In this document: piece after piece, positions 1 to 64,000 of the stretch
Layout: each line of letters opens with the position of its first letter
Position numbering within the stretch: position 1 is the first letter of the stretch
Assembly (NCBI RefSeq): GCF_011694815.1
Contig: NZ_CP050177.1
Span: forward strand, 5,496,001 to 5,560,000
From: Streptomyces liangshanensis
GTDB lineage: Bacteria > Actinomycetota > Actinomycetes > Streptomycetales > Streptomycetaceae
Reading direction: 5' to 3'
DNA length: 64,000 nucleotides
Position numbers and translations under genes: made by a program
Notes under the pieces: model-generated
What the model was told of the DNA's origin: nothing
The model's database searches: none
The model's input: the letters and a program-made list of their open reading frames with translations, nothing else

Positions 1-363
1 TACGGCGGCCGGGCGGAGATCGCGGACGCGGCGCAGGCGCTGGCCAGGGACGTCGCGTCGGGCAAGCTCGACCCGTCCAAGGTCAACGAGAAGACCTTCG
101 CCAAGTACCTGTACTACCCGGACATGCCGGACGTGGACCTCTTCCTGCGTCCGAGCGGTGAGCAGCGTACGTCCAACTACCTGATCTGGCAGAGCAGTTA
201 CGCCGAGATGGTCTTCCAGGACGTGCTGTGGCCCGACTTCGACCGGCGGGACCTGTGGCGGGCGTGCCTGGAATTCGCCTCACGGGACCGGCGGTTCGGC
301 GGGGCGCTGCCCAACCTGTCGACGGGTGAGGACGACGAGATAGAGGAGCCGCAGGACAACTGA
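1..363 (+). CDS. uppS: Isoprenyl transferase (undecaprenyl diphosphate synthase family), 3' part
   Basis: Cytoplasmic cis-prenyltransferase that condenses isopentenyl diphosphate onto an allylic primer to make the polyprenyl carrier lipid for the cell wall. The frame is open from the first base, so the N-terminal half lies outside the window; 120 residues are visible. The family C-terminal signature is clear: [20 protein letters not shown], followed by [11 protein letters not shown], the conserved region that binds isopentenyl diphosphate. The end is an acidic tail (EDDEIEEP). It runs towards the minus-strand zur gene 59 bases away, as in other Streptomyces where uppS and zur are neighbours. 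Confidence 0.93.
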
Positions 364-422
364 GCGGCGGGCGGGGCGGCGTACAGATCCGTGGGTCCGT
401 ACGCCCCCTCCGCGTCCGCTTC

Positions 423-863
423 TCAGTTCTTGGCCGCCGCCGCCGCGCACTCCGCGCAGGTGCCGAAGATCTCCACCGTGTGCGCCACCGCCACGTACCC
501 GTGCTGGGCGGCGATCGTCTCCGCCCACTGCTCGACGGCGGGGCCCTCGACCTCCACGGCCTTGCCGCAGATCCGGCAGACGAGATGGTGGTGGTGGTCG
601 CCGGTCGAGCAGCGCCGGTAGACGGACTCGCCGTCGTTCGTCCGCAGGACGTCCACCTCGCCGGCGTCGGCGAGGGACTGGAGGGTGCGGTAGACGGTCG
701 TCAGGCCGACCGAGTCGCCGCGGTGCTTGAGCATGTCGTGGAGCTCCTGCGCGCTGCGGAACTCGTCCACCTGGTCCAGCGCCGCCGCCACCGCGGCCCG
801 CTGGCGGGTGGATCGGCCGCGCACGGGGGCCGTGCCCGCTCCATCGCCGGTCGCAGTCGTCAC
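423..863 (-). CDS. zur: Zinc uptake regulator Zur (Fur family)
   Basis: Fur-family repressor that, loaded with zinc, shuts off zinc uptake genes. The 146-residue protein has an N-terminal winged helix (STRQRAAVAAALD, then GLTTVYRTLQSLADAGEVD) and a C-terminal metal-binding part with the HHHHLVCRICG cluster and a CAEC pair for the structural zinc. The frame is open upstream to an ATG at 956. The GTG at 863 is chosen because AAGGAGG lies about 7 bases before it and family alignment begins near there. It is the last gene of the znuACB-zur unit, 73 bases downstream of znuB. Its likely operators lie in front of znuA. Confidence 0.93.
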   Translation of the reverse strand: MTTATGDGAGTAPVRGRSTRQRAAVAAALDQVDEFRSAQELHDMLKHRGDSVGLTTVYRTLQSLADAGEVDVLRTNDGESVYRRCSTGDHHHHLVCRICGKAVEVEGPAVEQWAETIAAQHGYVAVAHTVEIFGTCAECAAAAAKN

Positions 864-936
864 AGGTGCCTCCTTGCCTCTGCCCGTATCCGCCGGGCGT
901 CGCCCGCTTACGTCGGGCCATTCTGCCAGCTCGCGG

Positions 937-1911
937 TCACACCGCGATGTCATCACCGGCCCGCCGGGCGCCTGGGACGGCCTTCACGGACCGTTCCGTG
1001 GCCGGTTCGGACCGGTTCCCCTCCGCCGTGCCCCCCACCGGGCTCTCCCGGGGTCCCTCCGCAGGTCCCTCCGGCGTTTCGCGCGCCGTCAGGGCCCGCG
1101 CCCGCCGTCTCGCCAGGGGGGTGGCGAGGACGGTCAGGACCACGAAGAGTCCGATGGCCAGCAATACGATTGTCGCGCCCGGCGGCACGTCCTGGTAGTA
1201 CGAGGTGACCGTGCCGCCCACCGAGACCGTCGTCCCGATCACGACGGCCAGCACGAAGGTGACCGCGAACGACCGGGTGACCTGCTGGGCCGCCGCCACC
1301 GGCACCACCATCAGCGCGCTCACCAGCAGCAGCCCCACGACCCGCATGGCGACGGTGACGGTGACGGCCGCCGTGACGGCCACCAGCAGGTTCAGGGTCC
1401 GTACCGGCAGCCCGGTGACCCGGGCGAACTCCTCGTCCTGGCTGACCGCGAACAGCTGGCGCCGCAGCCCCACGGTGACCAGCACCACGAAGGCCGCGAG
1501 CACGGAGATCGAGATCACGTCCTGGGACGAGACCGTCGACAACGAGCCGAAGAGGAACGACAGCAGATTCGCGTTCGACCCGTTCGGCGCGAGGTTGATC
1601 AGCAGGACGCCGCCGGACATCCCGCCGTAGAAGAGCATGGCGAGCGCGATGTCGCCGCGGGTGCGGCCGTACGCCCGGATCAGTTCCATCGTGACCGCGC
1701 CGCCCACCGACACCAGCGTCGCCGTCCACACGGGGCTCCAGGACAGCAGGAAGCCCAGGCCGACGCCGGTGAGGGCGACGTGCCCGATGCCGTCGCCCAT
1801 GAGCGCCTGGCGGCGCTGGACGAGGTAGATGCCGATGGCGGGGGCGGTGACGCCGATCAGCACGGCGGCGATCAGCGCGCGCTGCATGAACGGGGCCTGG
1901 AGGATTTCCAT
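937..1911 (-). CDS. znuB: Zinc ABC transporter permease ZnuB
   Basis: Integral membrane subunit of the high-affinity zinc importer (ABC-3 family, 324 residues). About eight hydrophobic segments follow the opening MEILQAPFMQRALIAAVL. The family segment IGHVALTGVGLGFLLSW and the later VLVTVGLRRQLFAVSQDEEFARVTG loop are present. The C-terminal tail is Arg-rich then acidic and is probably cytoplasmic. Its ATG at 1911 overlaps the znuC stop codon by one base (TGATG), so translation is probably coupled. Longer in-frame starts upstream run through znuC and are rejected. Confidence 0.95.
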   Translation of the reverse strand: MEILQAPFMQRALIAAVLIGVTAPAIGIYLVQRRQALMGDGIGHVALTGVGLGFLLSWSPVWTATLVSVGGAVTMELIRAYGRTRGDIALAMLFYGGMSGGVLLINLAPNGSNANLLSFLFGSLSTVSSQDVISISVLAAFVVLVTVGLRRQLFAVSQDEEFARVTGLPVRTLNLLVAVTAAVTVTVAMRVVGLLLVSALMVVPVAAAQQVTRSFAVTFVLAVVIGTTVSVGGTVTSYYQDVPPGATIVLLAIGLFVVLTVLATPLARRRARALTARETPEGPAEGPRESPVGGTAEGNRSEPATERSVKAVPGARRAGDDIAV

Positions 1912-2759
1912 CAGCTCAGCAGTCCTGTACGGAGCGGCTCGCCGGCCGCGTGGGGGTGGACGTGGTCGTGGCCGGGCAGGGCGTGCTGGCCGACCGCCTT
2001 GGGCGGCGGCCCGTCGTGCAGGACGCAGCCTTCGCGCAGCACCACCGCGCGGTCGATGAGGGGCTCCAGCGGGCCCAGTTCGTGCAGGACGAGCAGCACC
2101 GTCGTACCGGCCGCGACCTGTTCGCGCAGGGTCGACGCGAGGATCTCCTGGCTGGCCAGGTCGACGCCGGCCATCGGCTCGTCCATGATCAGGAGTTCGG
2201 GTTCGGAGGCGAGCGCCCGGGCTATCAGCACGCGCTGGTACTGGCCGCCGGACAGCGCGTTCACGGAGTCCTTGGCCCGGTCGGCGAGGCCCACCAGCTC
2301 GATGACCCGCTCGACGGCCGCCCGGTCGGCCTTGCCGGGCCACCGCAGCCCCGTACGGGACAGGCGCCCGGCGGCGACGATCTCGCGGACCGTCGCGGGC
2401 ACGCCGCCCTCGGCGGTGGTGCGCTGCGGTACGTACCCGACGCGCGACCAGTCGCGGAAGCGGCGCAGCGGGGTCGAGAACAGCGCGACCTCGCCGGCGG
2501 TGAGCGGGACCTGCCCGATCACCGCGCGGACGGCGGTGGACTTGCCGGAACCGTTGGCGCCGAGCAGGGCGACGACCTCGCCGTGGTGCACGGTGAGGTC
2601 GATGCCGCGCAGCACCGGGCGGGCGCCGAGGGTGGCCGTCGCGCCCCGCAGGGAGATGACGGGGGCGCCCGGGGCGTCCCGGCCCGCGGACCGCCGCTCG
2701 TCGTTCGCGTTCGCCTTCGCGGTTGCCTTCGCGTTCGCCTTCACGTTCACCGTCGCCAT
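1911..2759 (-). CDS. znuC: Zinc ABC transporter ATP-binding protein ZnuC
   Basis: ATPase that powers ZnuAB zinc import at the inner face of the membrane. Walker A is GANGSGKST, the ABC signature is LSGGQYQR and Walker B is LLIMDEP, followed by the switch histidine in LVLHEL. The C-terminus is His-rich (GHDHVHPHAAGE), common in zinc transport ATPases. The start at ATG 2759 is preferred because GGAGG lies 9 bases upstream; an alternative ATG at 2816 has a weaker site. Before the ABC domain sits a low-complexity run of Ala, Lys and Asn encoded by an imperfect hexamer repeat, so the true N-terminus is the least certain part. Length is 282 residues. Confidence 0.92.
   Translation of the reverse strand: MATVNVKANAKATAKANANDERRSAGRDAPGAPVISLRGATATLGARPVLRGIDLTVHHGEVVALLGANGSGKSTAVRAVIGQVPLTAGEVALFSTPLRRFRDWSRVGYVPQRTTAEGGVPATVREIVAAGRLSRTGLRWPGKADRAAVERVIELVGLADRAKDSVNALSGGQYQRVLIARALASEPELLIMDEPMAGVDLASQEILASTLREQVAAGTTVLLVLHELGPLEPLIDRAVVLREGCVLHDGPPPKAVGQHALPGHDHVHPHAAGEPLRTGLLS
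2700..2756. repeat. Imperfect hexamer repeat in the 5' end of znuC
   Basis: About nine consecutive units of the type TTCGCG/TTCGCC/TTCACG on the plus strand, which the minus-strand znuC frame reads as a run alternating Ala or Val with Lys and Asn (KANAKATAKANAN). It precedes the ABC domain and has no equivalent in E. coli ZnuC as I remember it. Slippage would change linker length in steps of two residues without a frameshift. Confidence 0.7.
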
Positions 2760-2838
2760 GCCGGTCGCCTCCGTCGGTATCGCTGTCGGCTGCTTCACGT
2801 CTGTTTCAAGCCACATCGCCTCGATCCGGGAGCCTCGC

Positions 2839-3834
2839 TCACTTCGCGCCCAGAGCCTTTTGGAGCGCGGCGAGATTGGCCTCCATGACCTCCAGGTAGT
2901 CAGCGCCCTTGGACTTGTCCGTGATTCCCTCCAGGGGGTCCAGGACGTCCGTCCGCAGGCCCGCGTCCCCGGCGAGGGTCTTCGCGGTCCTGTCGCTGGC
3001 GAGCGTCTCGAAGAATACGGTGCTGACCTTGTCCTGCCGGGCAATGGTCCCCAGCTCCTTGACGCGTGCGGGACTGGGCTCCGCCTCGGGGTCGACGCCG
3101 GCGATCGCCTCCTGCTCCAGGCCGTACCGCTCGGCGAGGTAGCCGAAGGCGGCGTGGGTGGTGATGAAGGTCTTGGTGGTGGTGTCCGCGAGGCCCTGCT
3201 CGAAGGCGGTGTCGAGGGCGCCGAGCTGTCCGACGAGGGTGCCGGTGTTCGTCCGGTACGTGGCGGCGTGGTCCGGGTCCGCCTTCTCCAGGGCGGCGCC
3301 GACGCCCTTGGCGACCTCGGCGTACTTCACCGGATCCAGCCAGATGTGGGGGTCCTTGCCGCCCGCGGACTCCTCCGCGTGGTCCTCGTCGCCGTGGTCC
3401 TCTTCGCCCGCGTGGTCGTCGTGGCCGTGGCCGGCCTCGGTGCCGTGCTGTTCCAGCGTGGTGAGCGAGGCCGCGTCGACGATCTTTCCCGCGCCGGACT
3501 GGCCGATGGCGTCGTCGACGGCGGGGGCGATGCCCTTGAGGTACAGCACGACGTCGGCCTGGCCGAGCCGGGCGGTCTCCCGGGGGCTCAGCTCCAGGTC
3601 GTGCGGCTCGGTGCCGGGCTTGGTGAGCGTCGTGACGGAGACATGATCGCCGCCTATGCGCTCGGCCAGGAACTGCATGGGGTAGAACGACGCGGTCACC
3701 GCCAGCTTGCCGTCGCTCCCGCCACCGCTCGTGCCTCCGGCCGGGTCGGAGGAGGAGCAGGCGGACAGCGCCAGCAGGCCGAGCGTGACCGCTCCGGCCG
3801 TGGCGGCGGTGGGTATCAGACGTCGTACGTTCAT
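2839..3834 (-). CDS. znuA: Zinc ABC transporter substrate-binding lipoprotein ZnuA
   Basis: Extracellular zinc-binding lipoprotein of the cluster A-I family, 331 residues. A signal peptide ends in the lipobox LSAC about 24 residues in. The metal-site histidine near the start is in TEPHDLELSP, and later ones follow in KDPHIWLDP and FITTHAAFGYLAERYG. Between the first two is the family's mobile acidic/His loop (HGHDDHAGEEDHGDEDHAEE), thought to capture zinc. The frame allows starts at 3849 (TTG) and 3843, but ATG 3834 fits the promoter: a -10-like GAAAAT ends 7 bases before it and there is no ribosome binding site, so the message is probably leaderless. Two Zur-type boxes cover this promoter. 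Confidence 0.94.
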   Translation of the reverse strand: MNVRRLIPTAATAGAVTLGLLALSACSSSDPAGGTSGGGSDGKLAVTASFYPMQFLAERIGGDHVSVTTLTKPGTEPHDLELSPRETARLGQADVVLYLKGIAPAVDDAIGQSGAGKIVDAASLTTLEQHGTEAGHGHDDHAGEEDHGDEDHAEESAGGKDPHIWLDPVKYAEVAKGVGAALEKADPDHAATYRTNTGTLVGQLGALDTAFEQGLADTTTKTFITTHAAFGYLAERYGLEQEAIAGVDPEAEPSPARVKELGTIARQDKVSTVFFETLASDRTAKTLAGDAGLRTDVLDPLEGITDKSKGADYLEVMEANLAALQKALGAK

Positions 3835-3871
3835 GACAGTCATTTTCAACTAATGTGGAAACGATTGTCAA
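3834..3871 (-). promoter_or_regulatory. znuA promoter with two Zur-type boxes
   Basis: On the minus strand a perfect TTGACA (3871-3866), 18-base spacer and GAAAAT (3847-3842) sit 7 bases before the znuA ATG. Overlapping these are two 15-base dyads, TGACAGTCATTTTCA (3834-3848, plus strand) and TGGAAACGATTGTCA (3856-3870). Each matches 12 of 15 positions of the Streptomyces Zur box as I remember it (TGAAAATGATTTTCA). Their centres are 22 bases apart, two helical turns, so two Zur dimers could sit side by side over -35 and -10. Confidence 0.8.
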
Positions 3872-3978
3872 CAACGTGCGGTCCTGCCCGTTCCCGCATA
3901 CCGATTTGATACAGGGGGTGCGGCCGCCGCTAATCTGGGGCATTCGCCGTTCGTCGCCGTCGTAATGAAGAGAGCACC

Positions 3979-5361
3979 GTGGCCGCCGACAAGATCGACA
4001 CCATCGTCAACCTGAGCAAGCGCCGTGGCTTCGTCTACCCGTCCAGTGAGATCTATGGTGGTCAGCGGGCCGCCTGGGACTACGGGCCGCTCGGAGTCGA
4101 GCTGAAGGAAAACCTCAAGCGCCAGTGGTGGCGCTCCATGGTCACCTCGCGCGAGGACGTCGTCGGTATCGACTCGTCGGTGATCCTTGCCACCGAGGTC
4201 TGGGAGGCGTCCGGCCACGTCGCGACCTTCACGGACCCGCTGACCGAATGCACCTCCTGCCACAAGCGTTACCGCGCCGACCACCTGGAGGAGGCGTACG
4301 AGGAGAAGCACGGCAAGGCGCCGGTGAACGGCCTCGCCGACCTCAACTGCCCCAACTGCGGCAACAAGGGCACCTTCACCGAGCCCAAGTCGTTCTCGGG
4401 TCTTCTTTCCACGCACCTCGGCCCGACCCAGGACACGGGCTCGGTCGCCTACCTGCGCCCCGAGACGGCGCAGGGCATCTTCACCAACTTCGGCCAGGTC
4501 CTCCAGACGTCGCGCAAGAAGCCGCCGTTCGGCATCGCGCAGATGGGCAAGTCCTTCCGGAACGAGATCACTCCGGGCAACTTCATCTTCCGCACCCGCG
4601 AGTTCGAGCAGATGGAGATGGAGTTCTTCGTCAAGCCGGGCGAGGACGAGAAGTGGCACGAGTACTGGATGGAGCAGCGCTGGAACTGGTACCGCGACCT
4701 CGGCCTGCGCGAGGAGAACATGCGGTGGTTCGAGCACGCTCAGGAGAAGCTCGCGCACTACGCGAAGCGCACGGTCGACATCGAGTACCGCTTCTCCTTC
4801 GGCGGCAGCGAGTGGGGTGAGCTGGAAGGCGTGGCGAACCGCACCGACTACGACCTCTCCGTGCACTCCAAGGCGTCGGGCCACGACCTGCTGTACTTCG
4901 ACCAGGAGAACAACGAGCGCTGGACCCCGTACGTCATCGAGCCGGCCGCCGGTGTCGGCCGCGCGATGCTCGCCTTCCTCCTCGACGCGTACAACGAGGA
5001 CGAGGCGCCCAACGCCAAGGGCGTGCTGGAGAAGCGCACCGTGCTCCGCCTCGACCCGCGCCTCGCGCCGGTCAAGGTCGCGATCCTGCCGCTCTCCCGC
5101 AACCCGCAGCTCTCGCCGAAGGCCAAGGGCCTCGCGGAGGACCTGCGGCGCAACTGGAACATCGAGTTCGACGACGCGGGCGCCATCGGCCGCCGCTACC
5201 GCCGCCAGGACGAGATCGGCACGCCGTTCTGCGTCACCGTCGACTTCGACACCCTGGAGGACAACGCGGTGACCGTGCGCGAGCGCGACACCATGCTCCA
5301 GGAGCGCGTCTCCCTGGACCAGATCCAGGCGTACCTGGGCGGCCGCCTCCTCGGCTGCTGA
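3979..5361 (+). CDS. glyS: Glycyl-tRNA synthetase (class II, dimeric type)
   Basis: Charges tRNA-Gly with glycine in the cytoplasm. The 460-residue protein is the single-chain alpha2 form, not the two-subunit bacterial form. Class II motifs are visible: [20 protein letters not shown] near the start, motif 2 in [25 protein letters not shown], and motif 3 in [14 protein letters not shown] zinc-ribbon-like insert (CTSCHKRY with CPNCGNKG) lies at about residues 95-130. The C-terminal anticodon-binding domain contains [11 protein letters not shown]. Start is GTG 3979 after a weak purine run. It is transcribed away from znuA and ends 20 bases before a strong hairpin. Confidence 0.97.
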
Positions 5362-5380
5362 CGTATCACGTTCCCGGCTC

Positions 5381-5415
5381 GAAGCCCCCGGTTCCGTTAC
5401 GGAGCCGGGGGCTTC
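5381..5415 (+). terminator. Terminator downstream of glyS
   Basis: An 11-base perfect stem (GAAGCCCCCGG with CCGGGGGCTTC) continues through a near-complementary interior around GTTCCGTTACGGAG. It starts 20 bases after the glyS stop. It lacks a long T-run, as is common for actinobacterial terminators. Confidence 0.8.
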
Positions 5416-5481
5416 GTCGCACACTGGCGGTACGCCGACGCCCCATGCCCGCACGCCCACGTGTCACAACAGGAGGTTCGG

Positions 5482-5688
5482 ATGCCGTCCACGACCACCA
5501 GCACCGTCCGCCGATGGGATCAGCACGGACGCGAGCATGTCGTACGCGTCCAGAAGTCAGGTGTCCTGCGGTCGCTGGTCTGCGACACCTGCGACTGGCG
5601 AATAAACGCGCAGTTCCTGCCCTGGCTCAAGGCCGAGGAACACCTGACGGAGGCTCACCAGGCCACGGTGAACCCGGCGAAGGACTGA
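5482..5688 (+). CDS. Small hypothetical protein with a Cys2-His2-like motif
   Basis: A 68-residue protein of unknown function. An open frame begins upstream at 5461, but AGGAGG sits 7 bases before the ATG at 5482, which fixes the start. It has a basic N-terminus, then CDTCDWRIN and a downstream HLTEAHQ, giving a C-x2-C ... H-x5-H spacing that could hold one zinc ion. Small proteins of this look are common beside Streptomyces core genes. It converges on a TetR gene 70 bases away; the gap is GC-rich with several self-complementary GGGC/GCCC stretches that may terminate both. Confidence 0.75.
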   Translation: MPSTTTSTVRRWDQHGREHVVRVQKSGVLRSLVCDTCDWRINAQFLPWLKAEEHLTEAHQATVNPAKD

Positions 5689-5758
5689 GGGCGACGGCCC
5701 GGGCGACGGGCTGTCGTCCACGACGACCCGGGCGGGCCCCCGCCCCGCGCCGCCCGGG

Positions 5759-6343
5759 TCAGGTGCGCAGGCCCCGGACCACCAGGTCGCAGACCGCGCT
5801 GAACTCGTCGTCCATCGACGGCTTCTGCCACTCGGGGGCGTACGTCGGGTCGTGGAACCGGGCCGTCGCCGCGAAGACCGCGACGGCCACCCGGTGCGGG
5901 TCCGGCGCCGTGAACTCGCCCGCCCGCACGCCCTCTTCGACGATCCGGGTGAGCTGGCTCGTCAGTATCGACAGGTGCGTCTCGGTCACGCCGCTGTTCT
6001 CGCGGGCGAGCGTGTCGTACGTGGCGAACAGCTCCGGGTCGTCGCCCGCCTTGTGCCGCTTGGCCTCGAACAGGGCCATGAGCCAGCCGCGCAGCTTCTC
6101 CGCGCCCCCGGGGGTGATGGCGTCGGTGATGCTCTCCAGCGTGATCTCCGTACGCTCCAGCCAGCGCTGGGTGACCGCCTCGCGGAGCGCGGCCTTCGTC
6201 CGGAAGTGGCGGTACACGCTCCCGTGGCTGACACCCAGCAGCCGTGCCACGTCGACCACCGTGGCCTTCGCCGGACCGTAACGGCGCAGGACCTCTTCGG
6301 TCGCTTCGAGGATGCGCTCGGCGGTCAGGGTCTCGGTGGTCAT
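5759..6343 (-). CDS. TetR family transcriptional regulator
   Basis: A 194-residue one-component repressor. The N-terminal DNA-binding domain is typical: AERILEATEEVLRRYG, then VDVARLLGVSHGSVYRHFRTKAALREAV, whose recognition helix is within GVSHGSVYRHF. The C-terminal domain is all-helical and its ligand cannot be predicted. It lies 100 bases downstream of the aldo/keto reductase gene on the same strand, so it may be co-transcribed with it and control it through the palindrome at 7531-7552. Confidence 0.9.
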   Translation of the reverse strand: MTTETLTAERILEATEEVLRRYGPAKATVVDVARLLGVSHGSVYRHFRTKAALREAVTQRWLERTEITLESITDAITPGGAEKLRGWLMALFEAKRHKAGDDPELFATYDTLARENSGVTETHLSILTSQLTRIVEEGVRAGEFTAPDPHRVAVAVFAATARFHDPTYAPEWQKPSMDDEFSAVCDLVVRGLRT

Positions 6344-6443
6344 CGGGGGAGCGACCTTTCATGGCTGGTACGGCGGCCCTTACCCGTCGACATTACCCGC
6401 CACCCGCCCGCCGGGTCGGCCTCCTGTCCGCGGCGCACGCCGC

Positions 6444-7508
6444 TCAGTGTTCGCTGTCGAGGTGCGCCATCTGGGAGCTCGGGTACCGGTCGCCCTGGGC
6501 CGCGCCGGCCGGGACGGCCCGCTCGATGGCGGCCAGGTCGTCGGCGTCGAGCGTCACGGTGAGCGCACCGAGGGACTCGGCCAGCCGGTCGCGGTGACGG
6601 GCGCCGACCAGCGGCACGATGTCCTCACCCCGGGACAGCACCCAGGCGATGGCCGTCTGCGCGACGGTCACCCCCTTCTGCTCCGCGACCTTGCGCAGGG
6701 ACTCGACCAGATCGAGGTTGTGGCGGAGGTTCTCCCCCTGGAAGCGGGGGCTGATCGCCCGGAAGTCGGTTGCCGCCAGCTCGCGGTCCGGCGTGAAGTG
6801 GCCGCTGATGAGACCGCGCGACAGCACCCCGTACGCCGTGATGCCTATGCCCAGCTCCCGGGCGGTCGGCAGGATCGTGTCCTCGATGCCGCGCGAGATC
6901 AGCGAGTACTCGATCTGGAGGTCGGATATCGGGGCGACGGACGCCGCCCGGCGGAGGGTGTCCGCGCCGGCCTCCGAGAGCCCGATGTGCCGCACATGGC
7001 CCGCCTGGACCAGCTCGGCGATCGCGCCGACCGTCTCCTCGACGGGCACGGCCGGGTCGACGCGCGCGATCCGGTAGATGTCGATGTGGTCCGTGCCCAG
7101 GCGCTGCAAGGAATACGCCGCGAAGTTCCGCACCGCCGCCGGGCGGCCGTCGACCGGGCCCCACCCGTTGTCGGGGTCGCGCATGCCGCCGAACTTCACG
7201 CTGATCACCGCACGCTCACGGGCGCCCGCGGGGGCGGTGCGCAGCGCTTCGTTGATCAGCATCTCGTTGCTGCCCATGCCGTAGAAGTCGCCCGTGTCGA
7301 TCAGGGTGACACCGGCGTCGAGCGCGGCATGCAGCGTGGCGAGGGACTCGGCGCGGTCCCCGCCCTCGTACAGCGCGGACATGCCCATCGCGCCCAGGCC
7401 GAGCGCGGAGACCTGCGGGCCGGTCGAGCCGAGCCGGCGGGTGGGGACGGGGGAGGGGGTGCCCGAGGCGGGGGTGGTCACGGGCGTCGTCTTCTCGGAA
7501 GATGTCAT
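6444..7508 (-). CDS. Aldo/keto reductase
   Basis: NADPH-dependent reductase with a TIM barrel, 354 residues. Family motifs include LGLGAMGMSALY at the first strand, LIDTGDFYGMGSNE with catalytic Asp and Tyr, VISVKFGG with the catalytic Lys, and the cofactor-binding end IVPLVGARHRDRLAESLGAL. It belongs to the group acting on small aldehydes and ketones, and the physiological substrate is unknown. ATG 7508 is preferred over ATG 7553 because the latter falls inside the operator palindrome. TTGAAA, a 17-base spacer and CACTCT end 6 bases before 7508, so the message is probably leaderless. Confidence 0.92.
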   Translation of the reverse strand: MTSSEKTTPVTTPASGTPSPVPTRRLGSTGPQVSALGLGAMGMSALYEGGDRAESLATLHAALDAGVTLIDTGDFYGMGSNEMLINEALRTAPAGARERAVISVKFGGMRDPDNGWGPVDGRPAAVRNFAAYSLQRLGTDHIDIYRIARVDPAVPVEETVGAIAELVQAGHVRHIGLSEAGADTLRRAASVAPISDLQIEYSLISRGIEDTILPTARELGIGITAYGVLSRGLISGHFTPDRELAATDFRAISPRFQGENLRHNLDLVESLRKVAEQKGVTVAQTAIAWVLSRGEDIVPLVGARHRDRLAESLGALTVTLDADDLAAIERAVPAGAAQGDRYPSSQMAHLDSEH

Positions 7509-7514
7509 GCGACA

Positions 7515-7552
7515 AGAGTGGCATGACCGATGACAGATTTCAATATCTGTCA
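7515..7552 (-). promoter_or_regulatory. Promoter and operator of the aldo/keto reductase gene
   Basis: A perfect inverted repeat of TGACAGAT (7531-7538) and ATCTGTCA (7545-7552) with a 6-base spacer. On the minus strand the proposed -35 (TTGAAA, 7543-7538) lies inside it and the -10 (CACTCT, 7520-7515) just after. A repressor bound here would block the polymerase. The neighbouring TetR product is the obvious candidate. Confidence 0.65.
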
Positions 7553-7609
7553 TTCACTACTTCGGGGGACCCGTCCGGGGGTTTCGGCCGATGTGGGCGA
7601 ATAACCGCG

Positions 7610-7639
7610 TGACGGCCGCCCCCCACCCGGTGGTAGCGT
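7610..7639 (+). promoter_or_regulatory. Promoter ahead of the 7-codon ORF and DUF6243 gene
   Basis: GTGACG (7610-7615), an 18-base spacer and TAGCGT (7634-7639) give a good actinobacterial sigma-70-type promoter. It ends 7 bases before the ATG at 7647, so transcription should start at or next to that codon. Confidence 0.6.
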
Positions 7640-7646
7640 CACTGGC

Positions 7647-7670
7647 ATGTTCTTCCAGATCTACGAGTGA
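7647..7670 (+). CDS. Seven-codon leaderless upstream ORF (MFFQIYE)
   Basis: ATG to TGA encoding MFFQIYE, placed 7 bases after a good -10 box with no ribosome binding site, so it would be read from the very 5' end of the message. It ends 72 bases before the DUF6243 start. It may be a translated leader that controls the downstream gene, or a chance ORF. Support is positional only; conservation of the peptide among Streptomyces would decide it. Confidence 0.4.
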   Translation: MFFQIYE

Positions 7671-7742
7671 GCGCGCGGCGGCCACGGCCCGCCCCCCACC
7701 GACGATTCCGCAGATCACTTCACATCACTTCGGGAGAACCCC

Positions 7743-7979
7743 GTGGCAAAGAGCCGCAACAACCTTCTCGGCGTCGGCGGGCAGCGCAAGAAGCTGTCCC
7801 GCGCCGACCAGCAGGGCAACGGCCCCGCCCGTAACGCCGACCGCGCGGTCGCCGCCGACCAGAAGCAGGAGCTGCTCCGCAAGATGCGCGAGCGCGCCGC
7901 GGGCGGCGAAGACCAGCAGGCCGACGGCGCCGAAGGCGCCGCGGGTGGGGCGGCCGAGACCGAGACGCCCGCGTCCTGA
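7743..7979 (+). CDS. DUF6243 family protein
   Basis: A small basic protein of 78 residues with the family opening MAKSRNNLLGVGGQRKKLSR. The central part, rich in Gln, Arg and Lys (AADQKQELLRKMRERAA), could form one helix. The tail is acidic and Ala/Gly-rich, probably disordered. Function is unknown; the family is widespread in Streptomyces. Start GTG 7743 is preceded by GGGAGAA. It is transcribed from a promoter near 7634 with the short ORF in the leader, and faces the enoyl-CoA hydratase gene across a very strong hairpin. Confidence 0.8.
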   Translation: MAKSRNNLLGVGGQRKKLSRADQQGNGPARNADRAVAADQKQELLRKMRERAAGGEDQQADGAEGAAGGAAETETPAS

Positions 7980-7990
7980 CCTGACACACA

Positions 7991-8020
7991 GCGATACACG
8001 GCGATACACCGCGATACACC
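7991..8020. repeat. Three tandem 10-bp repeats (GCGATACACS)
   Basis: GCGATACACG, GCGATACACC, GCGATACACC in direct succession right after the DUF6243 stop. The last copy runs into the left arm of the hairpin at 8017. Confidence 0.85.
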
Positions 8021-8065
8021 GCGTGCCCGTACCCAACGCCAGGCGTTGGGTACGGGCACGCGGTG
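8017..8065. terminator. Bidirectional terminator, 24-bp perfect stem
   Basis: Bases 8017-8040 are the exact reverse complement of 8042-8065, with one base (8041) between them. It lies between two convergent genes (DUF6243 and enoyl-CoA hydratase), so it can stop transcription from both sides. Confidence 0.85.
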
Positions 8066-8100
8066 CTTCACGTCACCGCGATGCGGTGCGGCGCGTCAGC

Positions 8101-8928
8101 TCATCGCTTCGGGGCGTACCGCGCCGAGTACTCGGCGAGCTTCTCCTCGAACGGCCCGGCCTGCTGAAGCCCGTTCTCGAACGACTGCCTCACCCACTCC
8201 CGCACCTCGGGCGTCGCCAGCGCGGCCAGGAACAGGCGGGCCTGCGCCGCGAGTTCGGCCTCCTCCGGGAGCGTGCGCGGATCGACCTCGCTCTTCAGCT
8301 CCCGGATCGTACTGACCGAGAACCCGGAGACACGCGTCACGAACGCGTCGACGAACGCCTCGAACTCCGCGTCCGGGACCGCCCTGTTGACGTATCCGTA
8401 CCGCTCCGCGAGCTCGCCGTCGAAGTCCTCGCCACCCGCCATGATCTCCAGCGCCCGCCCGCGCCCCACCAGGCGCGGCAGGCGCGCGACACCGCCCCCG
8501 CCCGGGATGGCACCGGCCGTCACCTCGAACTGGCCCAGCACGGCCCGCTCCCGGCTCGCGAACCGGATGTCGGTGGCGAGCACGAACTCACTGCCCGCCC
8601 CCCGGGCGCGCCCGCGGATCGCGCTCACGGTCAGCGCGGGGACCTTGCTCAGGCGGACCAGCACGTCCGTGAACGGCGTCAGGCCCTCCACCAGAGGTGG
8701 CTGGCCCGCGAGCGCCGAACCGTCGTCGGCGAGGTCCCAGTGCGCGAGGAAGTAGTCGGGATCGGCGCTCTCGAAGAGGATCACCGCGAGGTCCGGATCG
8801 TTCTCCGCCGCCTCCAGGATCGCGCGCAACTCGATGATGAACTGCGACCCCACCAGGTTGACCGGCGGATTCTCGATGGACACCCGCCACAGGGAGGCGG
8901 AGGACCTGGTGAGGGTGAGTTGTGTCAT
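8101..8928 (-). CDS. Enoyl-CoA hydratase/isomerase family protein
   Basis: Crotonase-fold protein of 275 residues. The oxyanion-hole region is recognisable (SAIRGRARGAGSEFVLATDIRFASRERA), as is the second region (FEVTAGAIPGGGGVARLPRLVGRGRALEIMAGGEDFDGELAERYGYVN, quoted here only for its position at about residues 136-182). In true hydratases two Glu residues act in catalysis. Here the first position falls in GSEFVLA and the second region has GAIPGGGG, so the exact reaction is uncertain. It is a lone gene, with no fatty-acid operon around it. Confidence 0.85.
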   Translation of the reverse strand: MTQLTLTRSSASLWRVSIENPPVNLVGSQFIIELRAILEAAENDPDLAVILFESADPDYFLAHWDLADDGSALAGQPPLVEGLTPFTDVLVRLSKVPALTVSAIRGRARGAGSEFVLATDIRFASRERAVLGQFEVTAGAIPGGGGVARLPRLVGRGRALEIMAGGEDFDGELAERYGYVNRAVPDAEFEAFVDAFVTRVSGFSVSTIRELKSEVDPRTLPEEAELAAQARLFLAALATPEVREWVRQSFENGLQQAGPFEEKLAEYSARYAPKR

Positions 8929-9048
8929 GAAAAGGAAGATATCGGGCGAATCAACGTTTCACGGCCCCCGACTCGTACCCGCATGACCGGATGTCCCCCG
9001 ACGGGCAGCGGCGGGGCTGATGTCAGAGGGGTCCGGTTGGATGGGGAC

Positions 9049-9717
9049 GTGACTGTCTACGACGTAGCCCGCCGGCTTCCCGCCATCGCCGACCTGCGGG
9101 ACCTGTGCCGCTCGCTTGCGATGCTCGACGCGATCCTGAGCCCGGAGTGGGAGAGCCGATACCACTCCTTCGCCGCCGATTGGGCGGAAGGCGAGGAAAT
9201 GGCCTCGATGCGCGACGGGTCAGGAGACGACTGGTCCATCGTCTTCTCGGCGGCCGGGGCCTACATACGGGGCTTCGGCCACGAATCGCCGATGAGCCCG
9301 TACGGCCGCGACGGCGGGCCCTGGCCGGGAGTGATCGACGATGTTCCCGCTGCCTTCAAGCCCTTCGTCGAGGACCCGGCGTTCACCGACGAGGACGGCG
9401 TCCCCGTGGTGACGGCCTGCTTGTGGCGTGAGGCGAAGGACGATCGGTGGCACCACGGCACGATCGACTTCCCGTCGAACCACGTCGACCCTGACGGGGC
9501 GACGGGTCTGTTCCAGCTACTGGTCGACCGATCACCCGAAGCGTTCCAGAGCTTCGCCGAGGACTATTACGAGGTCTCCGTGGATCTGGGAGCGGTGCGT
9601 GACCTGTATGCCTTGCGGCCGCTGGATCAGGAGCTCGTGTCGTTGTTGAACGTGGAGGTCACCCTGGCGGACCTGGCCGAAGACATCTCCGGAATCGGCT
9701 ATCCGCAGGCCCGTTGA
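9049..9717 (+). CDS. Hypothetical protein
   Basis: A 222-residue acidic, soluble-looking protein with no signal peptide or membrane segment and no family I recognise. It begins MTVYDVARRLPAIADLRDLC and contains aromatic-rich stretches such as WESRYHSFAADWAEGEEMAS. The length and mixed alpha/beta pattern recall immunity-type or SMI1-like proteins, but I see no diagnostic motif. GTG 9049 fits the homology-like start, with AGAGGGG some 20 bases upstream; TTG 9037 is an alternative. A longer open frame upstream is a shadow. Confidence 0.65.
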   Translation: MTVYDVARRLPAIADLRDLCRSLAMLDAILSPEWESRYHSFAADWAEGEEMASMRDGSGDDWSIVFSAAGAYIRGFGHESPMSPYGRDGGPWPGVIDDVPAAFKPFVEDPAFTDEDGVPVVTACLWREAKDDRWHHGTIDFPSNHVDPDGATGLFQLLVDRSPEAFQSFAEDYYEVSVDLGAVRDLYALRPLDQELVSLLNVEVTLADLAEDISGIGYPQAR

Positions 9718-9731
9718 GAATCGATCCGCCT

Positions 9732-9758
9732 GCCCGCCGGCACGTTTTGCCGGCGGGC
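9732..9758. terminator. Bidirectional terminator
   Basis: An 11-bp perfect stem (GCCCGCCGGCA with TGCCGGCGGGC) and a CGTTT loop between the convergent gene ending at 9717 and the MFS gene ending at 9779. Confidence 0.8.
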
Positions 9759-9778
9759 TGCGCCGGGCGGGCCGTCCT

Positions 9779-11269
9779 CTAGCTCACCGTTCGGGGCAGG
9801 CGCAGGCTCAGCAGGCCCGTCAGCAGGATCAGGCCCATCATCGCCAGCAGGGTGACCGTCAGCGCGTACCCCATGCCCTGGGAGGTCGTCAGGCTCAGGA
9901 ACAGCGTCCCCAGCGTGGCCACCCCCAGCGCCAGCGACGCCTGCTGCGCCGTGACCATCACGCCGCTGCCCACACCCGCCCGCTCGGGCGGTACGTCGGA
10001 GAGCACGATGCGGAACAGGTTCGGCAGCTGGAGGCCGCCGCCCAGGCCCGCCACGGCCACCCCCGGCAGCAGGTCCAGCGCGCTGACCGACGGCCAGTCC
10101 TGCCAGACGCGCAGGGCCAGCAGTCCCAGCCCGGTGAGCTGGATCGCCGCACCGACCGTCAGTACGCGCGTGCCGTAGCGCGCGAGCAGCCGCGGACCCG
10201 CCAGCGACGCCGCGAAGAACGTCACCGCCAGGGGCACCAGCGCCAGCCCCGACCCGACCGCGCTCATGTGCAGGCCCTGCTGGAGCCCGATCGCGAGGAC
10301 GAACATGAACCCGCCGAAGCAGATCGCGAACGGCACGGTCAGGCCCACCCCGCGCCGCAGCGAGACCAGCCGGAACAGGCTCGGCGGCAGCAGCGGTATC
10401 CGCCCCTGCCGGTCCTCGCGCCGCTCCACCCACAGGAACGCCGCCGTGGCCACCGGGAAGGCGCCCAGCGTGATCCAGGTCCACAGCGGCCACCCCGCCG
10501 CGCGGCCCTCGGTCAGCGGTACGAGCAGCGTCACCAGGGCCGTGGTCAGCAGCAGCGTGCCCGGTACGTCGATCGGCGCGGGCTGCTGGGACTTGGTCTC
10601 CGGCACCGTACGGAACGCCAGGAAGAGACCGATCAGCGCGACCGGTACGTTCACCAGGAAGATCGCCCGCCAGCCGCTCCCGCCGATGTCCGCCGCCACC
10701 AGCACGCCGCCCAGGATCTGGCCCGCCACCATGGAGAGCCCCGCGGTCGCGCCGTACAGGCTGAGCGCCTTCGCCCGCCGCTCCCCGGCCGTCGTCGCGT
10801 GGATGGTGGCCAGCACCTGCGGCAGCATCAGCGCCGCCGCCGCGCCTTGGGCCACCCGCGCGCCCACCAGCGTCCAAGCGTCGGGCGCCAGACCGCAGGC
10901 CAGCGAGGTGATGCCGAAGGCCGCGATGCCCGCGATGAACAGGCGCCGGCGGCCGAGCGTGTCGCCGAGCCGACCGCCGAGGACGAGGAGGACGGCGTAC
11001 GCGACGCCGTAACCGGCCACGACCAGTTCGAGCAGGGCGGGGCCCGCCGACAGGTCCTTGTCGATCGTCGGCAGGGCGACGTTGACGATGAAGAAGTCGA
11101 TCAGGGGAAGGGCCGCTCCGAGCAGGACGGTGAACAGGCCGAGGCTGCCGAGGACCGGGCCGTGGTCGTGGATCACCGGACCGGGAGAGGAAGCGGAGGT
11201 GGAGGAAGAAGGGGAAGCGGGAGGGGCCGTGGCCGGAACACCGGACTGCGGACGGGATGCTGTACTCAC
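9779..11269 (-). CDS. MFS drug/metabolite exporter (DHA2-like, 14-TM type)
   Basis: Proton-driven exporter of 496 residues with about 14 hydrophobic segments. The N-terminal part has the DHA signature LPLIDFFIVNVALPTIDKDL, and motif A follows as GGRLGDTLGRRRLF. GTG 11269 is chosen as start. GTG 11284 is possible, and the open frame to 11461 is not supported. It is divergent from an MmyB-type regulator, with the dyad CTGGTACCAG in the shared region. The regulator-exporter pair suggests drug or metabolite efflux under local control; the substrate is unknown. Confidence 0.9.
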   Translation of the reverse strand: MSTASRPQSGVPATAPPASPSSSTSASSPGPVIHDHGPVLGSLGLFTVLLGAALPLIDFFIVNVALPTIDKDLSAGPALLELVVAGYGVAYAVLLVLGGRLGDTLGRRRLFIAGIAAFGITSLACGLAPDAWTLVGARVAQGAAAALMLPQVLATIHATTAGERRAKALSLYGATAGLSMVAGQILGGVLVAADIGGSGWRAIFLVNVPVALIGLFLAFRTVPETKSQQPAPIDVPGTLLLTTALVTLLVPLTEGRAAGWPLWTWITLGAFPVATAAFLWVERREDRQGRIPLLPPSLFRLVSLRRGVGLTVPFAICFGGFMFVLAIGLQQGLHMSAVGSGLALVPLAVTFFAASLAGPRLLARYGTRVLTVGAAIQLTGLGLLALRVWQDWPSVSALDLLPGVAVAGLGGGLQLPNLFRIVLSDVPPERAGVGSGVMVTAQQASLALGVATLGTLFLSLTTSQGMGYALTVTLLAMMGLILLTGLLSLRLPRTVS

Positions 11270-11296
11270 GGAAGCCAGACTCACCCTGTTGGAAGC

Positions 11297-11328
11297 CTGG
11301 TACCAGAGTGTCTTTATCCTGGTACAAG
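11297..11328. promoter_or_regulatory. Candidate operators between MFS and MmyB-type genes
   Basis: A perfect palindrome CTGGTACCAG (11297-11306) and a related site CTGGTACAAG (11319-11328) begin 22 bases apart, two helical turns. On the plus strand TTGGAA, a 17-base spacer and CTTTAT overlap the first site. The likely binder is the divergent MmyB-type regulator. Confidence 0.55.
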
Positions 11329-11379
11329 GAGTACCTGGCAATGGGCTGAGGCCTCCTGCAACCTGGAGGAATGGCAACG

Positions 11380-12336
11380 ATGGTGCAGGAAAGTGGCACG
11401 ACGCCCTCCGGCGGACCCGACGTGGCATCCGACGGGCCCGACGTGACACCCGACGCGACACCCGACGGGCAGCCCCTCCGCGAGCCCGACATCCGCCGCC
11501 ACGAACTGGCCGGCTTCCTCCGCAGCCGCCGCGAGCGCATCCTGCCCGAGCAGGTCGGCCTCCCGCGCGGCATCCGCCGGCGCACGCCGGGCCTGCGCCG
11601 CGAAGAGGTCGCCCAGCTCTCCGCCGTGGGCGTCACCTGGTACACGTGGCTCGAACAGGCCAGGCCCATCCAGGTCTCCGCCCAGGTCCTCGACGCCCTC
11701 TCCCGTGCCCTGCTCCTCGACCGCAGCGAGCGCGCCCACCTCTTCGCCCTGGCCGGCGCCGTGGACCCCGCGCCCGGCACGCCGTGCGCCACCATCACCC
11801 CCGCCGTACGGTCGATGCTGGAGCGCCTGGAGCCGTTCCCGGCCTGCGTGCAGAACAGCCGGTACGACATCCTCGCGTACAACCGCACCTACGCCCTGAT
11901 GATGCGCGACATGGACGCCCTGGCACCCGAGGACCGCAACTGCATCTGGCTCGCCTTCACCGACGCGCAGTGGCAGGCCTCCCTGATGAACCCCCGGGAG
12001 ACCAAGCGGACGCTCGTGGCCCGCTTCCGCTCCGACATGGCCGAGCACCTCGCCGAGCCGCCGTGGAAGGCGCTGCTCGCGCGGCTGCGGAACGCGTCGC
12101 CGGAGTTCCGCGAGATCTGGGAGCGCCACGAGGTGATCGGCAACACGACCCGGAGCAAGCGATTCGTGAACGCGCGCGTCGGGACGCTCAACGTCGTCCA
12201 CACGAACCTCTGGCTCGGGCCGACGGCCGGGTCCCGGCTGGTCAGTTACGTCCCCGAGGACGAGGAGACGCGGGCCCGGCTGGAGAAGCTCCTGACCCTG
12301 AAGACGCTGGAGGCGCGCCAGCCGGCGGCACTCTGA
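11380..12336 (+). CDS. Helix-turn-helix regulator with MmyB-like ligand-binding domain
   Basis: A 318-residue regulator. The N-terminal HTH covers about residues 30-100, with the family stretch PRGIRRRTPGLRREEVAQLS and TWYTWLEQARP. The C-terminal MmyB-like PAS-type domain holds YDILAYNRTYALMMRD and NCIWLAFTDAQW, and members bind fatty-acid-like ligands. The track ATG at 11371 has GGAGG only one base before it; the in-frame ATG at 11380 has GGAGG ten bases before it and is preferred. It probably controls the divergent MFS exporter. Confidence 0.9.
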   Translation: MVQESGTTPSGGPDVASDGPDVTPDATPDGQPLREPDIRRHELAGFLRSRRERILPEQVGLPRGIRRRTPGLRREEVAQLSAVGVTWYTWLEQARPIQVSAQVLDALSRALLLDRSERAHLFALAGAVDPAPGTPCATITPAVRSMLERLEPFPACVQNSRYDILAYNRTYALMMRDMDALAPEDRNCIWLAFTDAQWQASLMNPRETKRTLVARFRSDMAEHLAEPPWKALLARLRNASPEFREIWERHEVIGNTTRSKRFVNARVGTLNVVHTNLWLGPTAGSRLVSYVPEDEETRARLEKLLTLKTLEARQPAAL

Positions 12337-12365
12337 CGGTACGGGCGCGGGCGGGGCCTGCGGGC

Positions 12366-12446
12366 GCGGGGACGAGGGTGGGTCCTACGGACGCGGGGAC
12401 GAGGGCGGGTCCTACGGACGCGGGGACGAGGGTGGGTCCTACGGAC
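12366..12446. repeat. Minisatellite: three 27-bp tandem repeats
   Basis: Units at 12366-12392, 12393-12419 and 12420-12446 (beginning GCGGGGACGAGGG), identical except for one T/C at base 14. They fill the 126-base gap between the convergent MmyB-type and DHA2 genes. No unique spacers separate the units, so this is not CRISPR. Confidence 0.9.
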
Positions 12447-12462
12447 GCGGGCAGACCGCGTC

Positions 12463-13944
12463 TCAGGCCCGCGACCCCGCCGCCGACGTCCGGTCGTCCG
12501 GCGACGGGTCCAGCTTCCGCGCCGTACGTACGGCCGTCCCGCGCGCCCACGTCCCGCTGCTCAGCAACCCCACCACCAGCACCGCCGCCCCGCACCCCGT
12601 GATGATCCACCACGCCGGCCGGCTCGCGTCCGCGAACTCGCGCGCCCCGGCCGCCGAGGCCATCCGGCCCGTGGCGGACAGCGCCACCCCGCCCGCCAGT
12701 ACGGCCCCGATCACCGCGACGCCCAGCGTCTGCCCGATCTGACGGCTCGTCGACGCGACGGCGGCGGCCACCCCCGCCTGGGAATTGGGCATGCCGGAGA
12801 CGGCGGTGTTCGTGATCGGCGCGTTCACCATGCCGAAGCCGATGCCGAAGATCACGTACCCGGTGAAGAGCAGCGGAGTGTGCTGCTCCGCCTTGAACGC
12901 GGCGAACAGCACCCCGCTCGCCGTCATCGCGATCCCGGCGACCAGCAGCGACAGCCGCGGCCCCCGGTTGCCGACCAGCCGCCCGGACAGCGGGGCGCAC
13001 AGGAAGGTCATGGCCGCCATCGGCAGGATGTACAGCCCGGCCTTGAGCGCCGACAGCCCGCGTACGTCCTGGAGGTAGAGCGTGTTCAGGAAGAGGAACC
13101 CGCTCAGCCCGGCGAACGAGCACACGGCGATCAGCGTGGCCCCGCTGAACGGCGCGCTGCTGAAGAACCGCAGGTCGATCAGGGGCTCGTCGCGCCTCGG
13201 CTCGTACAGGATCAGGGCGATCAGCGACAGTATCGAGAAGCCCGCGAAGGGCAGGATCTCGGGCGAGGTCCAACCGGACTTGGGCGCCTCGATGATCGCG
13301 TACGTCAGGGTCGCCAGCACCCCGATGACCAGCAGCTGACCCACCGGGTCGGGCCTGCGGGCCTTCGGCGCGCGCGACTCGGGGACGTACCGCCAGGTCA
13401 GGATGAGCGCGGTGATCCCGATCGGGATGTTCAGCCAGAAGATCGCCCGCCAGCTGATCGTGTCCACCAGCAGCCCGCCGATGATCGGCCCCAGCGCCAG
13501 CGAGATGCCGACCACCGCGCCCCAGGCGCCGATGGCGCGGGCGCGCTCGCGCCGCTCGGTGAAGGTGTTGGTGATGATCGACACCGCCACCGGGTTGAGC
13601 ATCGAGCCGCCCACGGCCTGGAGGATCCGGAACGCGACGAGCGATTCCAGGTTCGGCGCGGCCGAGCAGAGCGCCGAGCCGACCGTGAAGACCACCAGCC
13701 CGGTCATGAAGACCTTGCGCCGGCCGATCCGGTCGGCGGTGGAGCCCGCGAGCAGCAGCAGGGACGCCAGGACGAGGGTGTACGCGTCGATGGTCCACTG
13801 GAGCCCCGCGACCGACGCGTGCAGATCCTTCTGCAACGTGGGGAGGGCGACGTTCAGGATCGTGTTGTCGAGGCTGACGATCAGCAGGCTCATGCAGCAG
13901 ATCACCAGCACCAGGGTCCGCCGCCGGCGGCTGAGCTCAGGCAT
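12463..13944 (-). CDS. MFS transporter, DHA2 (EmrB/QacA) family
   Basis: Proton-coupled multidrug-type exporter of 493 residues with about 14 membrane segments. It starts MPELSRRRRTLVLVICCMSL and carries the DHA2 signature LDNTILNVALPTLQKDL, motif A in AGSTADRIGRRKVF, and a motif C-like GLALGPIIGGLLVD region. The tail after the last segment is Arg-rich and hydrophilic. ATG 13944 is preferred because TACTAT ends 7 bases before it (leaderless type). The DNA just upstream reads GGTTAGTTAGAC on the minus strand, a TTAG repeat like those bound by TetR-type repressors, but no regulator is adjacent. Confidence 0.9.
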   Translation of the reverse strand: MPELSRRRRTLVLVICCMSLLIVSLDNTILNVALPTLQKDLHASVAGLQWTIDAYTLVLASLLLLAGSTADRIGRRKVFMTGLVVFTVGSALCSAAPNLESLVAFRILQAVGGSMLNPVAVSIITNTFTERRERARAIGAWGAVVGISLALGPIIGGLLVDTISWRAIFWLNIPIGITALILTWRYVPESRAPKARRPDPVGQLLVIGVLATLTYAIIEAPKSGWTSPEILPFAGFSILSLIALILYEPRRDEPLIDLRFFSSAPFSGATLIAVCSFAGLSGFLFLNTLYLQDVRGLSALKAGLYILPMAAMTFLCAPLSGRLVGNRGPRLSLLVAGIAMTASGVLFAAFKAEQHTPLLFTGYVIFGIGFGMVNAPITNTAVSGMPNSQAGVAAAVASTSRQIGQTLGVAVIGAVLAGGVALSATGRMASAAGAREFADASRPAWWIITGCGAAVLVVGLLSSGTWARGTAVRTARKLDPSPDDRTSAAGSRA

Positions 13945-13951
13945 GAGCACG

Positions 13952-13970
13952 ATAGTACGTCTAACTAACC
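13952..13970 (-). promoter_or_regulatory. -10 element and TTAG repeat upstream of the DHA2 gene
   Basis: Minus strand: GGTTAGTTAGACG directly before TACTAT (13957-13952), 7 bases ahead of the ATG. The doubled TTAG looks like an operator half-site array. I see no convincing -35. Confidence 0.45.
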
Positions 13971-14008
13971 ATTCTCCGAGGGAGGGGTCGGTGGGCCACA
14001 ATGGTGAG

Positions 14009-15190
14009 ATGACCGCAGCACTGTCCCCGTCCGCGTTCCCGTCCGCCGCCCCGCTCGCGACACTGTCGCCGCTGGTCATCGGCCCGTACGCGGTGCGCCC
14101 GCCGGTGGTCCTCGCCCCCATGGCCGGCATCACGAACGCGCCCTTCCGGACGCTGTGCCGCGAGTTCAGCGGGGGCAAGGGGCTGTTCGTCAGTGAGATG
14201 ATCACCACACGGGCGCTCGTCGAACGCAACGAGAAGACCATGCAGCTGATCCGTTTCGACGCGTCGGAGACGCCGCGCTCGATCCAGCTGTACGGGGTCG
14301 ACCCGGTCACCGTCGGCAAGGCGGTCCGCATGATCGTGGACGAGGGCCTCGCCGACCACATCGACCTGAACTTCGGCTGCCCGGTCCCGAAGGTCACCCG
14401 CAAGGGCGGCGGCTCGGCCCTCCCGTACAAGCGGCCCCTGCTGCGCGCGATCCTGCACGAGGCGGTCTCGAACGCCGGCGACCTCCCCGTCACCATGAAG
14501 ATGCGCAAGGGCATCGACGACGACCACATCACGTACCTCGACGCGGGGCGGATCGCGGTCGAGGAGGGCGTGACGGCGATCGCCCTGCACGGCAGGACGG
14601 CGGCACAGCACTACGGCGGCACGGCGGACTGGGACGCGATCGCGCGCCTCAAGGAGCACGTGCCGGAGATCCCGGTCCTCGGCAACGGCGACATCTGGTC
14701 GGCGGACGACGCGCTGCGGATGATGCGCGAGACCGGCTGCGACGGGGTGGTGGTCGGTCGCGGCTGCCTGGGCCGGCCGTGGCTCTTCGGCGACCTGGTG
14801 GCCGCCTTCGAGGGTACGGGGGCCCCGGCGCGCCCCGGCCTGCGCGAGGTGTCGGCCGTGATGCTCCGTCACGCGGAACTGCTGGGGGAGTGGATCGGCG
14901 ACGAGGCGCGCGGCGTGATCGACTTCCGCAAGCACGTGGCGTGGTACCTGAAGGGGTTCGCGGTCGGCTCGGAGATGCGGCGGCGCCTGGCGATCAGCTC
15001 GTCCCTGGCCGAACTGGGGGCGCTCCTCTCGGAGTTGGACCTCGACCAGCCGTGGCCGGACGGCGCGGACGGCCCACGCGGCCGCACGTCGGGCAACAAC
15101 CGCGTGGTCCTGCCGGACGGCTGGCTGAAGGACCCGTACGACTGCTCGGGCGTGAGCGCGGACGCGGAACTGGACACGTCCGGAGGGTGA
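14009..15190 (+). CDS. dus: tRNA-dihydrouridine synthase (DusB/NifR3 type)
   Basis: Flavin enzyme that reduces specific uridines in tRNA to dihydrouridine. The 393-residue protein opens with an Ala/Ser/Pro-rich leader, then LAPMAGITNAPFRTLCREFS, the NifR3 start of the FMN barrel. The catalytic Cys is in DLNFGCPVPKVTRKGGGSA. FMN-phosphate contacts follow at HGRTAAQHYGG and VLGNGDIWSADDA. The C-terminal helical domain is typical. ATG 14009 has no ribosome binding site, and CACAAT ends 6 bases before it, so a leaderless message is likely. It diverges from the DHA2 gene with only 64 bases between the starts. Confidence 0.95.
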   Translation: MTAALSPSAFPSAAPLATLSPLVIGPYAVRPPVVLAPMAGITNAPFRTLCREFSGGKGLFVSEMITTRALVERNEKTMQLIRFDASETPRSIQLYGVDPVTVGKAVRMIVDEGLADHIDLNFGCPVPKVTRKGGGSALPYKRPLLRAILHEAVSNAGDLPVTMKMRKGIDDDHITYLDAGRIAVEEGVTAIALHGRTAAQHYGGTADWDAIARLKEHVPEIPVLGNGDIWSADDALRMMRETGCDGVVVGRGCLGRPWLFGDLVAAFEGTGAPARPGLREVSAVMLRHAELLGEWIGDEARGVIDFRKHVAWYLKGFAVGSEMRRRLAISSSLAELGALLSELDLDQPWPDGADGPRGRTSGNNRVVLPDGWLKDPYDCSGVSADAELDTSGG

Positions 15191-15210
15191 CGCTGCGCTG
15201 GGCGTGTGCC

Positions 15211-15405
15211 TCAGCGGGTGACGTACGCGACGAAGTCCGCCCACGCGGAGGCGGAGACGACGAGCGCGGGCCCGCTGGGGTTCTTGCTGTCGCGCACGGG
15301 GACTCGACCGGGGAGGTCGTCGGCCACCTCCAGGCACTCCCCGCCCTCGCCGTTGCTGTAACTGCTCTTGCGCCAGCTGTTGTCGGCGTTGCGGCTGAGG
15401 CTCAT
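15211..15405 (-). CDS. DUF397 domain-containing protein
   Basis: A 64-residue protein in the family found next to WhiJ/BldB-type regulators in Streptomyces. Family landmarks are WRKSSYSNGEGGECLEVAD, VRDSKNPSGPALV and a closing WADFVAYV. Partner role with the adjacent DUF5753 regulator is known for the family in general terms (developmental and antibiotic regulation), but the mechanism is unclear. Its ATG overlaps the end of the regulator gene by four bases (ATGA), so the two are coupled. Confidence 0.92.
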   Translation of the reverse strand: MSLSRNADNSWRKSSYSNGEGGECLEVADDLPGRVPVRDSKNPSGPALVVSASAWADFVAYVTR

Positions 15406-16229
15406 CTCCGGATCTCCTTCATCGCGGCCTGGATCAGATCAACTGACTCCGCCGGGCTGCATGCCCTGATCCGGGAGTGATCATAGGCGAGGGCGTACCT
15501 CGCCACCTGCTCCGGATTCATGAAGAGGTCGCCGGTAAAGGCTCCTTCAAGGTAGGCCACCCTTGGCCGGTCCGGAAGGTCCAGCAGGCACAGCGTGCCG
15601 CCCAGGGCGGGGTGGGCACCCACGTCGGTGCGGATGATCTGGATGACGGCCGTCGAGCCGTGTGCCAACTGCGCCAAGTGGCCGAGCTGATCGACCATGG
15701 CCTCGGGCCCGCAGATGGGGCGCCGGAGCAACTCCTCCTCCAAGACGAACCACAGGGTAGGCGGCTTCGCCCGGCGAAGGATTTCCTGACGTTCCAGGCG
15801 CTTCTGGATCCGGCGTTCCACCTCGTCGTCGCTCTCCTGCAACCGCGAGTTGTTGATCAGGGCCCGCACGTATCCCTCTGTCTGCAACAACCCGGGGATG
15901 AACGACGACGTGTAGGTACTGATGGCCGTCGCGGCACTCTCCAGGTTCGCGTACGACCGAACCCGGTCGGTGGAACTGGGCGACCTACTCGCGAACTGCT
16001 GCAGCCGCGCGAACAACCCATCCGTCTCCAAAGCCACGTCCAGCGCTGTCGCGTTGGCCAACGTCGCCGGAACCAGGCCCAGTTCGATCTGCGCGATACG
16101 ACTCCCCGTCATATGCGCCACCGCGGCCAACTTGGTCTGACTCCACCCCCGGGCCTCCCGCCGAAGGCGTAACTCCGCGCCCAGGAAAGCCTCCGGACTG
16201 GTGTACGGATCCAACTCCTTGCCCGCCAA
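15402..16229 (-). CDS. XRE-type regulator with DUF5753 domain (WhiJ-like)
   Basis: A 275-residue regulator. The N-terminal HTH covers about residues 15-70 (LGAELRLRREARGWSQTKLA, then MTGSRIAQIELG). The C-terminal DUF5753 domain has the family stretch SFIPGLLQTEGYVRALI and the RLERQEILRR segment. WhiJ-like proteins work with a small DUF397 partner, here the next gene. A stop codon lies two codons before TTG 16229, making TTG the first possible start; there is no clear ribosome binding site. Divergent from small ORFs at 16.3 kb, as often seen for whiJ-type triplets. Confidence 0.9.
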   Translation of the reverse strand: MAGKELDPYTSPEAFLGAELRLRREARGWSQTKLAAVAHMTGSRIAQIELGLVPATLANATALDVALETDGLFARLQQFASRSPSSTDRVRSYANLESAATAISTYTSSFIPGLLQTEGYVRALINNSRLQESDDEVERRIQKRLERQEILRRAKPPTLWFVLEEELLRRPICGPEAMVDQLGHLAQLAHGSTAVIQIIRTDVGAHPALGGTLCLLDLPDRPRVAYLEGAFTGDLFMNPEQVARYALAYDHSRIRACSPAESVDLIQAAMKEIRR

Positions 16230-16327
16230 GTGAAATCACCGCTCTTTATGCTCGGGCCGTCAAGGGCTACCCCCTGTTGAGCGTAGTCGCGGAAGCCGAT
16301 TCTTGTTGCACAGACGGTGATGAAGCG

Positions 16328-16525
16328 ATGACGGAGGGCCCAACCCCCATGTGTGACCGAGCCCTGGAACCCCCCGCTCCCGACGGATCGGCCCAGTTGG
16401 AGGCCGTCGTGGAGAGCCGGGGCTTCCATCGCCTCCTGCCGCCTGACGACGGGGCGGCCTGCGCCCCGGTGACGGACGAACTGTTGGAGCGGGTGCTCCA
16501 CGGACTGAGGCGGTTGGCGGAATGA
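16328..16525 (+). CDS. Small hypothetical protein next to the WhiJ-like pair
   Basis: About 65 residues from ATG 16328 (MTEGPTPMCDRALEPP). The start is unsure: GGAGGG is placed better for ATG 16349, and the frame is open to TTG 16277. Its last part (VTDELLERVLHGLRRLAE) can form an amphipathic helix. Divergent small ORFs of this kind often accompany DUF397/DUF5753 genes. Its stop overlaps the next gene by four bases (ATGA). No function is recognised. Confidence 0.6.
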   Translation: MTEGPTPMCDRALEPPAPDGSAQLEAVVESRGFHRLLPPDDGAACAPVTDELLERVLHGLRRLAE

Positions 16526-16740
16526 AGGACAAGAGCAACGCGCGACGAGTTCTGGCGCGGCTGACGGAGGAATTCGGCACGGACGGCACCCTGATCGTGC
16601 CGAAGCCGAATCCCGGAGTGCGCGCCGCCGAAGGCGCGGAAGGCGCCGACCTGATCCCCGGCTCCGCCCTCCGCTGGCCCCGCTGCGAATGCGGCAATTC
16701 CGTCTGCCCCGACTACGAAGCGCCCCGGGACCGACCGTAA
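16522..16740 (+). CDS. Small hypothetical protein with a Cys cluster
   Basis: A 72-residue protein that starts in the ATGA overlap with the previous gene, so the two are probably translated together. It has a basic N-terminus (MKDKSNARRVLARLTEEFG) and a C-terminal CECGNSVCPDYEAPRDR with three cysteines that could bind metal. The function is unknown. Its codon use is normal for the window. Confidence 0.6.
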   Translation: MKDKSNARRVLARLTEEFGTDGTLIVPKPNPGVRAAEGAEGADLIPGSALRWPRCECGNSVCPDYEAPRDRP

Positions 16741-16831
16741 GGCCAACTCGGCCCGGAGCGAGCCAAATCCGGACCCAAGGCCACCACTCGGTGGCCGAGG
16801 TCTGATTGCCGCCTCGGATAAGCTGATCCTC

Positions 16832-17236
16832 ATGGACCCTGTGTGGTCGGATCTCCTCGTCGATGCCGAACGACTGACTTCCCTTTACGCCGAGCTTCCG
16901 CCTTTGGAAGGCTTGCTGCTCAGGTCGGTCCATCTGAGTCCGTACGGCCCTGGCCTCACCTTGCGGGTAGAGCTTCCTCGCTACCCGGACCGAGTTCCCG
17001 TCGCCTGGGCTGAGGACGGCTCCGATCGACTTGAGGTTCAGATCCATTTCCGCGGAGCCGGGTATGCGCTCGATTTCGCGGCTGCGGGGGCTCTCCAGGT
17101 CAGCCACCTCAATGCCTACCGCTCCGGAACGGGGAACCCGTACTCTGTGCGGCGCCACTTCGAGAGCCGCGTGGATCAGCGTTTGTACGAGACGCTGCCG
17201 CCCGTCACCGGAAGGCCGTTCTATGACCGTCCATGA
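16832..17236 (+). CDS. Imm50-like immunity protein
   Basis: A 134-residue soluble protein that I assign to the Imm50 immunity family from its pattern: an opening WSDLL, then LPPLEGLLLRSVHLSPYGPG followed by TLRVELPRYPDRVP, and the paired W and Q positions in WAEDGSDRLEVQIHF. Such proteins neutralise a polymorphic toxin in sibling cells. No toxin gene is nearby, so this is an orphan. TAAGCT ends 7 bases before ATG 16832 (leaderless type). It overlaps the next, broken reading frame by 14 bases. Confidence 0.6.
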   Translation: MDPVWSDLLVDAERLTSLYAELPPLEGLLLRSVHLSPYGPGLTLRVELPRYPDRVPVAWAEDGSDRLEVQIHFRGAGYALDFAAAGALQVSHLNAYRSGTGNPYSVRRHFESRVDQRLYETLPPVTGRPFYDRP

Positions 17237-17523
17237 TTGGTCGCTCAGCATCTCCGATCCGCGCCCGCTTGGCGAGGTTCTGGGGACACCGCCTCCGCCG
17301 TTGACCGCGTACGAACTGACCTTCTTCCATGTCGACGAAAGGGAGGCCTCGGTCTGGAGTGAAAGACCTCTCGATGGAGGGCTGGAGCAGTGAGCCGTTC
17401 ACCTCTGTCTCACTGGGCAGGTCGCACGTCGAGTTGAGCGGCGACGGGAGAAGGGTGGCTTTCGACGTTGCCGAGATCAGAGCTGGTCCTCCGACGGGGC
17501 GTCTGACCGGCCGGGGTTGGTAG
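17223..17523 (+). pseudogene. Broken second Imm50-like gene
   Basis: ATG 17223 opens a frame reading MTVHDWSLSISDPRPLGEVL and continuing to FFHVDEREASV, then stops at 17393. The other half continues in a different frame from about 17355: GWSSEPFTSVSLGRSHVELS and VAFDVAEIRAG, ending at 17523. Joined, the two halves look like one small immunity-type protein with an internal deletion and frameshift of the middle. Neither fragment is likely to work alone. This is my reading of the pattern; alignment to an intact homologue would settle it. Confidence 0.5.
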
Positions 17524-17613
17524 GACGAGGGCCGTCATGTGTCCGGTCCGTACACGACGAAGCTCCGGTTGAGTGCCGGTGACCGGTCAAGTTGTGCGAA
17601 TACCCTGTGGTTC

Positions 17614-18084
17614 ATGACCGAGCGAGTCGTTTCTCTCGCGTGGCACTGGATCGCCGAGACGTCGAGCGACGGCGCGCATCGCTTCTGCGGGATTCGTGTC
17701 ACCGCACCGCCCGGCGAGATCGGTGATCCGGACGCCTGGGCAGTTGTCGGGCTGGTTCAGGGTGCGATCGACCGCATGCTGGAGGAGTTGGCGTCGCAGC
17801 CGGTGCCGCACGCGGCGGCCGACATGGGCGCCGCAGCGCTGTTCGCCGCGGCCGGCGCCGATCCGCGCGGCTATTGCGCATTGCCCGAGGGCACCGAGCT
17901 CTTCGACGGTGAAGAGGCCTATCTCGTACGCTCGGACGCAACCGGCGCCCGCCTGCTGTGGTGTGACTACGCGACCAAGGAACTCCGGGAAGTCGCGGCG
18001 GACTTCGCTGCCTACCTTGCAGGCTGGAAGGCCGTGCGCGACGCGATCGGACAGGATGGCAGCGCTGTTCTCCGGGCCAGGTGA
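17614..18084 (+). CDS. Hypothetical protein
   Basis: A 156-residue acidic protein starting [20 protein letters not shown] with no signal peptide. It contains [20 protein letters not shown] and a closing helix [15 protein letters not shown] do not recognise the family; the size and company suggest another immunity-type or accessory protein. ATG 17614 is preferred over GTG 17539 because TACCCT ends 7 bases before it, again the leaderless arrangement. Confidence 0.6.
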
Positions 18085-18089
18085 TCAGC

Positions 18090-18640
18090 CGTCCTGCCTG
18101 GTCGGTGTTGAGCCACTTGACCGAGCCGGCGAAGAAGACCGTGCGGGCCACCGGGGCCCTGTCCGTGCCGATCAGGTCGATCTCCGGGTCGAAACGGCGG
18201 TTCCACCAGCCGCCCACGGCCTCGGTCTCCGGCCAGGGGAAGTCGGTGGTTCCGGCGGCGAGGGCGAGTGACTCCCGGATCAGGGTTCCACGGCGCGGCC
18301 GCGGCGGGCCTGTTCGTGGGCGGCGCGCAGGGCGGCCAGGTACGGGCGCAGGTTGCTGTCGGCGACCCGGTGCAGTGCGGGCTTGCCCGGCTTGTCGGAC
18401 AGGGGGTGGTCGACCGCCGGGATCCGCTTCTCCTCGGAGAGTTTGCGCAGGAGGGGGAGAGTGCCCCGGAGGGCAGGGGCGTTCTCCGGTTTCCGGCGGT
18501 GGCGGCGATGTTGGCGTGGGTACGGTCTCCGCTGCCGACCGGTTCCAGGACCCGGCAGGCCTGGTCCGGTGCGGGGAAGACCGGCGAGGCCGGGTCCGCG
18601 CACTCGGCCTCCAGGAACGCGAGCGCGGGAGTGCCCTACG
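18090..18640 (-). pseudogene. 3' remnant of an ATP-binding protein with DUF234 domain
   Basis: Three minus-strand frames join into one recognisable tail of the archaeal-type AAA ATPase/DUF234 family: [14 protein letters not shown] to [15 protein letters not shown]; then [20 protein letters not shown] to [20 protein letters not shown] and GRAVEP; then [36 protein letters not shown] and [10 protein letters not shown]. The frame changes at C-runs near 18452-18457 and 18281-18284, where one missing C at each place restores the reading. The N-terminal ATPase half is absent and a stop precedes the remnant, so the gene is dead even if the shifts were sequencing errors. The rest of 18641-18842 holds nothing I recognise. 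Confidence 0.65.
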
Positions 18641-18842
18641 GCCAGGGGCGGAGGTGGATGCGTTTGTCGGATTGTCCTGGAGTGTCATGAGGTGTCAAAG
18701 AGAACGCCAAGGTCTTCCAGGGGATGCATCCTTTGTCGCTCCCAGGGGTCGAACAGGCTGGTCAACAGACTGCTCGTCCCCTTCGTCGGGGCGCGTACCG
18801 GGCACACGACGGTCCGCCCGGCGATTTCTTACGGAGAGATCC

Positions 18843-19829
18843 ATGCGTATTCGCGCAACGGCAGCCATCGCTGTCGTGTCGGGCGCCATCGCCCTCACCG
18901 CGGCCGTCGTACCGGCCGCTCAGGCGTCCGGTACGGCTCAGGCCGCCGCCCCGTGGCGCCACCTCGCCGCCCAGGCGCAGGCCGCCCAGCCCGCCCGTAC
19001 GGCCCACGCGGCAACGGGCGCGACGCCCTTCGGCAGCCGCGCGGCGGTCAAGGCCGCCGCACAGCCGCCCGCACTGAACGTGACCTTCTCGAAGGTGCTC
19101 GTGAACAGCGGCAAGCCCGTCGCCCTGGGCATCGCCACCTACGCTCACGTGCCGTACACGTACACACTCGTGGCGAAGAACGCCAACCCGGCCGCCTCCG
19201 ACTTCCTCACCGGGCTCTTCCTCTACCGGGGCTCCGCCGCCGACCCGGCCAACGAGTTGGACGGCTGGGACCCGGCGAAATGCCAGGTCACCTCCAGCAC
19301 CAGCGGACCGGACTCGGTCGTCACCACCGAGACGTGCAAGGGCACGATCGACATCAACGCGGGCGAGGGCGATGTCTGGAACGCCGACGCCGGTACGTCG
19401 TGGCACACGGGCGCCGTGGCCATCGACCTCAACGGACAGGACCCGGAGAAGGCGGACCCGGCCAAGGTCTCGGTCGCCGAGAAGGACGGCTTCGCCGCGC
19501 CCGCGCTACAGCGCATCTCCAAGCTGACGGTCAACGCCTCGCCCGAGCCGGTCAAGAAGGGCAAGACGATCACCATCACCGGGGCGCTCACCCGGGCGAA
19601 CTGGGAGACCAACAAGTACGGCGGTTACGCCGGTCAGCACGTCAAGCTCCAGTTCCGCAAGAAGACCAGCTCCACCTACACGACCCTCAAGACCGTGACC
19701 ACCGACGCGCACGGCAACCTCAAGACCACGTCCAAGGCCACGGTCGACGGCTACTGGCGCTACTCGTTCGCCGGTGTCTCCACCACCACCGCGGTCTCCG
19801 CGGCCGGCGACTTCGTCGACGTGCGCTGA
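18843..19829 (+). CDS. Secreted protein of unknown function
   Basis: A 328-residue exported protein. A Sec-type signal peptide ([20 protein letters not shown], cut after about AQA) is followed by an Ala/Gln-rich stretch and two beta-rich modules. The first covers about residues 80-210, with two cysteines (KCQVTSS, ETCKG). The second, from about residue 225, resembles bacterial Ig-like or surface-adhesion repeats ([20 protein letters not shown], then [11 protein letters not shown] and WRYSF). ATG 18843 follows GGAGAG. A strong terminator follows directly, so it is monocistronic. It may be a cell-surface or matrix protein; no enzyme motif is seen. Confidence 0.85.
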
Positions 19830-19844
19830 CGCCGGACACCAACT

Positions 19845-19884
19845 GGCGCGTCCCTGCCGGGTAGTGGCCCGGCAGGGACGCGCC
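19845..19884 (+). terminator. Terminator after the secreted protein gene
   Basis: A 17-bp perfect stem (19845-19861 with 19868-19884, arm GGCGCGTCCCTGCCGGG) with a 6-base loop, 15 bases after the stop codon. Confidence 0.88.
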
Positions 19885-19937
19885 GTCCGTTCGCCGGCCT
19901 CGGAAAACCGCTTGATCCGCCCCTTTACGGTGGCCGC

Positions 19938-20429
19938 ATGACGACAACTCTTCATCTGGCCGAGGTGACCGCCGCCAATCTGGAGGACGCGATCGGGGTG
20001 CGGGTCCTGCCCGATCAGGAGCATCTGGTCGCGCCGGTGGTGAAGTCCCTGGCGGAGGCGTACGTGCATCCGGGGGTTGCCTGGCCGCGGTTGATTCTGG
20101 ACGGGGACCGGGTGGTCGGGTTCCTGATGGCGTTCTTCGACATCGACTTCGCCGGGGACGGCACCGGGAAGGACATCCGCTCGGGCCTGTGGCGCCTCAA
20201 CATCGCCGCCGGGGAGCAGGGGCGGGGGTACGGCCGCTTCGCGGTCGAGTCCGTGGCCGCCGAGATCCGCCGCCGGGGCGGCACCCGGCTGACCGTCACC
20301 TGGCATCCCGGCGACGACGGCCCCGAGGGCTTTTACCTGGGGCTCGGGTTCCGGGCGACGGGGGAGACGAGCGGGGAGGAGAGCGTTGGGGAGTTGGAGT
20401 TGGAGTTGGGGTTGGAGGCGGGGCTGTAG
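19938..20429 (+). CDS. GNAT family N-acetyltransferase
   Basis: A 163-residue acetyl-CoA-dependent transferase. The acetyl-CoA loop is AAGEQGRGYGRFAVESVA (the R/Q-x-x-G-x-G/A motif), preceded by strand GLWRLNI, and the C-terminal part FYLGLGFRATGE matches the GNAT end. The opening and the LDGDRVVGFLMAFFDIDF strand recall spermidine acetyltransferase-like members (substrate unproven). The last 20 residues are Glu/Leu/Gly repeats encoded by a TTGGAG run. ATG 19938 has no ribosome binding site; TACGGT ends 6 bases before it. Confidence 0.85.
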   Translation: MTTTLHLAEVTAANLEDAIGVRVLPDQEHLVAPVVKSLAEAYVHPGVAWPRLILDGDRVVGFLMAFFDIDFAGDGTGKDIRSGLWRLNIAAGEQGRGYGRFAVESVAAEIRRRGGTRLTVTWHPGDDGPEGFYLGLGFRATGETSGEESVGELELELGLEAGL

Positions 20430-20653
20430 TTGGGGCGGTAGTGGGGTTGCTGGGGTGGGTGGGGCTGGGGCGGGCTGAATTGGTTCGTCCGGTTCTGGTG
20501 GGGTCGGCGGGGATCCGGCCAGTGGGGTAGGGGTTTGCGTCAGATGTCCCTGAATGGTGATTCGGTGGTCGGCGGGCGGGACAGTGCTGTTGCCGGGTCC
20601 GTCGGCTTGTGGTCGGGGGCCGTCACCGAACGCCGAGCAAGGGAGTCCTGTCC
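20430..20653. other. G/T-rich intergenic segment with a G-quadruplex motif
   Basis: Between the GNAT gene and the repeat-protein gene the plus strand is strongly enriched in G and T. At 20442-20474 it holds six runs of three or four Gs separated by one to five bases, a canonical G-quadruplex pattern on the coding strand just upstream of the next gene. No ORF is supported. Confidence 0.6.
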
Positions 20654-22420
20654 GTGCCGTCCTTGTTGCACTACACCGTCGTCACCGATCCGACCTCGCT
20701 ACCCGCGCCGCAGCCCGGAGCGCCCTCCGTGGGGGCGGTGTACGTGATCGTCTCCAACACCCACCAGTCCGAGGTGCGGTGGGAGTACATCGACGTGGAG
20801 ATACCCGTCGGCAGCGGTCCGTCCGATCTGACGGACGATCCCGCGGTGATCATCGCGAGTGCCGACCCGGACTACACGGCCTGGCTGGAGCCGGTACCGG
20901 ATTTCGGCTGGGACGCCGGCCTCGGGCGCTTCCGGGCCCGCCACCCGCAAGGGGGCCGGTTAACCCTGCCGTACGACCAGTCGTTGGTCCTCAAGCTGGA
21001 GGGCATACCGGTTTCCGGCGCGGCGGGGCTGGTCCGGGTGCGGGTGCTGGAGAAGTCCGGTGGCGGTGACGACAACGTACCGATGCGGCGGGACCATTTC
21101 ACGACCACGCTCGGGTTGGTGAAGCAGGCCGCTCCGAGGATTCCGCGCAACTTCCGGCCGGACAGGAATTCGTTGGCGGATGTGGACGCGGGCGGCAACG
21201 TCATTCTGAAGTGGGACGGCCCCGACAACCTCGACTACTGGATTCGTGATCCCGAGGGCAACGAGACGGTGGTCGCGACGGCGGCCCAGGGGTCCCCGGT
21301 GACGCAGCAGGCCTACATGTGGTCGCCGATCGTCCCGCCGAAGCGGGGCACCACGTACACCCTGGTGGCGGGGACGCGCGGCCCGGGACAGCCCGAGCAG
21401 GGGTACTTCCTCACCACCACCGTTCACGCGCTGGTCCCCGAGTTCGGCAGCGGGACGCGTACGCCGTGGGTCGAGGGGACGGTGAACCAGGGTCGTATCA
21501 CCTTCTCCGCGGACGGCGCGGAGATCCGTAACGGGAGCGGGGGATGGGGGACCGTCCACGCCGACAAGGCGGATGTGGACGGGGTCACTACGACGTGGGT
21601 GCGGGGGCGTGGTGCTGATGACGGCTGGATCGAGTTCCCGGAGACGGGGCTGAACGTCTTCCACGGGCAGCAGAAGGAGTGGGGTGTCGTCCACGCCGAC
21701 AAGGCGGATGTGAACGGCGTCAATACCAAGTGGGTGCAGGGGCGGGGTGCTGACGACGGGCGGATCGAGTTTCCGGAGAGTGGGCTCGACGTCTTCCACG
21801 GGCAGGGGCGGGACTGGGGGGTCGTTCACGCCGACAAGGCGGACCTGAACGGTGTGAACACCAAGTGGGTGCAGGGGCGGGGTGCCGATGACGGGTGGAT
21901 CGAGTTCCCCGGCACCGGGCTGAACGTCTTCCACGGGTCCGGGCGGGAGTGGGGGAACGTTCACGCCGACAAGGCCGACGTCAACGGCGTCAACACCAAG
22001 TGGGTGCAGGGGCGGGACACCGGTGACGGGTGGATCGACTTCCCGAAGTCCGGGGTACGGGTGTTCGCGGACGGGCAGGACGAGTGGGGCACGCTCAAGG
22101 CCGGCAAGGCCGATCTCGACGACCTGGTCACCGGTGAGGCCGTCGTGCGGGGGCACCTGGCCGTGGGCGGGGGGATGAAGCTGAGTCACGAGGGCGAGCC
22201 GCTCCTGCTCACCCTTCCCGACCGGATCGTGTTCCAGGGGATCAACGACTTCCAGAAGTGGGTGACCTTCGCGGACGGGTTGGCGGTCACGTACAGCAAG
22301 ACCGGCTCCGTCTGGATCAGCAAGGCCGCCCAAGGCCTCATCGTGCGGGGTGACTTCCAGGTCGAGGGCGGCAACATCTCGGTGTCGAAGGGCAATCCGC
22401 CGCAGGTCAGGACCCTGTAG
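20654..22420 (+). CDS. Large protein with four 45-residue tandem repeats
   Basis: A 588-residue protein with no signal peptide or membrane segment. Residues 1-165 look beta-rich (LLHYTVVTDPTSLPAP, VYVIVSNTHQSEVRWEYIDV). Residues 175-275 may be a fibronectin-like module (GNVILKWDGPDNLDYWI). Residues 298-477 are four tandem 45-residue repeats built on HADKADVNGVNTKWVQGR, with paired W and DG positions. The last 110 residues hold LPDRIVFQGINDFQKWVTF and GNISVSKG. The layout suggests a fibre or multivalent binding protein. GTG 20654 follows GGGAG. The stop lies 14 bases inside the end of the convergent GntR gene. No known family is recognised. Confidence 0.8.
   Translation: MPSLLHYTVVTDPTSLPAPQPGAPSVGAVYVIVSNTHQSEVRWEYIDVEIPVGSGPSDLTDDPAVIIASADPDYTAWLEPVPDFGWDAGLGRFRARHPQGGRLTLPYDQSLVLKLEGIPVSGAAGLVRVRVLEKSGGGDDNVPMRRDHFTTTLGLVKQAAPRIPRNFRPDRNSLADVDAGGNVILKWDGPDNLDYWIRDPEGNETVVATAAQGSPVTQQAYMWSPIVPPKRGTTYTLVAGTRGPGQPEQGYFLTTTVHALVPEFGSGTRTPWVEGTVNQGRITFSADGAEIRNGSGGWGTVHADKADVDGVTTTWVRGRGADDGWIEFPETGLNVFHGQQKEWGVVHADKADVNGVNTKWVQGRGADDGRIEFPESGLDVFHGQGRDWGVVHADKADLNGVNTKWVQGRGADDGWIEFPGTGLNVFHGSGREWGNVHADKADVNGVNTKWVQGRDTGDGWIDFPKSGVRVFADGQDEWGTLKAGKADLDDLVTGEAVVRGHLAVGGGMKLSHEGEPLLLTLPDRIVFQGINDFQKWVTFADGLAVTYSKTGSVWISKAAQGLIVRGDFQVEGGNISVSKGNPPQVRTL
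21545..22084 (+). repeat. Four 135-bp tandem repeats inside the repeat protein gene
   Basis: Units start at 21545, 21680, 21815 and 21950, each beginning with a TGG codon. The middle copies are most alike; the last copy and a fifth partial unit at 22085 (WGTLKAGKADLDD) are diverged. The frame is kept throughout. Confidence 0.9.
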
Positions 22421-23222
22421 CCGAGGACGGTGACCCTGCCCCGGGGGACGGTGACCCCGCCCCCGGCGGCGGGGTCATGTCCGGGCCCGCCGTGCGGGCC
22501 AGGGGGGCCGCCGCCGCCGAGTTGGAGACGCTGAAGGCCACCGTACCGGCGCGGTAGCGGTCGTCCGTCCACTCGATCGTGCGGCCCGACGCCGTGTACG
22601 TCAGGTAGCGCTGGCGCAGGAGCGGGCTGCCCCGGCGGACCCGGAGGAGGCGGGCGTCCTCGCTGCCCGCCGCCACCGCGTCTATCAGGTGCTCGCCGTA
22701 GTGGGCCACGATGCCCGCGTTCTCCGCGATGCTGTTCATGATCGAGACGCAGTCGTCGGGCAACTCCCGTACGGCGGGGGCCACCCAGTCCGTGTACGCC
22801 GTGCGCTCCACCAGGACCGGTTCGCCGTCCAGCCGTCTCAGCCGCAGCACGTGCAGCACCTCGGCGCCCGGGGTGGTCCCGAGCCGGGACGCCTCCTCCG
22901 GGTTCGCGGGGCGCGTCACGCGGCTCAGGATCAGGCTGGACGGTTCGCGTCCCATCGCGTGCGCCCACTGCGCGAAGCTGTTCAACTGCTGGAAGCTGTG
23001 GCGCAGTTCCTGGCGCAGTACGACACGTCTCGCGCCCTGCCGGGAGCCGATCAGGCCCTCCTGGGCGAGCAGGCCCACCGCCTGCCGTACCGTGCCGCGC
23101 GACGCGGACCACCGGGCCGCGAGGTCGCTCTCCGACGGCAGCCGGGCCCCCACCGGATGCTCACCCGCCAGGATCGCCTGCCTCAGCGCCTCCGCGATCT
23201 CCAGATAGCGCGAACTCGGCAC
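22407..23222 (-). CDS. GntR family regulator (HutC subfamily, UTRA domain)
   Basis: A 271-residue ligand-responsive repressor. The N-terminal winged helix is classic GntR: YLEIAEALRQAILAGEHPVG, then LPSESDLAARWSASRGTVRQA and LLAQEGLIGSRQG. The UTRA effector domain fills about residues 75-240 (RRLDGEPVLVERTAYTDW; the common YLTYTASGRTIEWTDDRYR end is at about 207-225). The tail is Pro/Gly/Ser-rich. GTG 23222 has GAGGGGG 5 bases upstream. It is divergent from the ABC importer operon, so it very likely controls that operon; HutC-type regulators commonly sense the imported solute or a breakdown product. Confidence 0.9.
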   Translation of the reverse strand: MPSSRYLEIAEALRQAILAGEHPVGARLPSESDLAARWSASRGTVRQAVGLLAQEGLIGSRQGARRVVLRQELRHSFQQLNSFAQWAHAMGREPSSLILSRVTRPANPEEASRLGTTPGAEVLHVLRLRRLDGEPVLVERTAYTDWVAPAVRELPDDCVSIMNSIAENAGIVAHYGEHLIDAVAAGSEDARLLRVRRGSPLLRQRYLTYTASGRTIEWTDDRYRAGTVAFSVSNSAAAAPLARTAGPDMTPPPGAGSPSPGAGSPSSATGS

Positions 23223-23543
23223 GCCTGCCCCCTCGGTCGGTCGGTCGTTCGTTCACGGGCTGCCGATGGTCGGTCGGCCGGCCCGGCTGGTTGAGTCGGA
23301 CGGTGGAACCCAACTGTGCGCAGGTGCACCTACCCGTCGCCCGCCTGGTCTTCACTCTAACCGCACGTGAAACGTGTGTGTCCAGGGAGGAGATGGCGTG
23401 AAAGGTCACGGATGGTGCCGCCCGAGCGGCCGTACGCGGCCGTGATCAGGTCGTTATGGGCATATGTGTCTTCCTCGGGCCGTGTGGTCATGGCCACCGG
23501 TCGTTCACGCACCGGACACCTGGGCCGTGCGAACTGATGCCAG

Positions 23544-23557
23544 CTTGTATGAACAAG
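23544..23557. promoter_or_regulatory. Candidate GntR operator upstream of the importer operon
   Basis: CTTGTATGAACAAG, perfect 5-base arms around ATGA, 33 bases before the substrate-binding protein start. The size and form fit HutC-type operators. The rest of the 367-base divergent region (23223-23589) shows only a CACGTGAAACGTG near-palindrome around 23365. Confidence 0.5.
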
Positions 23558-23589
23558 TGAGACCACCCTCGCTCCCCGGGAGACACAGC

Positions 23590-24756
23590 GTGACCCGACT
23601 CCGCGTCCGTCCCCACGGCAGGCTGATAGCCGCCGTGGCGCTCAGCACCGCCGCGCTCACCGCGCTCACCGCCTGTGGTGCCAAGTCCGACACCGCCGAC
23701 GCCAAGACCGCCGGCGGCGTCAAGGCCTCGGCCGCCACCTCCGTGGCCGACTTCGGCACCATGGACGACCTTGTCGCCGCCGCCAAGAAGGAGGGGACGC
23801 TCAACGCGATCGCCCTCCCGCCGGACTGGGCGAACTACGGCGAGATCATCAAGGCCTTCGAGGCCAAGTACAAGATCACGATCAAGAACGAGACCCCGGA
23901 CGCCGCCAGCGCCGACGAGATCAACGCGATCAAGTCCCGCAAGGGCCAGGACCGCGCCCCCGACGTCGTCGACCTCGGTGTCCCGTTCAACCAGAGCGGC
24001 GCCGAGGAAGGCCTCTTCGCGCCGTACAAGGTCGCCTCGTACGACAAGATCCCGGCCTCCCAGAAGGACGCCCAGGCCCGCTGGTACAACGACTACGGCG
24101 GCTACATCTCCATCGGCTGCGACGCCTCGCGCATCAAGGTCTGCCCCACGACCTTCGCGGACCTCCTCAAGCCCGAGTACAAGGGCAAGGTCGCCCTCAA
24201 CGGCAACCCGAACAAGTCCGGCTCGGCCTTCGGCGGCGTCTACGCGGCCGCCCTCGCCAACGGTGGCTCCTTCACGGACATCCAGCCCGGCATCGACTTC
24301 TTCGGCAAGCTGAAGAAGAGCGGCAACTTCATCCCCGTCGAGTCCACCCCGGCCACGGTCGAGAAGGGCGAGACGCCCATCTCCATCGACTGGGACTACC
24401 TGAACGCCAGCTACTCCGGCGAGTTCAAGTCCAAGGGCCTCGACTGGAAGGTCGCCGTCCCGACGGACGGCGTCTACGCCCAGTACTACTCCCAGGCCAT
24501 CAACAAGGACGCGCCGCACCCGGCCGCCGCCCGCCTGTGGATGGAGTACCTGTACAGCGCCGAGGGCCAGAACCTCTGGCTCAAGGGCTTCGCCCGCCCG
24601 GTCCTGCTGCCCTCGATGACCGCCGACGGCACCGTCGACAAGTCCCTCGTCGCCAACCTCCCGCAGGTCTCCGGCACGCCGACCTTCCCCAAGTCCACGG
24701 ACCTCGACAGCGTCAAGGCCGTCCTCGCCAAGAACTGGGACAAGGCCGTCTCCTGA
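23590..24756 (+). CDS. ABC transporter substrate-binding lipoprotein
   Basis: A 388-residue extracellular receptor of the Fe3+/spermidine/phosphonate-type family (bacterial extracellular binding protein family 1). The signal peptide ends in lipobox LTAC at about residue 30. Mature-domain landmarks are TMDDLVAAAKKEGTLNAIAL, DVVDLGVPF, the hinge segment YGGYISIGCDASRI and SIDWDYLNA. Aminoethylphosphonate receptors share this layout, but the sequence does not prove the ligand. GTG 23590 follows GGGAGA. First gene of a five-gene operon; its stop overlaps the next start (TGATG). Confidence 0.92.
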   Translation: MTRLRVRPHGRLIAAVALSTAALTALTACGAKSDTADAKTAGGVKASAATSVADFGTMDDLVAAAKKEGTLNAIALPPDWANYGEIIKAFEAKYKITIKNETPDAASADEINAIKSRKGQDRAPDVVDLGVPFNQSGAEEGLFAPYKVASYDKIPASQKDAQARWYNDYGGYISIGCDASRIKVCPTTFADLLKPEYKGKVALNGNPNKSGSAFGGVYAAALANGGSFTDIQPGIDFFGKLKKSGNFIPVESTPATVEKGETPISIDWDYLNASYSGEFKSKGLDWKVAVPTDGVYAQYYSQAINKDAPHPAAARLWMEYLYSAEGQNLWLKGFARPVLLPSMTADGTVDKSLVANLPQVSGTPTFPKSTDLDSVKAVLAKNWDKAVS

Positions 24757-25649
24757 TGTCCACCCAGACCCTGCCCGCACCGGGCGCCGCCGACGGCACA
24801 CGCCGTCGGCGGCGGGCGCCGCGCGCCTGGCTCGGTACGCTGCCGCTGCTCGTGTTCGCCGGACTCTGCTTCGGACTGCCCGTCGGCGCCCTGCTGTACG
24901 GGGCCGTCACGCACAAGGAGCCGGGCCGGGCCACCTCGCTGACCGGCGAGAACATCACCACGACCCTCCACGGGGCCTACCTCAACTCGCTCACGGGAAG
25001 CGTGGAGCTGTCCGCGCTCACCGCCCTCGTCGGCACCGTCCTCGGCATGCTCATCGCCCAGGCCGTCGTCACCTCGCGCGGCGGAGCGCTCCGGGAGTCC
25101 GTCCTCACCGCGTCCGGCGTGCTCGCCAACTTCGGCGGCATCCCGCTCGCCTTCGCGTTCGTCGCCACCCTCGGGATCTCCGGTGTGGTCACCCAGCTCG
25201 TGCACCTCGACACGCTCGGCTGGAACCTCTACTCCTTCACCGGCCTGTCCGTGATCTACCTCTACTTCCTGGTCCCGCTGATGGTCCTGATCAGCGTCCC
25301 CGCGCTGGACGGGCTGCGCCCCCAGTGGCGCGAGGCCGCGCAGAACGCCGGCGCCACCGACGGGCAGTTCTGGCGCCACGTCGGCCTGCCGGTCCTCGCG
25401 CCCACCCTGCTCGGCGGGTTCGTGCTGCTCTTCGGCAGCGCCTTCGCCGCGTACGCCACCGCCGCCGCGCTGGTCGGCGGTTCCGTACCGCTCGTCACCC
25501 TCAAGATCGCGGACGCGCTGTCCGGCAACGTCCAGGTCGGCCAGGAGAACGTGGCGCTCGCGCTGAGCCTCGACATGATCGTGATCGCCGGCCTGGTCAT
25601 GGCGGTCTATCTGCCCCTCCAGCGACGGAGCACCCGATGGCTGCACTGA
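24756..25649 (+). CDS. ABC transporter permease (first)
   Basis: Membrane subunit of 297 residues with six hydrophobic segments after an Arg-rich N-terminus. The cytoplasmic EAA loop, which docks the ATPase, is DGLRPQWREAAQNAGATDGQFWRHVGLP (at about residues 186-213). It starts one base into the stop codon of the receptor gene and overlaps the second permease by 13 bases, so all three are translationally coupled. Two separate permeases form a heterodimeric channel in this importer class. Confidence 0.92.
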   Translation: MSTQTLPAPGAADGTRRRRRAPRAWLGTLPLLVFAGLCFGLPVGALLYGAVTHKEPGRATSLTGENITTTLHGAYLNSLTGSVELSALTALVGTVLGMLIAQAVVTSRGGALRESVLTASGVLANFGGIPLAFAFVATLGISGVVTQLVHLDTLGWNLYSFTGLSVIYLYFLVPLMVLISVPALDGLRPQWREAAQNAGATDGQFWRHVGLPVLAPTLLGGFVLLFGSAFAAYATAAALVGGSVPLVTLKIADALSGNVQVGQENVALALSLDMIVIAGLVMAVYLPLQRRSTRWLH

Positions 25650-26602
25650 CCCCCACCGCGAGCGCCGCCCCGCACGACAGCACCCCGAAGGACGGGAGCC
25701 GTACGGTACGGGCCCGCCGCCCCCGCCGCCGTGTCTGGCGCGGTGTCGTCCTCGGCCTCGCGGGCGTCTACTTCGTCGTCCCGCTGCTCGCCTCGTTCGT
25801 CTTCACCGTCCACACCCCCGGACAGGGCGTCTCGTTCGACGCGTACACCGGCATCCTGTCCGCCGACGGCTTCACCCAGAGCCTGTTCCTCTCCCTGGGC
25901 CTGGCCGCCGCGACCATCGCCCTCGTCCTGCTGCTGACCGTGCCGGCCCTGATCGCGGTACGGCTCGGCGCGCCCCGGCTGCGGTCCGTCGTCGAGGTCG
26001 TCTGCATGCTGCCCCTGGTGGTGCCGCCGATCGCGCTGGTCAGCGGCATCACGACCGTGCTGCGCTGGGGCCCGGACCACCTGTCCACCACCCCGCTCTA
26101 CCAGACGTTCATCGCCGTCCAGAACGAGTCGTTCCCGCTGATGCTCGTCTTCGCGTACACCGTGCTGGCGCTGCCGTTCGTCTACCGCTCCCTGGACGCG
26201 GGGCTGAGCGCCATCAACGTCACGACCCTCGTGGAGGCCGCCCGCAACTGCGGCGCCCGGGTCCCGTACACCGTCCTGCGTGTCATCCTGCCCAACCTGC
26301 GCTCCGCGCTCGCCAGCGCCTCCTTCCTCACCCTGGCGCTGGTGCTCGGCGAGTACACCATCGCCGCGCTGCTCGGATTCCGGCCCTTCGCGGTGTGGAT
26401 CGTCTCCATCTCCGGTTCCGAGGCGCAGACTTCGGTCGCGGTGTCCCTGCTCAGCCTGCTGATCACCTGGCTCCTGCTGCTGGTGCTCTCCCGCGTGGGG
26501 GCCCGCACCGGGGGCGGCGCCGGAGCGGCCACCGCCGGTTCCGCGGCCGGCGCGCCGTCCGCCTCGTCCACCCCGTCCGCCTCGTCCGCCGCCAAGGAGT
26601 AG
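25637..26602 (+). CDS. ABC transporter permease (second)
   Basis: A 321-residue partner channel subunit. About six membrane segments follow a basic N-terminus (RTVRARRPRRRVWRG). The EAA loop is TLVEAARNCGARVPYTVLRVILP at about residues 196-218 (key residues EAA and G). The C-terminal 30 residues are Ser/Ala/Pro-rich and probably disordered. ATG 25637 overlaps the previous gene. Confidence 0.92.
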   Translation: MAALTPTASAAPHDSTPKDGSRTVRARRPRRRVWRGVVLGLAGVYFVVPLLASFVFTVHTPGQGVSFDAYTGILSADGFTQSLFLSLGLAAATIALVLLLTVPALIAVRLGAPRLRSVVEVVCMLPLVVPPIALVSGITTVLRWGPDHLSTTPLYQTFIAVQNESFPLMLVFAYTVLALPFVYRSLDAGLSAINVTTLVEAARNCGARVPYTVLRVILPNLRSALASASFLTLALVLGEYTIAALLGFRPFAVWIVSISGSEAQTSVAVSLLSLLITWLLLLVLSRVGARTGGGAGAATAGSAAGAPSASSTPSASSAAKE

Positions 26603-26604
26603 CC

Positions 26605-27717
26605 ATGTCATCCACGTCCACCGCGACCGCAGAGCGGCCCGGGGAGCCGGCCGCTCCCGGAGCCCTGGTCGAATTCCGCGGCCTGCGCCGGGAGTTCGGC
26701 CCCACCGTCGCCCTCGACGGGCTCGACCTGACGGCCAGGCCGGGCGAACTGCTCGCGCTGCTCGGCCCGTCCGGCTGCGGCAAGACCACCGCCCTGCGGG
26801 TCCTCGCCGGCTTCGAGCACCCGGACGCGGGCGAGGTGCTCGTGGACGGCAAGGACATCACCGAGGTGCCGGCCAACCGGCGCGACGCGGGCATGGTGTT
26901 CCAGTCGTACAGCCTCTTCCCGCACCTCAACGCCCGCGACAACGTGGCCTTCGGCCTGCGGGTACGGAAGGTGTCGACCGCCGAGCGCCACCGGCGCGCC
27001 GACGAACTCCTCGAACTGGTCGGCCTGCCCACGCACGCCGCCCGCTTCCCGCACCAGATGTCCGGCGGCCAGCAGCAGCGCGTGGCGCTCGCCCGCGCGC
27101 TGGCCCTGCGCCCGCGGGTCCTGCTGCTCGACGAGCCGCTGTCGGCGCTCGACGCCAAGGTCCGGCTCTCGCTGCGCGAGGAGATCCGCCGGCTCCAGCT
27201 GTCGCTGGGCATCACCACCATCTTCGTGACGCACGACCAGGAGGAGGCGCTGTCCATGGCCGACCGGGTGGCCGTGCTCAACGCGGGGAAGCTGGAGCAG
27301 TGCGCGGCACCCTCCGAGCTGTACGAGCGGCCCGCGACGGCGTTCGTCGCGGAGTTCGTCGGCACCATGAACCGGCTGCCCGGACGGCTCACCGACGGCG
27401 GCCGGGTCGAGGTCGCCGGCAGTGTCCTGCCCGTGGACGGCGAGATCCCGGCCGGCCGGGACGTGGAGGTCCTGCTCCGCCCGGAGAACGTCACCGCGAC
27501 GGCGGACCCGGACGGCACGGCCACGGTCGTCTCCGCGTCCTTCTTCGGCTCGGTCACCCGCGTCCTGCTCGACCTGCCCGGCGGCGGCACGGTGAAGGCC
27601 GACCTGGCCTCGCGCGACGCCGGCGAGCTGGTCCCCGGGGTACGGGCGTCCGTGCGCCCCGCCGACCGCCCGGTCCTCGTCGTGGCGGCCACCCCGGCTG
27701 CCGGGCAGGCCGCGTGA
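26605..27717 (+). CDS. ABC transporter ATP-binding protein
   Basis: A 370-residue importer ATPase. Walker A is GPSGCGKTT, the Q-loop is MVFQSYSLFPHL, the signature is MSGGQQQR, Walker B is VLLLDEPLSALDAK and the switch is VTHDQEEAL. The C-terminal regulatory TOBE domain (about residues 265-370) includes VLLRPENVT. These features place it with the PotA/FbpC/PhnT type. ATG 26605 has AAGGAG 5 bases upstream, right after the second permease. Confidence 0.94.
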   Translation: MSSTSTATAERPGEPAAPGALVEFRGLRREFGPTVALDGLDLTARPGELLALLGPSGCGKTTALRVLAGFEHPDAGEVLVDGKDITEVPANRRDAGMVFQSYSLFPHLNARDNVAFGLRVRKVSTAERHRRADELLELVGLPTHAARFPHQMSGGQQQRVALARALALRPRVLLLDEPLSALDAKVRLSLREEIRRLQLSLGITTIFVTHDQEEALSMADRVAVLNAGKLEQCAAPSELYERPATAFVAEFVGTMNRLPGRLTDGGRVEVAGSVLPVDGEIPAGRDVEVLLRPENVTATADPDGTATVVSASFFGSVTRVLLDLPGGGTVKADLASRDAGELVPGVRASVRPADRPVLVVAATPAAGQAA

Positions 27718-28505
27718 GCGCCCCGGTCCCACCACCCCCCGCGCCGTCGGCGCCCGCCTCCCTCCCCGCCGCCGTGCTGTTCGACATGGACGGCACCCTC
27801 GTCGACACCGAGGTGCTCTGGTGGGAGACGGCCGCCGAGGTCGCGGCGGGACTCGGCCACCGGCTCGGCGACGCCGACGCGCCCGAGGTCGTGGGGCGGG
27901 CCGTCCAGGACACCGCCGCCCATCTCGTCCGGGTGGCGGGCACCGGTGACGCCGGGCGCGTCGCGGACGAGCTGGCCGGGTCGTTCTTCCGGCGCGTCGA
28001 GGAGGGCGCCCCGCTGCGCCCCGGCGCCCAGCGGCTGCTGGCCGGGCTGGAGCGCGCCGGGGTGCCGTTCGCCCTGGTGAGCGCGTCGCCGCGGGCCGTC
28101 GTGGACTCCGTGGTCGCGGGGGCGCTCGCCGACGTGTGCTTCGCCTTCACGCTCTCGGCCGACGACACCGTACGGACCAAGCCGCACCCCGACCCGTACC
28201 GCGAGGCGGCCGACCGCCTCGGTGTGGCGCCCGGGGTGTGCGTGGCGGTGGAGGACTCGCCCGACGGCAGCGCCTCGGCGCAGGCGGCCGGGTGCGCGGT
28301 GCTGGTGGTGCCGTCGCTGCTGCCGGTGCCCCCGGCGGAGGGGCGGTACTTCGCCGAGAGCCTGGAGGACGTGGACCTGGCGGTGCTGCGCGCCTGCGTG
28401 AACGGCCCGCTCGCCGACCCGCGCACGGACCTTCCCGCCGGCCCTCGTACCGACGCTCCTACGGGCCCTCCCGCAGACCCTCGGGGGAGACCCGCGGCGG
28501 AGTGA
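27714..28505 (+). CDS. HAD-superfamily hydrolase (phosphatase-like)
   Basis: A 263-residue haloacid dehalogenase phosphatase. Motif I is VLFDMDGTLVDTE with nucleophile and acid Asp, motif II is LVSAS, motif III has the Lys in TVRTKPHPDPY, and motif IV is VAVEDSPDGSASAQAAGC. The small helical cap between motifs I and II marks the beta-phosphoglucomutase/phosphonatase class. The GTG start overlaps the ATPase stop. In an importer operon it probably dephosphorylates the imported compound or a product. The Pro-rich tail of about 30 residues is unusual. Confidence 0.88.
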   Translation: MSAPVPPPPAPSAPASLPAAVLFDMDGTLVDTEVLWWETAAEVAAGLGHRLGDADAPEVVGRAVQDTAAHLVRVAGTGDAGRVADELAGSFFRRVEEGAPLRPGAQRLLAGLERAGVPFALVSASPRAVVDSVVAGALADVCFAFTLSADDTVRTKPHPDPYREAADRLGVAPGVCVAVEDSPDGSASAQAAGCAVLVVPSLLPVPPAEGRYFAESLEDVDLAVLRACVNGPLADPRTDLPAGPRTDAPTGPPADPRGRPAAE

Positions 28506-28577
28506 TTCTTGCCACGTTTGATGCGGCTCGCGCTCAGAGGAGCGGGATCATGGTCGCCGCGTGTGGCTGTACTTCCC

Positions 28578-28606
28578 AAAGGGGTGGCACCCCGTGCCAC
28601 CCCTTT
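28578..28606 (+). terminator. Terminator after the importer operon
   Basis: A 13-bp perfect stem, AAAGGGGTGGCAC with GTGCCACCCCTTT, and a CCC loop, 73 bases after the HAD stop. The rest of 28506-28857 (352 bases) holds no supported ORF and leads into the pyruvate phosphate dikinase gene. Confidence 0.85.
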
Positions 28607-28857
28607 CGCCTTCACTTCCTCAACTCAAACGACGCCCTACCTGCTCGCATGAGCGGAAAGGGTCATGGGCGGGTCATGCCCGTTTCGGAGTGTGAAGGAG
28701 CGCGAGCGGGGGCGTCTTCCGCCGCGCGCTTTCGATCTGCTGGCGGACGGGTGGTTAAAGCCGTACGACGCTCAGGTGGACGTACCCCCGCACCTTCGAT
28801 CTGGGTATGTTCCCTCCACGTCAAGGCAGCCACCGCGTCGTCGAGGAGTCGAGACCC

Positions 28858-31590
28858 GTGTCGGAAAACGAAGATCACCCCGAGCAGGGCGAGCGCGCGG
28901 AGAAGTACGTCTACGACTTCACCGAGGGCAACAAGGACATGAAGGGCCTCCTCGGCGGCAAGGGTGCCAACCTCGCCGAGATGACCAACCTCGGGCTGCC
29001 CGTCCCCCCGGGCTTCACCATCACCACCAGGGCGTGCAACGTCTACCTCGACAGCGGTACGGAACCGGCCGCCCTGCGCGACGAGGTGAGCGCCCATCTC
29101 GACGCCCTGGAGCGGCGGATGGGCAAGCGGCTCGGGCAGTCCGACGACCCGCTGCTCGTGTCCGTACGCTCCGGCGCCAAGTTCTCGATGCCCGGCATGA
29201 TGGACACCGTCCTCAACGTCGGGCTCTCCGACCACTCGGTCGCCGGGCTCGCCGAGCAGTCGGGGGACGAACGCTTCGCGTGGGACTCGTACCGCCGGCT
29301 GATCCAGATGTTCGGCGCGACCGTCCTCGGCGTCGACGGGCACCTCTTCGAGGAGGCGCTCGACGAGGTCAAGCACGCCGAGCAGGCCGCCACGGACGTG
29401 GATCTGGACGCCGGGGACCTCGAGAAGCTCGTCGAGCGGTTCAAGCGGATCGTCTCCGACGAGACCGGGCGCGACTTCCCGCAGGACCCCCGGGAGCAGC
29501 TGGACCTCGCGATCCGCTCGGTGTTCGACTCCTGGAACACCGACCGCGCCAAGCTCTACCGCCGCCAGGAGCGCATCCCCGGCGACCTCGGCACAGCCGT
29601 CACCGTCTGCTCGATGGTCTTCGGCAACCTCGGCCCCGACTCGGGCACGGGCGTGGCCTTCACGCGGGACCCGGCCAGCGGGCACCAGGGCGTGTACGGC
29701 GACTACCTCCAGAACGCGCAGGGCGAGGACGTCGTCGCGGGCATCCGCAACACCGTGCCCCTCGCCGAGCTGGAGGCCGTCGACAAGACGTCGTACGACC
29801 GGCTGATGGCGATCATGGAGACCCTGGAGACGCACTACCGGGACCTGTGCGACATCGAGTTCACCATCGAGCGCGGGCAGTTGTGGATGCTCCAGACCCG
29901 CGTCGGCAAGCGCACGGCGGGCGCCGCCTTCCGGATCGCCACGCAGCTCGTGGACCAGGGGCTGATCGACGAGTCCGAGGCGCTCCAGCGGGTCAACGGC
30001 GCCCAGTTGGCGCAGCTGATGTTCCCGCGCTTCGCGGAGGACTCGAAGGGCGAGCTGCTGGGGCGCGGGATCGCCGCCTCGCCCGGCGCGGCCGTCGGCA
30101 AGGCCGTCTTCGACTCGTACACCGCGATCAAGTGGTCCCGCTCGGGCGAGAAGGTCATCCTGATCCGCCGGGAGACCAACCCCGACGACCTGGAGGGCAT
30201 GATCGCCGCCGAGGGCATCCTGACCTCGCGGGGCGGCAAGACCTCGCACGCCGCGGTGGTGGCCCGGGGCATGGGCAAGACCTGCGTGTGCGGGGCCGAG
30301 GAGCTGGAGGTCGACACCAAACGCCGCCGGATGACGGCCGGTTCGCTGGTCATCGAGGAAGGGGACGTCGTCTCCATCGACGGCTCGACCGGCAAGGTCT
30401 ACCGGGGCGAGGTGCCCGTCGTCCCGTCGCCGGTGGTCGAGTACTTCGAGGGCCGCATGCACGCGGGCGCCGAGGAGGCCGGCGAACTGGTCGAGGCCGT
30501 CCACCGGATGATGGCGTACGCGGACCGGCGCCGCCGGCTGCGGGTGCGCGCCAACGCCGACAACGCGGAGGACGCCCTGCGCGCCCGCCGCTTCGGCGCC
30601 CAGGGCATCGGCCTGTGCCGGACGGAGCACATGTTCCTCGGCGAGCGCAGGACGATGGTCGAGAAGCTCATCCTGGCGGACACCGACGAGGAACGGGACC
30701 AGGCGCTGGGGGCGTTGCTGCCGCTCCAGAAGAAGGACTTCGTGGAGCTGTTCGAGGCGATGGACGGACTGCCCGTCACCGTAAGGCTGCTGGACCCGCC
30801 GCTGCACGAATTCCTCCCCGACATCACGGAGTTGTCGGTACGGGTCGCGCTCGCCGAGGCGCGGCAGGACCACAACGAGAACGACCTGCGGCTCCTCCAG
30901 GCCGTCCACAAGCTCCACGAGCAGAACCCGATGCTCGGACTGCGCGGGGTACGGCTCGGGCTGGTCATCCCCGGTCTGTTCGCCATGCAGGTACGGGCCA
31001 TCGCGGAGGCGGCGGCCGCGCGGACCCTCGCCAAGGGCGACCCGCGCGCCGAGATCATGATCCCGCTGGTCGGGACGGTCCAGGAGCTGGAGATCGTCCG
31101 GGACGAGGCGCTGCTGGTCATCGCCGAGGTCGAGCGGGCCACCGGGGTCGGACTGCCGCTGGCGCTGGGCACGATGATCGAGCTGCCGCGCGCCGCGCTC
31201 ACGGCGGGTCAGATCGCCGAGGCGGCCGAGTTCTTCTCGTTCGGTACGAACGACCTCACCCAGACGGTCTGGGGATTCTCCCGCGACGACGTCGAGGCGA
31301 GCTTCTTCACGGCGTACCTGGAGAAGGGCATCTTCGGGGTGTCCCCGTTCGAGACGATCGACCGGGACGGCGTCGGCGCGCTCGTCCGCAGCGCGTGCGA
31401 GGCCGGCCGCGCCACGCGTCCCGGTCTCAAGCTGGGCGTCTGCGGCGAGCACGGCGGCGACCCGGAGTCGGTGCACTTCTTCCACGAAGTGGGCCTGGAC
31501 TACGTGTCCTGCTCGCCGTTCCGTATCCCCGTGGCCCGCCTCGAAGCGGGCCGCGCGGCGGCCTCGTCGGCCGGGAGCGACTCCCGGTAA
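28858..31590 (+). CDS. ppdK: Pyruvate, phosphate dikinase
   Basis: Interconverts pyruvate, ATP and phosphate with phosphoenolpyruvate, AMP and diphosphate in the cytoplasm. The full-length protein has 910 residues. The N-terminal ATP-grasp domain starts KYVYDFTEGN and holds LLGGKGANLAEMTNLGLPVP and SVRSGAKFSMPGMMDTVLN. The central swivelling domain carries the phosphorylated His in GGKTSHAAVVARGMGK, with the Thr next to it that regulatory proteins modify in plants. The C-terminal barrel has GLCRTEHMF, the SFGTNDLTQ metal loop and the catalytic Cys in LGVCGEHGGDP. GTG 28858 has GGAG 10 bases upstream; ATG 28807 is a weaker option. Confidence 0.97.
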   Translation: MSENEDHPEQGERAEKYVYDFTEGNKDMKGLLGGKGANLAEMTNLGLPVPPGFTITTRACNVYLDSGTEPAALRDEVSAHLDALERRMGKRLGQSDDPLLVSVRSGAKFSMPGMMDTVLNVGLSDHSVAGLAEQSGDERFAWDSYRRLIQMFGATVLGVDGHLFEEALDEVKHAEQAATDVDLDAGDLEKLVERFKRIVSDETGRDFPQDPREQLDLAIRSVFDSWNTDRAKLYRRQERIPGDLGTAVTVCSMVFGNLGPDSGTGVAFTRDPASGHQGVYGDYLQNAQGEDVVAGIRNTVPLAELEAVDKTSYDRLMAIMETLETHYRDLCDIEFTIERGQLWMLQTRVGKRTAGAAFRIATQLVDQGLIDESEALQRVNGAQLAQLMFPRFAEDSKGELLGRGIAASPGAAVGKAVFDSYTAIKWSRSGEKVILIRRETNPDDLEGMIAAEGILTSRGGKTSHAAVVARGMGKTCVCGAEELEVDTKRRRMTAGSLVIEEGDVVSIDGSTGKVYRGEVPVVPSPVVEYFEGRMHAGAEEAGELVEAVHRMMAYADRRRRLRVRANADNAEDALRARRFGAQGIGLCRTEHMFLGERRTMVEKLILADTDEERDQALGALLPLQKKDFVELFEAMDGLPVTVRLLDPPLHEFLPDITELSVRVALAEARQDHNENDLRLLQAVHKLHEQNPMLGLRGVRLGLVIPGLFAMQVRAIAEAAAARTLAKGDPRAEIMIPLVGTVQELEIVRDEALLVIAEVERATGVGLPLALGTMIELPRAALTAGQIAEAAEFFSFGTNDLTQTVWGFSRDDVEASFFTAYLEKGIFGVSPFETIDRDGVGALVRSACEAGRATRPGLKLGVCGEHGGDPESVHFFHEVGLDYVSCSPFRIPVARLEAGRAAASSAGSDSR

Positions 31591-31700
31591 CGGCCGCGCG
31601 GACCGGCGACGGCCGCGCGTACACACCACCCCAGGACACCGGAACCGTCCTTCGGTTCACCCGACCCTCGCCGACCCGGGGGGCGGTTCCGGGGCACAGA

Positions 31701-31740
31701 GAAGGGGCGGGCGTCCCGTGCGGGAGACGCCCGCCCCTTC
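31701..31740 (+). terminator. Terminator after ppdK
   Basis: A 15-bp perfect stem, GAAGGGGCGGGCGTC with its complement GACGCCCGCCCCTTC, and a 10-base loop, 110 bases downstream of the stop codon. Confidence 0.85.
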
Positions 31741-32124
31741 GTCATGCCCGCACTTCCTCGTCATGGTCGCGTCATGTTTCTCCGCCGGCGCGGTGAATTA
31801 TTGAGGAACCATGGAAATAGAACAGCGGGCGGGGCGCGACCCGCGGATCCCCACCCACGGACCGCGCCCCATTACCCGGGCCGGACATGGAGCCGCAACC
31901 GCGAACGACCGCCGCCGAGCGCAGAAAGCCCCCCACGGCCTTCACTGCGCTTTACGCTCGTTCAGGTTTCATGCCCGACGAGGTATAGCTTTTCGCCTGG
32001 GACCACACCTCCGCGATAGGTTTCAACTGTGGCTGAAACTCCGTGGTGACCGCCTGTGATGGCGTGCATACTCGGTGGTGGGGATAATTGCGGATGCAAC
32101 CAGCGGTGAACGGGTGGGATTTGA
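31741..32124. other. Intergenic region upstream of the ArsR-like regulator
   Basis: 384 bases with lower GC content than the neighbours. An 82-codon frame at 31811-32059 uses TTA and ATA codons and is not convincing. The dyad GTTTCA/TGAAAC (32020-32025 and 32034-32039) and a GATAAT hexamer (32083-32088) may belong to the promoter of the regulator gene at 32125. Confidence 0.5.
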
Positions 32125-33162
32125 GTGCTGCGTATTCATTTCACGGGGAAGGATCTAGGAGGGGTCCGGATGGCCGCGGGACCCGACCCCCTGTGGGAAA
32201 CGATTCTCAGCTTTCATCGAATACGGGATCGGCGCGGCCCGCTCGTCTTCGGAGAATGGCGCACGGAAACCCGCGCCCGGTTGAATGGCGAAACACGCCT
32301 GCTCTCCGCACTGGTCCCCCAGCGCGGCTATTTCCCCGATTTCCTGACCCCGGCCGAGGGGCGGGACGGCCTCGACGCGGGCCTGGAGGCCCTGCGCGCC
32401 ACCACCCCCGAGCGCATCCGCGCCGAACTGGCCCTGCTCGCCGCGGGCCGGGGCGCGCGCAAGGCCCGCCCGGCCCGCAAGGCCCCCACCGGGATCGCCG
32501 ACCTCGCCGAGGGTGAACCGGCCCCGCTGGCCCGGCTCGTGGAGGTGCTGCGCGCCTACCACCGGGCCGCCGTCGAGCCGTACTGGCCGCACATCAGGGC
32601 GAGGGCCGACGCCGACCGCGCGCTGCGCGGCCGGGCCCTGCTCGACGGGGGCACGGACGAACTGCTCGCCTCGCTCCCGCCGATGCTGCGCTGGCGCGCC
32701 CCTGTTCTGGAGGCGGACTACCCGGTCGAGCGCGAACTGCATCTGGACGGGCGGGGGTTAGTACTCCAACCGTCGTTCTTCTGCCGCAGTACGCCGGTGG
32801 TCCTCCACGACCCGGCGCTGCCGCCCGTCCTCGTCTACCCCGTCACGCACTCCGACGTACCGGTGCCGCACGAACGGCCCGGCGCCCGTCTCTCGCTCGG
32901 CCGGCTCGTCGGCCACACCCGGTCCGCCGTCCTGGAAGCCATCGAGCACGGCTGCACGACCAGCGAACTGGCCCGCAGGACCGCCGTGTCCCTCGCCTCC
33001 GCGAGCCAGCACGCCTCGGTCCTGCGGGAAGCGGGCCTCGTCGTCACCCTGCGGCACGGCAGCTCCGTGCTGCACACCCTGACCCCGCTCGGCGCCGCCC
33101 TCCTGGCGGGCGGCGCCTCGGCGGACGCGTACTACGCCCGGAACGGGCCCGTCACCTCGTAG
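32125..33162 (+). CDS. ArsR-like winged-helix regulator (DUF5937-type)
   Basis: A 345-residue protein whose N-terminal 230 residues follow the pattern of Streptomyces DUF5937 regulators: LRIHFTGKDLGGVRMAAGPD, then LWETILSFH, and a long helical region with RYHRAAVEPYWPHI-like spacing. The C-terminal winged helix spans about residues 260-330: LVGHTRSAVLEAIEHGCTTS, then SLASASQHASVLREAGLV. The GTG at 32125 is the usual start for this family type; no strong ribosome binding site precedes it. The effector is unknown. It converges on the DUF839 gene with a 31-base overlap. Confidence 0.82.
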   Translation: MLRIHFTGKDLGGVRMAAGPDPLWETILSFHRIRDRRGPLVFGEWRTETRARLNGETRLLSALVPQRGYFPDFLTPAEGRDGLDAGLEALRATTPERIRAELALLAAGRGARKARPARKAPTGIADLAEGEPAPLARLVEVLRAYHRAAVEPYWPHIRARADADRALRGRALLDGGTDELLASLPPMLRWRAPVLEADYPVERELHLDGRGLVLQPSFFCRSTPVVLHDPALPPVLVYPVTHSDVPVPHERPGARLSLGRLVGHTRSAVLEAIEHGCTTSELARRTAVSLASASQHASVLREAGLVVTLRHGSSVLHTLTPLGAALLAGGASADAYYARNGPVTS

Positions 33163-34298
33163 GTGATGCCGCCCGACGAACTCCCGCTCGTGCCCCGCTG
33201 GCTGGAGAAGTACAGCCGCCGGCCGTCGGGGGAGAAGGCGGGCCCGGTGATCTCCGACGCGGACTGCCCGCCGACCCGCAGGAACGGCGCGACGACGTCG
33301 TCCGGCGTGATCACGCAGATCTCCAGGTTCCCGCCGTCCTCCGCCACGAACAGGTCCCCGGAGGCCGACCCGGTCACGTTGTCGACCCCGGTGAGCGGCG
33401 CCGTACCGGACACCAGCGAGTCGTCGTAGGCGAGTTCGAGGGTCGAGGCGGCCGCGTTGTACTGCCAGACGCGGTTGTCGCCCTTGGTGGTGAACCAGCA
33501 CGTGTCGTTCGCGTAGTAGCAGCCCTCGCCGCCGTTGAACCGCTTGGCGCCCGACACCTGGTTACGGGTGGCGGTGGCGCCGCTCGGGTCGGGCACCGTC
33601 CGCCAGGTGACCGGCCCGCTGGTGGCCGTACCCGCCACGAGCACCTCCAGGCGACCCGCGGACAGGTCACCCCAGGTGGTCGGGGTGAAGCGGTAGAAGC
33701 AGCCGTCGGTGGTGTCCTCGGTGAGGTAGATCGTCCGCCGTACGGGGTCGGCCGCGGCGGCCTCGTGCTTGAACCGGCCCATCGCGTCCCGCCGCACCGC
33801 CGCGTTCACGCCCCACGGGTCGGTCTCGTACACGTAGCCGCGGTCCACCTCCTCGCAGGAGAGCCAGGTGTTCCACGGGGTCTTGCCGCCCGCGCAGTTC
33901 TGGTGCGTCCCGGAGAGGATCCGGTACGCGCCGGTGATCGCCCCGGCCGAGGAGAAGCGGACCGCGCCCGCGCCGCCCGACGGGTCGATCTCCGAGTTCG
34001 ACACGTAGATCCAGCCCGTGCCGTCCGCGTAGCAGGCGCCGCCGTCGGGCGCGTTGTGCCAGGTGTACGCCGTACCGGCCACCTTCTGGCCGGACCGCGC
34101 GATCACCCGGCTGGTGAACCCGGCGGGCAGCCGGATGTTGTTGGCGTCCGCCGCGCCGAGGGCCCCGTAGGGCCCGGCGCCCGGCTGGGCGGGGGCGGCG
34201 AGGGCCGCGCCGCGCCACAAGGTGCCGCCGAGGGCGGCGGCCGACGTGCCGATGACGGCTCCGCGCAGGAAACTGCGACGTTCCACTGGTCGCTCCAT
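33132..34298 (-). CDS. Tat-secreted DUF839 (PhoX-like) protein
   Basis: A 388-residue exported protein. A twin-arginine signal is clear (ERRSFLRGAVIG then hydrophobic residues to AALAAPAQ). The mature part is a beta-propeller-like DUF839 fold: LPAGFTSRVIARSGQKV, WHNAPDGGACYADGTGWIY, a conserved TPWNTWLSCEEV, TIYLTEDTTDGCFYRF, and GEGCYYANDTCWF. PhoX-type alkaline phosphatases share these landmarks and use Ca/Fe; activity here is not proven. ATG 34298 is given, but GTG 34286 has GGAG 6 bases before it and may be the real start. Secreted phosphatases of this type are usually phosphate-regulated; no PHO box was identified by eye. Confidence 0.85.
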   Translation of the reverse strand: MERPVERRSFLRGAVIGTSAAALGGTLWRGAALAAPAQPGAGPYGALGAADANNIRLPAGFTSRVIARSGQKVAGTAYTWHNAPDGGACYADGTGWIYVSNSEIDPSGGAGAVRFSSAGAITGAYRILSGTHQNCAGGKTPWNTWLSCEEVDRGYVYETDPWGVNAAVRRDAMGRFKHEAAAADPVRRTIYLTEDTTDGCFYRFTPTTWGDLSAGRLEVLVAGTATSGPVTWRTVPDPSGATATRNQVSGAKRFNGGEGCYYANDTCWFTTKGDNRVWQYNAAASTLELAYDDSLVSGTAPLTGVDNVTGSASGDLFVAEDGGNLEICVITPDDVVAPFLRVGGQSASEITGPAFSPDGRRLYFSSQRGTSGSSSGGITYEVTGPFRA

Positions 34299-34525
34299 GG
34301 GGGTCGTGACCGCCCCACACCACCGGCCGGCGACGCGGGGTCGCACGACGGTGGAGCTTAGGAGACCCGAATGGCCGTGTGCTGAACGGGAGTTGAGCTG
34401 GAGCTGTCGCGTGCGGCCGGCCCGGCCGGGGAGCCGGGCCGCGCGGCGGGAGGCCGGGGCCGTACAACTTCTTGCCAACTACAAGTGTCTGGGAGGGAAA
34501 CGAATCATGTCCTGTGGGGGGAATC

Positions 34526-36199
34526 TTGATCAAGGTAAGCGTCGTGGTGCCGATCTACAACGCCGGTGCGTACATCGAGCGTTGCGCGCCCTCGCTCGTC
34601 AACCAGAGCCTCGGGGCGGACGCGTACGAGGTCCTGTACGTCGACGACGGATCGACCGACGACTCGGCCGAACGCCTCCAACGGCTGGCCGCCGCGCACG
34701 CGCACGTCCGGGTCCACCGGCAGGAGAACTCCGGCTGGCCGGGCAAGCCGCGCAACGAGGGGATCGACCGCGCCAGGGGGAAGTACGTCCAGTTCGTCGA
34801 CCAGGACGACGAGTTGTCGTACGAGGCGCTGGAACGGCTCTACGCCCTGGCGGAACGCAACCACTCCGACATCGTGCTGGGCAAGATCCACGGGACGATG
34901 CAGGGACCCAGCAACGTGTTCAAGCGGACGGTCGACCGGTGCACCGCCGCCGACGCGCCGCTCTTCGAGAGCCTGACCCCGCACAAGATGTTCCGCAGGG
35001 AGTTCCTGCGCGAGCACGGGATCCGCTTCCCGGAGGGGCGGGTCAGGCTGGAGGACCAGTTGTTCATGGCGCGCACCTACGTGCGGGCCAAGACCGTCTC
35101 GATACTCGGCAGTTACCCCTGCTACCAGTGGAACAGGCGGGAGGACGGCGGGAACAACAGCAGCCGCCGGATCACCGCCGACGACTACTACGGCCACCTC
35201 GACAAGGTCGTGGAGGCGATCAAGGAGGGCACGCCCCCGGGCGACCTCCAGGACCGCCTGCTCCGCCGCTCGTTCCGGGTGGAACTGCTGCGGCCGGTGA
35301 GCGAACCCCGCGTCCTGCGCCGCACCGGCAAGGACCTGGAGGAGTACTACACCACCGTCCGCCGGATGGCGATGACCAGCTATCCGCCCGGGGTGCGCGA
35401 CGGCCTCCCGGCGATCAGCCGGCTGCGGGCGGAGCTGCTGGTCCAGGACCGGCTGGACTCCCTGGTCGAACTCGCCCGCCGCACCGAGAAGATCAAGGCG
35501 CGGGTCGAGGTGGACGACATGCGCTGGCGCAACGGCAAGCTGGTGATCAGGACCCGCGTCGGCATGGTCCGGGCCGACGGCGAACCGCTGACCGTCGTGG
35601 AGCGCGGCGGCCGGACGCTGCTCGACCCCGAACTCCTTGACGGCATCGGGGGAGCGGAGGACTGGGAGGTCCCCGACCCCTTCTCGTACGCGTACGGCGA
35701 ACTCATCGTCCACGACACCGCCAACAACCAATGGTGGTACCCCGAAGGGGAGTTGGCGCCGACCCTGGAACCCCTCGGCGGAGGCCGCCACCGGGTCGTG
35801 GTCGCCGGCGAGACGGTCGTCGACCCGCTGACCCTCGCGGGCGGCGCGCCCATGACCCCCGGCACCCACCAGGTCTGGGTCAGCGCCCAACTGCTCGGCG
35901 TCGGCCGCCGCCCCCGGCTGACCCCGGCCCCGGGCCGCTCCCGCATCCTGCTCGGCACCGTCGCCGTCGGCGCGCCCCCGCGCCTCGTCCTCCCCGCCTG
36001 GGGCGGGCCGGGCGGCCAACTCCGGCTCGACGTCAGCGGCGCGAGCCGGATCGGCACCACCCGCCGCCTCCTGCTCCGTACCGCCGCCGACCACCGCTTC
36101 CGCCACGGCGTCCGCGGGGTGCTGCGGCGCCTGCCGCGCGGGGCGAGCCGCAACATCCGCGCGGCCGCGCGCCAGGCCGACCGCTGGATGCTGCGGTAG
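34526..36199 (+). CDS. Glycosyltransferase family 2 with C-terminal extension
   Basis: A 557-residue GT-A type transferase. The N-terminal catalytic domain runs from VSVVVPIYNAGAYIERC through the VLYVDDGSTDDSAE nucleotide site and the QFVDQDDELS DXD region to the EDQLFMART acid. Residues 270-557 are a helical linker and a beta-rich extension (VRADGEPLTVVERGGRTLLD, then TPGTHQVWVSAQLLG), as in teichoic acid or capsule polymerases such as TarS/CgtA-like enzymes. TTG 34526 is taken as the start after a GGGGGG run and gives the normal GT2 beginning. The gene stands alone. It may decorate a wall polymer. Confidence 0.87.
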   Translation: MIKVSVVVPIYNAGAYIERCAPSLVNQSLGADAYEVLYVDDGSTDDSAERLQRLAAAHAHVRVHRQENSGWPGKPRNEGIDRARGKYVQFVDQDDELSYEALERLYALAERNHSDIVLGKIHGTMQGPSNVFKRTVDRCTAADAPLFESLTPHKMFRREFLREHGIRFPEGRVRLEDQLFMARTYVRAKTVSILGSYPCYQWNRREDGGNNSSRRITADDYYGHLDKVVEAIKEGTPPGDLQDRLLRRSFRVELLRPVSEPRVLRRTGKDLEEYYTTVRRMAMTSYPPGVRDGLPAISRLRAELLVQDRLDSLVELARRTEKIKARVEVDDMRWRNGKLVIRTRVGMVRADGEPLTVVERGGRTLLDPELLDGIGGAEDWEVPDPFSYAYGELIVHDTANNQWWYPEGELAPTLEPLGGGRHRVVVAGETVVDPLTLAGGAPMTPGTHQVWVSAQLLGVGRRPRLTPAPGRSRILLGTVAVGAPPRLVLPAWGGPGGQLRLDVSGASRIGTTRRLLLRTAADHRFRHGVRGVLRRLPRGASRNIRAAARQADRWMLR

Positions 36200-36240
36200 C
36201 GGGCGGGCCCCGGTTGGGCAGGGCCCTTCCCGGCGGGGCG

Positions 36241-36297
36241 GGGCCTTTCCCGGCGGGGCGGGGGAGGGTCTCGCCCGACCCGCCGGGGAAAGGGCTC
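36241..36297 (+). terminator. Probable terminator after the glycosyltransferase gene
   Basis: An imperfect long stem pairing GGGGCCTTTCCCGGCGGG with CCCGCCGGGGAAAGGGCTCC (one bulge). A second related copy of the left arm lies just upstream, so the hairpin can form in two registers. Confidence 0.55.
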
Positions 36298-36322
36298 CCA
36301 CCTGCGTCGTAAGGTCGCGGGC

Positions 36323-37102
36323 GTGCCCGACATATCGATGACCACGCTGCTCCTGCTCTGCCTCGCCGCCGCCGGGGCGGGCTGGATCGACGCGGTGGTG
36401 GGCGGGGGCGGGCTGCTGCTCCTGCCCGCCATGCTGCTCGGGCTGCCGCACGTCCCGGCCGCGCACATCCTCGGCACCAACAAGGCCGTCGCGATCGTCG
36501 GCACGTCGGGGGCGGCCGTGACGTACCTCAGGAAGGCCCCGGTCGACGTGCGGACCGCCGTCAGGATCGGGGGCGCGGCGCTGGTCGGCTCGATGACGGG
36601 GGCGTTCTTCGCGGCCGGGATCAGCAGTGACGTGCTGCGGCCCGTGATCATGGTGGTGCTGCTGGGGGTGGCGGCCTTCGTGATGCTGCGGCCCGCGTTC
36701 GGCCGCGCGGAGGGCGGGGGGCCGGTCACCCGGCGCCGCACCGTCACCGCGATCGTCCTGGTCGGCGGCGGGATCGGCTTCTACGACGGGCTCTTCGGGC
36801 CCGGTACGGGAACGTTCCTGGTGCTGGCCCTGACCGCCGTCCTCCACCTGGACCTGGTGACCGCGTCCGCCACGGCGAAGATCGTGAACGTCTGCACCAA
36901 CGCCGGGGCGCTCGCGATGTTCGCGTACCAGGGCACGGTGATGTGGCAACTGGCCGGGCTGATGGCGGTGTTCAACCTGGCGGGCGGGATGTTCGGGGCG
37001 CGGATGGCGCTCAGGAAGGGCAGCGAGTTCGTGCGGGGGGTGCTGCTGGTGGTGGTGTTCTCGCTGGTGGCGAAGCTGGCGTTCGACCAGTGGACGGGGT
37101 GA
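36323..37102 (+). CDS. TauE/SafE family permease
   Basis: A 259-residue membrane protein with about eight segments in two inverted halves. Family marks are GWIDAVVGGGGLLLLPAML in the first half and GFYDGLFGPGTGTFLVLAL in the second, each followed by the conserved ATAKIVN/GTNKAVA type segment. These proteins export sulfite, sulfoacetate or related organosulfonates; the substrate here is unknown. GTG 36323 has no ribosome binding site and TAAGGT ends 7 bases upstream, so the message is probably leaderless. Confidence 0.92.
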   Translation: MPDISMTTLLLLCLAAAGAGWIDAVVGGGGLLLLPAMLLGLPHVPAAHILGTNKAVAIVGTSGAAVTYLRKAPVDVRTAVRIGGAALVGSMTGAFFAAGISSDVLRPVIMVVLLGVAAFVMLRPAFGRAEGGGPVTRRRTVTAIVLVGGGIGFYDGLFGPGTGTFLVLALTAVLHLDLVTASATAKIVNVCTNAGALAMFAYQGTVMWQLAGLMAVFNLAGGMFGARMALRKGSEFVRGVLLVVVFSLVAKLAFDQWTG

Positions 37103-37139
37103 GCGGGCCGGGGGCGGGGTGAGTGGCTCGCGGGCAAGG

Positions 37140-37820
37140 TCAGCGGGTGCCGGTCAGGTGGGCGTACGCCACGACGTTGCCCCGGTAGCCCGTTCCCTCC
37201 GTGTAGCCGCCGCCGCAGGTGATCAGCCGCAGCTCGGCCCCGGCGGCCGCTCCGTACACCTTGCGGTCGGGGAAGTCCTCGTTCCGGTGGACCTCGACGG
37301 CGTCGACCGTGAACACCGCCGTACGGCCGTCGCGCCGGGTCACCTCGATCCGGTGGCCCTTCCTCAGCGAGCCCAGGGCGTAGAAGACGGCGGGTCCGCG
37401 CGCGTTGTCGACATGACCGGCGACGATCGCGGTGCCCCGGGCGCCGGGGGGAGGGCCTTCGCGGTACCACCCGGCGAGGTTCGCGTTCGAGGCCGGCGGC
37501 ACCTCCAGGCTGCCGTCCGCCCTCAGGCCCAGGTCGGTCAGCGGGGTGTCGACGCCGATCGCGGGGACGCGCAGCCGTACGGGGGCGGAGGGGGCGAGGG
37601 GCGGCGCGGTCCGTTGCGGGCCGGGCGAACTCCGGTTCGGCTCCCGCCGGTTCCCTTCGGTCCGCGGGGACTTCTGGTACGGGCCCGGGCCGGCCGCGAA
37701 GGCCTCGGAGGGCGGCGGCGCGGGCGGGGTGACCGGTTCGGAGCCGGTCCTGATGAGCCAGACCCCGGCGAAGGCGGCGATCACCAGCAGCCAGGCCTGG
37801 CCCTTGACCTGCGTGCTCAT
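37140..37820 (-). CDS. Class F sortase
   Basis: Cell-wall transpeptidase of 226 residues. One N-terminal membrane segment (WLLVIAAFAGVWLI) anchors it outside, followed by a Pro-rich stalk and a sortase barrel from about residue 80 (VRLRVPAIGVDTPLTDLGL). The catalytic His is in TAIVAGHVDNARGP, the Cys in LRLITCGGGY and the Arg near TGYRGNVV. ATG 37820 follows GGAGG at 7 bases. It lies downstream of a gene for a stalked, membrane-anchored protein that may be its substrate, but a hairpin separates them, so sortase may need its own promoter or read-through. Confidence 0.92.
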   Translation of the reverse strand: MSTQVKGQAWLLVIAAFAGVWLIRTGSEPVTPPAPPPSEAFAAGPGPYQKSPRTEGNRREPNRSSPGPQRTAPPLAPSAPVRLRVPAIGVDTPLTDLGLRADGSLEVPPASNANLAGWYREGPPPGARGTAIVAGHVDNARGPAVFYALGSLRKGHRIEVTRRDGRTAVFTVDAVEVHRNEDFPDRKVYGAAAGAELRLITCGGGYTEGTGYRGNVVAYAHLTGTR

Positions 37821-37843
37821 GGCGGGGCCTCCGGAGGAAGGGC

Positions 37844-37881
37844 CCCCGCCCCCGTCAGCGATGAGCGTGACGGGGGCGGGG
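37844..37881 (-). terminator. Hairpin between surface protein and sortase genes
   Basis: A 14-bp perfect stem (37844-37857 with 37868-37881) with a 10-base loop, right after the surface-protein stop. It probably ends most of that transcript, leaving a minor fraction for sortase. Confidence 0.8.
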
Positions 37882-37919
37882 ACGAGGACGGGGGTACGGG
37901 GCGGTGGAGACCGGCCCCG

Positions 37920-38591
37920 TCAGCCGCCCTGCGCGCCGCTCGCCCGGCGGCGCAGGAGCGTGACCCCGCCGACGGCGGCCGCGGCCAGAACGGCCGCGCC
38001 CACCGCGATCTGGGTGGTGTCGGGGGCGATGCTGCCGCCGACCCCGGTGTTCACATGGCCCCGGGGCGTCCGGCCGTCCGGGTCGTGGCCCTCCCGGCCC
38101 TGCCCGTCGCGCCCGTGGCCCCAGCCCGGCTTCCCGCCGTCCGGGTCGTGGCGGCCGGGGTCGTCCCGGCCCGGGTCGTGGCCGCCGGGCTCCTTGCCGT
38201 ACGCGTCCTTGCCGTACGGGTCGTCGCCGCCCGGGCCGACGCCCGGCGTGCCCAGGTCTCCCAGGGCGCTCGGGTCGCCGAGGGCACTCGGGTCGGCCGG
38301 CGTGCTCCCGGGGGCTTGCGCGTCCTGGTCGGGCCGGTCGAGGTCGGCGAGGGTGTCGCCGGTGGTTGTGGTGCCGTTCTCGCACGCCACGGGGGTGCCC
38401 AACGTACCGAGGGGTTCGGCGATCCCTGACGCTGCCGTACCGGCGTCCCGCGTGTCCGGGGCCGCGCAGGGCGCGGCCGGCGCGGACTGGGCCGTACCGC
38501 TCGCGAAGGCGGCCGCCGCTCCTCCCGCCGTCAGTACGGTCGCGGCGGCCGCCAGCGCGGTGCCGGTGAGCAGGCGGGCGGTGGTGCGCAT
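37920..38591 (-). CDS. Putative sortase-linked surface protein
   Basis: A 223-residue exported protein. It has a signal peptide (MRTTARLLTGTALAAAATVL), a short Cys-containing N-terminal part (APCAAPD, VACENG) and a low-complexity stalk of Asp, Gly, Pro, Lys and His (DDPYGKDAYGKEPGGHDPGR). A final hydrophobic helix (AVGAAVLAAAAVGGVTLL) ends in RRRASG, the order of parts found in sortase substrates. No LPXTG is present. HVNTGVGGS just before the helix resembles the GV-x-G-x-GGS box I associate with proteins beside class F sortases. ATG 38591 follows CCGGAGGCCC. Confidence 0.75.
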   Translation of the reverse strand: MRTTARLLTGTALAAAATVLTAGGAAAAFASGTAQSAPAAPCAAPDTRDAGTAASGIAEPLGTLGTPVACENGTTTTGDTLADLDRPDQDAQAPGSTPADPSALGDPSALGDLGTPGVGPGGDDPYGKDAYGKEPGGHDPGRDDPGRHDPDGGKPGWGHGRDGQGREGHDPDGRTPRGHVNTGVGGSIAPDTTQIAVGAAVLAAAAVGGVTLLRRRASGAQGG

Positions 38592-38877
38592 GACGGGCCT
38601 CCGGAGCGGGGCGGACGATCTGGCGGGGCGGTCTGGTGGGACGGCCTGGTGGGGCCTTCTCCTCCGAGGTAAGGCGCAGCCCGGCCCGCACGCCTGCTGA
38701 TGGCCGATCAGATTCGCCGTACACGGACCGTCACCCTCGCGCCCGGAGGGGCGTTGTCGCAGGTCATACGGGAGCCCCCGCCTCCTCGCCGCCCCGGCGG
38801 CCCGCCCGCGCCGAACGGGTGACGCCACGCCCCTTACTCGCGTGCGGCGCGTCCCCCGGGCTGACACCCTGAGTTCG

Positions 38878-39597
38878 ATGAACGCATCCGACATGACCTC
38901 GCCCAGCGCCACCGCCGCCCGGAACAACGCCGACTGGTGCGCGTCCGTCTCCCGGTCCCACGGGATCTCCGGGACCTTCGGCGAGAGGGCGTGGTGGAGC
39001 CCGCGCAGGACGCCGCCGTACTACCCGGACGCCGTGACGCTGCGCCCCGACGCGCTCCCCGACGACTTCCTCCCGTCGGTGGACACGGGGGCGCCCGGGT
39101 GCTCGGTCAAGGACAGCTTCGCCACGCTGGACCTGGCCCCGGACGGCTTCACCACGATCGTGGACGCGCGCTGGATCCACCGTCCGGCCGACCGGCCCGT
39201 GCCCGAGTGGCCGGGACTGCCCGCCGAACGTGTCCTGACCGGCGACCGGCTCGCCGAGTGGCAGACCGCGTGGGCGGGCGGCGAGGACACCCCCGACGTG
39301 TTCCGGCCCGTCCTGCTGGACGACCCGACCGTGCTGGTGCTGGCCTTCCGGGACGGGGACGACCTCGCCGGGGGTGTGGTCCTGAACGAGACGGCGGGGG
39401 TGGTCGGCGTCTCCAACCTCTTCGCCGTCGAGGGCGCCGCGGTCGCCGACGTCTGGTCCTCGGCGGTGACCGCCGCCGCCGACTACCACCCGGGCCTGGC
39501 GCTCGTCGGGTACGAACAGGGCGACGACCTCACGCCCGCGCTCGGCATCGGCTTCGACGCGCTGGGGCCGCTGAGGATCTGGCTGCGCACGTCGTGA
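38878..39597 (+). CDS. Hypothetical protein
   Basis: A 239-residue soluble protein I cannot assign. The first half has ADWCASVSRSHGISGTFGER and YYPDAVTLRPDALPDDFL. The second half (LVLAFRDGDDLAGGVVLNET, VVGVSNLFAV, LALVGYEQGDDLTPALGIGF, GPLRIWLR) has the strand order of a GNAT fold, with GYEQG where a family could place the end of the domain, so it may be a diverged acetyltransferase. CACCCT ends 7 bases before ATG 38878 with no ribosome binding site. It converges on the aminotransferase gene. Confidence 0.65.
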   Translation: MNASDMTSPSATAARNNADWCASVSRSHGISGTFGERAWWSPRRTPPYYPDAVTLRPDALPDDFLPSVDTGAPGCSVKDSFATLDLAPDGFTTIVDARWIHRPADRPVPEWPGLPAERVLTGDRLAEWQTAWAGGEDTPDVFRPVLLDDPTVLVLAFRDGDDLAGGVVLNETAGVVGVSNLFAVEGAAVADVWSSAVTAAADYHPGLALVGYEQGDDLTPALGIGFDALGPLRIWLRTS

Positions 39598-39607
39598 CGC
39601 GGGGCGC

Positions 39608-40399
39608 TCAGAGGAGGTCCCCCTCCACCGCCTCGTACACCTCCGTCACCGTCTTGAGCAGTCCCGGTTCGCCCGGGAACTCCGTCGCGTCGATCCGGGA
39701 GACCGGCGCGATGCCGCGGGAGTTGGTGACGAAGGCCGCCCGGAAGCCGGGGAGGTGCGCGAGGGTCACCTCCCGCCGTACCGACGGCAGTCCGGCGGCG
39801 GGCAGCCGGGACTCCAGTACGGCCATGGTGATGCCGACCAGCACCGGCGCGTCCGGCCAGACGAGTGACGTGCCGTCCCAGAAGCAGATGTTGGCGACGG
39901 CGCCCTCCGCCACCACCCCGCCGTCCCCGGTGAGGAGCGCGCTGTCGTAGCCCGCGCGGACCGCGAGGCGGCCGTGGTGGACCTGGCCGAAGTCCCCGAT
40001 GCGCTTGAGGTGCGGGGCGGTCCGCCGGTACGGGACGGACATCAGGGCCACGGGCCGCGCCTCGACCGGGTCGGCGGGCGGCCGCACGGTCACCATGATC
40101 GTCGCGTCCGCCGCCGCCTCGGGCCACTGGACGTGGACCCTGGCCGAGGCGTCCCGTACGCCGTCGAGCGCGTGGCGGAGCAGGGCCCGTACCCGCTCCC
40201 CGTCCAGACCCGCGCCGAACATCTCCCGCGTGGCGGAGTCCAGCCGGGCCAGGTGGAGCGCGAGGCCGCGCACCCGGCCGTCCCTGACCTGCATGGCGGT
40301 GAAGTGCCCGTAGTGGTCCAACGCGCGGAAGCGCAGCCCCTCCTCGGTGGCGGGCCGGCCGTCGATCTCGATGAGCGGATGTGCCGCGGAGAACGTCAT
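39608..40399 (-). CDS. Aminotransferase class IV (ADC lyase-like)
   Basis: A 263-residue fold-type IV PLP enzyme. The N-terminal domain has LIEIDGRPATEEGLRF and HLARLDSATREMF. The PLP Lys is probably in PHLKRIGDFGQVHHGR. The cofactor-phosphate region GVVAEGAVANICFWDGTSL and the substrate segment VGITMAVLESRLPAAG follow, as in aminodeoxychorismate lyases and branched-chain aminotransferases. No folate genes are nearby, so the exact reaction is open. ATG 40399. Confidence 0.88.
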   Translation of the reverse strand: MTFSAAHPLIEIDGRPATEEGLRFRALDHYGHFTAMQVRDGRVRGLALHLARLDSATREMFGAGLDGERVRALLRHALDGVRDASARVHVQWPEAAADATIMVTVRPPADPVEARPVALMSVPYRRTAPHLKRIGDFGQVHHGRLAVRAGYDSALLTGDGGVVAEGAVANICFWDGTSLVWPDAPVLVGITMAVLESRLPAAGLPSVRREVTLAHLPGFRAAFVTNSRGIAPVSRIDATEFPGEPGLLKTVTEVYEAVEGDLL

Positions 40400-40438
40400 G
40401 CGTCCACGGTAGGACGCCGCGTGTCCCGCACGTCCCGC

Positions 40439-40469
40439 TTGACCTCAACCAAGGTTCAGGGACAAGGCT
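40439..40469 (+). promoter_or_regulatory. SoxR/MerR-type promoter of the FMN reductase gene
   Basis: TTGACC (40439-40444), a spacer of exactly 19 bases and AAGGCT (40464-40469). Inside the spacer lies the dyad CCTCAACCAAGGTTCAGG (40443-40460), 7 of 9 base pairs. A 19-base spacer with a centred dyad is the hallmark of MerR-family promoters, and the half-site CCTCAA matches SoxR boxes. In S. coelicolor an FMN reductase gene is a known SoxR target. The start codon follows 7 bases after -10. Confidence 0.8.
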
Positions 40470-40476
40470 CCTTCTC

Positions 40477-41187
40477 ATGGACCTCAACACGGCACAGCCC
40501 GCCGCCCCGGAATCCACCTCCGCCCTCGAATCCACCTCCGCCCTCGAATCCACCTCCGCCCTCGAATCCACCTCCGCCCCCGAATCAGGCGCCGCGCCCG
40601 AACCCGCCGTCGCCCCTCTGAAGCTCGCCGTCATCCTCGGCAGCACCCGCGAGGGGCGCTTCGGCCCCGTCGTCGCCGACTGGTTCCTGAGCCGGACCGA
40701 CCGGCACGCCGGCTTCTCCGCCGACCTGGTCGACCTCGCCGACGTGGAGCTGCCGTCCGCGCTGTCCTTCCGCCCCGGACCCGCGGCGCAGGCCCAACTG
40801 GCCAAGGTCAGCCCCCGGTTGGCGGAGGCCGACGCGTTCGTGGTGATCACCCCCGAGTACAACCACTCCTTCCCCGCCGCCCTCAAGTCCCTGATCGACT
40901 GGCACTACGGCGAGTGGCAGGCCAAGCCCGTCGGGTTCGTCTCGTACGGGGGAATCTCCGGCGGTCTGCGGGCCGTCGAGCAACTGCGCCAGGTCTTCGC
41001 GGAGATGCACGCGGTGACCGTCCGGGACACGGTCTCCTTCCACCACGCGGGCACCCACTTCGACGACGAGGGCAGGCACAGGGATCCGTCCGCCGCCGAG
41101 AACGCCGCCACCGCGATGCTCGACCAGCTCGCGTGGTGGGGCCTGGCCCTGCGGGACGCCAAGTCCGCCCGCCCGTACGGGAGCTGA
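40477..41187 (+). CDS. NADPH-dependent FMN reductase-like flavoprotein
   Basis: A 236-residue flavodoxin-fold reductase. The phosphate-binding loop is LAVILGSTREGRFG, the second flavin contact is VITPEYNHSFPAALKSLIDW, and GFVSYGGISGGLRAVEQLR is the third family block. The first 45 residues are an added low-complexity leader with ESTSAL repeated, absent from family members. The promoter predicts induction by redox-cycling compounds through SoxR, and in Streptomyces such enzymes reduce secreted pigments or quinones. ATG 40477; leaderless. Confidence 0.9.
   Translation: MDLNTAQPAAPESTSALESTSALESTSALESTSAPESGAAPEPAVAPLKLAVILGSTREGRFGPVVADWFLSRTDRHAGFSADLVDLADVELPSALSFRPGPAAQAQLAKVSPRLAEADAFVVITPEYNHSFPAALKSLIDWHYGEWQAKPVGFVSYGGISGGLRAVEQLRQVFAEMHAVTVRDTVSFHHAGTHFDDEGRHRDPSAAENAATAMLDQLAWWGLALRDAKSARPYGS
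40510..40581 (+). repeat. Four 18-bp tandem repeats in the reductase leader
   Basis: Units begin at 40510, 40528, 40546 and 40564 (GAATCCACCTCCGCCCTC, last copy with one change) and encode ESTSAL/ESTSAP. The in-frame 18-bp length lets the number vary without breaking the gene. Confidence 0.92.
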
Positions 41188-41309
41188 GGGACCACGCGGG
41201 CACTCCTGTCCGGAGGCCCGGGGGCCGGCGGATGCGGTAGAACTGCCGGTGGGGAGGGTGACGGTCCCGTCCCCGCGGGCCCCGCCGCCGCCCCGAAGGA
41301 GCCGTCCGC

Positions 41310-41795
41310 GTGTCCCTGCCCGACCACCACCGGGGCGGAGAGCTGCCCTTCTTCGTGTACGGCACCCTGCGGCCGGGTGAGGACAACCACGCCCTCTTCC
41401 TGCGCGGCCGCACCACCCGGGAGGAGCCGGCCCGCCTGGAGGGCGCGGCGCTCTACGACGGCCCCGGCTACCCGTACGCGATCGAGACGCCGGGCGGGGC
41501 GATCGTCGGCGAGATCGTCTCGGCGCTGCCGGGTCCGGGGTCGGGGCCGGTTTCGGCCCCGGGGGAGGCGTACCGCGAACTGCTCTCCGTCCTGGACGAG
41601 TTGGAGGAGTACCGGGCACCCGGCGACCCCCGCAACCTGTACGAGCGGGTGCCGCGTGACGTGCGGCGCGCGGACGGCACCACGGTCACGGCGTGGGTGT
41701 ACTTCGCCGCGCCGCGGGTGGCCCGCGAACTGAGGGCGGCGGGCCGTCCGATCGCGGGCGGCGACTGGATCGCCCACGTCACCGGCGGCCGTTAA
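41310..41795 (+). CDS. Gamma-glutamylcyclotransferase-like (AIG2) protein
   Basis: A 161-residue protein with the GGCT/AIG2 fold. It opens with FFVYGTLRPGEDNHALF, the substrate-binding loop of the family. The catalytic Glu position is in VLDELEEYRAPGDPRNLYERV, followed by VTAWVYF near the end. Family members cyclise gamma-glutamyl amines or peptides; the substrate is unknown. GTG 41310 has AAGGAG about 8 bases upstream. Confidence 0.87.
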   Translation: MSLPDHHRGGELPFFVYGTLRPGEDNHALFLRGRTTREEPARLEGAALYDGPGYPYAIETPGGAIVGEIVSALPGPGSGPVSAPGEAYRELLSVLDELEEYRAPGDPRNLYERVPRDVRRADGTTVTAWVYFAAPRVARELRAAGRPIAGGDWIAHVTGGR

Positions 41796-41838
41796 TCCTG
41801 TCGACAGTGCCCCTCGGCAGGCGGCAGAGTGATGGCCC

Positions 41839-42603
41839 GTGACGAGTAGTGACCTGTGGAGCCGCGAGACCGCCGAACGTTACGACGCCGGGGAGACCGA
41901 GACGTCCTCGCCCGCCGTTCTCGGACCGACCGTCGACTTCCTGGCCGGACTGGCCGGGGACGGCCGGGCCCTGGAGTTCGCCATCGGGACCGGGCGGGTG
42001 GGTGTCCCGCTCCGGGAACGCGGTGTGCCGGTCGTGGGCATCGAACTGTCCGAGCACATGGCGGCGGTCCTGCGGCGCAAGGTCGACGAGGACACGCTGC
42101 CGGTGACCATCGGGGACATGGCCACGACCGTCGTCCCCGGCGGATTCACCCTGGTCTACCTCGTCTACAACACCATCTCGAACCTGCTCACGCAGGACGA
42201 ACAGGTCGAGTGCTTCCGCAACGCCGCCCGCCACCTGGAGCCCGGCGGCCGGTTTGTCATCGAGCTGGGTGTACCGCCGCTGCGCTTCCTGCCGCCCGGC
42301 CAGGTCGCGGTGCCCTTCGACGTCTCCGAACGCCACCTCGGCTTCGACACCTTCGACCTGGTCGAACAGCTCCTCGTCTCCCACCACTTCTCCCGCGAGG
42401 GCGACGGCGACGGTGAGGACAACGGCGGCGCCGGCCACTACCGCCGCGCCGAGTCCCGCCACCGGTACGCCTGGCCGGCGGAGCTGGACCTGATGGCCCG
42501 GATCGCGGGGCTCGAACGGGAGCGCCGTGTGGCGGACTGGGACGGGTCCCCTTTCACCGAGGATTCCGGCAAGCACATCTCCGTGTGGCGCAAGCCGGCC
42601 TGA
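41839..42603 (+). CDS. Class I SAM-dependent methyltransferase
   Basis: A 254-residue methyltransferase. Motif I is ALEFAIGTGRVGVPL, motif II is VVGIELSEHM, the adenine site is VTIGDMATTVVPGGFTLVYL and the post-motif is HLEPGGRFVIEL. The target is unknown; the layout resembles small-molecule methyltransferases. GTG 41839 has CAGAGT 8 bases before it and no clear ribosome binding site. The gene converges on the YdcF-like gene 21 bases away. Confidence 0.9.
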   Translation: MTSSDLWSRETAERYDAGETETSSPAVLGPTVDFLAGLAGDGRALEFAIGTGRVGVPLRERGVPVVGIELSEHMAAVLRRKVDEDTLPVTIGDMATTVVPGGFTLVYLVYNTISNLLTQDEQVECFRNAARHLEPGGRFVIELGVPPLRFLPPGQVAVPFDVSERHLGFDTFDLVEQLLVSHHFSREGDGDGEDNGGAGHYRRAESRHRYAWPAELDLMARIAGLERERRVADWDGSPFTEDSGKHISVWRKPA

Positions 42604-42624
42604 GCGGACCCGGGACGCGGACCT

Positions 42625-43386
42625 CTACCGCGCCGACCCCGACCCGGATCCGGACGCCGCTCCCGAACCCGCCCCGGACCCCAGGGCCTTGGTCACGCCC
42701 GTCTCCCTCGGCCCGAGGAAGTGGGGGTCCGGCCGCAGAGCGGCGTCCACCGCCGCCTTGCCGGCCGCGAAGACCTCCCGTACCCCGCCGTAGTACCAGG
42801 TCACGTCGTGTCGCTCGTCGACCCCGACCCCGTACGAGTCGATCCCGGCGGAATCGCAGAGCGCCACCGCCCGCCGGACATGGAAGCCCTGCGTGACCAG
42901 CACCGCCCGGTCGACCCCGAATATCTTCTTGGCCCGCGCGCAGGAGTCCCAGGTGTCGAACCCGGCGTAGTCACTGACGATGTGCCCGTCCGGCACGCCG
43001 TGCCCGGTCAGGTACGTGCGCATCGCGTCCGGCTCGTCGTACTCCACGCGGCTGTTGTCGCCCGTGACCAGCACGACCCGTACCTTGCCCGTGCGGTACA
43101 ACTCGGCCGCCGCGTCGAGACGGTGCGCCAGGTACGGCGTCGGCCGGCCGTCCCACAACCCGGCGCCGAACACGACGGCGACGTCGTGCGCCGGGACGTC
43201 CGCGACCGTACGGATCCGGCTGTCGGCGGCCAGGTGCATCCAGGTCGCGGGTGCCAGCGCGAGCACACACCCCACCACCACGCCTTGCACGGCCCGCCGT
43301 TGACCCCGCCGGGTGCGGGGCAGGCGGGGCAGACGCAGCAAGCGCGGCAGACGTGGCAGGCGGCGTGGCGGCTTCGGCGGTGGCAT
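42625..43386 (-). CDS. YdcF/SanA/ElyC family membrane protein
   Basis: A 253-residue protein of the DUF218 family. The basic Pro/Arg/Leu-rich N-terminus (LPRLPRLLRLPRLPRTRR) precedes one membrane segment (VVVGCVLALAPATWM). The extracytoplasmic DUF218 domain holds AVVFGAGLWDGRPTPYLAHR, LVTGDNSRVEYDEPDAM, DYAGFDTWDSCARAKKIFG and VLVTQGFHVRRAVALCDSAG. E. coli SanA and ElyC act in envelope integrity. The tail is Gly/Ser-rich. ATG 43386 is chosen; longer starts in the frame lack support. Confidence 0.88.
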   Translation of the reverse strand: MPPPKPPRRLPRLPRLLRLPRLPRTRRGQRRAVQGVVVGCVLALAPATWMHLAADSRIRTVADVPAHDVAVVFGAGLWDGRPTPYLAHRLDAAAELYRTGKVRVVLVTGDNSRVEYDEPDAMRTYLTGHGVPDGHIVSDYAGFDTWDSCARAKKIFGVDRAVLVTQGFHVRRAVALCDSAGIDSYGVGVDERHDVTWYYGGVREVFAAGKAAVDAALRPDPHFLGPRETGVTKALGSGAGSGAASGSGSGSAR

Positions 43387-43481
43387 GGGTCTCCCTGACT
43401 GGATCGTGCGGGGCGTGCCCGCGTCCGGGTGGCGGGCGCGGGCGTGTGTTCCCCTTCCTTGAGGACGATCGGGGGCGCCGA

Positions 43482-45317
43482 TCAGTTCGCGGCGGGTTCC
43501 GCCGGTGTCCAGGCGGCGAGCAGCAGTGATTCCGCCGCCGCCGACGCGTAGACCGCCGCGGCCAGCCACGCCCGCGCGAATCCCGTGGGATCGGCGGGCA
43601 GCAGCCGGCCCAGCACGTCGTGGCGCCGGTCCGCCGCCGCCTCGGCGAGTGCCTGGACGCGTTGCGCGCCGGTGGTGAGCCCCACGGCCCGCAGCCGCCG
43701 CGGCAGTTCCCCGTCGCCCGCCGCGGCGGCCACCGCCCGCCCGCCCGCGACCCCGCGCTCCACCGCTCGGCGCAGCAGGTCCAGTTCGACCGGCAGCGCG
43801 GGCGGCGGGGCGTCCGCGACGGACGCGGCCGGTGTGTCCCGTACCGGCGCGACGTCCGAACGGTGCAGCAGGCGCAGGCCCAGATCCGCCCGTACGGTCC
43901 TGTGGTCGTGCCCCGCCCAGGACGCGGCCAGGACGTGTATCCGGTCGGGGCGGTCGGGCACGGCCCGCGCGATCAGCCGCAGCGCCGACCCCGGCCGGGA
44001 GGCCAGCAGGCGGACGTTGTCGGCGTACGGGAGCTCGGGGCGTTCGTCCGGGGCGGCCAGGCGGAGGGTCGGGCCGCCCGTCACGGCGAACCCGGCGCCC
44101 GTGACCGTACCGTCCAGGAACAGCAGGTCACCGCCCGCCGCCCGGGCGTCCGCCGGTTCGGCCGACCAGCGCAGGGCCGCGGCCAGTTGGGCGGCGGGCG
44201 GCCGCTCCCAGAGCCCGGCCAGGGGCGCTTCGTGCCACCCCGCGCCCGTCGCCCGTACGGAACGCACCTGTCCGCCGCCGCCGATCCTGCCGTCCGGGGA
44301 CACGGTCGGGGAGGTGAGGATGACCCCGCCGCCGTCCCCCAGGTCGCGCAGGCCCAGCGCGCAGCCGCCGGGCACGGGGGAGCCCGATGCCTGGAGTGCC
44401 CGTTCCGGACCGCCCGGAGCCACGTCGGAGAGTGTCCTGAGGGTGCCGTCGGGGGCCAGGGCGAAGACGGTGGCGCCCGCGTAGCCGGACGCGGTCACGA
44501 TCGCCTCGGTGAACAGGCCGTGCAGCCGCAGCGGCCCCTCGGGCCGGTAACCGCGGCGCGCGGGCGCAAGGGCCGCCGCCGAACCCCGTACGAGATCCAG
44601 CAGCTCCACCAGATCGGCGGAGAGATCGGACAGCCGGAACGCGGGGTCGTCGGAACGCGCCTCGCCCAGCCGCCGCGCGATCCGCACGGCGGTGGCGGCG
44701 GGGCGGTGCAGCCCCGCCAGCCGCGCGGAGTGCGCCGCGTGGAGCAGCTCGGCCCGGTGCACCGCGCCGGACCCGGTGACCCCGGCGACCAGCACGGCCG
44801 TCGCCGCCTCGCCCAGCGACCCGAGGGCCGCCGACTGCACGGGGGTGAGCGCCGCGGGCGTGACCTGGGCAGGGGCGCCGGCCGTGGGGGTGTCGCCGGT
44901 CGGCGCTGGTACGGCGCCCCTCTCACCGCCCCCGTCCGGTCTGGCGGCGTCGCCCTGACCCGTCACCGTCACGGGCCCGGTCGCCTTGTCGTCTGCCGTT
45001 TCCGCTTCGGCCTCCGCCCCCGCCGCCAGGGGTGCGCGCGACAGGACGGCCGCGCGATGCAGACAGGCGGGCGCCAGCAGGCAGCCGCACACGGCGTCCG
45101 CCGCGTCGGCCACGATCCCCGCCGTGACCCTCAGCGTCACCACCGTGTCCTCGGCGACCCGGACCAGGACGCCGTCGTCGGTCGCCTCCACCGGCCAGCC
45201 GGCCGCCTTCGCCACCGCCCCGTCGACGCGTTTGCGCAGCCGTACGGGCAGCAGGTCGAGCGCGGCGGCCGCGACGTCGGCGGCCACCGGTGGCAGTACC
45301 GCGGCGGGACGAGTCAT
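43482..45317 (-). CDS. SWIM zinc-finger protein (YehQ-like)
   Basis: A 611-residue protein with a SWIM-type zinc site at about residues 77-88 (CGCLLAPACLH, matching C-x-C-x(n)-C-x-H), which in other proteins mediates DNA or protein contacts. The remainder is Ala/Arg-rich alpha and beta segments with a possible propeller-like middle (AALAPARRGYRPEGPLRLHG, then ATVFALAPDGTLRTLSDV). A low-complexity acidic linker lies at about residues 100-150. It is the last gene of the five-gene block. Its ATG overlaps the previous stop by four bases (ATGA). By position and SWIM motif it matches E. coli YehQ; the function is unknown. Confidence 0.82.
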   Translation of the reverse strand: MTRPAAVLPPVAADVAAAALDLLPVRLRKRVDGAVAKAAGWPVEATDDGVLVRVAEDTVVTLRVTAGIVADAADAVCGCLLAPACLHRAAVLSRAPLAAGAEAEAETADDKATGPVTVTGQGDAARPDGGGERGAVPAPTGDTPTAGAPAQVTPAALTPVQSAALGSLGEAATAVLVAGVTGSGAVHRAELLHAAHSARLAGLHRPAATAVRIARRLGEARSDDPAFRLSDLSADLVELLDLVRGSAAALAPARRGYRPEGPLRLHGLFTEAIVTASGYAGATVFALAPDGTLRTLSDVAPGGPERALQASGSPVPGGCALGLRDLGDGGGVILTSPTVSPDGRIGGGGQVRSVRATGAGWHEAPLAGLWERPPAAQLAAALRWSAEPADARAAGGDLLFLDGTVTGAGFAVTGGPTLRLAAPDERPELPYADNVRLLASRPGSALRLIARAVPDRPDRIHVLAASWAGHDHRTVRADLGLRLLHRSDVAPVRDTPAASVADAPPPALPVELDLLRRAVERGVAGGRAVAAAAGDGELPRRLRAVGLTTGAQRVQALAEAAADRRHDVLGRLLPADPTGFARAWLAAAVYASAAAESLLLAAWTPAEPAAN

Positions 45318-48300
45318 CGGCGCGCACCTCCTACGCGTTCGCCGACCCAGCGGGCCAGCTCCAGAGGGCTCAGCGCCGCGACCGGCATGCCGGCCCCGAC
45401 CAACTGGCCCGCGATCCCGGTCGAATAGCGCGGCCTGCCCTCGTCGTCGAGCGAGGCGCAGCCGAGCACATGACACCCGGCGTCCACCAGGGCCCGTACC
45501 TCCGCGAGGAGCGGCGAGACCGGGCCGCCCTCCTCGAAGTCGCTGATCAGGACGACCAGCGTGCGGGACGGCACCGACACCAACCGCCGGGCGTGGCGCA
45601 GGCCCAGCGCGATGTTCGTGCCGCCGCCGACGCTCACCTCCAGCAACAGGCCCAACGGGTCGTCCACCTGGTCGGTGAGGTCGACGACCTCGGTGGAGAA
45701 CGCCACGAAGTGCGTGCTCACCGCGGGCACCCCCGCCAGCACGGCGGCGGTCAGCGCGGCCCAGACCGTCGAGGCCTCCATCGACCCGGACACGTCCACG
45801 ACGAGGACGAGCCGCCAGTCGGCCGTCCTGCGCGCACGGGTACGGAACACGGGGCGCTCCGGCAGCACGGTCGTCGCCCCCGTGTCCGGGTCGCGGCGCG
45901 CCGTCGCCAGGTTGGCCCGGATGGTCCTGGCCAGGTCCAGCGGACCGCCCGGGCGTCGGGTGGGGCGCGGATGGGAGAGGCCGGTGAGCGCGGGGCGCAG
46001 CCGGTTGGCGAGCGCCTCGGTCAACTCGGCCACCAGCCGCGCCACCAGGGGGCGCAGCCGGGCCAGTTGGTGTTCGGGGAGGCCGCCCGCGTACGACAGG
46101 ACCGTCCGCAGCAGCTCCACGGAGGGGCGGGCCGCGCCGGGGTCCAGCTCCATGGCGGCGTCGATCCGCCCCGCGTCGGCGGCGGCCGCGAGCACCTCCT
46201 CGCGGACGCCGGGACCGAACAGCGCGGTCAACTCCTCCGCCCAGGTCCGCACATCCGGGTACGGCGCCCCGTCCCCGCCCCGCGAACCGCCCCGCCCCTC
46301 CTCACCACGAGAGCCCTCACCGCGCCCGGCCCCGTACAACTCGTCCAGGGCGGCGGCGATACGCCCGGCCCCGCCCCGCAACTCCCGCCCCCGCCCCAAC
46401 AACAGCCGCCACCGCTCCCCGGCCGTGAGCACCGCCCCGCCGCCCTCTTCCGGACCACCGCCACCGAGCCCGCCCCCGACGGCCTTGACTGCCTCCGCTC
46501 CGGGACCGGTCCCGACCAGCCCGCTCCCGGTCGTGGGCTTTCCTTCCTCCGGGCCCCGTGCCGCGACCGTAGCGTCGGCCGCGACGACCCCCGTCCCGCC
46601 CGGCCGCGCTTCGGCGCCCGGGCGAGCGCCGCCCGCGCCCGTCGGCCCGAGCAGACCCCTCGCGGTCAGGGCCTCGCGGCCCGCCAGGTCCGCCGACGCC
46701 AGCAGCGCCAGCGCCACCGGGTCCGTCATCGGTCCCGGCAACGTGCCCGCCGCGAGGCCTGTGCGGTCCTCCACCGTGGCCAGGAGGCGGCTCCTCGCCG
46801 CCGGGGAGAGCGTGTCGAAGCCCGCGCGCAGGGCGGGCAGCCGGTCCAGGAAGTCCCGGTCCGGCAGTGCCTCGACCCGCTCGATCAGGGGGTCCAGGGC
46901 GGGCCCCGTCTCCATCAGCGCCCCCGCCGCGAGCAGCGCCCCGCGCAGGAAGCCGCCCAACTCCGTGCGGAGCGCGGTCGTGGTCGCGCCGTCCACCCGT
47001 GACGCCACCCGGACGCCGAACTCCGCCGCGTCCCCGCGCCCCAGCAGCACCCGGGCCACGCCCGCCGCGCCCCGGATCAGCGGGGTCGCGTCGGCCTCCA
47101 GCCGTACCAACGCGGCATCCAGCCGCAGACCGCCACCGAGCGCCGCCGCGGCCCGGCCCGCCAGGGAGACCAGCGCCCGCGCGTCCTCCGCGTCGGTGGA
47201 CCCCGCGAGCCCGTCCAGCGCGCGCACCCCGGCGGCGGTGAGATCGTCGTACGCCTCCGTCAGCGCGGCCCCCTCCCATCCGGCCGGCAGTCCCGGCAGA
47301 TGGCCCGACCTGATCCGGTCCAACAGCGAGAGCCCGTCGAGCAGTTCGGGCAGGGTCCCGGACGCGGGCAGCGACTCGGCGGTCTCCGCGAGGCGTTCCG
47401 CCGCGAGCCCCGGGAGGCCGCAACGCGCGGCCTCCTCCAACCCGGCCAGCACCTCCGGGGCGGTCGGGCCGCCGAGCAGGCGCTCCCGCGCCCGCCGCTG
47501 CCGCAGCGTCCCCTCTGCGGCCTGCTCCAGCGTCACCCCCCGCACACCGGTCACGTCGAGCATCGCGGCCGTCGACGGCGTCCAGGACACCGTCCACCGC
47601 GTCGTCAACGGGCCCGCGTCGCCCACCCCCGCGACCCCGGCCTCCTCCCCGTACGGCACGCGGCAGGCCGCCAGCCGGCGCAGGGCCACCTCGCGGCGCC
47701 GGTCCAGGTCGCCGCGGTGCGCGTCCAGCCGCAGTTCCCGGCGGTCAGGAGCGGCCGGCGTGGGCAGGGACAGTCCGCCGAGGAGCGTCTCGACGGACGG
47801 ACCGAGCCCCGAACGCGGCGTCCCCGGCGCGAGCCGTCCCCGCCTGTCACCGACCAGCACCTTCTCCATCGCGGCGGCCACGACCCGGCCCCGCCCGTAC
47901 AACTGCCCCTGGGTGAGCACGGTCTGCGCCGCCTCGACCAGCTCGCCCCGCCCGGCGGCGGGAAGCCCGCGCAGCGCGGCGAGGTCCCGGGCGACGCGGA
48001 CGACCTCACGGGCGTCGGCGGGGCCGCTGGGGTGCCCGCCGTCCCGCACCGCCACGCAGATCCGGACCGCGGTCGCCGTCAACAGGTCGTCCAGCGGCGC
48101 GGGATCGCCCGCGGCGAGGTGCACCCCGCGCTGCCACTCCGGGTCCCTGATCCCCGCGGGATACCCGGACCGCTCGTCCAACAGGGCGTACGAGTACGGC
48201 ACGAGCGAGGTCACCACGTCGTCACTCCGCGCCCCGCGCGGGGAATCGCTCCCCGGGCCGGGCGCCGCGTCGCCCCCCGCCGGGCGCGACACGTCGGCCT

Positions 48301-49144
48301 CCGCCGACCGCCGCGCGGGGAACCCCGCCCCCTTCGGGCCTTCCGGCACCAGCGCGGGCGCGTGGAAGGCCCCGATGACCGCCGCCGTGCGGCGGCCGGC
48401 CCGTTCGGCCAGGCGGCGGCGCATGTTCGCCTCCCGGCGGAGGTCGTACGGGTCGACCGCACCCGCGTCCGCCCGCAGGGCCCACCCCACCAGCAGCGCG
48501 GCCCGCCGCAGGGCTTCCGGCCCCGAGCCCGGGGCCATGGTCTCGACCAGCCGGTCCCACAGATCGTCCCCGGCCCGCCCGCCGGCCCGCGCCCGCAACG
48601 CGGCGGTCAACGCCCCACCGTGACCGTCACCGTTCGGCCCCGCCTCCGCGTCCCCCGGAGCCACCCACTCACCCCGGCCCTCCCCGCCCGGGCCACCGCT
48701 GTCGGGTCCACCAAGCTCCGGGCCGCCCCCGTCCGGGCCGCCGCCAGTACCCCGCGCCCCCAGCGGCAGGTCGAACGCGACGACCTCCACCCCCGCCTCC
48801 CGCGCCCAGCGGATCGCGGCCAGTTCGGGGGAGAACTCCGCGAACGGCAGGAACACCAACCCGCCGCCCGTCCCGTCGGCCCGGCCGCCCGCCAGGGCCA
48901 CCGGGGGGACCGTCGCCGGGTCGGCGAGATACGGCAGCCAGGGCGCGAACTCCTCCGGCAGTTCCACGAACAGCACCTCCGGCGCCGCGCGCGTCAGCAT
49001 CGCGGGCACGGCCGCCGCCAACGCGGGGGAGTGGTGCCGTACCCCGATCAGATACGGCTCCCCGCACCCGGCCAGCCGTTCCAAAGCCTCCCCGGGCACC
49101 CCCGCCTCGCCGAGCGGCCCCAGCTCGTCCTCACCCGAGTTCAT
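45314..49144 (-). CDS. DUF5682-VWA fusion protein (YehM-YehP-like)
   Basis: A 1276-residue fusion. The N-terminal DUF5682 region opens with EPYLIGVRHHSPALAAAVP and VLFVELPEEFAPWLPYL, and has TAAVIGAFHAPALVPEG at about 260. The middle, about residues 330-880, is mostly helical. Residues 880-1000 are low-complexity. The last 250 residues hold a VWA domain with MIDAS motif LVVDVSGSMEAST, GGTNIALGL and VLISDFEEGG. In E. coli the two halves are separate genes (yehM, yehP). ATG 49144 has GGGAG 7 bases upstream and lies inside the end of the ATPase gene (14-base overlap). VWA plus MoxR pairs act as metal-insertion or complex-remodelling machines. Confidence 0.87.
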   Translation of the reverse strand: MNSGEDELGPLGEAGVPGEALERLAGCGEPYLIGVRHHSPALAAAVPAMLTRAAPEVLFVELPEEFAPWLPYLADPATVPPVALAGGRADGTGGGLVFLPFAEFSPELAAIRWAREAGVEVVAFDLPLGARGTGGGPDGGGPELGGPDSGGPGGEGRGEWVAPGDAEAGPNGDGHGGALTAALRARAGGRAGDDLWDRLVETMAPGSGPEALRRAALLVGWALRADAGAVDPYDLRREANMRRRLAERAGRRTAAVIGAFHAPALVPEGPKGAGFPARRSAEADVSRPAGGDAAPGPGSDSPRGARSDDVVTSLVPYSYALLDERSGYPAGIRDPEWQRGVHLAAGDPAPLDDLLTATAVRICVAVRDGGHPSGPADAREVVRVARDLAALRGLPAAGRGELVEAAQTVLTQGQLYGRGRVVAAAMEKVLVGDRRGRLAPGTPRSGLGPSVETLLGGLSLPTPAAPDRRELRLDAHRGDLDRRREVALRRLAACRVPYGEEAGVAGVGDAGPLTTRWTVSWTPSTAAMLDVTGVRGVTLEQAAEGTLRQRRARERLLGGPTAPEVLAGLEEAARCGLPGLAAERLAETAESLPASGTLPELLDGLSLLDRIRSGHLPGLPAGWEGAALTEAYDDLTAAGVRALDGLAGSTDAEDARALVSLAGRAAAALGGGLRLDAALVRLEADATPLIRGAAGVARVLLGRGDAAEFGVRVASRVDGATTTALRTELGGFLRGALLAAGALMETGPALDPLIERVEALPDRDFLDRLPALRAGFDTLSPAARSRLLATVEDRTGLAAGTLPGPMTDPVALALLASADLAGREALTARGLLGPTGAGGARPGAEARPGGTGVVAADATVAARGPEEGKPTTGSGLVGTGPGAEAVKAVGGGLGGGGPEEGGGAVLTAGERWRLLLGRGRELRGGAGRIAAALDELYGAGRGEGSRGEEGRGGSRGGDGAPYPDVRTWAEELTALFGPGVREEVLAAAADAGRIDAAMELDPGAARPSVELLRTVLSYAGGLPEHQLARLRPLVARLVAELTEALANRLRPALTGLSHPRPTRRPGGPLDLARTIRANLATARRDPDTGATTVLPERPVFRTRARRTADWRLVLVVDVSGSMEASTVWAALTAAVLAGVPAVSTHFVAFSTEVVDLTDQVDDPLGLLLEVSVGGGTNIALGLRHARRLVSVPSRTLVVLISDFEEGGPVSPLLAEVRALVDAGCHVLGCASLDDEGRPRYSTGIAGQLVGAGMPVAALSPLELARWVGERVGGARR

Positions 49145-50294
49145 CGCGCAGCTCCCACAGCGTCCGCCACAGCGGGGCACCCGTTTCCGCGCGGCGGCGG
49201 ATCGGGCCGTCCCAGTAGCCCAGCAGTCGCGCGTGGTCCGCCGGGTCGTCCTTCCGGACCGTGCCGAGCAGGTGGCCGGGGAGCGTGCGCAGGATGTCCC
49301 GGCCGTCGCCCAGATACGCCGCCCCCAGGCCCATCGCCGTCGCCACCTGCACCGCCTCCGCCGTCGACATCACCGTCGAGGGGCGCTCGATCTCCCAGCC
49401 CTCCGCGCTCCGCCCGGTCCGCAGGTCCCGGAACGCCGTGATCAGGGCTTCGAGCACGGTGTCGTCCACCGAGAACCCCGCCCCGCTCCGCGCCAGCGCC
49501 GCCGTCGCCTGGCCGCGTACCAGGGCCGTCTCCGCGTCCAGGTCGTCGATCGGGCCCACCGTCTCGAAGTTGAACCGCCGTTTCAGCGCGGCGGACATCT
49601 CCGAGACCCCCTTGTCGCGCAGGTTGGCCGTGGCGATCAACGTGAAGCCGGGCGCCGCGTGCACCGTGCTGTCCCCGTCCTCCCCGCCGGCCAGTTCGGG
49701 CACGGACATGCGGCGTTCGGAGAGCAGCGAGACCAGCGCGTCCTGCACCTCGGGCAGGCAGCGCGTGACCTCCTCGATCCGGGCCACCGCGCCCCGGGTC
49801 ATGGCCCGCAGGACGGGGGAGGGCACCAGCGCGTCCCGGCTCGGGCCCTTGGCGAGGAGCATCGCGTAGTTCCAGCCGTACCGCAGCTGGTCCTCCGTGG
49901 TGCCCGCGGTGCCCTGCACGGTGAGCGTGCTCGTGCCGCACACGGCCGCCGCCAGCAGCTCGGAGAGCATCGACTTGGCCGTACCGGGCTCGCCCACGAG
50001 GAGCAGCCCGCGCTCGCCCGCCAGCGTCACCACACACCGCTCCACCAGTGAGCGGTCGCCCACGAACTTCCGTGACACCGCCAGCTTCCCGCCGTCCGGC
50101 GCCGTGAGCGGCACGCCGTCCGTGCCGCAGACGAACAGCACCACCGCGCGGGGCGTCAGCCGCCAGCCGGGCGGACGCGGCCCTTCGTCGTACGACGCCA
50201 GGAACGCCAGCTCCGCCGCGAAGCGGTCCTCCGGCAGCTCCACCTGCCGGGCGCCGCCGCCCGCCTCCGGCGCCGGCACGGTCTGTTCCCTCAT
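49131..50294 (-). CDS. MoxR-family AAA+ ATPase (YehL-like)
   Basis: A 387-residue chaperone-type ATPase, the same length as E. coli YehL. Walker A is LLLVGEPGTAKSML. The Walker B position reads ARIEEVTRCLPEVQDALVSL, Glu-Glu instead of the usual Asp-Glu; I recall this as normal for the YehL subgroup. Sensor 1 is TLIATANLRDKGV and the arginine-finger region is SAALKRRFNFETV. The C-terminal lid has IERPSTVMSTAEAVQVATAM. MoxR ATPases work with VWA partners, here the next gene. ATG 50294 overlaps the end of the 1690-residue gene by four bases. Confidence 0.92.
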   Translation of the reverse strand: MREQTVPAPEAGGGARQVELPEDRFAAELAFLASYDEGPRPPGWRLTPRAVVLFVCGTDGVPLTAPDGGKLAVSRKFVGDRSLVERCVVTLAGERGLLLVGEPGTAKSMLSELLAAAVCGTSTLTVQGTAGTTEDQLRYGWNYAMLLAKGPSRDALVPSPVLRAMTRGAVARIEEVTRCLPEVQDALVSLLSERRMSVPELAGGEDGDSTVHAAPGFTLIATANLRDKGVSEMSAALKRRFNFETVGPIDDLDAETALVRGQATAALARSGAGFSVDDTVLEALITAFRDLRTGRSAEGWEIERPSTVMSTAEAVQVATAMGLGAAYLGDGRDILRTLPGHLLGTVRKDDPADHARLLGYWDGPIRRRAETGAPLWRTLWELRDELG

Positions 50295-53200
50295 CGTCTG
50301 CCTCCCCGGGCGCCACGGCCCTTGAACTCCTCGAACGCCGGCAGGTCGCCGCCGTCCACCCGCCGCCACGCGGCCTCGAACAACGCGGGCACCGGCAGGT
50401 CCGGCACCACGAAGCCCGGCCTGTCGCGCGGCAGCAGCGCCGTCTTCCAGCTCTCCACGGGCAGCCGGGGCGCGTCCTTCTCCTCCAGCCAGCCGCCGGG
50501 CAGGAACAGCGTGCGCCCCGCGCGGGCGCGCCTGCCCTCCACCACCCGCTCCGTGGCGGTCAGTTCGGCCCGCGCCTTCTTCAGCCGGGCCGGCTTCCAC
50601 CCCGTCCACGCGGCCTGGTTGCGGTCGGTCGGGTCGGGCAGCGCCAGCAGCATCAGGTAGAGCGCGGACGCGTCCTCGGACATCCCGGACCGCTCCGCCA
50701 CCTCGGCCACCAGCCCCGGCACGCTCGACCGCGGGTCCTGCGCGGGGCCGGCCGGGCCGTCCGCCGAGACCAGCGCCAGGAACTCGTCGCTCAGGACGGC
50801 CCGCAGCGCCTCCAGCGCGGACCCCTTCCCCGCCGTGGCCACCAGGAGCGTGAGGTCCGGGTGGTCGGGCCCGCCGCCGCCCCCGCCGTCGACCCCCGGC
50901 TCGGGCAGGACCGCCGAGGGCCGCACCCAGATCTCGTCGCTCTCCGTCCGCCACCGTGTCGGCGTCAGGACCAGCGCGGCCGACAGCTCGAAGAACTCGG
51001 CGTCGCCCGCCGCCCGCTTGGGCGCCAGCCCGTACGCCTCCCGCAGGCGCGGCGCCACCGGGTCGTAGGCGAAGTCCCGGTCGACGCCCAGGTCCATCAG
51101 CAGGCCCGGGTCCGCCAGCCTTTCCCGCAGCCGGAGCACCGTCTGGGGGAGCACCGCCCGCAGCGGATCACCGAACGGGAGCCGGTACGCGAGCCAGCGC
51201 AGGGCCTCGACCCAGTTGCCCAGCGTGCTCCCGGTGAGCAGCCGCGTCGCGTCGGCCGGCTCCAACCGGCCCTCCACCAGGCGCTGTTCCGTACGGCCCG
51301 TCAGCTCCGCCTGCCACGCCGGGTTGAGCACGGCGTCGACCGCCTGGCTCGCGCGCAACTCCGCCGACACCGCGCGGATCACCGAAGGCGGCAGGACCCG
51401 CCGCTTGCCGCGCGCCGCGACCCACTCGCCCACCAGCGGCTCCGCCGGGAACCCGGCGGTCCACAGGTCGGCCACCCGCTCCGGATCGGCAGGCAGCAGC
51501 AGGGCGGTGAGGGACCGCCGCTGCTCGGTGCCCAGCGCGCGCAACAGGGACACGGCCCAGTCCAGTTCGGGCTTCTTCACGTCCAGCGGTTCCAGGAATT
51601 CGGCCGGCACCTGGTCACCCCCGTAGTGGTTCAGGCCCGGGCAGCCGAGCTGGAACAGCACGCCCGCCGTCGGCGTGATCCCCACGCGCTCCGCGAACTC
51701 CACGCCCAGCTCGGGACGGTACGGCAGCGGACCACGCTCACGAACCGACTCCACCAGGCGGCGCACCGCCGGAGCCCGCACCGGGTCGTCCGCCGCGCCC
51801 AGCACCTGGGATCCCGTGACGGTGGTGCCCTCCCAGGCCCCGAAGACGCCGGCCGGGTCGTACTCCAGGCACTGCCAGTACTCCTCCTTCTCGTCGGCCC
51901 GCGAGCAGCCGACGATCAACAGCCGCCGCGCGCCCGCGTGCCGCACCTCGCCGCGCACCCGCTCGTCGGCCTCCTCCGCCTCCTCGTCCTCGTCCGCTTC
52001 CTCCTCGGGGCCGACCGGCATCCGCAGCTCCACGATCCGCAGCCGCCCCCGCGGGTCGACCATGATCGCCGCACCGTCGTCCTCACCGGCCTCCCCGGGA
52101 CCCGCGCCGGCCTCCGCCCCCGCCCGCACCGCCAGCGCCGCGTCGAGGAACTCCAACAGGGCCTCGCGGCGCGGCTCCGACGTCACCGGCAGGGCGGCGC
52201 GGACCGCCAGGGCCACCAGCGTCGATCCGTACAGCGGCACCCAACTGTTGCTCCCGGGCGCGGCCTCGGGCAGCCCCGGCACCCCGTCCGCCGCGAGCAG
52301 CCCCGCCACCTGCGCGATCTGGTCGAAGGTCGCCGTCGTCCCCGGGGACGTGCGCCGGTACCCGAAGTGGTACCCGTTGGGCGCGAGTCCCTCGAACGCC
52401 TCCCCCAGCACCTGGTCGTACGCGTGCCGCACCGCGGGACCGTCCGCCTCCGACTCCCCGGGACCCCGCTCCGACCGCTCGGCGAGCCGCGCGAGACGCT
52501 CCGCGTGGCGGGCCGACTCCTTCACCAGGCCGGCCACCCCCGCCACCAGCCCGGGGTGGGTGACCCCGGGCAGCAGCGCGCGCACCGCGTCCACCGGTTC
52601 CGCACCACCGGCGACGGCCGACAGCAGCGCCTCCGCGTCCGCGTCGGTGACCGTGCGCAGCGCCGCCGAACCCCGCTCGTCGCGGGGCCGCAGCGCGTGC
52701 CAGTGCGACGTCGGCGGGACGAGCCGCGTGCCCGCGCCGTACGTCCCCTCCGAGCCGCCCGCGGTGTGCCGGGCGACATGGATCCCCTCGCCGTCGTACA
52801 GGTCGATCTGCGCGCCGCCGTACGCGGGCGTCTCGCGCGGGTGCAGGATGGCTCCGCCGGGCAGCCGCATCGGCGGCAGCGGCACCCCGGAGTCCTCGGG
52901 GACGGCCGGCCCGCGGGTGCCGTCCACCGAACAGGCCGTGAGCGTCTTCGCGTCCGGGTCGTGCGTCACGTACCAGCCCAGCAGCCCGTCCTTCGTCCCG
53001 AACGGGGAGGACTCCAGGCCGGGGCGCACCGGAAGCAGCCGGCAGGCCCTCTCCCGCAGCCGGACGGCGTCGCCGGTCAGCGCCGACGCGAAGAAGGCGG
53101 GCACGGAGACGCGGCCCCGGCGGGCCGACGCCGGGTCGTACTCCCACCACTGGTCCTCGTGCAGGACCCAGACGGAGATGCCGTCGGAGGCGACCGGCCT

Positions 53201-55363
53201 GCGCTCGTCCGCGAACGAGATGTCGCCCGGGTGGACCGGCCGCCCGCCGTAGCAGCGGCCCCCGCCGGGCAGGGGGAGCGAGGGCACACCGCCGCCGTTG
53301 CCCTGTCCGTGGATCTCGCCCTGGGGCTTGAACACCTCGGTGGGACGGCCCGACCACACACCGCGCCGGTCGTCACCCCATCCGTTGACGACGAGCCACT
53401 GACCGTCCACATACGCGACGTGCGTCGTGTCCCACGTGGTCTTCGAGACCGCGGGCAGCGTCAGCGTCCGCCGGTCGAGCACCTGGTCCGGCCCGGCCGC
53501 CGCCACCTGGAGGCCGACCCGCACGACCAGCGCCGGCCAGGCGTCCGTCAGCCGGTACGGCTCGTCGGCGCCCTGCTTGGCCCTGCCCGCCGGGGCCCCG
53601 TTCCTGGGCGACTTCCCCAGGTGCGGCAGGGCCTCCTCCAGCCCCTGATGACCCAGCTCGTCGAGGATCCCGGCGCGCAGGGTCCGCGCCAGGGCCGGGG
53701 CGGGGGACACCGCGGTGATCCGCCGGACCGCCCCGGGCGCGGTGGCCAGCACGGACGGCGACGAGAAGCGCGCCAACTGGTTCAGCCTGTCGTTCAGCTC
53801 GGGCATCCCGAACGGCCGGGCCAGGTCGTCGGCCCGCTCCTCCAGCCAGCCCGCGAGCACCGTGCGCAGCGCGGGGTGACGGGCCATCGATTCGAGCAGC
53901 TCCGGCGCGTTGCCACGGCCGGCCTCCTGCTCCACGGCCGCACGCAGCGCCCGGGCGAAGCGCGGCTCCGAGGTCACCGCCACCAGGTCCCTGCGGCCCT
54001 CCCGCTCGTCGGACAGCCAAGCGCCCAGGTGCACCTCCCGCCCCTCGCCGGAGAGATCCTCGATGGGCACGCCCCAGGCGACACAGGCGTCCAGCAGGTC
54101 CAGGTCCACCCCGGTCCGCCAGCCGGTCCCGCTGCCCAGCCGCACCGGCACCGCGTCGGCGACCAGCCGGTCCACCAGCCGCTCCACCAGGGTCAGTTCG
54201 GCGGCGAGCCGCGGGGTCTGCCCCCAGCCACGCTGCCGGTGCGCCGCCCAGGACGTCAGCCAGCCCGCCGCCGGGACCGTGCCGTCCAGCAGCAGGTCCA
54301 CCGCCCCGCACCGCTCCAGCAGGGCCAACCACGCCTCGTCGAAGCCCACCTCGGCGCCGCCACCCGGGGCCGGCATCAGCGACAACAGCCGCTCCCGCAC
54401 GGTCAGGTCCTCCGTCGCCACGTCCGACAGCGACGCCAGGGCCGTTTGCCAGAAGCTCGCCGCCGCGCGGCTCATCGCCCCCGTGTGGATGATCTCCGCC
54501 AGCAGGGACCGCTCCTCGGCGCGCGCGTCGAGCCCGGCTCCCTTCGACAGGCGCCGCAGATCCTCCAGCATGCCCGCGTACGGGGCGAGCCCGGCCGCGC
54601 ACCGCTCCAGGGAAAGGGTCTTGAACTGCTCGTACGCCTCCGCGGGCGACAGCCGCACCGCGAGCCCCCTCGCGTGCTCCCGCAGCGCCTTGGCGCTGAG
54701 CGCGCCCGCCGCGGCGAACTCCAGGAAGACCTCCCGCAGCCGCGCCTCGTCCACCGCCAGCGCGTACCGCTGCTCGGCCGTCCTGGCCTTCCCGAAGAAC
54801 GTCGCCGCCTGCGCCGTGGACTCCACGGCCAGGAAGAGCCGCGCGACCTGTTCGTAGAAGGTGGGCAGGAAGTGCGGTACGGAACGGTCGAGGCGCTCCC
54901 CGATCTCGTCGAACCCCTCCTTCGCCAGGCCGGGCTTGGTGGCGACGAGCCGCGCGAGCCGCTCCATCTCCTTGACCACGGCGAGCGCGTGGTGCCCGTT
55001 GCCCGGGTCGTTGACCAGCGCCCACGCCGGGAAGCCCAGGGACTGCCGCTTCACCCGGCCGACCTCGGCGACCTCCTCCGCGGCGAAGCCCAGATACTCC
55101 ACGGAGAGGTCCTCGGCGGCCCCGATCGCACCGGGGACCAGCCGCACCACCGTGCGCCCGTCGAGCACCGGATGGCCGTACGCCCGCGCCGTCAGCACGT
55201 CGCCCGGCGCGGCCCCCTCCTCCGCGCCCAGCGGCAGCACCGCCCCGGCGCCCAGCAGATCCGCCGCCGACAGCCCCGCCCCCAGCAGCCGCCCCTCGCT
55301 CACAACGCCCCCACTCACAGCACCCTCAGGCACGACAACCCCGCCCACAGCACCCCCGTTCAC
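50291..55363 (-). CDS. Uncharacterised 1690-residue protein in the MoxR-VWA block
   Basis: The largest gene of the window. No signal peptide, membrane helix or enzyme motif is visible. It opens with a Gly/Val-rich stretch, then YLGFAAEEVAEVGRVKRQSL and helical repeats to about residue 600. A middle part rich in Trp and Gly (TTWDTTHVAYVDGQWLVVNG, WVLHEDQWWEYDPAS) looks beta-propeller-like. An acidic linker is at about 1160 (EEEADEDEEAEEADERV). The helical C-terminal part ends VDGGDLPAFEEFKGRGARGG. GTG 55363 follows GAGGAGGGGG and overlaps the DUF4132 stop (GTGA). Position equals part of E. coli yehI, but the homology is unproven. Confidence 0.82.
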   Translation of the reverse strand: MNGGAVGGVVVPEGAVSGGVVSEGRLLGAGLSAADLLGAGAVLPLGAEEGAAPGDVLTARAYGHPVLDGRTVVRLVPGAIGAAEDLSVEYLGFAAEEVAEVGRVKRQSLGFPAWALVNDPGNGHHALAVVKEMERLARLVATKPGLAKEGFDEIGERLDRSVPHFLPTFYEQVARLFLAVESTAQAATFFGKARTAEQRYALAVDEARLREVFLEFAAAGALSAKALREHARGLAVRLSPAEAYEQFKTLSLERCAAGLAPYAGMLEDLRRLSKGAGLDARAEERSLLAEIIHTGAMSRAAASFWQTALASLSDVATEDLTVRERLLSLMPAPGGGAEVGFDEAWLALLERCGAVDLLLDGTVPAAGWLTSWAAHRQRGWGQTPRLAAELTLVERLVDRLVADAVPVRLGSGTGWRTGVDLDLLDACVAWGVPIEDLSGEGREVHLGAWLSDEREGRRDLVAVTSEPRFARALRAAVEQEAGRGNAPELLESMARHPALRTVLAGWLEERADDLARPFGMPELNDRLNQLARFSSPSVLATAPGAVRRITAVSPAPALARTLRAGILDELGHQGLEEALPHLGKSPRNGAPAGRAKQGADEPYRLTDAWPALVVRVGLQVAAAGPDQVLDRRTLTLPAVSKTTWDTTHVAYVDGQWLVVNGWGDDRRGVWSGRPTEVFKPQGEIHGQGNGGGVPSLPLPGGGRCYGGRPVHPGDISFADERRPVASDGISVWVLHEDQWWEYDPASARRGRVSVPAFFASALTGDAVRLRERACRLLPVRPGLESSPFGTKDGLLGWYVTHDPDAKTLTACSVDGTRGPAVPEDSGVPLPPMRLPGGAILHPRETPAYGGAQIDLYDGEGIHVARHTAGGSEGTYGAGTRLVPPTSHWHALRPRDERGSAALRTVTDADAEALLSAVAGGAEPVDAVRALLPGVTHPGLVAGVAGLVKESARHAERLARLAERSERGPGESEADGPAVRHAYDQVLGEAFEGLAPNGYHFGYRRTSPGTTATFDQIAQVAGLLAADGVPGLPEAAPGSNSWVPLYGSTLVALAVRAALPVTSEPRREALLEFLDAALAVRAGAEAGAGPGEAGEDDGAAIMVDPRGRLRIVELRMPVGPEEEADEDEEAEEADERVRGEVRHAGARRLLIVGCSRADEKEEYWQCLEYDPAGVFGAWEGTTVTGSQVLGAADDPVRAPAVRRLVESVRERGPLPYRPELGVEFAERVGITPTAGVLFQLGCPGLNHYGGDQVPAEFLEPLDVKKPELDWAVSLLRALGTEQRRSLTALLLPADPERVADLWTAGFPAEPLVGEWVAARGKRRVLPPSVIRAVSAELRASQAVDAVLNPAWQAELTGRTEQRLVEGRLEPADATRLLTGSTLGNWVEALRWLAYRLPFGDPLRAVLPQTVLRLRERLADPGLLMDLGVDRDFAYDPVAPRLREAYGLAPKRAAGDAEFFELSAALVLTPTRWRTESDEIWVRPSAVLPEPGVDGGGGGGPDHPDLTLLVATAGKGSALEALRAVLSDEFLALVSADGPAGPAQDPRSSVPGLVAEVAERSGMSEDASALYLMLLALPDPTDRNQAAWTGWKPARLKKARAELTATERVVEGRRARAGRTLFLPGGWLEEKDAPRLPVESWKTALLPRDRPGFVVPDLPVPALFEAAWRRVDGGDLPAFEEFKGRGARGGRR

Positions 55364-56256
55364 AGCGCCCCCTCCTCTTCGCTCTCGACCACACGGCCCG
55401 CGAACACCAGCGCGGCCATCCGCTCGCCCTCGGACCAGGCGACCGGGCCCACCTCACCGAGCGGCAGCCGCCGCCCCGTACCGTCCCGCCACTCCAGCGC
55501 GCCCGTCCGCGCCTCCGCGTCCGGGTAGTCGCCCCCCAGCCAGTACGCCGCCTCCAACTGCCGCCCGTCCTCGACCAGCCGGCACAACGCCTGACCGCCC
55601 CGCACCCGGTAACCGAGCGTCAGCGCCCGCCCGGTGGCGTGCCGCAGCTGCGCGAACTTCCCGTTCGCGTACGCGCTCCAGCCCGTGTCCGTGCCGGCCG
55701 CCCCCACGACCCCCTCCGGCCGCTGCCACACCTCGCGGAACAACTGCTCCACCCCCTGCTCGACCTTCAGCTCCGCCGCGAACTCCCGCAGCTCCGCCAG
55801 GTCCTCGAGCAGCACCGGATGCGGGATCAGCACCGACGGCACCTCGGCCGGCGCCAGCCACACCGAGTCCCCGTCGAGATCCACGATCCCCAGCCCCTTC
55901 ACCGGGTCGGCGTCCCGCAGGAACCCGGCGCGCGCGGTGTCCGCCGAGCCGTCCCCCGCCACCGGCGCCACCACCAGGTCGCGCAGCGCCGCCTGCCACG
56001 CCGTGTCCGGCCATACCCGCGCCAGCAGCGCGACCGGCACCGGCAGCGACCGCACCAGCCAGGCGTCGACCTGCTCCCGGCACTCGCCCTCGTGCCGCGC
56101 CAGCCACTCGGCCAACTGCCGCAGCCTGACGACCTCGACGTCGTCCTTCAGCTTCGGCGGCACCTGCTTCAGCGCCCTGCCGGCGGCATTGCGGCACAGC
56201 ACCCGCGTGCCTTCCAGCGAGACGGCATACCCGCCCGCCGTTTCGATCCAACCCAT
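55360..56256 (-). CDS. DUF4132 domain protein (YehI/MolR-like fragment)
   Basis: A 298-residue protein starting MGWIETAGGYAVSLEGTRVL. The first 120 residues match the DUF4132 pattern (VLCRNAAGRALKQVPPKLKD, LAEWLARHEGECREQVDAWL, VWPDTAWQAALRDLVV), found in E. coli YehI and MolR. The rest (GFLRDADPVKGLGIVDLDGD, HPVLLEDLAELREFAAEL, FREVWQRPEGV, LGYRVRGGQALCRLVEDGRQ) is also typical of the C-terminal part of those proteins. It is therefore the C-terminal half of a YehI-type protein made as a separate chain. First gene of the five-gene block; ATG 56256 follows GGGGAGGGG. A promoter should lie in 56257-56475, but I cannot assign it with confidence. Confidence 0.85.
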   Translation of the reverse strand: MGWIETAGGYAVSLEGTRVLCRNAAGRALKQVPPKLKDDVEVVRLRQLAEWLARHEGECREQVDAWLVRSLPVPVALLARVWPDTAWQAALRDLVVAPVAGDGSADTARAGFLRDADPVKGLGIVDLDGDSVWLAPAEVPSVLIPHPVLLEDLAELREFAAELKVEQGVEQLFREVWQRPEGVVGAAGTDTGWSAYANGKFAQLRHATGRALTLGYRVRGGQALCRLVEDGRQLEAAYWLGGDYPDAEARTGALEWRDGTGRRLPLGEVGPVAWSEGERMAALVFAGRVVESEEEGAL

Positions 56257-56475
56257 GGCAGGACCCCTCCCCGACCTTCTGGTTCTCGAACTGATCACCA
56301 CGTTAGGCGGGGGGTCTGACAACGCCCCGATCGGCCCGGCGAGCCGGTGGACCAGCGGCCGTGCCGGGCCGCCGAACCGGTCGGGAACGCGCGGAGGGAA
56401 CGCGCGGAGGGGCCGCGCGCCCACGACGCCCGGCCCCTCCGACAGCGCGGCCTCGTCCCGAGGCGCCGTCCCGCG

Positions 56476-58044
56476 TCAGACGATGTCCTCCATCTGCTGC
56501 ATGTCACGGGGCGAGTTGGCGTGCGTACGTGTCTCGCCCGCCCGCCGCGCGACGGGCCAGTACGCCGTCGCCAGCAACAGCGCGCCCGCCAGCGTCACCA
56601 CGGCGTAGTTCATCGTGTCGATGGTGACGGGATAGCTCTGCGGCAGGCAGAACAGGATCGTGCAGAGGGTCACCCAGATCACCGCCGTCCAGCCCACCAG
56701 GTCGCTCCAGCGGCCCAGGTTCCACGGCCCGGGCGTGAACCGCTCCGGGCGGATCAGCTTGAGGAACACCGGGATGATGTACACCGGCGTGATCCCGACG
56801 ACGCTGATCGCCGTGATGGCGCCGTACGCGGTGGTCGACCACAGCGACGGCAGGGTCAGCGCGAAGGCCGCGACGACCGTCATGCACACGGCCCAGTACG
56901 GCACCAGGGTGCGCGGGCTGATGCGGCGCCAGAGGTGCGAGAAGGGCAGTTCGCCGTCACGGCTGACGGCGAAGACCATCCGGGAGCCCGACGTGGTCAC
57001 CGCGATCGTGCAGAAGAACATCGCGCCGATCACCAGGAGCAGCATCAGCGTCGCCCCGTCCGTGCCGAGCGCGTCGATGAGGATCTGGGCGGGCGGCACC
57101 CCGGTCTTGGTCGCCTGGGTGGTCGCGTAGTCCTGGATGGCGAACGTGAGGCCGGCCAGCAGGATGAACCCGCCGATCCACGACCACACGATGGACTTGA
57201 TGATGCCGCGCGGCGCGGAGACGGCGGCCTGGGTGGTCTCCTCCGACAGGTGCGCGGAGGCGTCGTACCCGGTGAAGGTGTACATGGTCAGGAGTAGGCC
57301 GAGCGCGCACACGTACAACGGGTTGGAGAAGCCGGTGTCGTTGACGAACTTCCCGAACACGAAGCTCGGCGACTGGTGGCTGTCGGGCAGGATCCACAGT
57401 GTGCCGACGATCGTCACGATGCCCACGAGGTGCCACCACACGCTGAGGTCGTTGAAGAACGCGGCGATCCGCACCCCGCACAGGTTGATCGCCGCGACGA
57501 CTATCAGGATGACCGCGAGGATCAACAGCGTGGAACCGGGCGTGGGTTCGTAGTCCGTCTGGAGGCTGAGCAGCGCCCCGAGGAAGGCCGCCGCGCCGTA
57601 GCCGCTGCCGGCCAGGCCGCCCAGCATGCCGAGCAGGTTGATCCACCCGGTGTAGTAGCCCCAGCGCGGGCCGCCGAGGATGCGGGCCATGTAGTACATG
57701 GCTCCGGAGGTCGGGTACGCGCTGGTCACCTCGGCCAGGGCCATCCCGATGACCAGGACCATGGCGCCGGCGCCGACCCAGCCCCACATCATGACGGCCG
57801 GGCCGCCGTGGCCCATGCCGTATCCGTAGAGGGTCATGCATCCGGTCAACACCGAGATGACGCTGAAGCTGATGGCGAAGTTCCCGAACGGGCCCATGCG
57901 CCGGGCCAGGACGGGCTGGTAGCCCAGCTCCTTGAGGCGCTGCGCGTCCGGTGTGTCGGTGCGGTCCCCGAGCCCGAAGGCGCCGCTCGGGGCGGGGCCG
58001 CCGGTGGGGGAGCCGGTGGGTGAGGTGCCTGTCGAGGAAGACAA
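56476..58044 (-). CDS. APC-superfamily amino acid/amine permease
   Basis: A 522-residue transporter with about 12 membrane segments. A Gly/Pro-rich leader precedes LKELGYQPVLARRMGPFGNF, the start of the amino acid/GABA permease type. Substrate-site segment 1 is FAISFSVISVLTGCMTLYGY and segment 6 is LTMYTFTGYDASAHLSEETT, both characteristic of the BAT1/UGA4-like branch. The cytoplasmic tail ends with MQQMEDIV. The TTG at 58044 has AAGGACG 7 bases upstream. The substrate (GABA, choline or amino acid) is not readable. No catabolic genes are beside it. Confidence 0.88.
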   Translation of the reverse strand: MSSSTGTSPTGSPTGGPAPSGAFGLGDRTDTPDAQRLKELGYQPVLARRMGPFGNFAISFSVISVLTGCMTLYGYGMGHGGPAVMMWGWVGAGAMVLVIGMALAEVTSAYPTSGAMYYMARILGGPRWGYYTGWINLLGMLGGLAGSGYGAAAFLGALLSLQTDYEPTPGSTLLILAVILIVVAAINLCGVRIAAFFNDLSVWWHLVGIVTIVGTLWILPDSHQSPSFVFGKFVNDTGFSNPLYVCALGLLLTMYTFTGYDASAHLSEETTQAAVSAPRGIIKSIVWSWIGGFILLAGLTFAIQDYATTQATKTGVPPAQILIDALGTDGATLMLLLVIGAMFFCTIAVTTSGSRMVFAVSRDGELPFSHLWRRISPRTLVPYWAVCMTVVAAFALTLPSLWSTTAYGAITAISVVGITPVYIIPVFLKLIRPERFTPGPWNLGRWSDLVGWTAVIWVTLCTILFCLPQSYPVTIDTMNYAVVTLAGALLLATAYWPVARRAGETRTHANSPRDMQQMEDIV

Positions 58045-58138
58045 CGGTCGTCCTTCTGCCGTGGTGGTGGGGGATCGGGGGGTGTGACTGACTGGGGGGT
58101 GCAACGGACCGGATGACGTACGGGACGGGCGGGCGCGG

Positions 58139-59185
58139 TCAGGTCGCCGGCCGCTGCCGGTGTCTGCCGAACCGCGGCTGGCTCGTCCGCGCGCCCGCCT
58201 CGGCGACACTCAGGCACTGGCTGCGGCAGCGCGCGATGTGGTCGACGAGCGCGTCCTTGTCGGCGGGGTCGGGCAGCCGGAACTGCCAGGGACGCGGCGT
58301 GATGTGACGCCCCATCGCCTGGAACACGGCCCCCGCCTCCTTGTACTGCTGTCCGGCCCACAAGGCGTGCGCGAGGTAGTTGAGGTCCTGTACGGAACGC
58401 TCCGCCTCCGTACTGAGGGCGAACCATCCGTGGAACGCCGACAGCGCGTCCTGGATCGCGTAGCTGTTCAGCCAGTGCATGTCGAGCGCTTCCCTGGGAA
58501 GCCGCAGCCACCGCTCGACGCGTACGTACACCGGCAGCATCAACAGCGCCGCCGCGGCGGGCTGCTCGGCCCGGCTCAGCACCCAGCGCGCGTACCCGTC
58601 CGCGTGGCTGATCGCCGAGGCGTCGGGCCGGCTGAGCCAGTACTGGAGCATCCGGTGGTACGCCTCGCGGTTGTACGGGTCCAGGGCGTCCGCCCGCCGC
58701 AACAGCCCCCAGGGCCCGGCCGGCAGCATGGGGTCCGAGGCCTTCACCCGGTGCTCGCCCGCCTGTTGGTCCTCGTCTATGACGGCCAGGGCCAGGAAAC
58801 AGGTCCAGGGCACGGGGTTGTCCAGCGCCGCGTGCACGGCGGTCCGGCAGGCGCCGAGGGCCGTGTGCCACAGGGTGTCCGCGTTCGGGTGCCGGCCGCG
58901 GAAGGCCCGGAGCGCCCGTTCCGACGCGACGCGGGCGAGCATCACCGTGGCGGTGGCGCCGGGTTCGTCGTCCGCCCAGGCCTCCACGACGTCCGTGCCG
59001 GCGGCGGACGCGGCGAAGACCTGGCTGCGGTACGTCCAGGCCGCCCAGGAGCGTGAGGTGTCCGTCTGCGCGAGCAGCGTCCGCATGGCCATCCACCGGC
59101 CGAGCGCCACATCCTCCAGCGCCACCCTCAACTCGTTGTCGGAGCCCGCGGGATGCATCACCGGGCGCCAGTCGCCTTCCGCCAT
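58139..59185 (-). CDS. Hypothetical helical-repeat protein
   Basis: A 348-residue protein of alternating helices (SWAAWTYRSQVFAASAAGTD, AVHAALDNPVPWTCFLALAV, AYHRMLQYWLSRPDASAISH, DALSAFHGWFALSTEAERSV, YLAHALWAGQQYKEAGAVFQAMG), a TPR-like pattern without a clear consensus. Its final residues are basic. ATG 59185 is taken; the open frame continues upstream without support. It lies between the permease and the NB-ARC regulator, and the 553-base gap before it implies its own promoter. I do not recognise a family; Streptomyces genes of this look are mostly annotated as hypothetical. Confidence 0.7.
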   Translation of the reverse strand: MAEGDWRPVMHPAGSDNELRVALEDVALGRWMAMRTLLAQTDTSRSWAAWTYRSQVFAASAAGTDVVEAWADDEPGATATVMLARVASERALRAFRGRHPNADTLWHTALGACRTAVHAALDNPVPWTCFLALAVIDEDQQAGEHRVKASDPMLPAGPWGLLRRADALDPYNREAYHRMLQYWLSRPDASAISHADGYARWVLSRAEQPAAAALLMLPVYVRVERWLRLPREALDMHWLNSYAIQDALSAFHGWFALSTEAERSVQDLNYLAHALWAGQQYKEAGAVFQAMGRHITPRPWQFRLPDPADKDALVDHIARCRSQCLSVAEAGARTSQPRFGRHRQRPAT

Positions 59186-59738
59186 GGTCAGCCCCTCGCC
59201 ACGCCGGTGCCACCGGCCCGGGCGGCGCACACGGCGGCTGTACGGGGGGTACGGGACACGGCCGGCGCGGTACGGGACCCGGGGCGCGCGTCGCGCGACG
59301 CCGGGGCCACGGGGGCCGCATGGCGGGCACGGGGGATCGGGCGGGTCAGCCCCGCGGTCGCGGCGCGGTGTCCGGCGGTCGGGGCACAGTGCCCGGCGCT
59401 CGTCATGGTGGGGGGCTCCGAGGGAAAGGGGTGGTGAGAACAGGCCGGCGGCGGGCTCGTCCGGCACGGCACGTGGGGTGGGCGCACCGCGAGCCGGGCG
59501 AGGCTCCGGGCGAGTGGCGGACCGGTCGGCCCTCCGGCTGCGCCGACCGGCTCGGTGGCGGGCGCATCCTTACTCTTCTGGACGGAACGGGCGCGCGCCA
59601 GTGTTGCCCTGTTGCGCAACACCGGGCACGACAGGGGACGCGCACGCGGGTCACCCGCCGAAGTGGGGCCTTCGGAACATTGCGCTCCGACGCGGGGCCC
59701 GGCTGCTCCCGCGAGCCGGGTGGGATCGCCGTACATGG
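59186..59738. other. Intergenic region with a 12-bp palindrome
   Basis: 553 bases without a supported gene. TGTTGCGCAACA at 59608-59619 is a perfect palindrome, and a related half-site GTTGCC precedes it, so an operator is possible. The rest is GC-rich and includes repetitive stretches that produce only shadow frames. Confidence 0.5.
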
Positions 59739-61079
59739 TCAGCCTGCCCCGCCGCCGTCCGCCCCCGGGCACCCGGCCGGGGCCCCGGCCGGATCGGCGC
59801 CGTGCAGGTACCAGGACGTCAACCGCGCCGCACACGCGTGCCGTTCGCCCGCCGTCTCCTCCGCCGCGGCGCGCTCACGCGCGTACGCGCGCAACAGGTC
59901 GTGGATCTCGTAGCGGTGGACGCCGGTCTCCTCCAGCAGGTGCCGAGCGACCAGGTCGTCCAGGTGCCGCCGGGTCCGAGCGAGCGGCGTACCGGTCAGC
60001 GCGGCCACCGCGGCCGTACCGACCGGCGCCACCGGCATCAGACCCAACAGCCGGAACGTACGCGCGACTTCGGGATCCAGCTCGTCGTACGAACGGTCGA
60101 ACGAGCCCCTGACCGAGAGGCCCGCGTCGTCGTGGTCCGCCAGCACGTCGAGACCGCCGTCCTCCCACTCCTCCACCGCGTGCGACAGCGGCCGGTGCGG
60201 ATGGCTCGCCAGCCGCTCGGCGGTGACGCGCAGCGCCAGGGGCAGTCGGCCGCAGTGCCGGACGACCGCCCGGGCCGCCGGCCGCTCCGCCTCCACGCGC
60301 GCGTGCCCCAGCACGGCCCGCAGGAGGTCCAGGGACTCCCGGCAGCTCAGGGGGGCCAGCGAGACCCGCCGCGCGCCCGTCGTCATGGACAGGCCGGTCA
60401 GCCGGCGACGGCTGGTCACGACCACCGCGCAGCCGGCCGCTCCCGGCAGCAGGTGCCTGATCTGCGCGGTGTCCACCGCGTTGTCCAGCACCACGAGCAC
60501 GGGCCCCGGCCGCTGCGCCACCGCCGTCCGGAACAGCGCCGCCCGCGCCTCCACGGAATCGGGCGGGGTCCCCTGGCCGAGGGCCCGCAGAAAGGCGTCG
60601 AGGACCGCGTTCGGGTCGGCCGCGGGGCCGCGCGGGGAATGGCCGCGTAAATCGGCGTACAGAACGCCTTCGGGGAATTGGGCGGCGACGCGGTGGGCCC
60701 AGTGCAGGGCCACGGCCGACTTTCCGACCCCGGGCGGCCCGTCGACGGCGACCGTCAGGGCCGCCCCCTCGGCGCGCGCCCGCGCCAGCTCCGCGTCGAG
60801 GTCCGCGAGCGTCCCGGCCCGTCCCACGAAGGCGGACACCGGCGCCGGAAGCTGCTCCGGCCGTGCCCCGCCCGTCAGTTCGGCCCGCGCCACCAGCACG
60901 CCGCCGGCGCCCAACGCCTCGTCACAGGCCCGCGCCAGCGCCAGCGTCGGGGTGCCCTGGCCGCGCGCGACGCGGCTCAACCACCCCGCGCTGTACCGTA
61001 CGAGGGCGGAGAGCTCGCGGAGGGAGAGACCTTCGGCCTGGCGCCGCGTCTGCAACGCGGCCGCGAACGTCGTCTCCAC
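59739..61079 (-). CDS. XRE-type HTH/NB-ARC (STAND) regulator
   Basis: A 446-residue signal-transduction ATPase. The N-terminal helix-turn-helix is TRRQAEGLSLRELSALVRYS, then AGWLSRVARGQGTPTLA. The NB-ARC domain (about residues 85-330) has the P-loop DGPPGVGKSAVALHWAHRV, kinase 2 GPVLVVLDNA, the RNBS region VVVTSRRRLTG and the GLPL-like GRLPLALRVTAERL. A short winged-helix part follows (YDELDPEVARTFRLLGLM), ending in RYEIHDLLRAYARERAA. The long TPR or BTAD arms of AfsR-type regulators are missing, so it is a compact member. GTG 61079 follows GGGGGA. Likely a switch for a local target. Confidence 0.88.
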   Translation of the reverse strand: METTFAAALQTRRQAEGLSLRELSALVRYSAGWLSRVARGQGTPTLALARACDEALGAGGVLVARAELTGGARPEQLPAPVSAFVGRAGTLADLDAELARARAEGAALTVAVDGPPGVGKSAVALHWAHRVAAQFPEGVLYADLRGHSPRGPAADPNAVLDAFLRALGQGTPPDSVEARAALFRTAVAQRPGPVLVVLDNAVDTAQIRHLLPGAAGCAVVVTSRRRLTGLSMTTGARRVSLAPLSCRESLDLLRAVLGHARVEAERPAARAVVRHCGRLPLALRVTAERLASHPHRPLSHAVEEWEDGGLDVLADHDDAGLSVRGSFDRSYDELDPEVARTFRLLGLMPVAPVGTAAVAALTGTPLARTRRHLDDLVARHLLEETGVHRYEIHDLLRAYARERAAAEETAGERHACAARLTSWYLHGADPAGAPAGCPGADGGGAG

Positions 61080-61152
61080 AGATCCCCCTTCCCCCGCGGG
61101 GCTTCCCCGTGAAGCGTGAGGCTTTCCGTGGAGCAGCCCCCGCCGCGGTCGA

Positions 61153-61240
61153 CTGAACACTACACGGCGTGTTCAGCCACTTACGGAATCTTTTCGCAAA
61201 TTAAGAACCGCAACTCGGCCACAATGTGCGCACAATGCGC
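61153..61240. promoter_or_regulatory. Operator-like dyads between the NB-ARC regulator and dgt
   Basis: CTGAACAC (61153-61160) and GTGTTCAG (61169-61176) form a perfect inverted repeat with an 8-base spacer upstream of the regulator start. At 61225-61234 TGTGCGCACA is a perfect palindrome, and GCGCAC follows. The AT-rich patch 61180-61205 between them is the best site for the regulator's promoter. The 308-base region holds no gene. Confidence 0.55.
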
Positions 61241-61387
61241 ACCTCCGCGCGGTGCGAATCCACTCGCCATTCCCCCTTCGCCCGGATAACCCCCACCCGG
61301 GCCTTCCCGGCCCCCTCCGAGCCCGTCCGGGCGATACGCGGCGGCCCGCGCCGACCCGCTGTCGGTCCCGCCGGTTACCGTCGACAC

Positions 61388-62710
61388 ATGGCAGGCACCA
61401 CCGGTACGACCTCGTCCCACCCCACCGTTCCCCCGTCCCCCTACGCGGCCGACGCCACCGAGCGCTGGGCCGCCGAGCCCGACAAGCGGCCCGGCAGGAC
61501 CGCGTTCCAGCGCGACCGCGCCCGCGTGCTGCACTCCGCCGCGCTGCGGCGCCTCGCGGGCAAGACCCAGGTGGTCACGCCGGGGACCCGTAACCAGGAC
61601 TGGGACGCCAGCGCGCGCACCCGCCTCACGCACTCCCTGGAGTGCGCCCAGGTGGGCCGCGAGCTCGGCGCGGCCCTCGGCTGCGACCCGGACCTCGTCG
61701 AGACCGCCTGCCTGGCGCACGACATGGGCCATCCGCCGTTCGGGCACAACGGCGAGCAGGCCCTCAACGAGTTCGCCGAGGACTGCGGCGGCTTCGAGGG
61801 GAACGCGCAGTCGCTGCGCCTGCTGACGAGGATCGAGCCCAAGCGGTTCGTCACGTCCGAGGAGACGGGCGAGCCGGTCAGCGTCGGCCTCAACCTGACC
61901 AGGGCCGCCCTGGACGCCGCGACGAAGTACCCCTGGCCCCGCGGCGCCCACCCCACCGAGCCCGCCTCCGCCAAGTTCGGCGTCTACGAGGACGACCTGC
62001 CGGTCTTCGCCTGGGCCAGGCAGGGCGCCCCGGCGGGCCGGACGTGCTTCGAGGCGCAGGTCATGGACTGGTCCGACGACGTCGCCTACTCGGTCCACGA
62101 CTTCGAGGACGGGCTGCACGCCGGCCACGTGGACCCGGCCGCCCTCTCCTCGCCGACCGAGCGCGACGCGATCTGGGCCGTCGCCATAGGGCGGTACGTC
62201 CCCGCCGGCACCGACCCGGCCGAGCTGTCCGCCGCGCTGGACCGCCTCATGGGGCAGCGCTGGTGGCCGCACGGCTACGACGGCTCGGCGGTCGCCCAGG
62301 GCCGCCTCAAGGACGCCACCAGCCAGCTCATCGGCCGCTTCTGCCTGGCCGCGGAGGGCGCCACCCGCCAGGCGTACGGCACGGGCCCGCTCACCCGGTA
62401 CGGCGCCGAGCTGGTCGTCCCGCGCGAGGCGCGCCACGAGTGCGCGGTCCTCAAGGCCGTCGCCGACCGGTACGTGATGCAGCGGGCCGAGCAGGAGACC
62501 CTGCGCGCCGACCAGCGGATCGTCCTGGCCGAGCTGGCCGGGGCGCTCACGGCGGGCGCCCCGGAGGGCCTGGACCCGCAGTTCCGCGCGCTGTTCGAAA
62601 CCGCCGCCGACGACCGCGCCCGCAAGCGGGTGATCGTCGACCAGATCGCCTCCCTCACGGACGCGGCGGCCCGCTCCCTCCACAGCGGCCTCCGGGGCGG
62701 CACACGCTGA
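61388..62710 (+). CDS. dgt: dGTP triphosphohydrolase-like HD protein
   Basis: A 440-residue HD-domain enzyme that hydrolyses dNTPs to deoxynucleosides and triphosphate. The first metal His is in [20 protein letters not shown], the HD pair in [20 protein letters not shown], and a later Asp in [16 protein letters not shown], all typical of the family. The start region [29 protein letters not shown] (about residues 31-60) is the nucleotide-binding N-terminal part. ATG 61388 has no ribosome binding site and TACCGT ends 6 bases upstream, so the message is probably leaderless. In other Streptomyces dgt is followed by dnaG; here an oxidoreductase follows. Confidence 0.92.
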
Positions 62711-62826
62711 CGCCGCCCGACGCTCCTCCGGGGATCGGCGGCACGGCACCGGCGCGCCCCCTCTTCCCCCATTACGCTCCGTACGGGACGCTCGCAGATG
62801 GCGGCTGAGCAAAAAGGAGGCATCAA

Positions 62827-64000
62827 GTGGTCGACGCACATCGGACATTTGTCATCGTCGGCGGCGGGCTCGCCGCGGCGAAGGCCGCGGAGACCCTCCG
62901 GGCGGAGGGCTTCACCGGCCGGGTGATCCTGATCGGCGACGAGCGCGACCATCCCTACGAACGCCCACCCCTGTCCAAGGGCTACCTGGTCGGCAAGGAC
63001 GAGCGCGACAGCGTCTTCGTGCAGGAGCCCGCCTGGTACGCGCGGTCCCAGGTCGAGCTGCACCTCGGCCAGACGGTCACCTCGATCGACCGCAGCACCC
63101 GCTGCGTGCACCTCGGCGACGGCACCTCCGTCCCCTACGACAAGCTGCTGCTGGCCACCGGCTCCGAGCCGCGCCGCCTCGACGTCCCCGGCACGGACCT
63201 GGCCGGCGTGCACCACCTGCGCCGCCTCGCCCACGCCGACCGGCTGCGCCACGTCCTCGCCGCCCTCGGCCGGGACAACGGTCACCTCGTCATCGCCGGC
63301 GCCGGCTGGATCGGCCTGGAGGTCGCCGCGGCGGCCCGGGGGTACGGCGCCGAGGTCACCGTCGTCGAGTCCGCCGCCACGCCGCTGCACCAGGTCATCG
63401 GCCCCGAGCTGGGCCAGCTCTTCACGGACCTGCACAGCGAGCACGGCGTCCGCTTCCACTTCGGGGTACGGCTCACCGAGATCGTCGGCCAGGACGGCAT
63501 GGTCCTCGCGGCCCGCACGGACGACGGCGAGGAGCACCCCGCCCACGACGTGCTCGCCGCGATCGGCGCCGCGCCCCGGGTCTCCCTCGCCGAGGCGGCG
63601 GGCCTCACCCTCGCCGACCGCGCCACGGGCGGCGGCATCGCCGTGGACGCGTCGCTGCGCACCTCGGACCCCGACATCTTCGCGGCCGGGGACGTGGCCT
63701 CGTTCCCGCTCTCCGGCTGGGGCGAGGGCCTGTCCGCCGACCGGGTGCGCGTCGAGCACTGGGCGAACGCCCTGAACGGCGGGCCGGCCGCCGCCCGGGC
63801 GATGCTCGGCCAGGACGTCACGTACGACCGGATCCCGTACTTCTTCTCCGACCAGTACGACCTGGGCCTGGAGTACTCGGGCTGGGCGCCGCCCGGCTCG
63901 TACGACCAGGTGGTGGTCAGGGGCGACGCGGGGAAGCGCGAGTTCATCGCCTTCTGGACGAAGGACGGCCGGGTGCTCGCCGGGATGAACGTCAACGTCT
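62827..64000 (+). CDS. NAD(P)/FAD-dependent ferredoxin reductase-like protein, 5' part
   Basis: The frame is open to the window end, so 391 residues are visible and the end is missing. FAD site 1 is TFVIVGGGLAAAKAAETLR, with PYERPPLSKGYLVGK next, the hallmark of rhodocoxin/putidaredoxin reductase-type enzymes. The NAD site is LVIAGAGWIGLEVAAAARGY with VTVVES. FAD site 2 is DIFAAGDVASF, followed by VRVEHWANALNGGPAAARAML. These enzymes pass electrons from NAD(P)H to a ferredoxin, often for P450s or dioxygenases. GTG 62827 has AAAGGAGG 8 bases upstream. It may be co-transcribed with dgt. Confidence 0.9.
   Translation, partial: MVDAHRTFVIVGGGLAAAKAAETLRAEGFTGRVILIGDERDHPYERPPLSKGYLVGKDERDSVFVQEPAWYARSQVELHLGQTVTSIDRSTRCVHLGDGTSVPYDKLLLATGSEPRRLDVPGTDLAGVHHLRRLAHADRLRHVLAALGRDNGHLVIAGAGWIGLEVAAAARGYGAEVTVVESAATPLHQVIGPELGQLFTDLHSEHGVRFHFGVRLTEIVGQDGMVLAARTDDGEEHPAHDVLAAIGAAPRVSLAEAAGLTLADRATGGGIAVDASLRTSDPDIFAAGDVASFPLSGWGEGLSADRVRVEHWANALNGGPAAARAMLGQDVTYDRIPYFFSDQYDLGLEYSGWAPPGSYDQVVVRGDAGKREFIAFWTKDGRVLAGMNVNV

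Follow-up and report, generated by a model that had tools for sequence, protein, structure and literature searches.

What does a five-gene MoxR cluster do in Streptomyces, and when would it be switched on? MoxR–VWA pairs of the yeh type are found from Escherichia coli to Streptomyces and clostridia, and have no settled function. One such cluster lies in the window, i.e., the stretch of 64,000 nucleotides of Streptomyces liangshanensis analyzed here, in a genome that consists of a single contig of 7.7 Mb. In the reading developed below, to which we give about an even chance, the five genes form a PafBC-switched, DNA damage-induced operon for a machine in which the MoxR ATPase drives a VWA-tethered, predicted TIKI hydrolase against a protein target. 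New here are the control signal, the prediction of a hydrolase, and the observation that unrelated damage regulators converge on one system. A link between DNA damage and the actinobacterial cluster was not found in one open-access library of papers; the 67 S. coelicolor genes published as having RecA-NDp-type motifs may include genes of the cluster (PMC2375139).

Organization of the operon and the encoded proteins

The earlier note described five minus-strand genes at 43482–56256 overlapping by 4, 4, 14 and 4 bases, and coordinates and strand are verified; its assignments to DUF4132, MoxR, DUF5682, VWA and SWIM families agree with Pfam, with SWIM below the cut-off. The first gene (55360–56256, minus strand) encodes a 298-residue DUF4132-domain protein (PF13569, E = 1.4e-23), in which Pfam finds no WGR domain. 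The third gene (49131–50294, minus strand) encodes a YehL-type MoxR AAA+ ATPase of 387 residues (AAA_5, E = 1.3e-39) and the P-loop GEPGTAKS; it is 47% identical to YehL over 362 columns (E = 2.6e-97).

The second gene (50291–55363, minus strand) encodes a protein of 1690 residues that matches no Pfam family at the cut-off and has no solved relative by sequence. Its closest named relatives come from Streptomyces (86% identity), and 1010 homologues are present among the 7992 scored, none of the 120 listed having a Pfam domain. In an AlphaFold2 model of residues 561–1690 (pLDDT 83.4), the best structural matches are mostly beta-propellers, and the protein is predicted to hold a beta-propeller at about residues 600–870. 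The idea that it is an enlarged YehI/DUF4132 protein was ruled out: compared by profile with DUF4132 proteins, it matches at a probability of 0.1%.

The fourth gene (45314–49144, minus strand) encodes a DUF5682–VWA fusion of 1276 residues (PF18934, E = 3.3e-185; VWA_CoxE PF05762, E = 2.5e-64), with the VWA (CoxE) domain at the C-terminal end carrying the metal-site residues DxSGS...T...D. For the DUF5682 N-terminal domain, a structure model and its structural match predict a hydrolase of the TIKI superfamily, on scores that are weak but agree with each other. Its predicted fold and its conserved His and Glu residues may correspond to those of members of this superfamily (TIKI, Ere esterases, ChaN and TraB); it differs from those enzymes in its weak scores and in sharing its chain with a long helical region and a VWA domain. 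A search for solved relatives by sequence returned eight rows, the best with E = 0.012 and none from the TIKI group. His37, Glu61 and His261 are invariant in all ten sequences that were not picked by motif, and likewise in 46 of 46 motif-picked sequences, where the picking motif itself fixes His261.

The last gene (43482–45317, minus strand) encodes a SWIM-type zinc-finger protein of 611 residues. Its PF04434 score is 11.7 bits (cut-off 19.6), and the SWIM label is supported by the zinc-ligand motif CxCx5CxH at residue 77. This motif is present in 16 of 17 relatives; the 17th match, L094, reads as a wrong frame.

Conservation of gene order and relation to the yeh locus

The gene order described in the earlier note is kept outside this strain, among close relatives as well as across many phyla. 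Close relatives comprise 20 loci whose MoxR is at least 73% identical, and long stretches of 19 of them were compared. The five genes occur in the identical order in 18 of the 19, and the remaining locus is cut by a contig end after three genes. A wider scan by MoxR alignment, with one genome per species, kept the best 80 named loci, which come from Proteobacteria, Actinobacteria, Firmicutes, Planctomycetes, Verrucomicrobia, Spirochaetes, Bacteroidales, Myxococcota and others. MoxR, DUF5682, VWA and SWIM follow in order on one strand in 66 of these best 80 loci, and a DUF4132 gene is also present in 56, with loci cut by contig ends counted as misses. The five-gene order is conserved far beyond chance.

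The proposed link to E. coli yehI, yehL, yehM, yehP and yehQ holds as well: the Pfam families agree on both sides, and DUF4132, MoxR, DUF5682, VWA_CoxE and SWIM are encoded in one order. In E. coli, DUF5682 and VWA have separate genes and a single large DUF4132 protein is encoded, whereas the window has the fusion and, besides its short DUF4132 protein, an unrelated propeller protein. The window lacks the large WGR-DUF4132 or DUF4132 protein of a typical yeh-type cluster. The window's cluster is thus a variant rather than a typical member, because a short DUF4132 protein and a propeller protein replace the large DUF4132 protein and DUF5682 and VWA are fused. This split form recurs in the planctomycete Laterigemmans (L171) and in a Myxococcales bin (L179), both of which encode a short DUF4132 protein, a 1690-type protein, MoxR, a DUF5682–VWA fusion and SWIM. 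Unlike in the window, the short DUF4132 protein of the Myxococcales bin is fused to WGR (E = 1.6e-18).

A damage-type promoter motif before the first gene

A RecA-NDp (PafBC-type) promoter motif, TTGTCAGAC-N8-TAACGT, is located at 56300–56322 on the minus strand, with its end 43 nt away from the downstream first ATG; the earlier note does not mention it. The upstream neighbor is a gene that we take, from its sequence, to encode a permease-like protein, and the site lies between this gene and the first ATG. The full site, TTGTCAGACCCCCCGCCTAACGT, matches the upper-case positions of tTGTCRgtg-8nt-TannnT, the consensus of mycobacterial LexA/RecA-independent DNA-damage genes, with GAC in place of gtg (PMC5656591). 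In S. rimosus, a related form, TTGTCAGTGGC-N6-TAGggT, constitutes the promoter of recA, which is UV-inducible (PMC2375139). The strict pattern TTGTCRG-N10-TA-N3-T has 33 sites in the 7.7-Mb genome, including the operon site, versus 3 for the reversed pattern. A weight matrix built from 31 sites of this genome, leaving out the two at MoxR clusters, gives the operon site a score of 21.5.

Conservation of the site was assessed in the 118 of 295 Streptomyces genomes that encode the short DUF4132 protein, selected by this first gene alone and represented by 400 nt upstream of one copy per genome. Matrix scores are at least 18 in 111 of the 118 regions and at least 15 in 117, and the strict motif is present in 79. 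No site that is strict or reaches 18 or 15 occurs on the antisense strand of the 118 regions, and base-shuffled regions contain the strict motif in 0 of 2360 cases and a score of at least 18 in 1 of 2360. Fourteen extra copies of the first gene exist; 12 were fetched, of which 10 score at least 18. In 99 upstream sequences less than 85% alike, motif columns carry 2.25 bits, the spacer 0.34, and the two flanks 0.12 and 0.37, in a comparison chosen and aligned by best site, which favors the motif columns. The column conservation is still the pattern that would be expected from selection on the site, beyond shared descent alone.

Genes led by the motif and the probable role of PafBC

Of the 33 motif sites, 20 were examined for a downstream gene, taken as the best-coding ORF starting within 330 nt; these sites were hand-picked, partly for looking known. 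Eight of the 20 genes encode DNA repair or replication proteins, namely RecA, NAD ligase, UvrC, DNA polymerase III alpha, RuvC, uracil-DNA glycosylase and two that we take to be RadA-like and DinG-like proteins. The other 12 have no evident repair role and encode a WGR-propeller protein, SUKH, TerD, Hsp90-like, PhoH and lectin-like proteins, a sigma factor, an MFS transporter, MoaA, an amine-oxidase-type protein and two proteins that fall into no family.

PafB and PafC are encoded in the window's genome as a tandem, identified by a PDB search; NCBIfam gives no family for either protein of this genome. In mycobacteria, DNA damage activates PafBC through single-stranded DNA (PMC11804915). In S. 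venezuelae, the first search of one study did not find the mycobacterial form of the motif (PMC9380542). The distribution of sites points to use of the RecA-NDp motif by Streptomyces.

Genes such as those for the MFS transporter and the lectin-like protein, among the 12 of 20 scanned genes with no evident repair role, would suit a motif that is a general strong promoter or that answers another regulator such as ClgR, which has been reported at the recA P1 promoter of M. smegmatis (PMC5656591), and in that case the operon would not be DNA damage-induced. We regard this as quite improbable: the motif is rare, its 33 sites in 7.7 Mb include those at recA, ruvC, uvrC, ligA and the uracil-DNA glycosylase gene, and the S. 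rimosus recA promoter and SCO6735, both behind promoters of the RecA-NDp type, are UV-inducible (PMC2375139; PMC5087735).

Related clusters in actinobacteria

A second cluster in the same genome (L081) has genes for a SWIM protein and a HEAT-like protein, the latter with DUF5691 in the counterparts scanned, divergent from those for MoxR, DUF5682 and VWA. A strict motif lies 7 nt ahead of the start of its SWIM gene. SWIM proteins of this type, here called the core paralogue, are present in 95 of 101 Streptomyces genomes. The strict motif precedes the SWIM gene in all of the best 30 core-paralogue loci. On the side of MoxR, 29 of these 30 have a variant in which CA replaces TA, scoring at least 18. 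Twenty further loci represent three MoxR subtypes; 17 have a site of at least 18, although in L050 both sites are beyond the mapped cluster genes, and L032, L034 and L041 have none at this score.

Seventeen named actinobacterial loci belong to the YehL-like type. A site scoring at least 18 stands right before the DUF4132 gene in six of these (two from Lentzea, one from Kibdelosporangium and three from Streptomyces); weak sites precede the DUF4132 gene in L113 (15.3) and L135 (17.2) and MoxR in L121, a further weak site is present in L126, and the matrix scan found no site in the other seven. In L110, L118, L133 and L031, the gene that follows the site encodes a DUF4132 protein with WGR at its N-terminus; the DUF4132 protein of L033 has no WGR by Pfam. 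The L110, L118 and L133 clusters, which consist of WGR-DUF4132, MoxR, DUF5682, VWA and SWIM genes, share with the window a common operon logic and a RecA-NDp-like site before the (WGR-)DUF4132 gene, but differ from it in the presence of WGR and in that no 1690-type protein was found. MoxR proteins of this branch are closer to YehL than is that of the window (62% for L033).

A putative damage-induced protein-cutting machine and the conflict alternative

The operon is likely to encode an ATP-driven, predicted protein-cutting, post-damage machine, because a DNA-repair promoter signature is present in 111 of 118 genomes. In the proposed mechanism, DNA damage would activate PafBC, which would lead to transcription of the five genes. 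MoxR and VWA might then unfold or extract a protein target, as ATP-driven action on a protein is the known behavior of such pairs (PMC7159879). The extracted protein would be cut by the TIKI-like hydrolase domain of DUF5682, a cleavage that is predicted on account of this domain. Selection of the target, possibly at DNA lesions, might fall to the DUF4132, SWIM and propeller proteins. We infer targeting to lesions from the SWIM finger and from the WGR domains of the relatives, since WGR domains of the PARP type bind DNA breaks. If the hydrolase prediction is true, the DNA-damage response would include, in this machine, an ATP-driven protease of a new type. As the damage promoter is found in 111 of 118 first genes and in 30 of 30 core-paralogue loci scored, the question of function becomes directly experimental.

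The earlier note had proposed a conflict or stress system. The stress part stands, and the RecA-NDp promoter makes DNA damage the most likely stress; the conflict part has found no support so far, since PADLOC assigns no defence family to the five proteins (two trace matches, both below 15 bits). A conflict system of the same components would work differently, with phage damaging DNA and inducing the operon, and MoxR–VWA then setting the hydrolase domain free to attack targets of the host or the phage. In multicellular bacteria, MoxR–vWA pairs whose vWA protein bears effector domains have been described as conflict systems (PMC7159879; PMC8195603), and the ternary systems among them resemble the window in having a putative effector on the vWA protein and a beta-propeller in the system (PMC7159879). 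The P-loop GEPGTAKS also fits the GXXXTAKS form noted in two such systems (PMC7159879), and the window's subtype is patchy, being present in 118 of 295 Streptomyces. However, the predicted propeller resides in the 1690-residue protein, with none on the DUF5682–VWA protein by Pfam. The window is therefore placed outside the published propeller-type conflict systems, in which the propeller is on the vWA protein; SWIM, WGR and YehL do not appear in the main text of that work (PMC7159879). In addition, the core paralogue, with its SWIM gene in 95 of 101 Streptomyces and a fixed promoter, is unlike a fast-turning conflict gene, and gene order is maintained across phyla. On this evidence a conflict function is unlikely.

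Possible control by unrelated damage regulators

For the damage-induced machine, parallels outside actinobacteria come from the regulators of yeh-type genes. In E. coli, molR, the head of the yeh locus, is listed as a LexA/SOS gene (PMC11039860; PMC4576408; PMC3978071), so that both loci would have a head gene under DNA-damage control, published in the case of E. coli and inferred from the motif in the window; the E. coli locus has a LexA rather than a PafBC-type site. In D. radiodurans, DdrO depletion strongly raises DRA0166 (DUF4132) and DR2173 (WGR) (PMC8533742). The yeh-type cluster might be an arm of the DNA-damage response in general, placed under LexA in E. coli, DdrO in Deinococcus and PafBC in actinobacteria, and encoding an AAA+ protease with a TIKI blade that is guided to lesions by WGR, SWIM and DUF4132 proteins and strips away or cuts the proteins there. 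This broader proposal is tentative, and we consider it doubtful as a whole.

CoxD and CoxE mature a metal enzyme, and VWA_CoxE is the best VWA family for the window. This would be consistent with a metal- or cofactor-insertion machine, which would use MoxR and the CoxE-type VWA protein to mature an enzyme of molybdenum or another metal. The name molR derives from molybdate use (reference 69 of PMC8533742), and a MoaA-type gene follows a motif site in the window's genome (L076). Yet in D. radiodurans genes of the moeA/moeB type for molybdate are unchanged on DdrO depletion, under which the DUF4132 and WGR genes rise strongly (PMC8533742), the five genes include no evident apo-enzyme by Pfam, and the scanned motif-led genes comprise eight of 20 for DNA repair or replication and one for MoaA. 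Metal insertion is thus very unlikely as the function of the operon.

An imperfect LexA-type palindrome, CTGGATAAAATTACAG, is positioned 9 bases before yehF in E. coli, yehF being, we presume, the start of the old molR. In other proteobacteria no convincing LexA box was found at the cluster, nor any in 27 loci taken as Firmicutes. Among 23 proteobacterial-type loci, seven WGR-type starts were recognized (in six loci, with that of E. coli missed), and none of these starts is preceded by a box with one mismatch or fewer; a box scan of two alphaproteobacterial loci gave one distant site. These scans speak against LexA/SOS control of the yeh-type cluster as a universal rule. In 22 proteobacterial loci including E. 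coli, six exact CTGT-N8-ACAG sites occur in five loci, about the number expected from length by a hand estimate. The site of L102 lies inside the DUF5682 gene, and those of the other four loci lead other ORFs, with the pair in L104 leading lexA itself. In this single case, from Massilia, lexA and its double box lie immediately upstream of the cluster.

RecA-NDp motif sites in the core cluster and elsewhere in the genome

In the core Streptomyces cluster, in which the SWIM and HEAT-like genes diverge from those for MoxR, DUF5682 and VWA proteins, two RecA-NDp-like sites are located in the divergent promoters (locus L042, the paralogous cluster L081 of the window's own genome, and the scored loci L321-L350); the MoxR-facing site has CA instead of TA. 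Two core-cluster loci were scanned, and in each of them a HEAT-like protein of the DUF5691 type is encoded beside SWIM (L042, 5793-7427; L045, 10551-12263).

The RecA-NDp motif, a PafBC-type DNA-damage promoter signature, has a recurrent sub-form with TTGTCAGACC replacing TTGTCAGTGG, seen at 56300-56322 in the window and at loci L053, L055, L059, L062, L070, L100, L110 and L133. This sub-form, which constitutes 5 of the 33 motif sites of the window's genome, one of them preceding ligA, may be a sign of another activator or of different strength.

Motif-led genes without an evident repair role in this genome (G000:C1) include those for TerD, SUKH, an Hsp90-like protein, PhoH, a sigma-70-type factor, an MFS transporter and an OAA-type lectin. 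At L051, the gene behind a strict motif (site G000:C1:656029) encodes a WGR protein whose beta-propeller repeats are of the PQQ type. A motif site likewise precedes a molybdenum cofactor gene of the MoaA type (L076), perhaps a connection with the old molybdate label of molR, the head gene of the E. coli yeh locus.

DUF4132 genes at other loci

Fourteen additional copies of the short DUF4132 gene are spread over 13 of 118 Streptomyces genomes (that of L090 and 12 others). In L090 (16917-19891), the extra copy is close to a second weak match of the 1690-residue type, in tandem. In Massilia atriviolacea (L104, 376-9924), lexA with a double LexA box is followed downstream by two WGR-DUF4132 genes and the remaining cluster.
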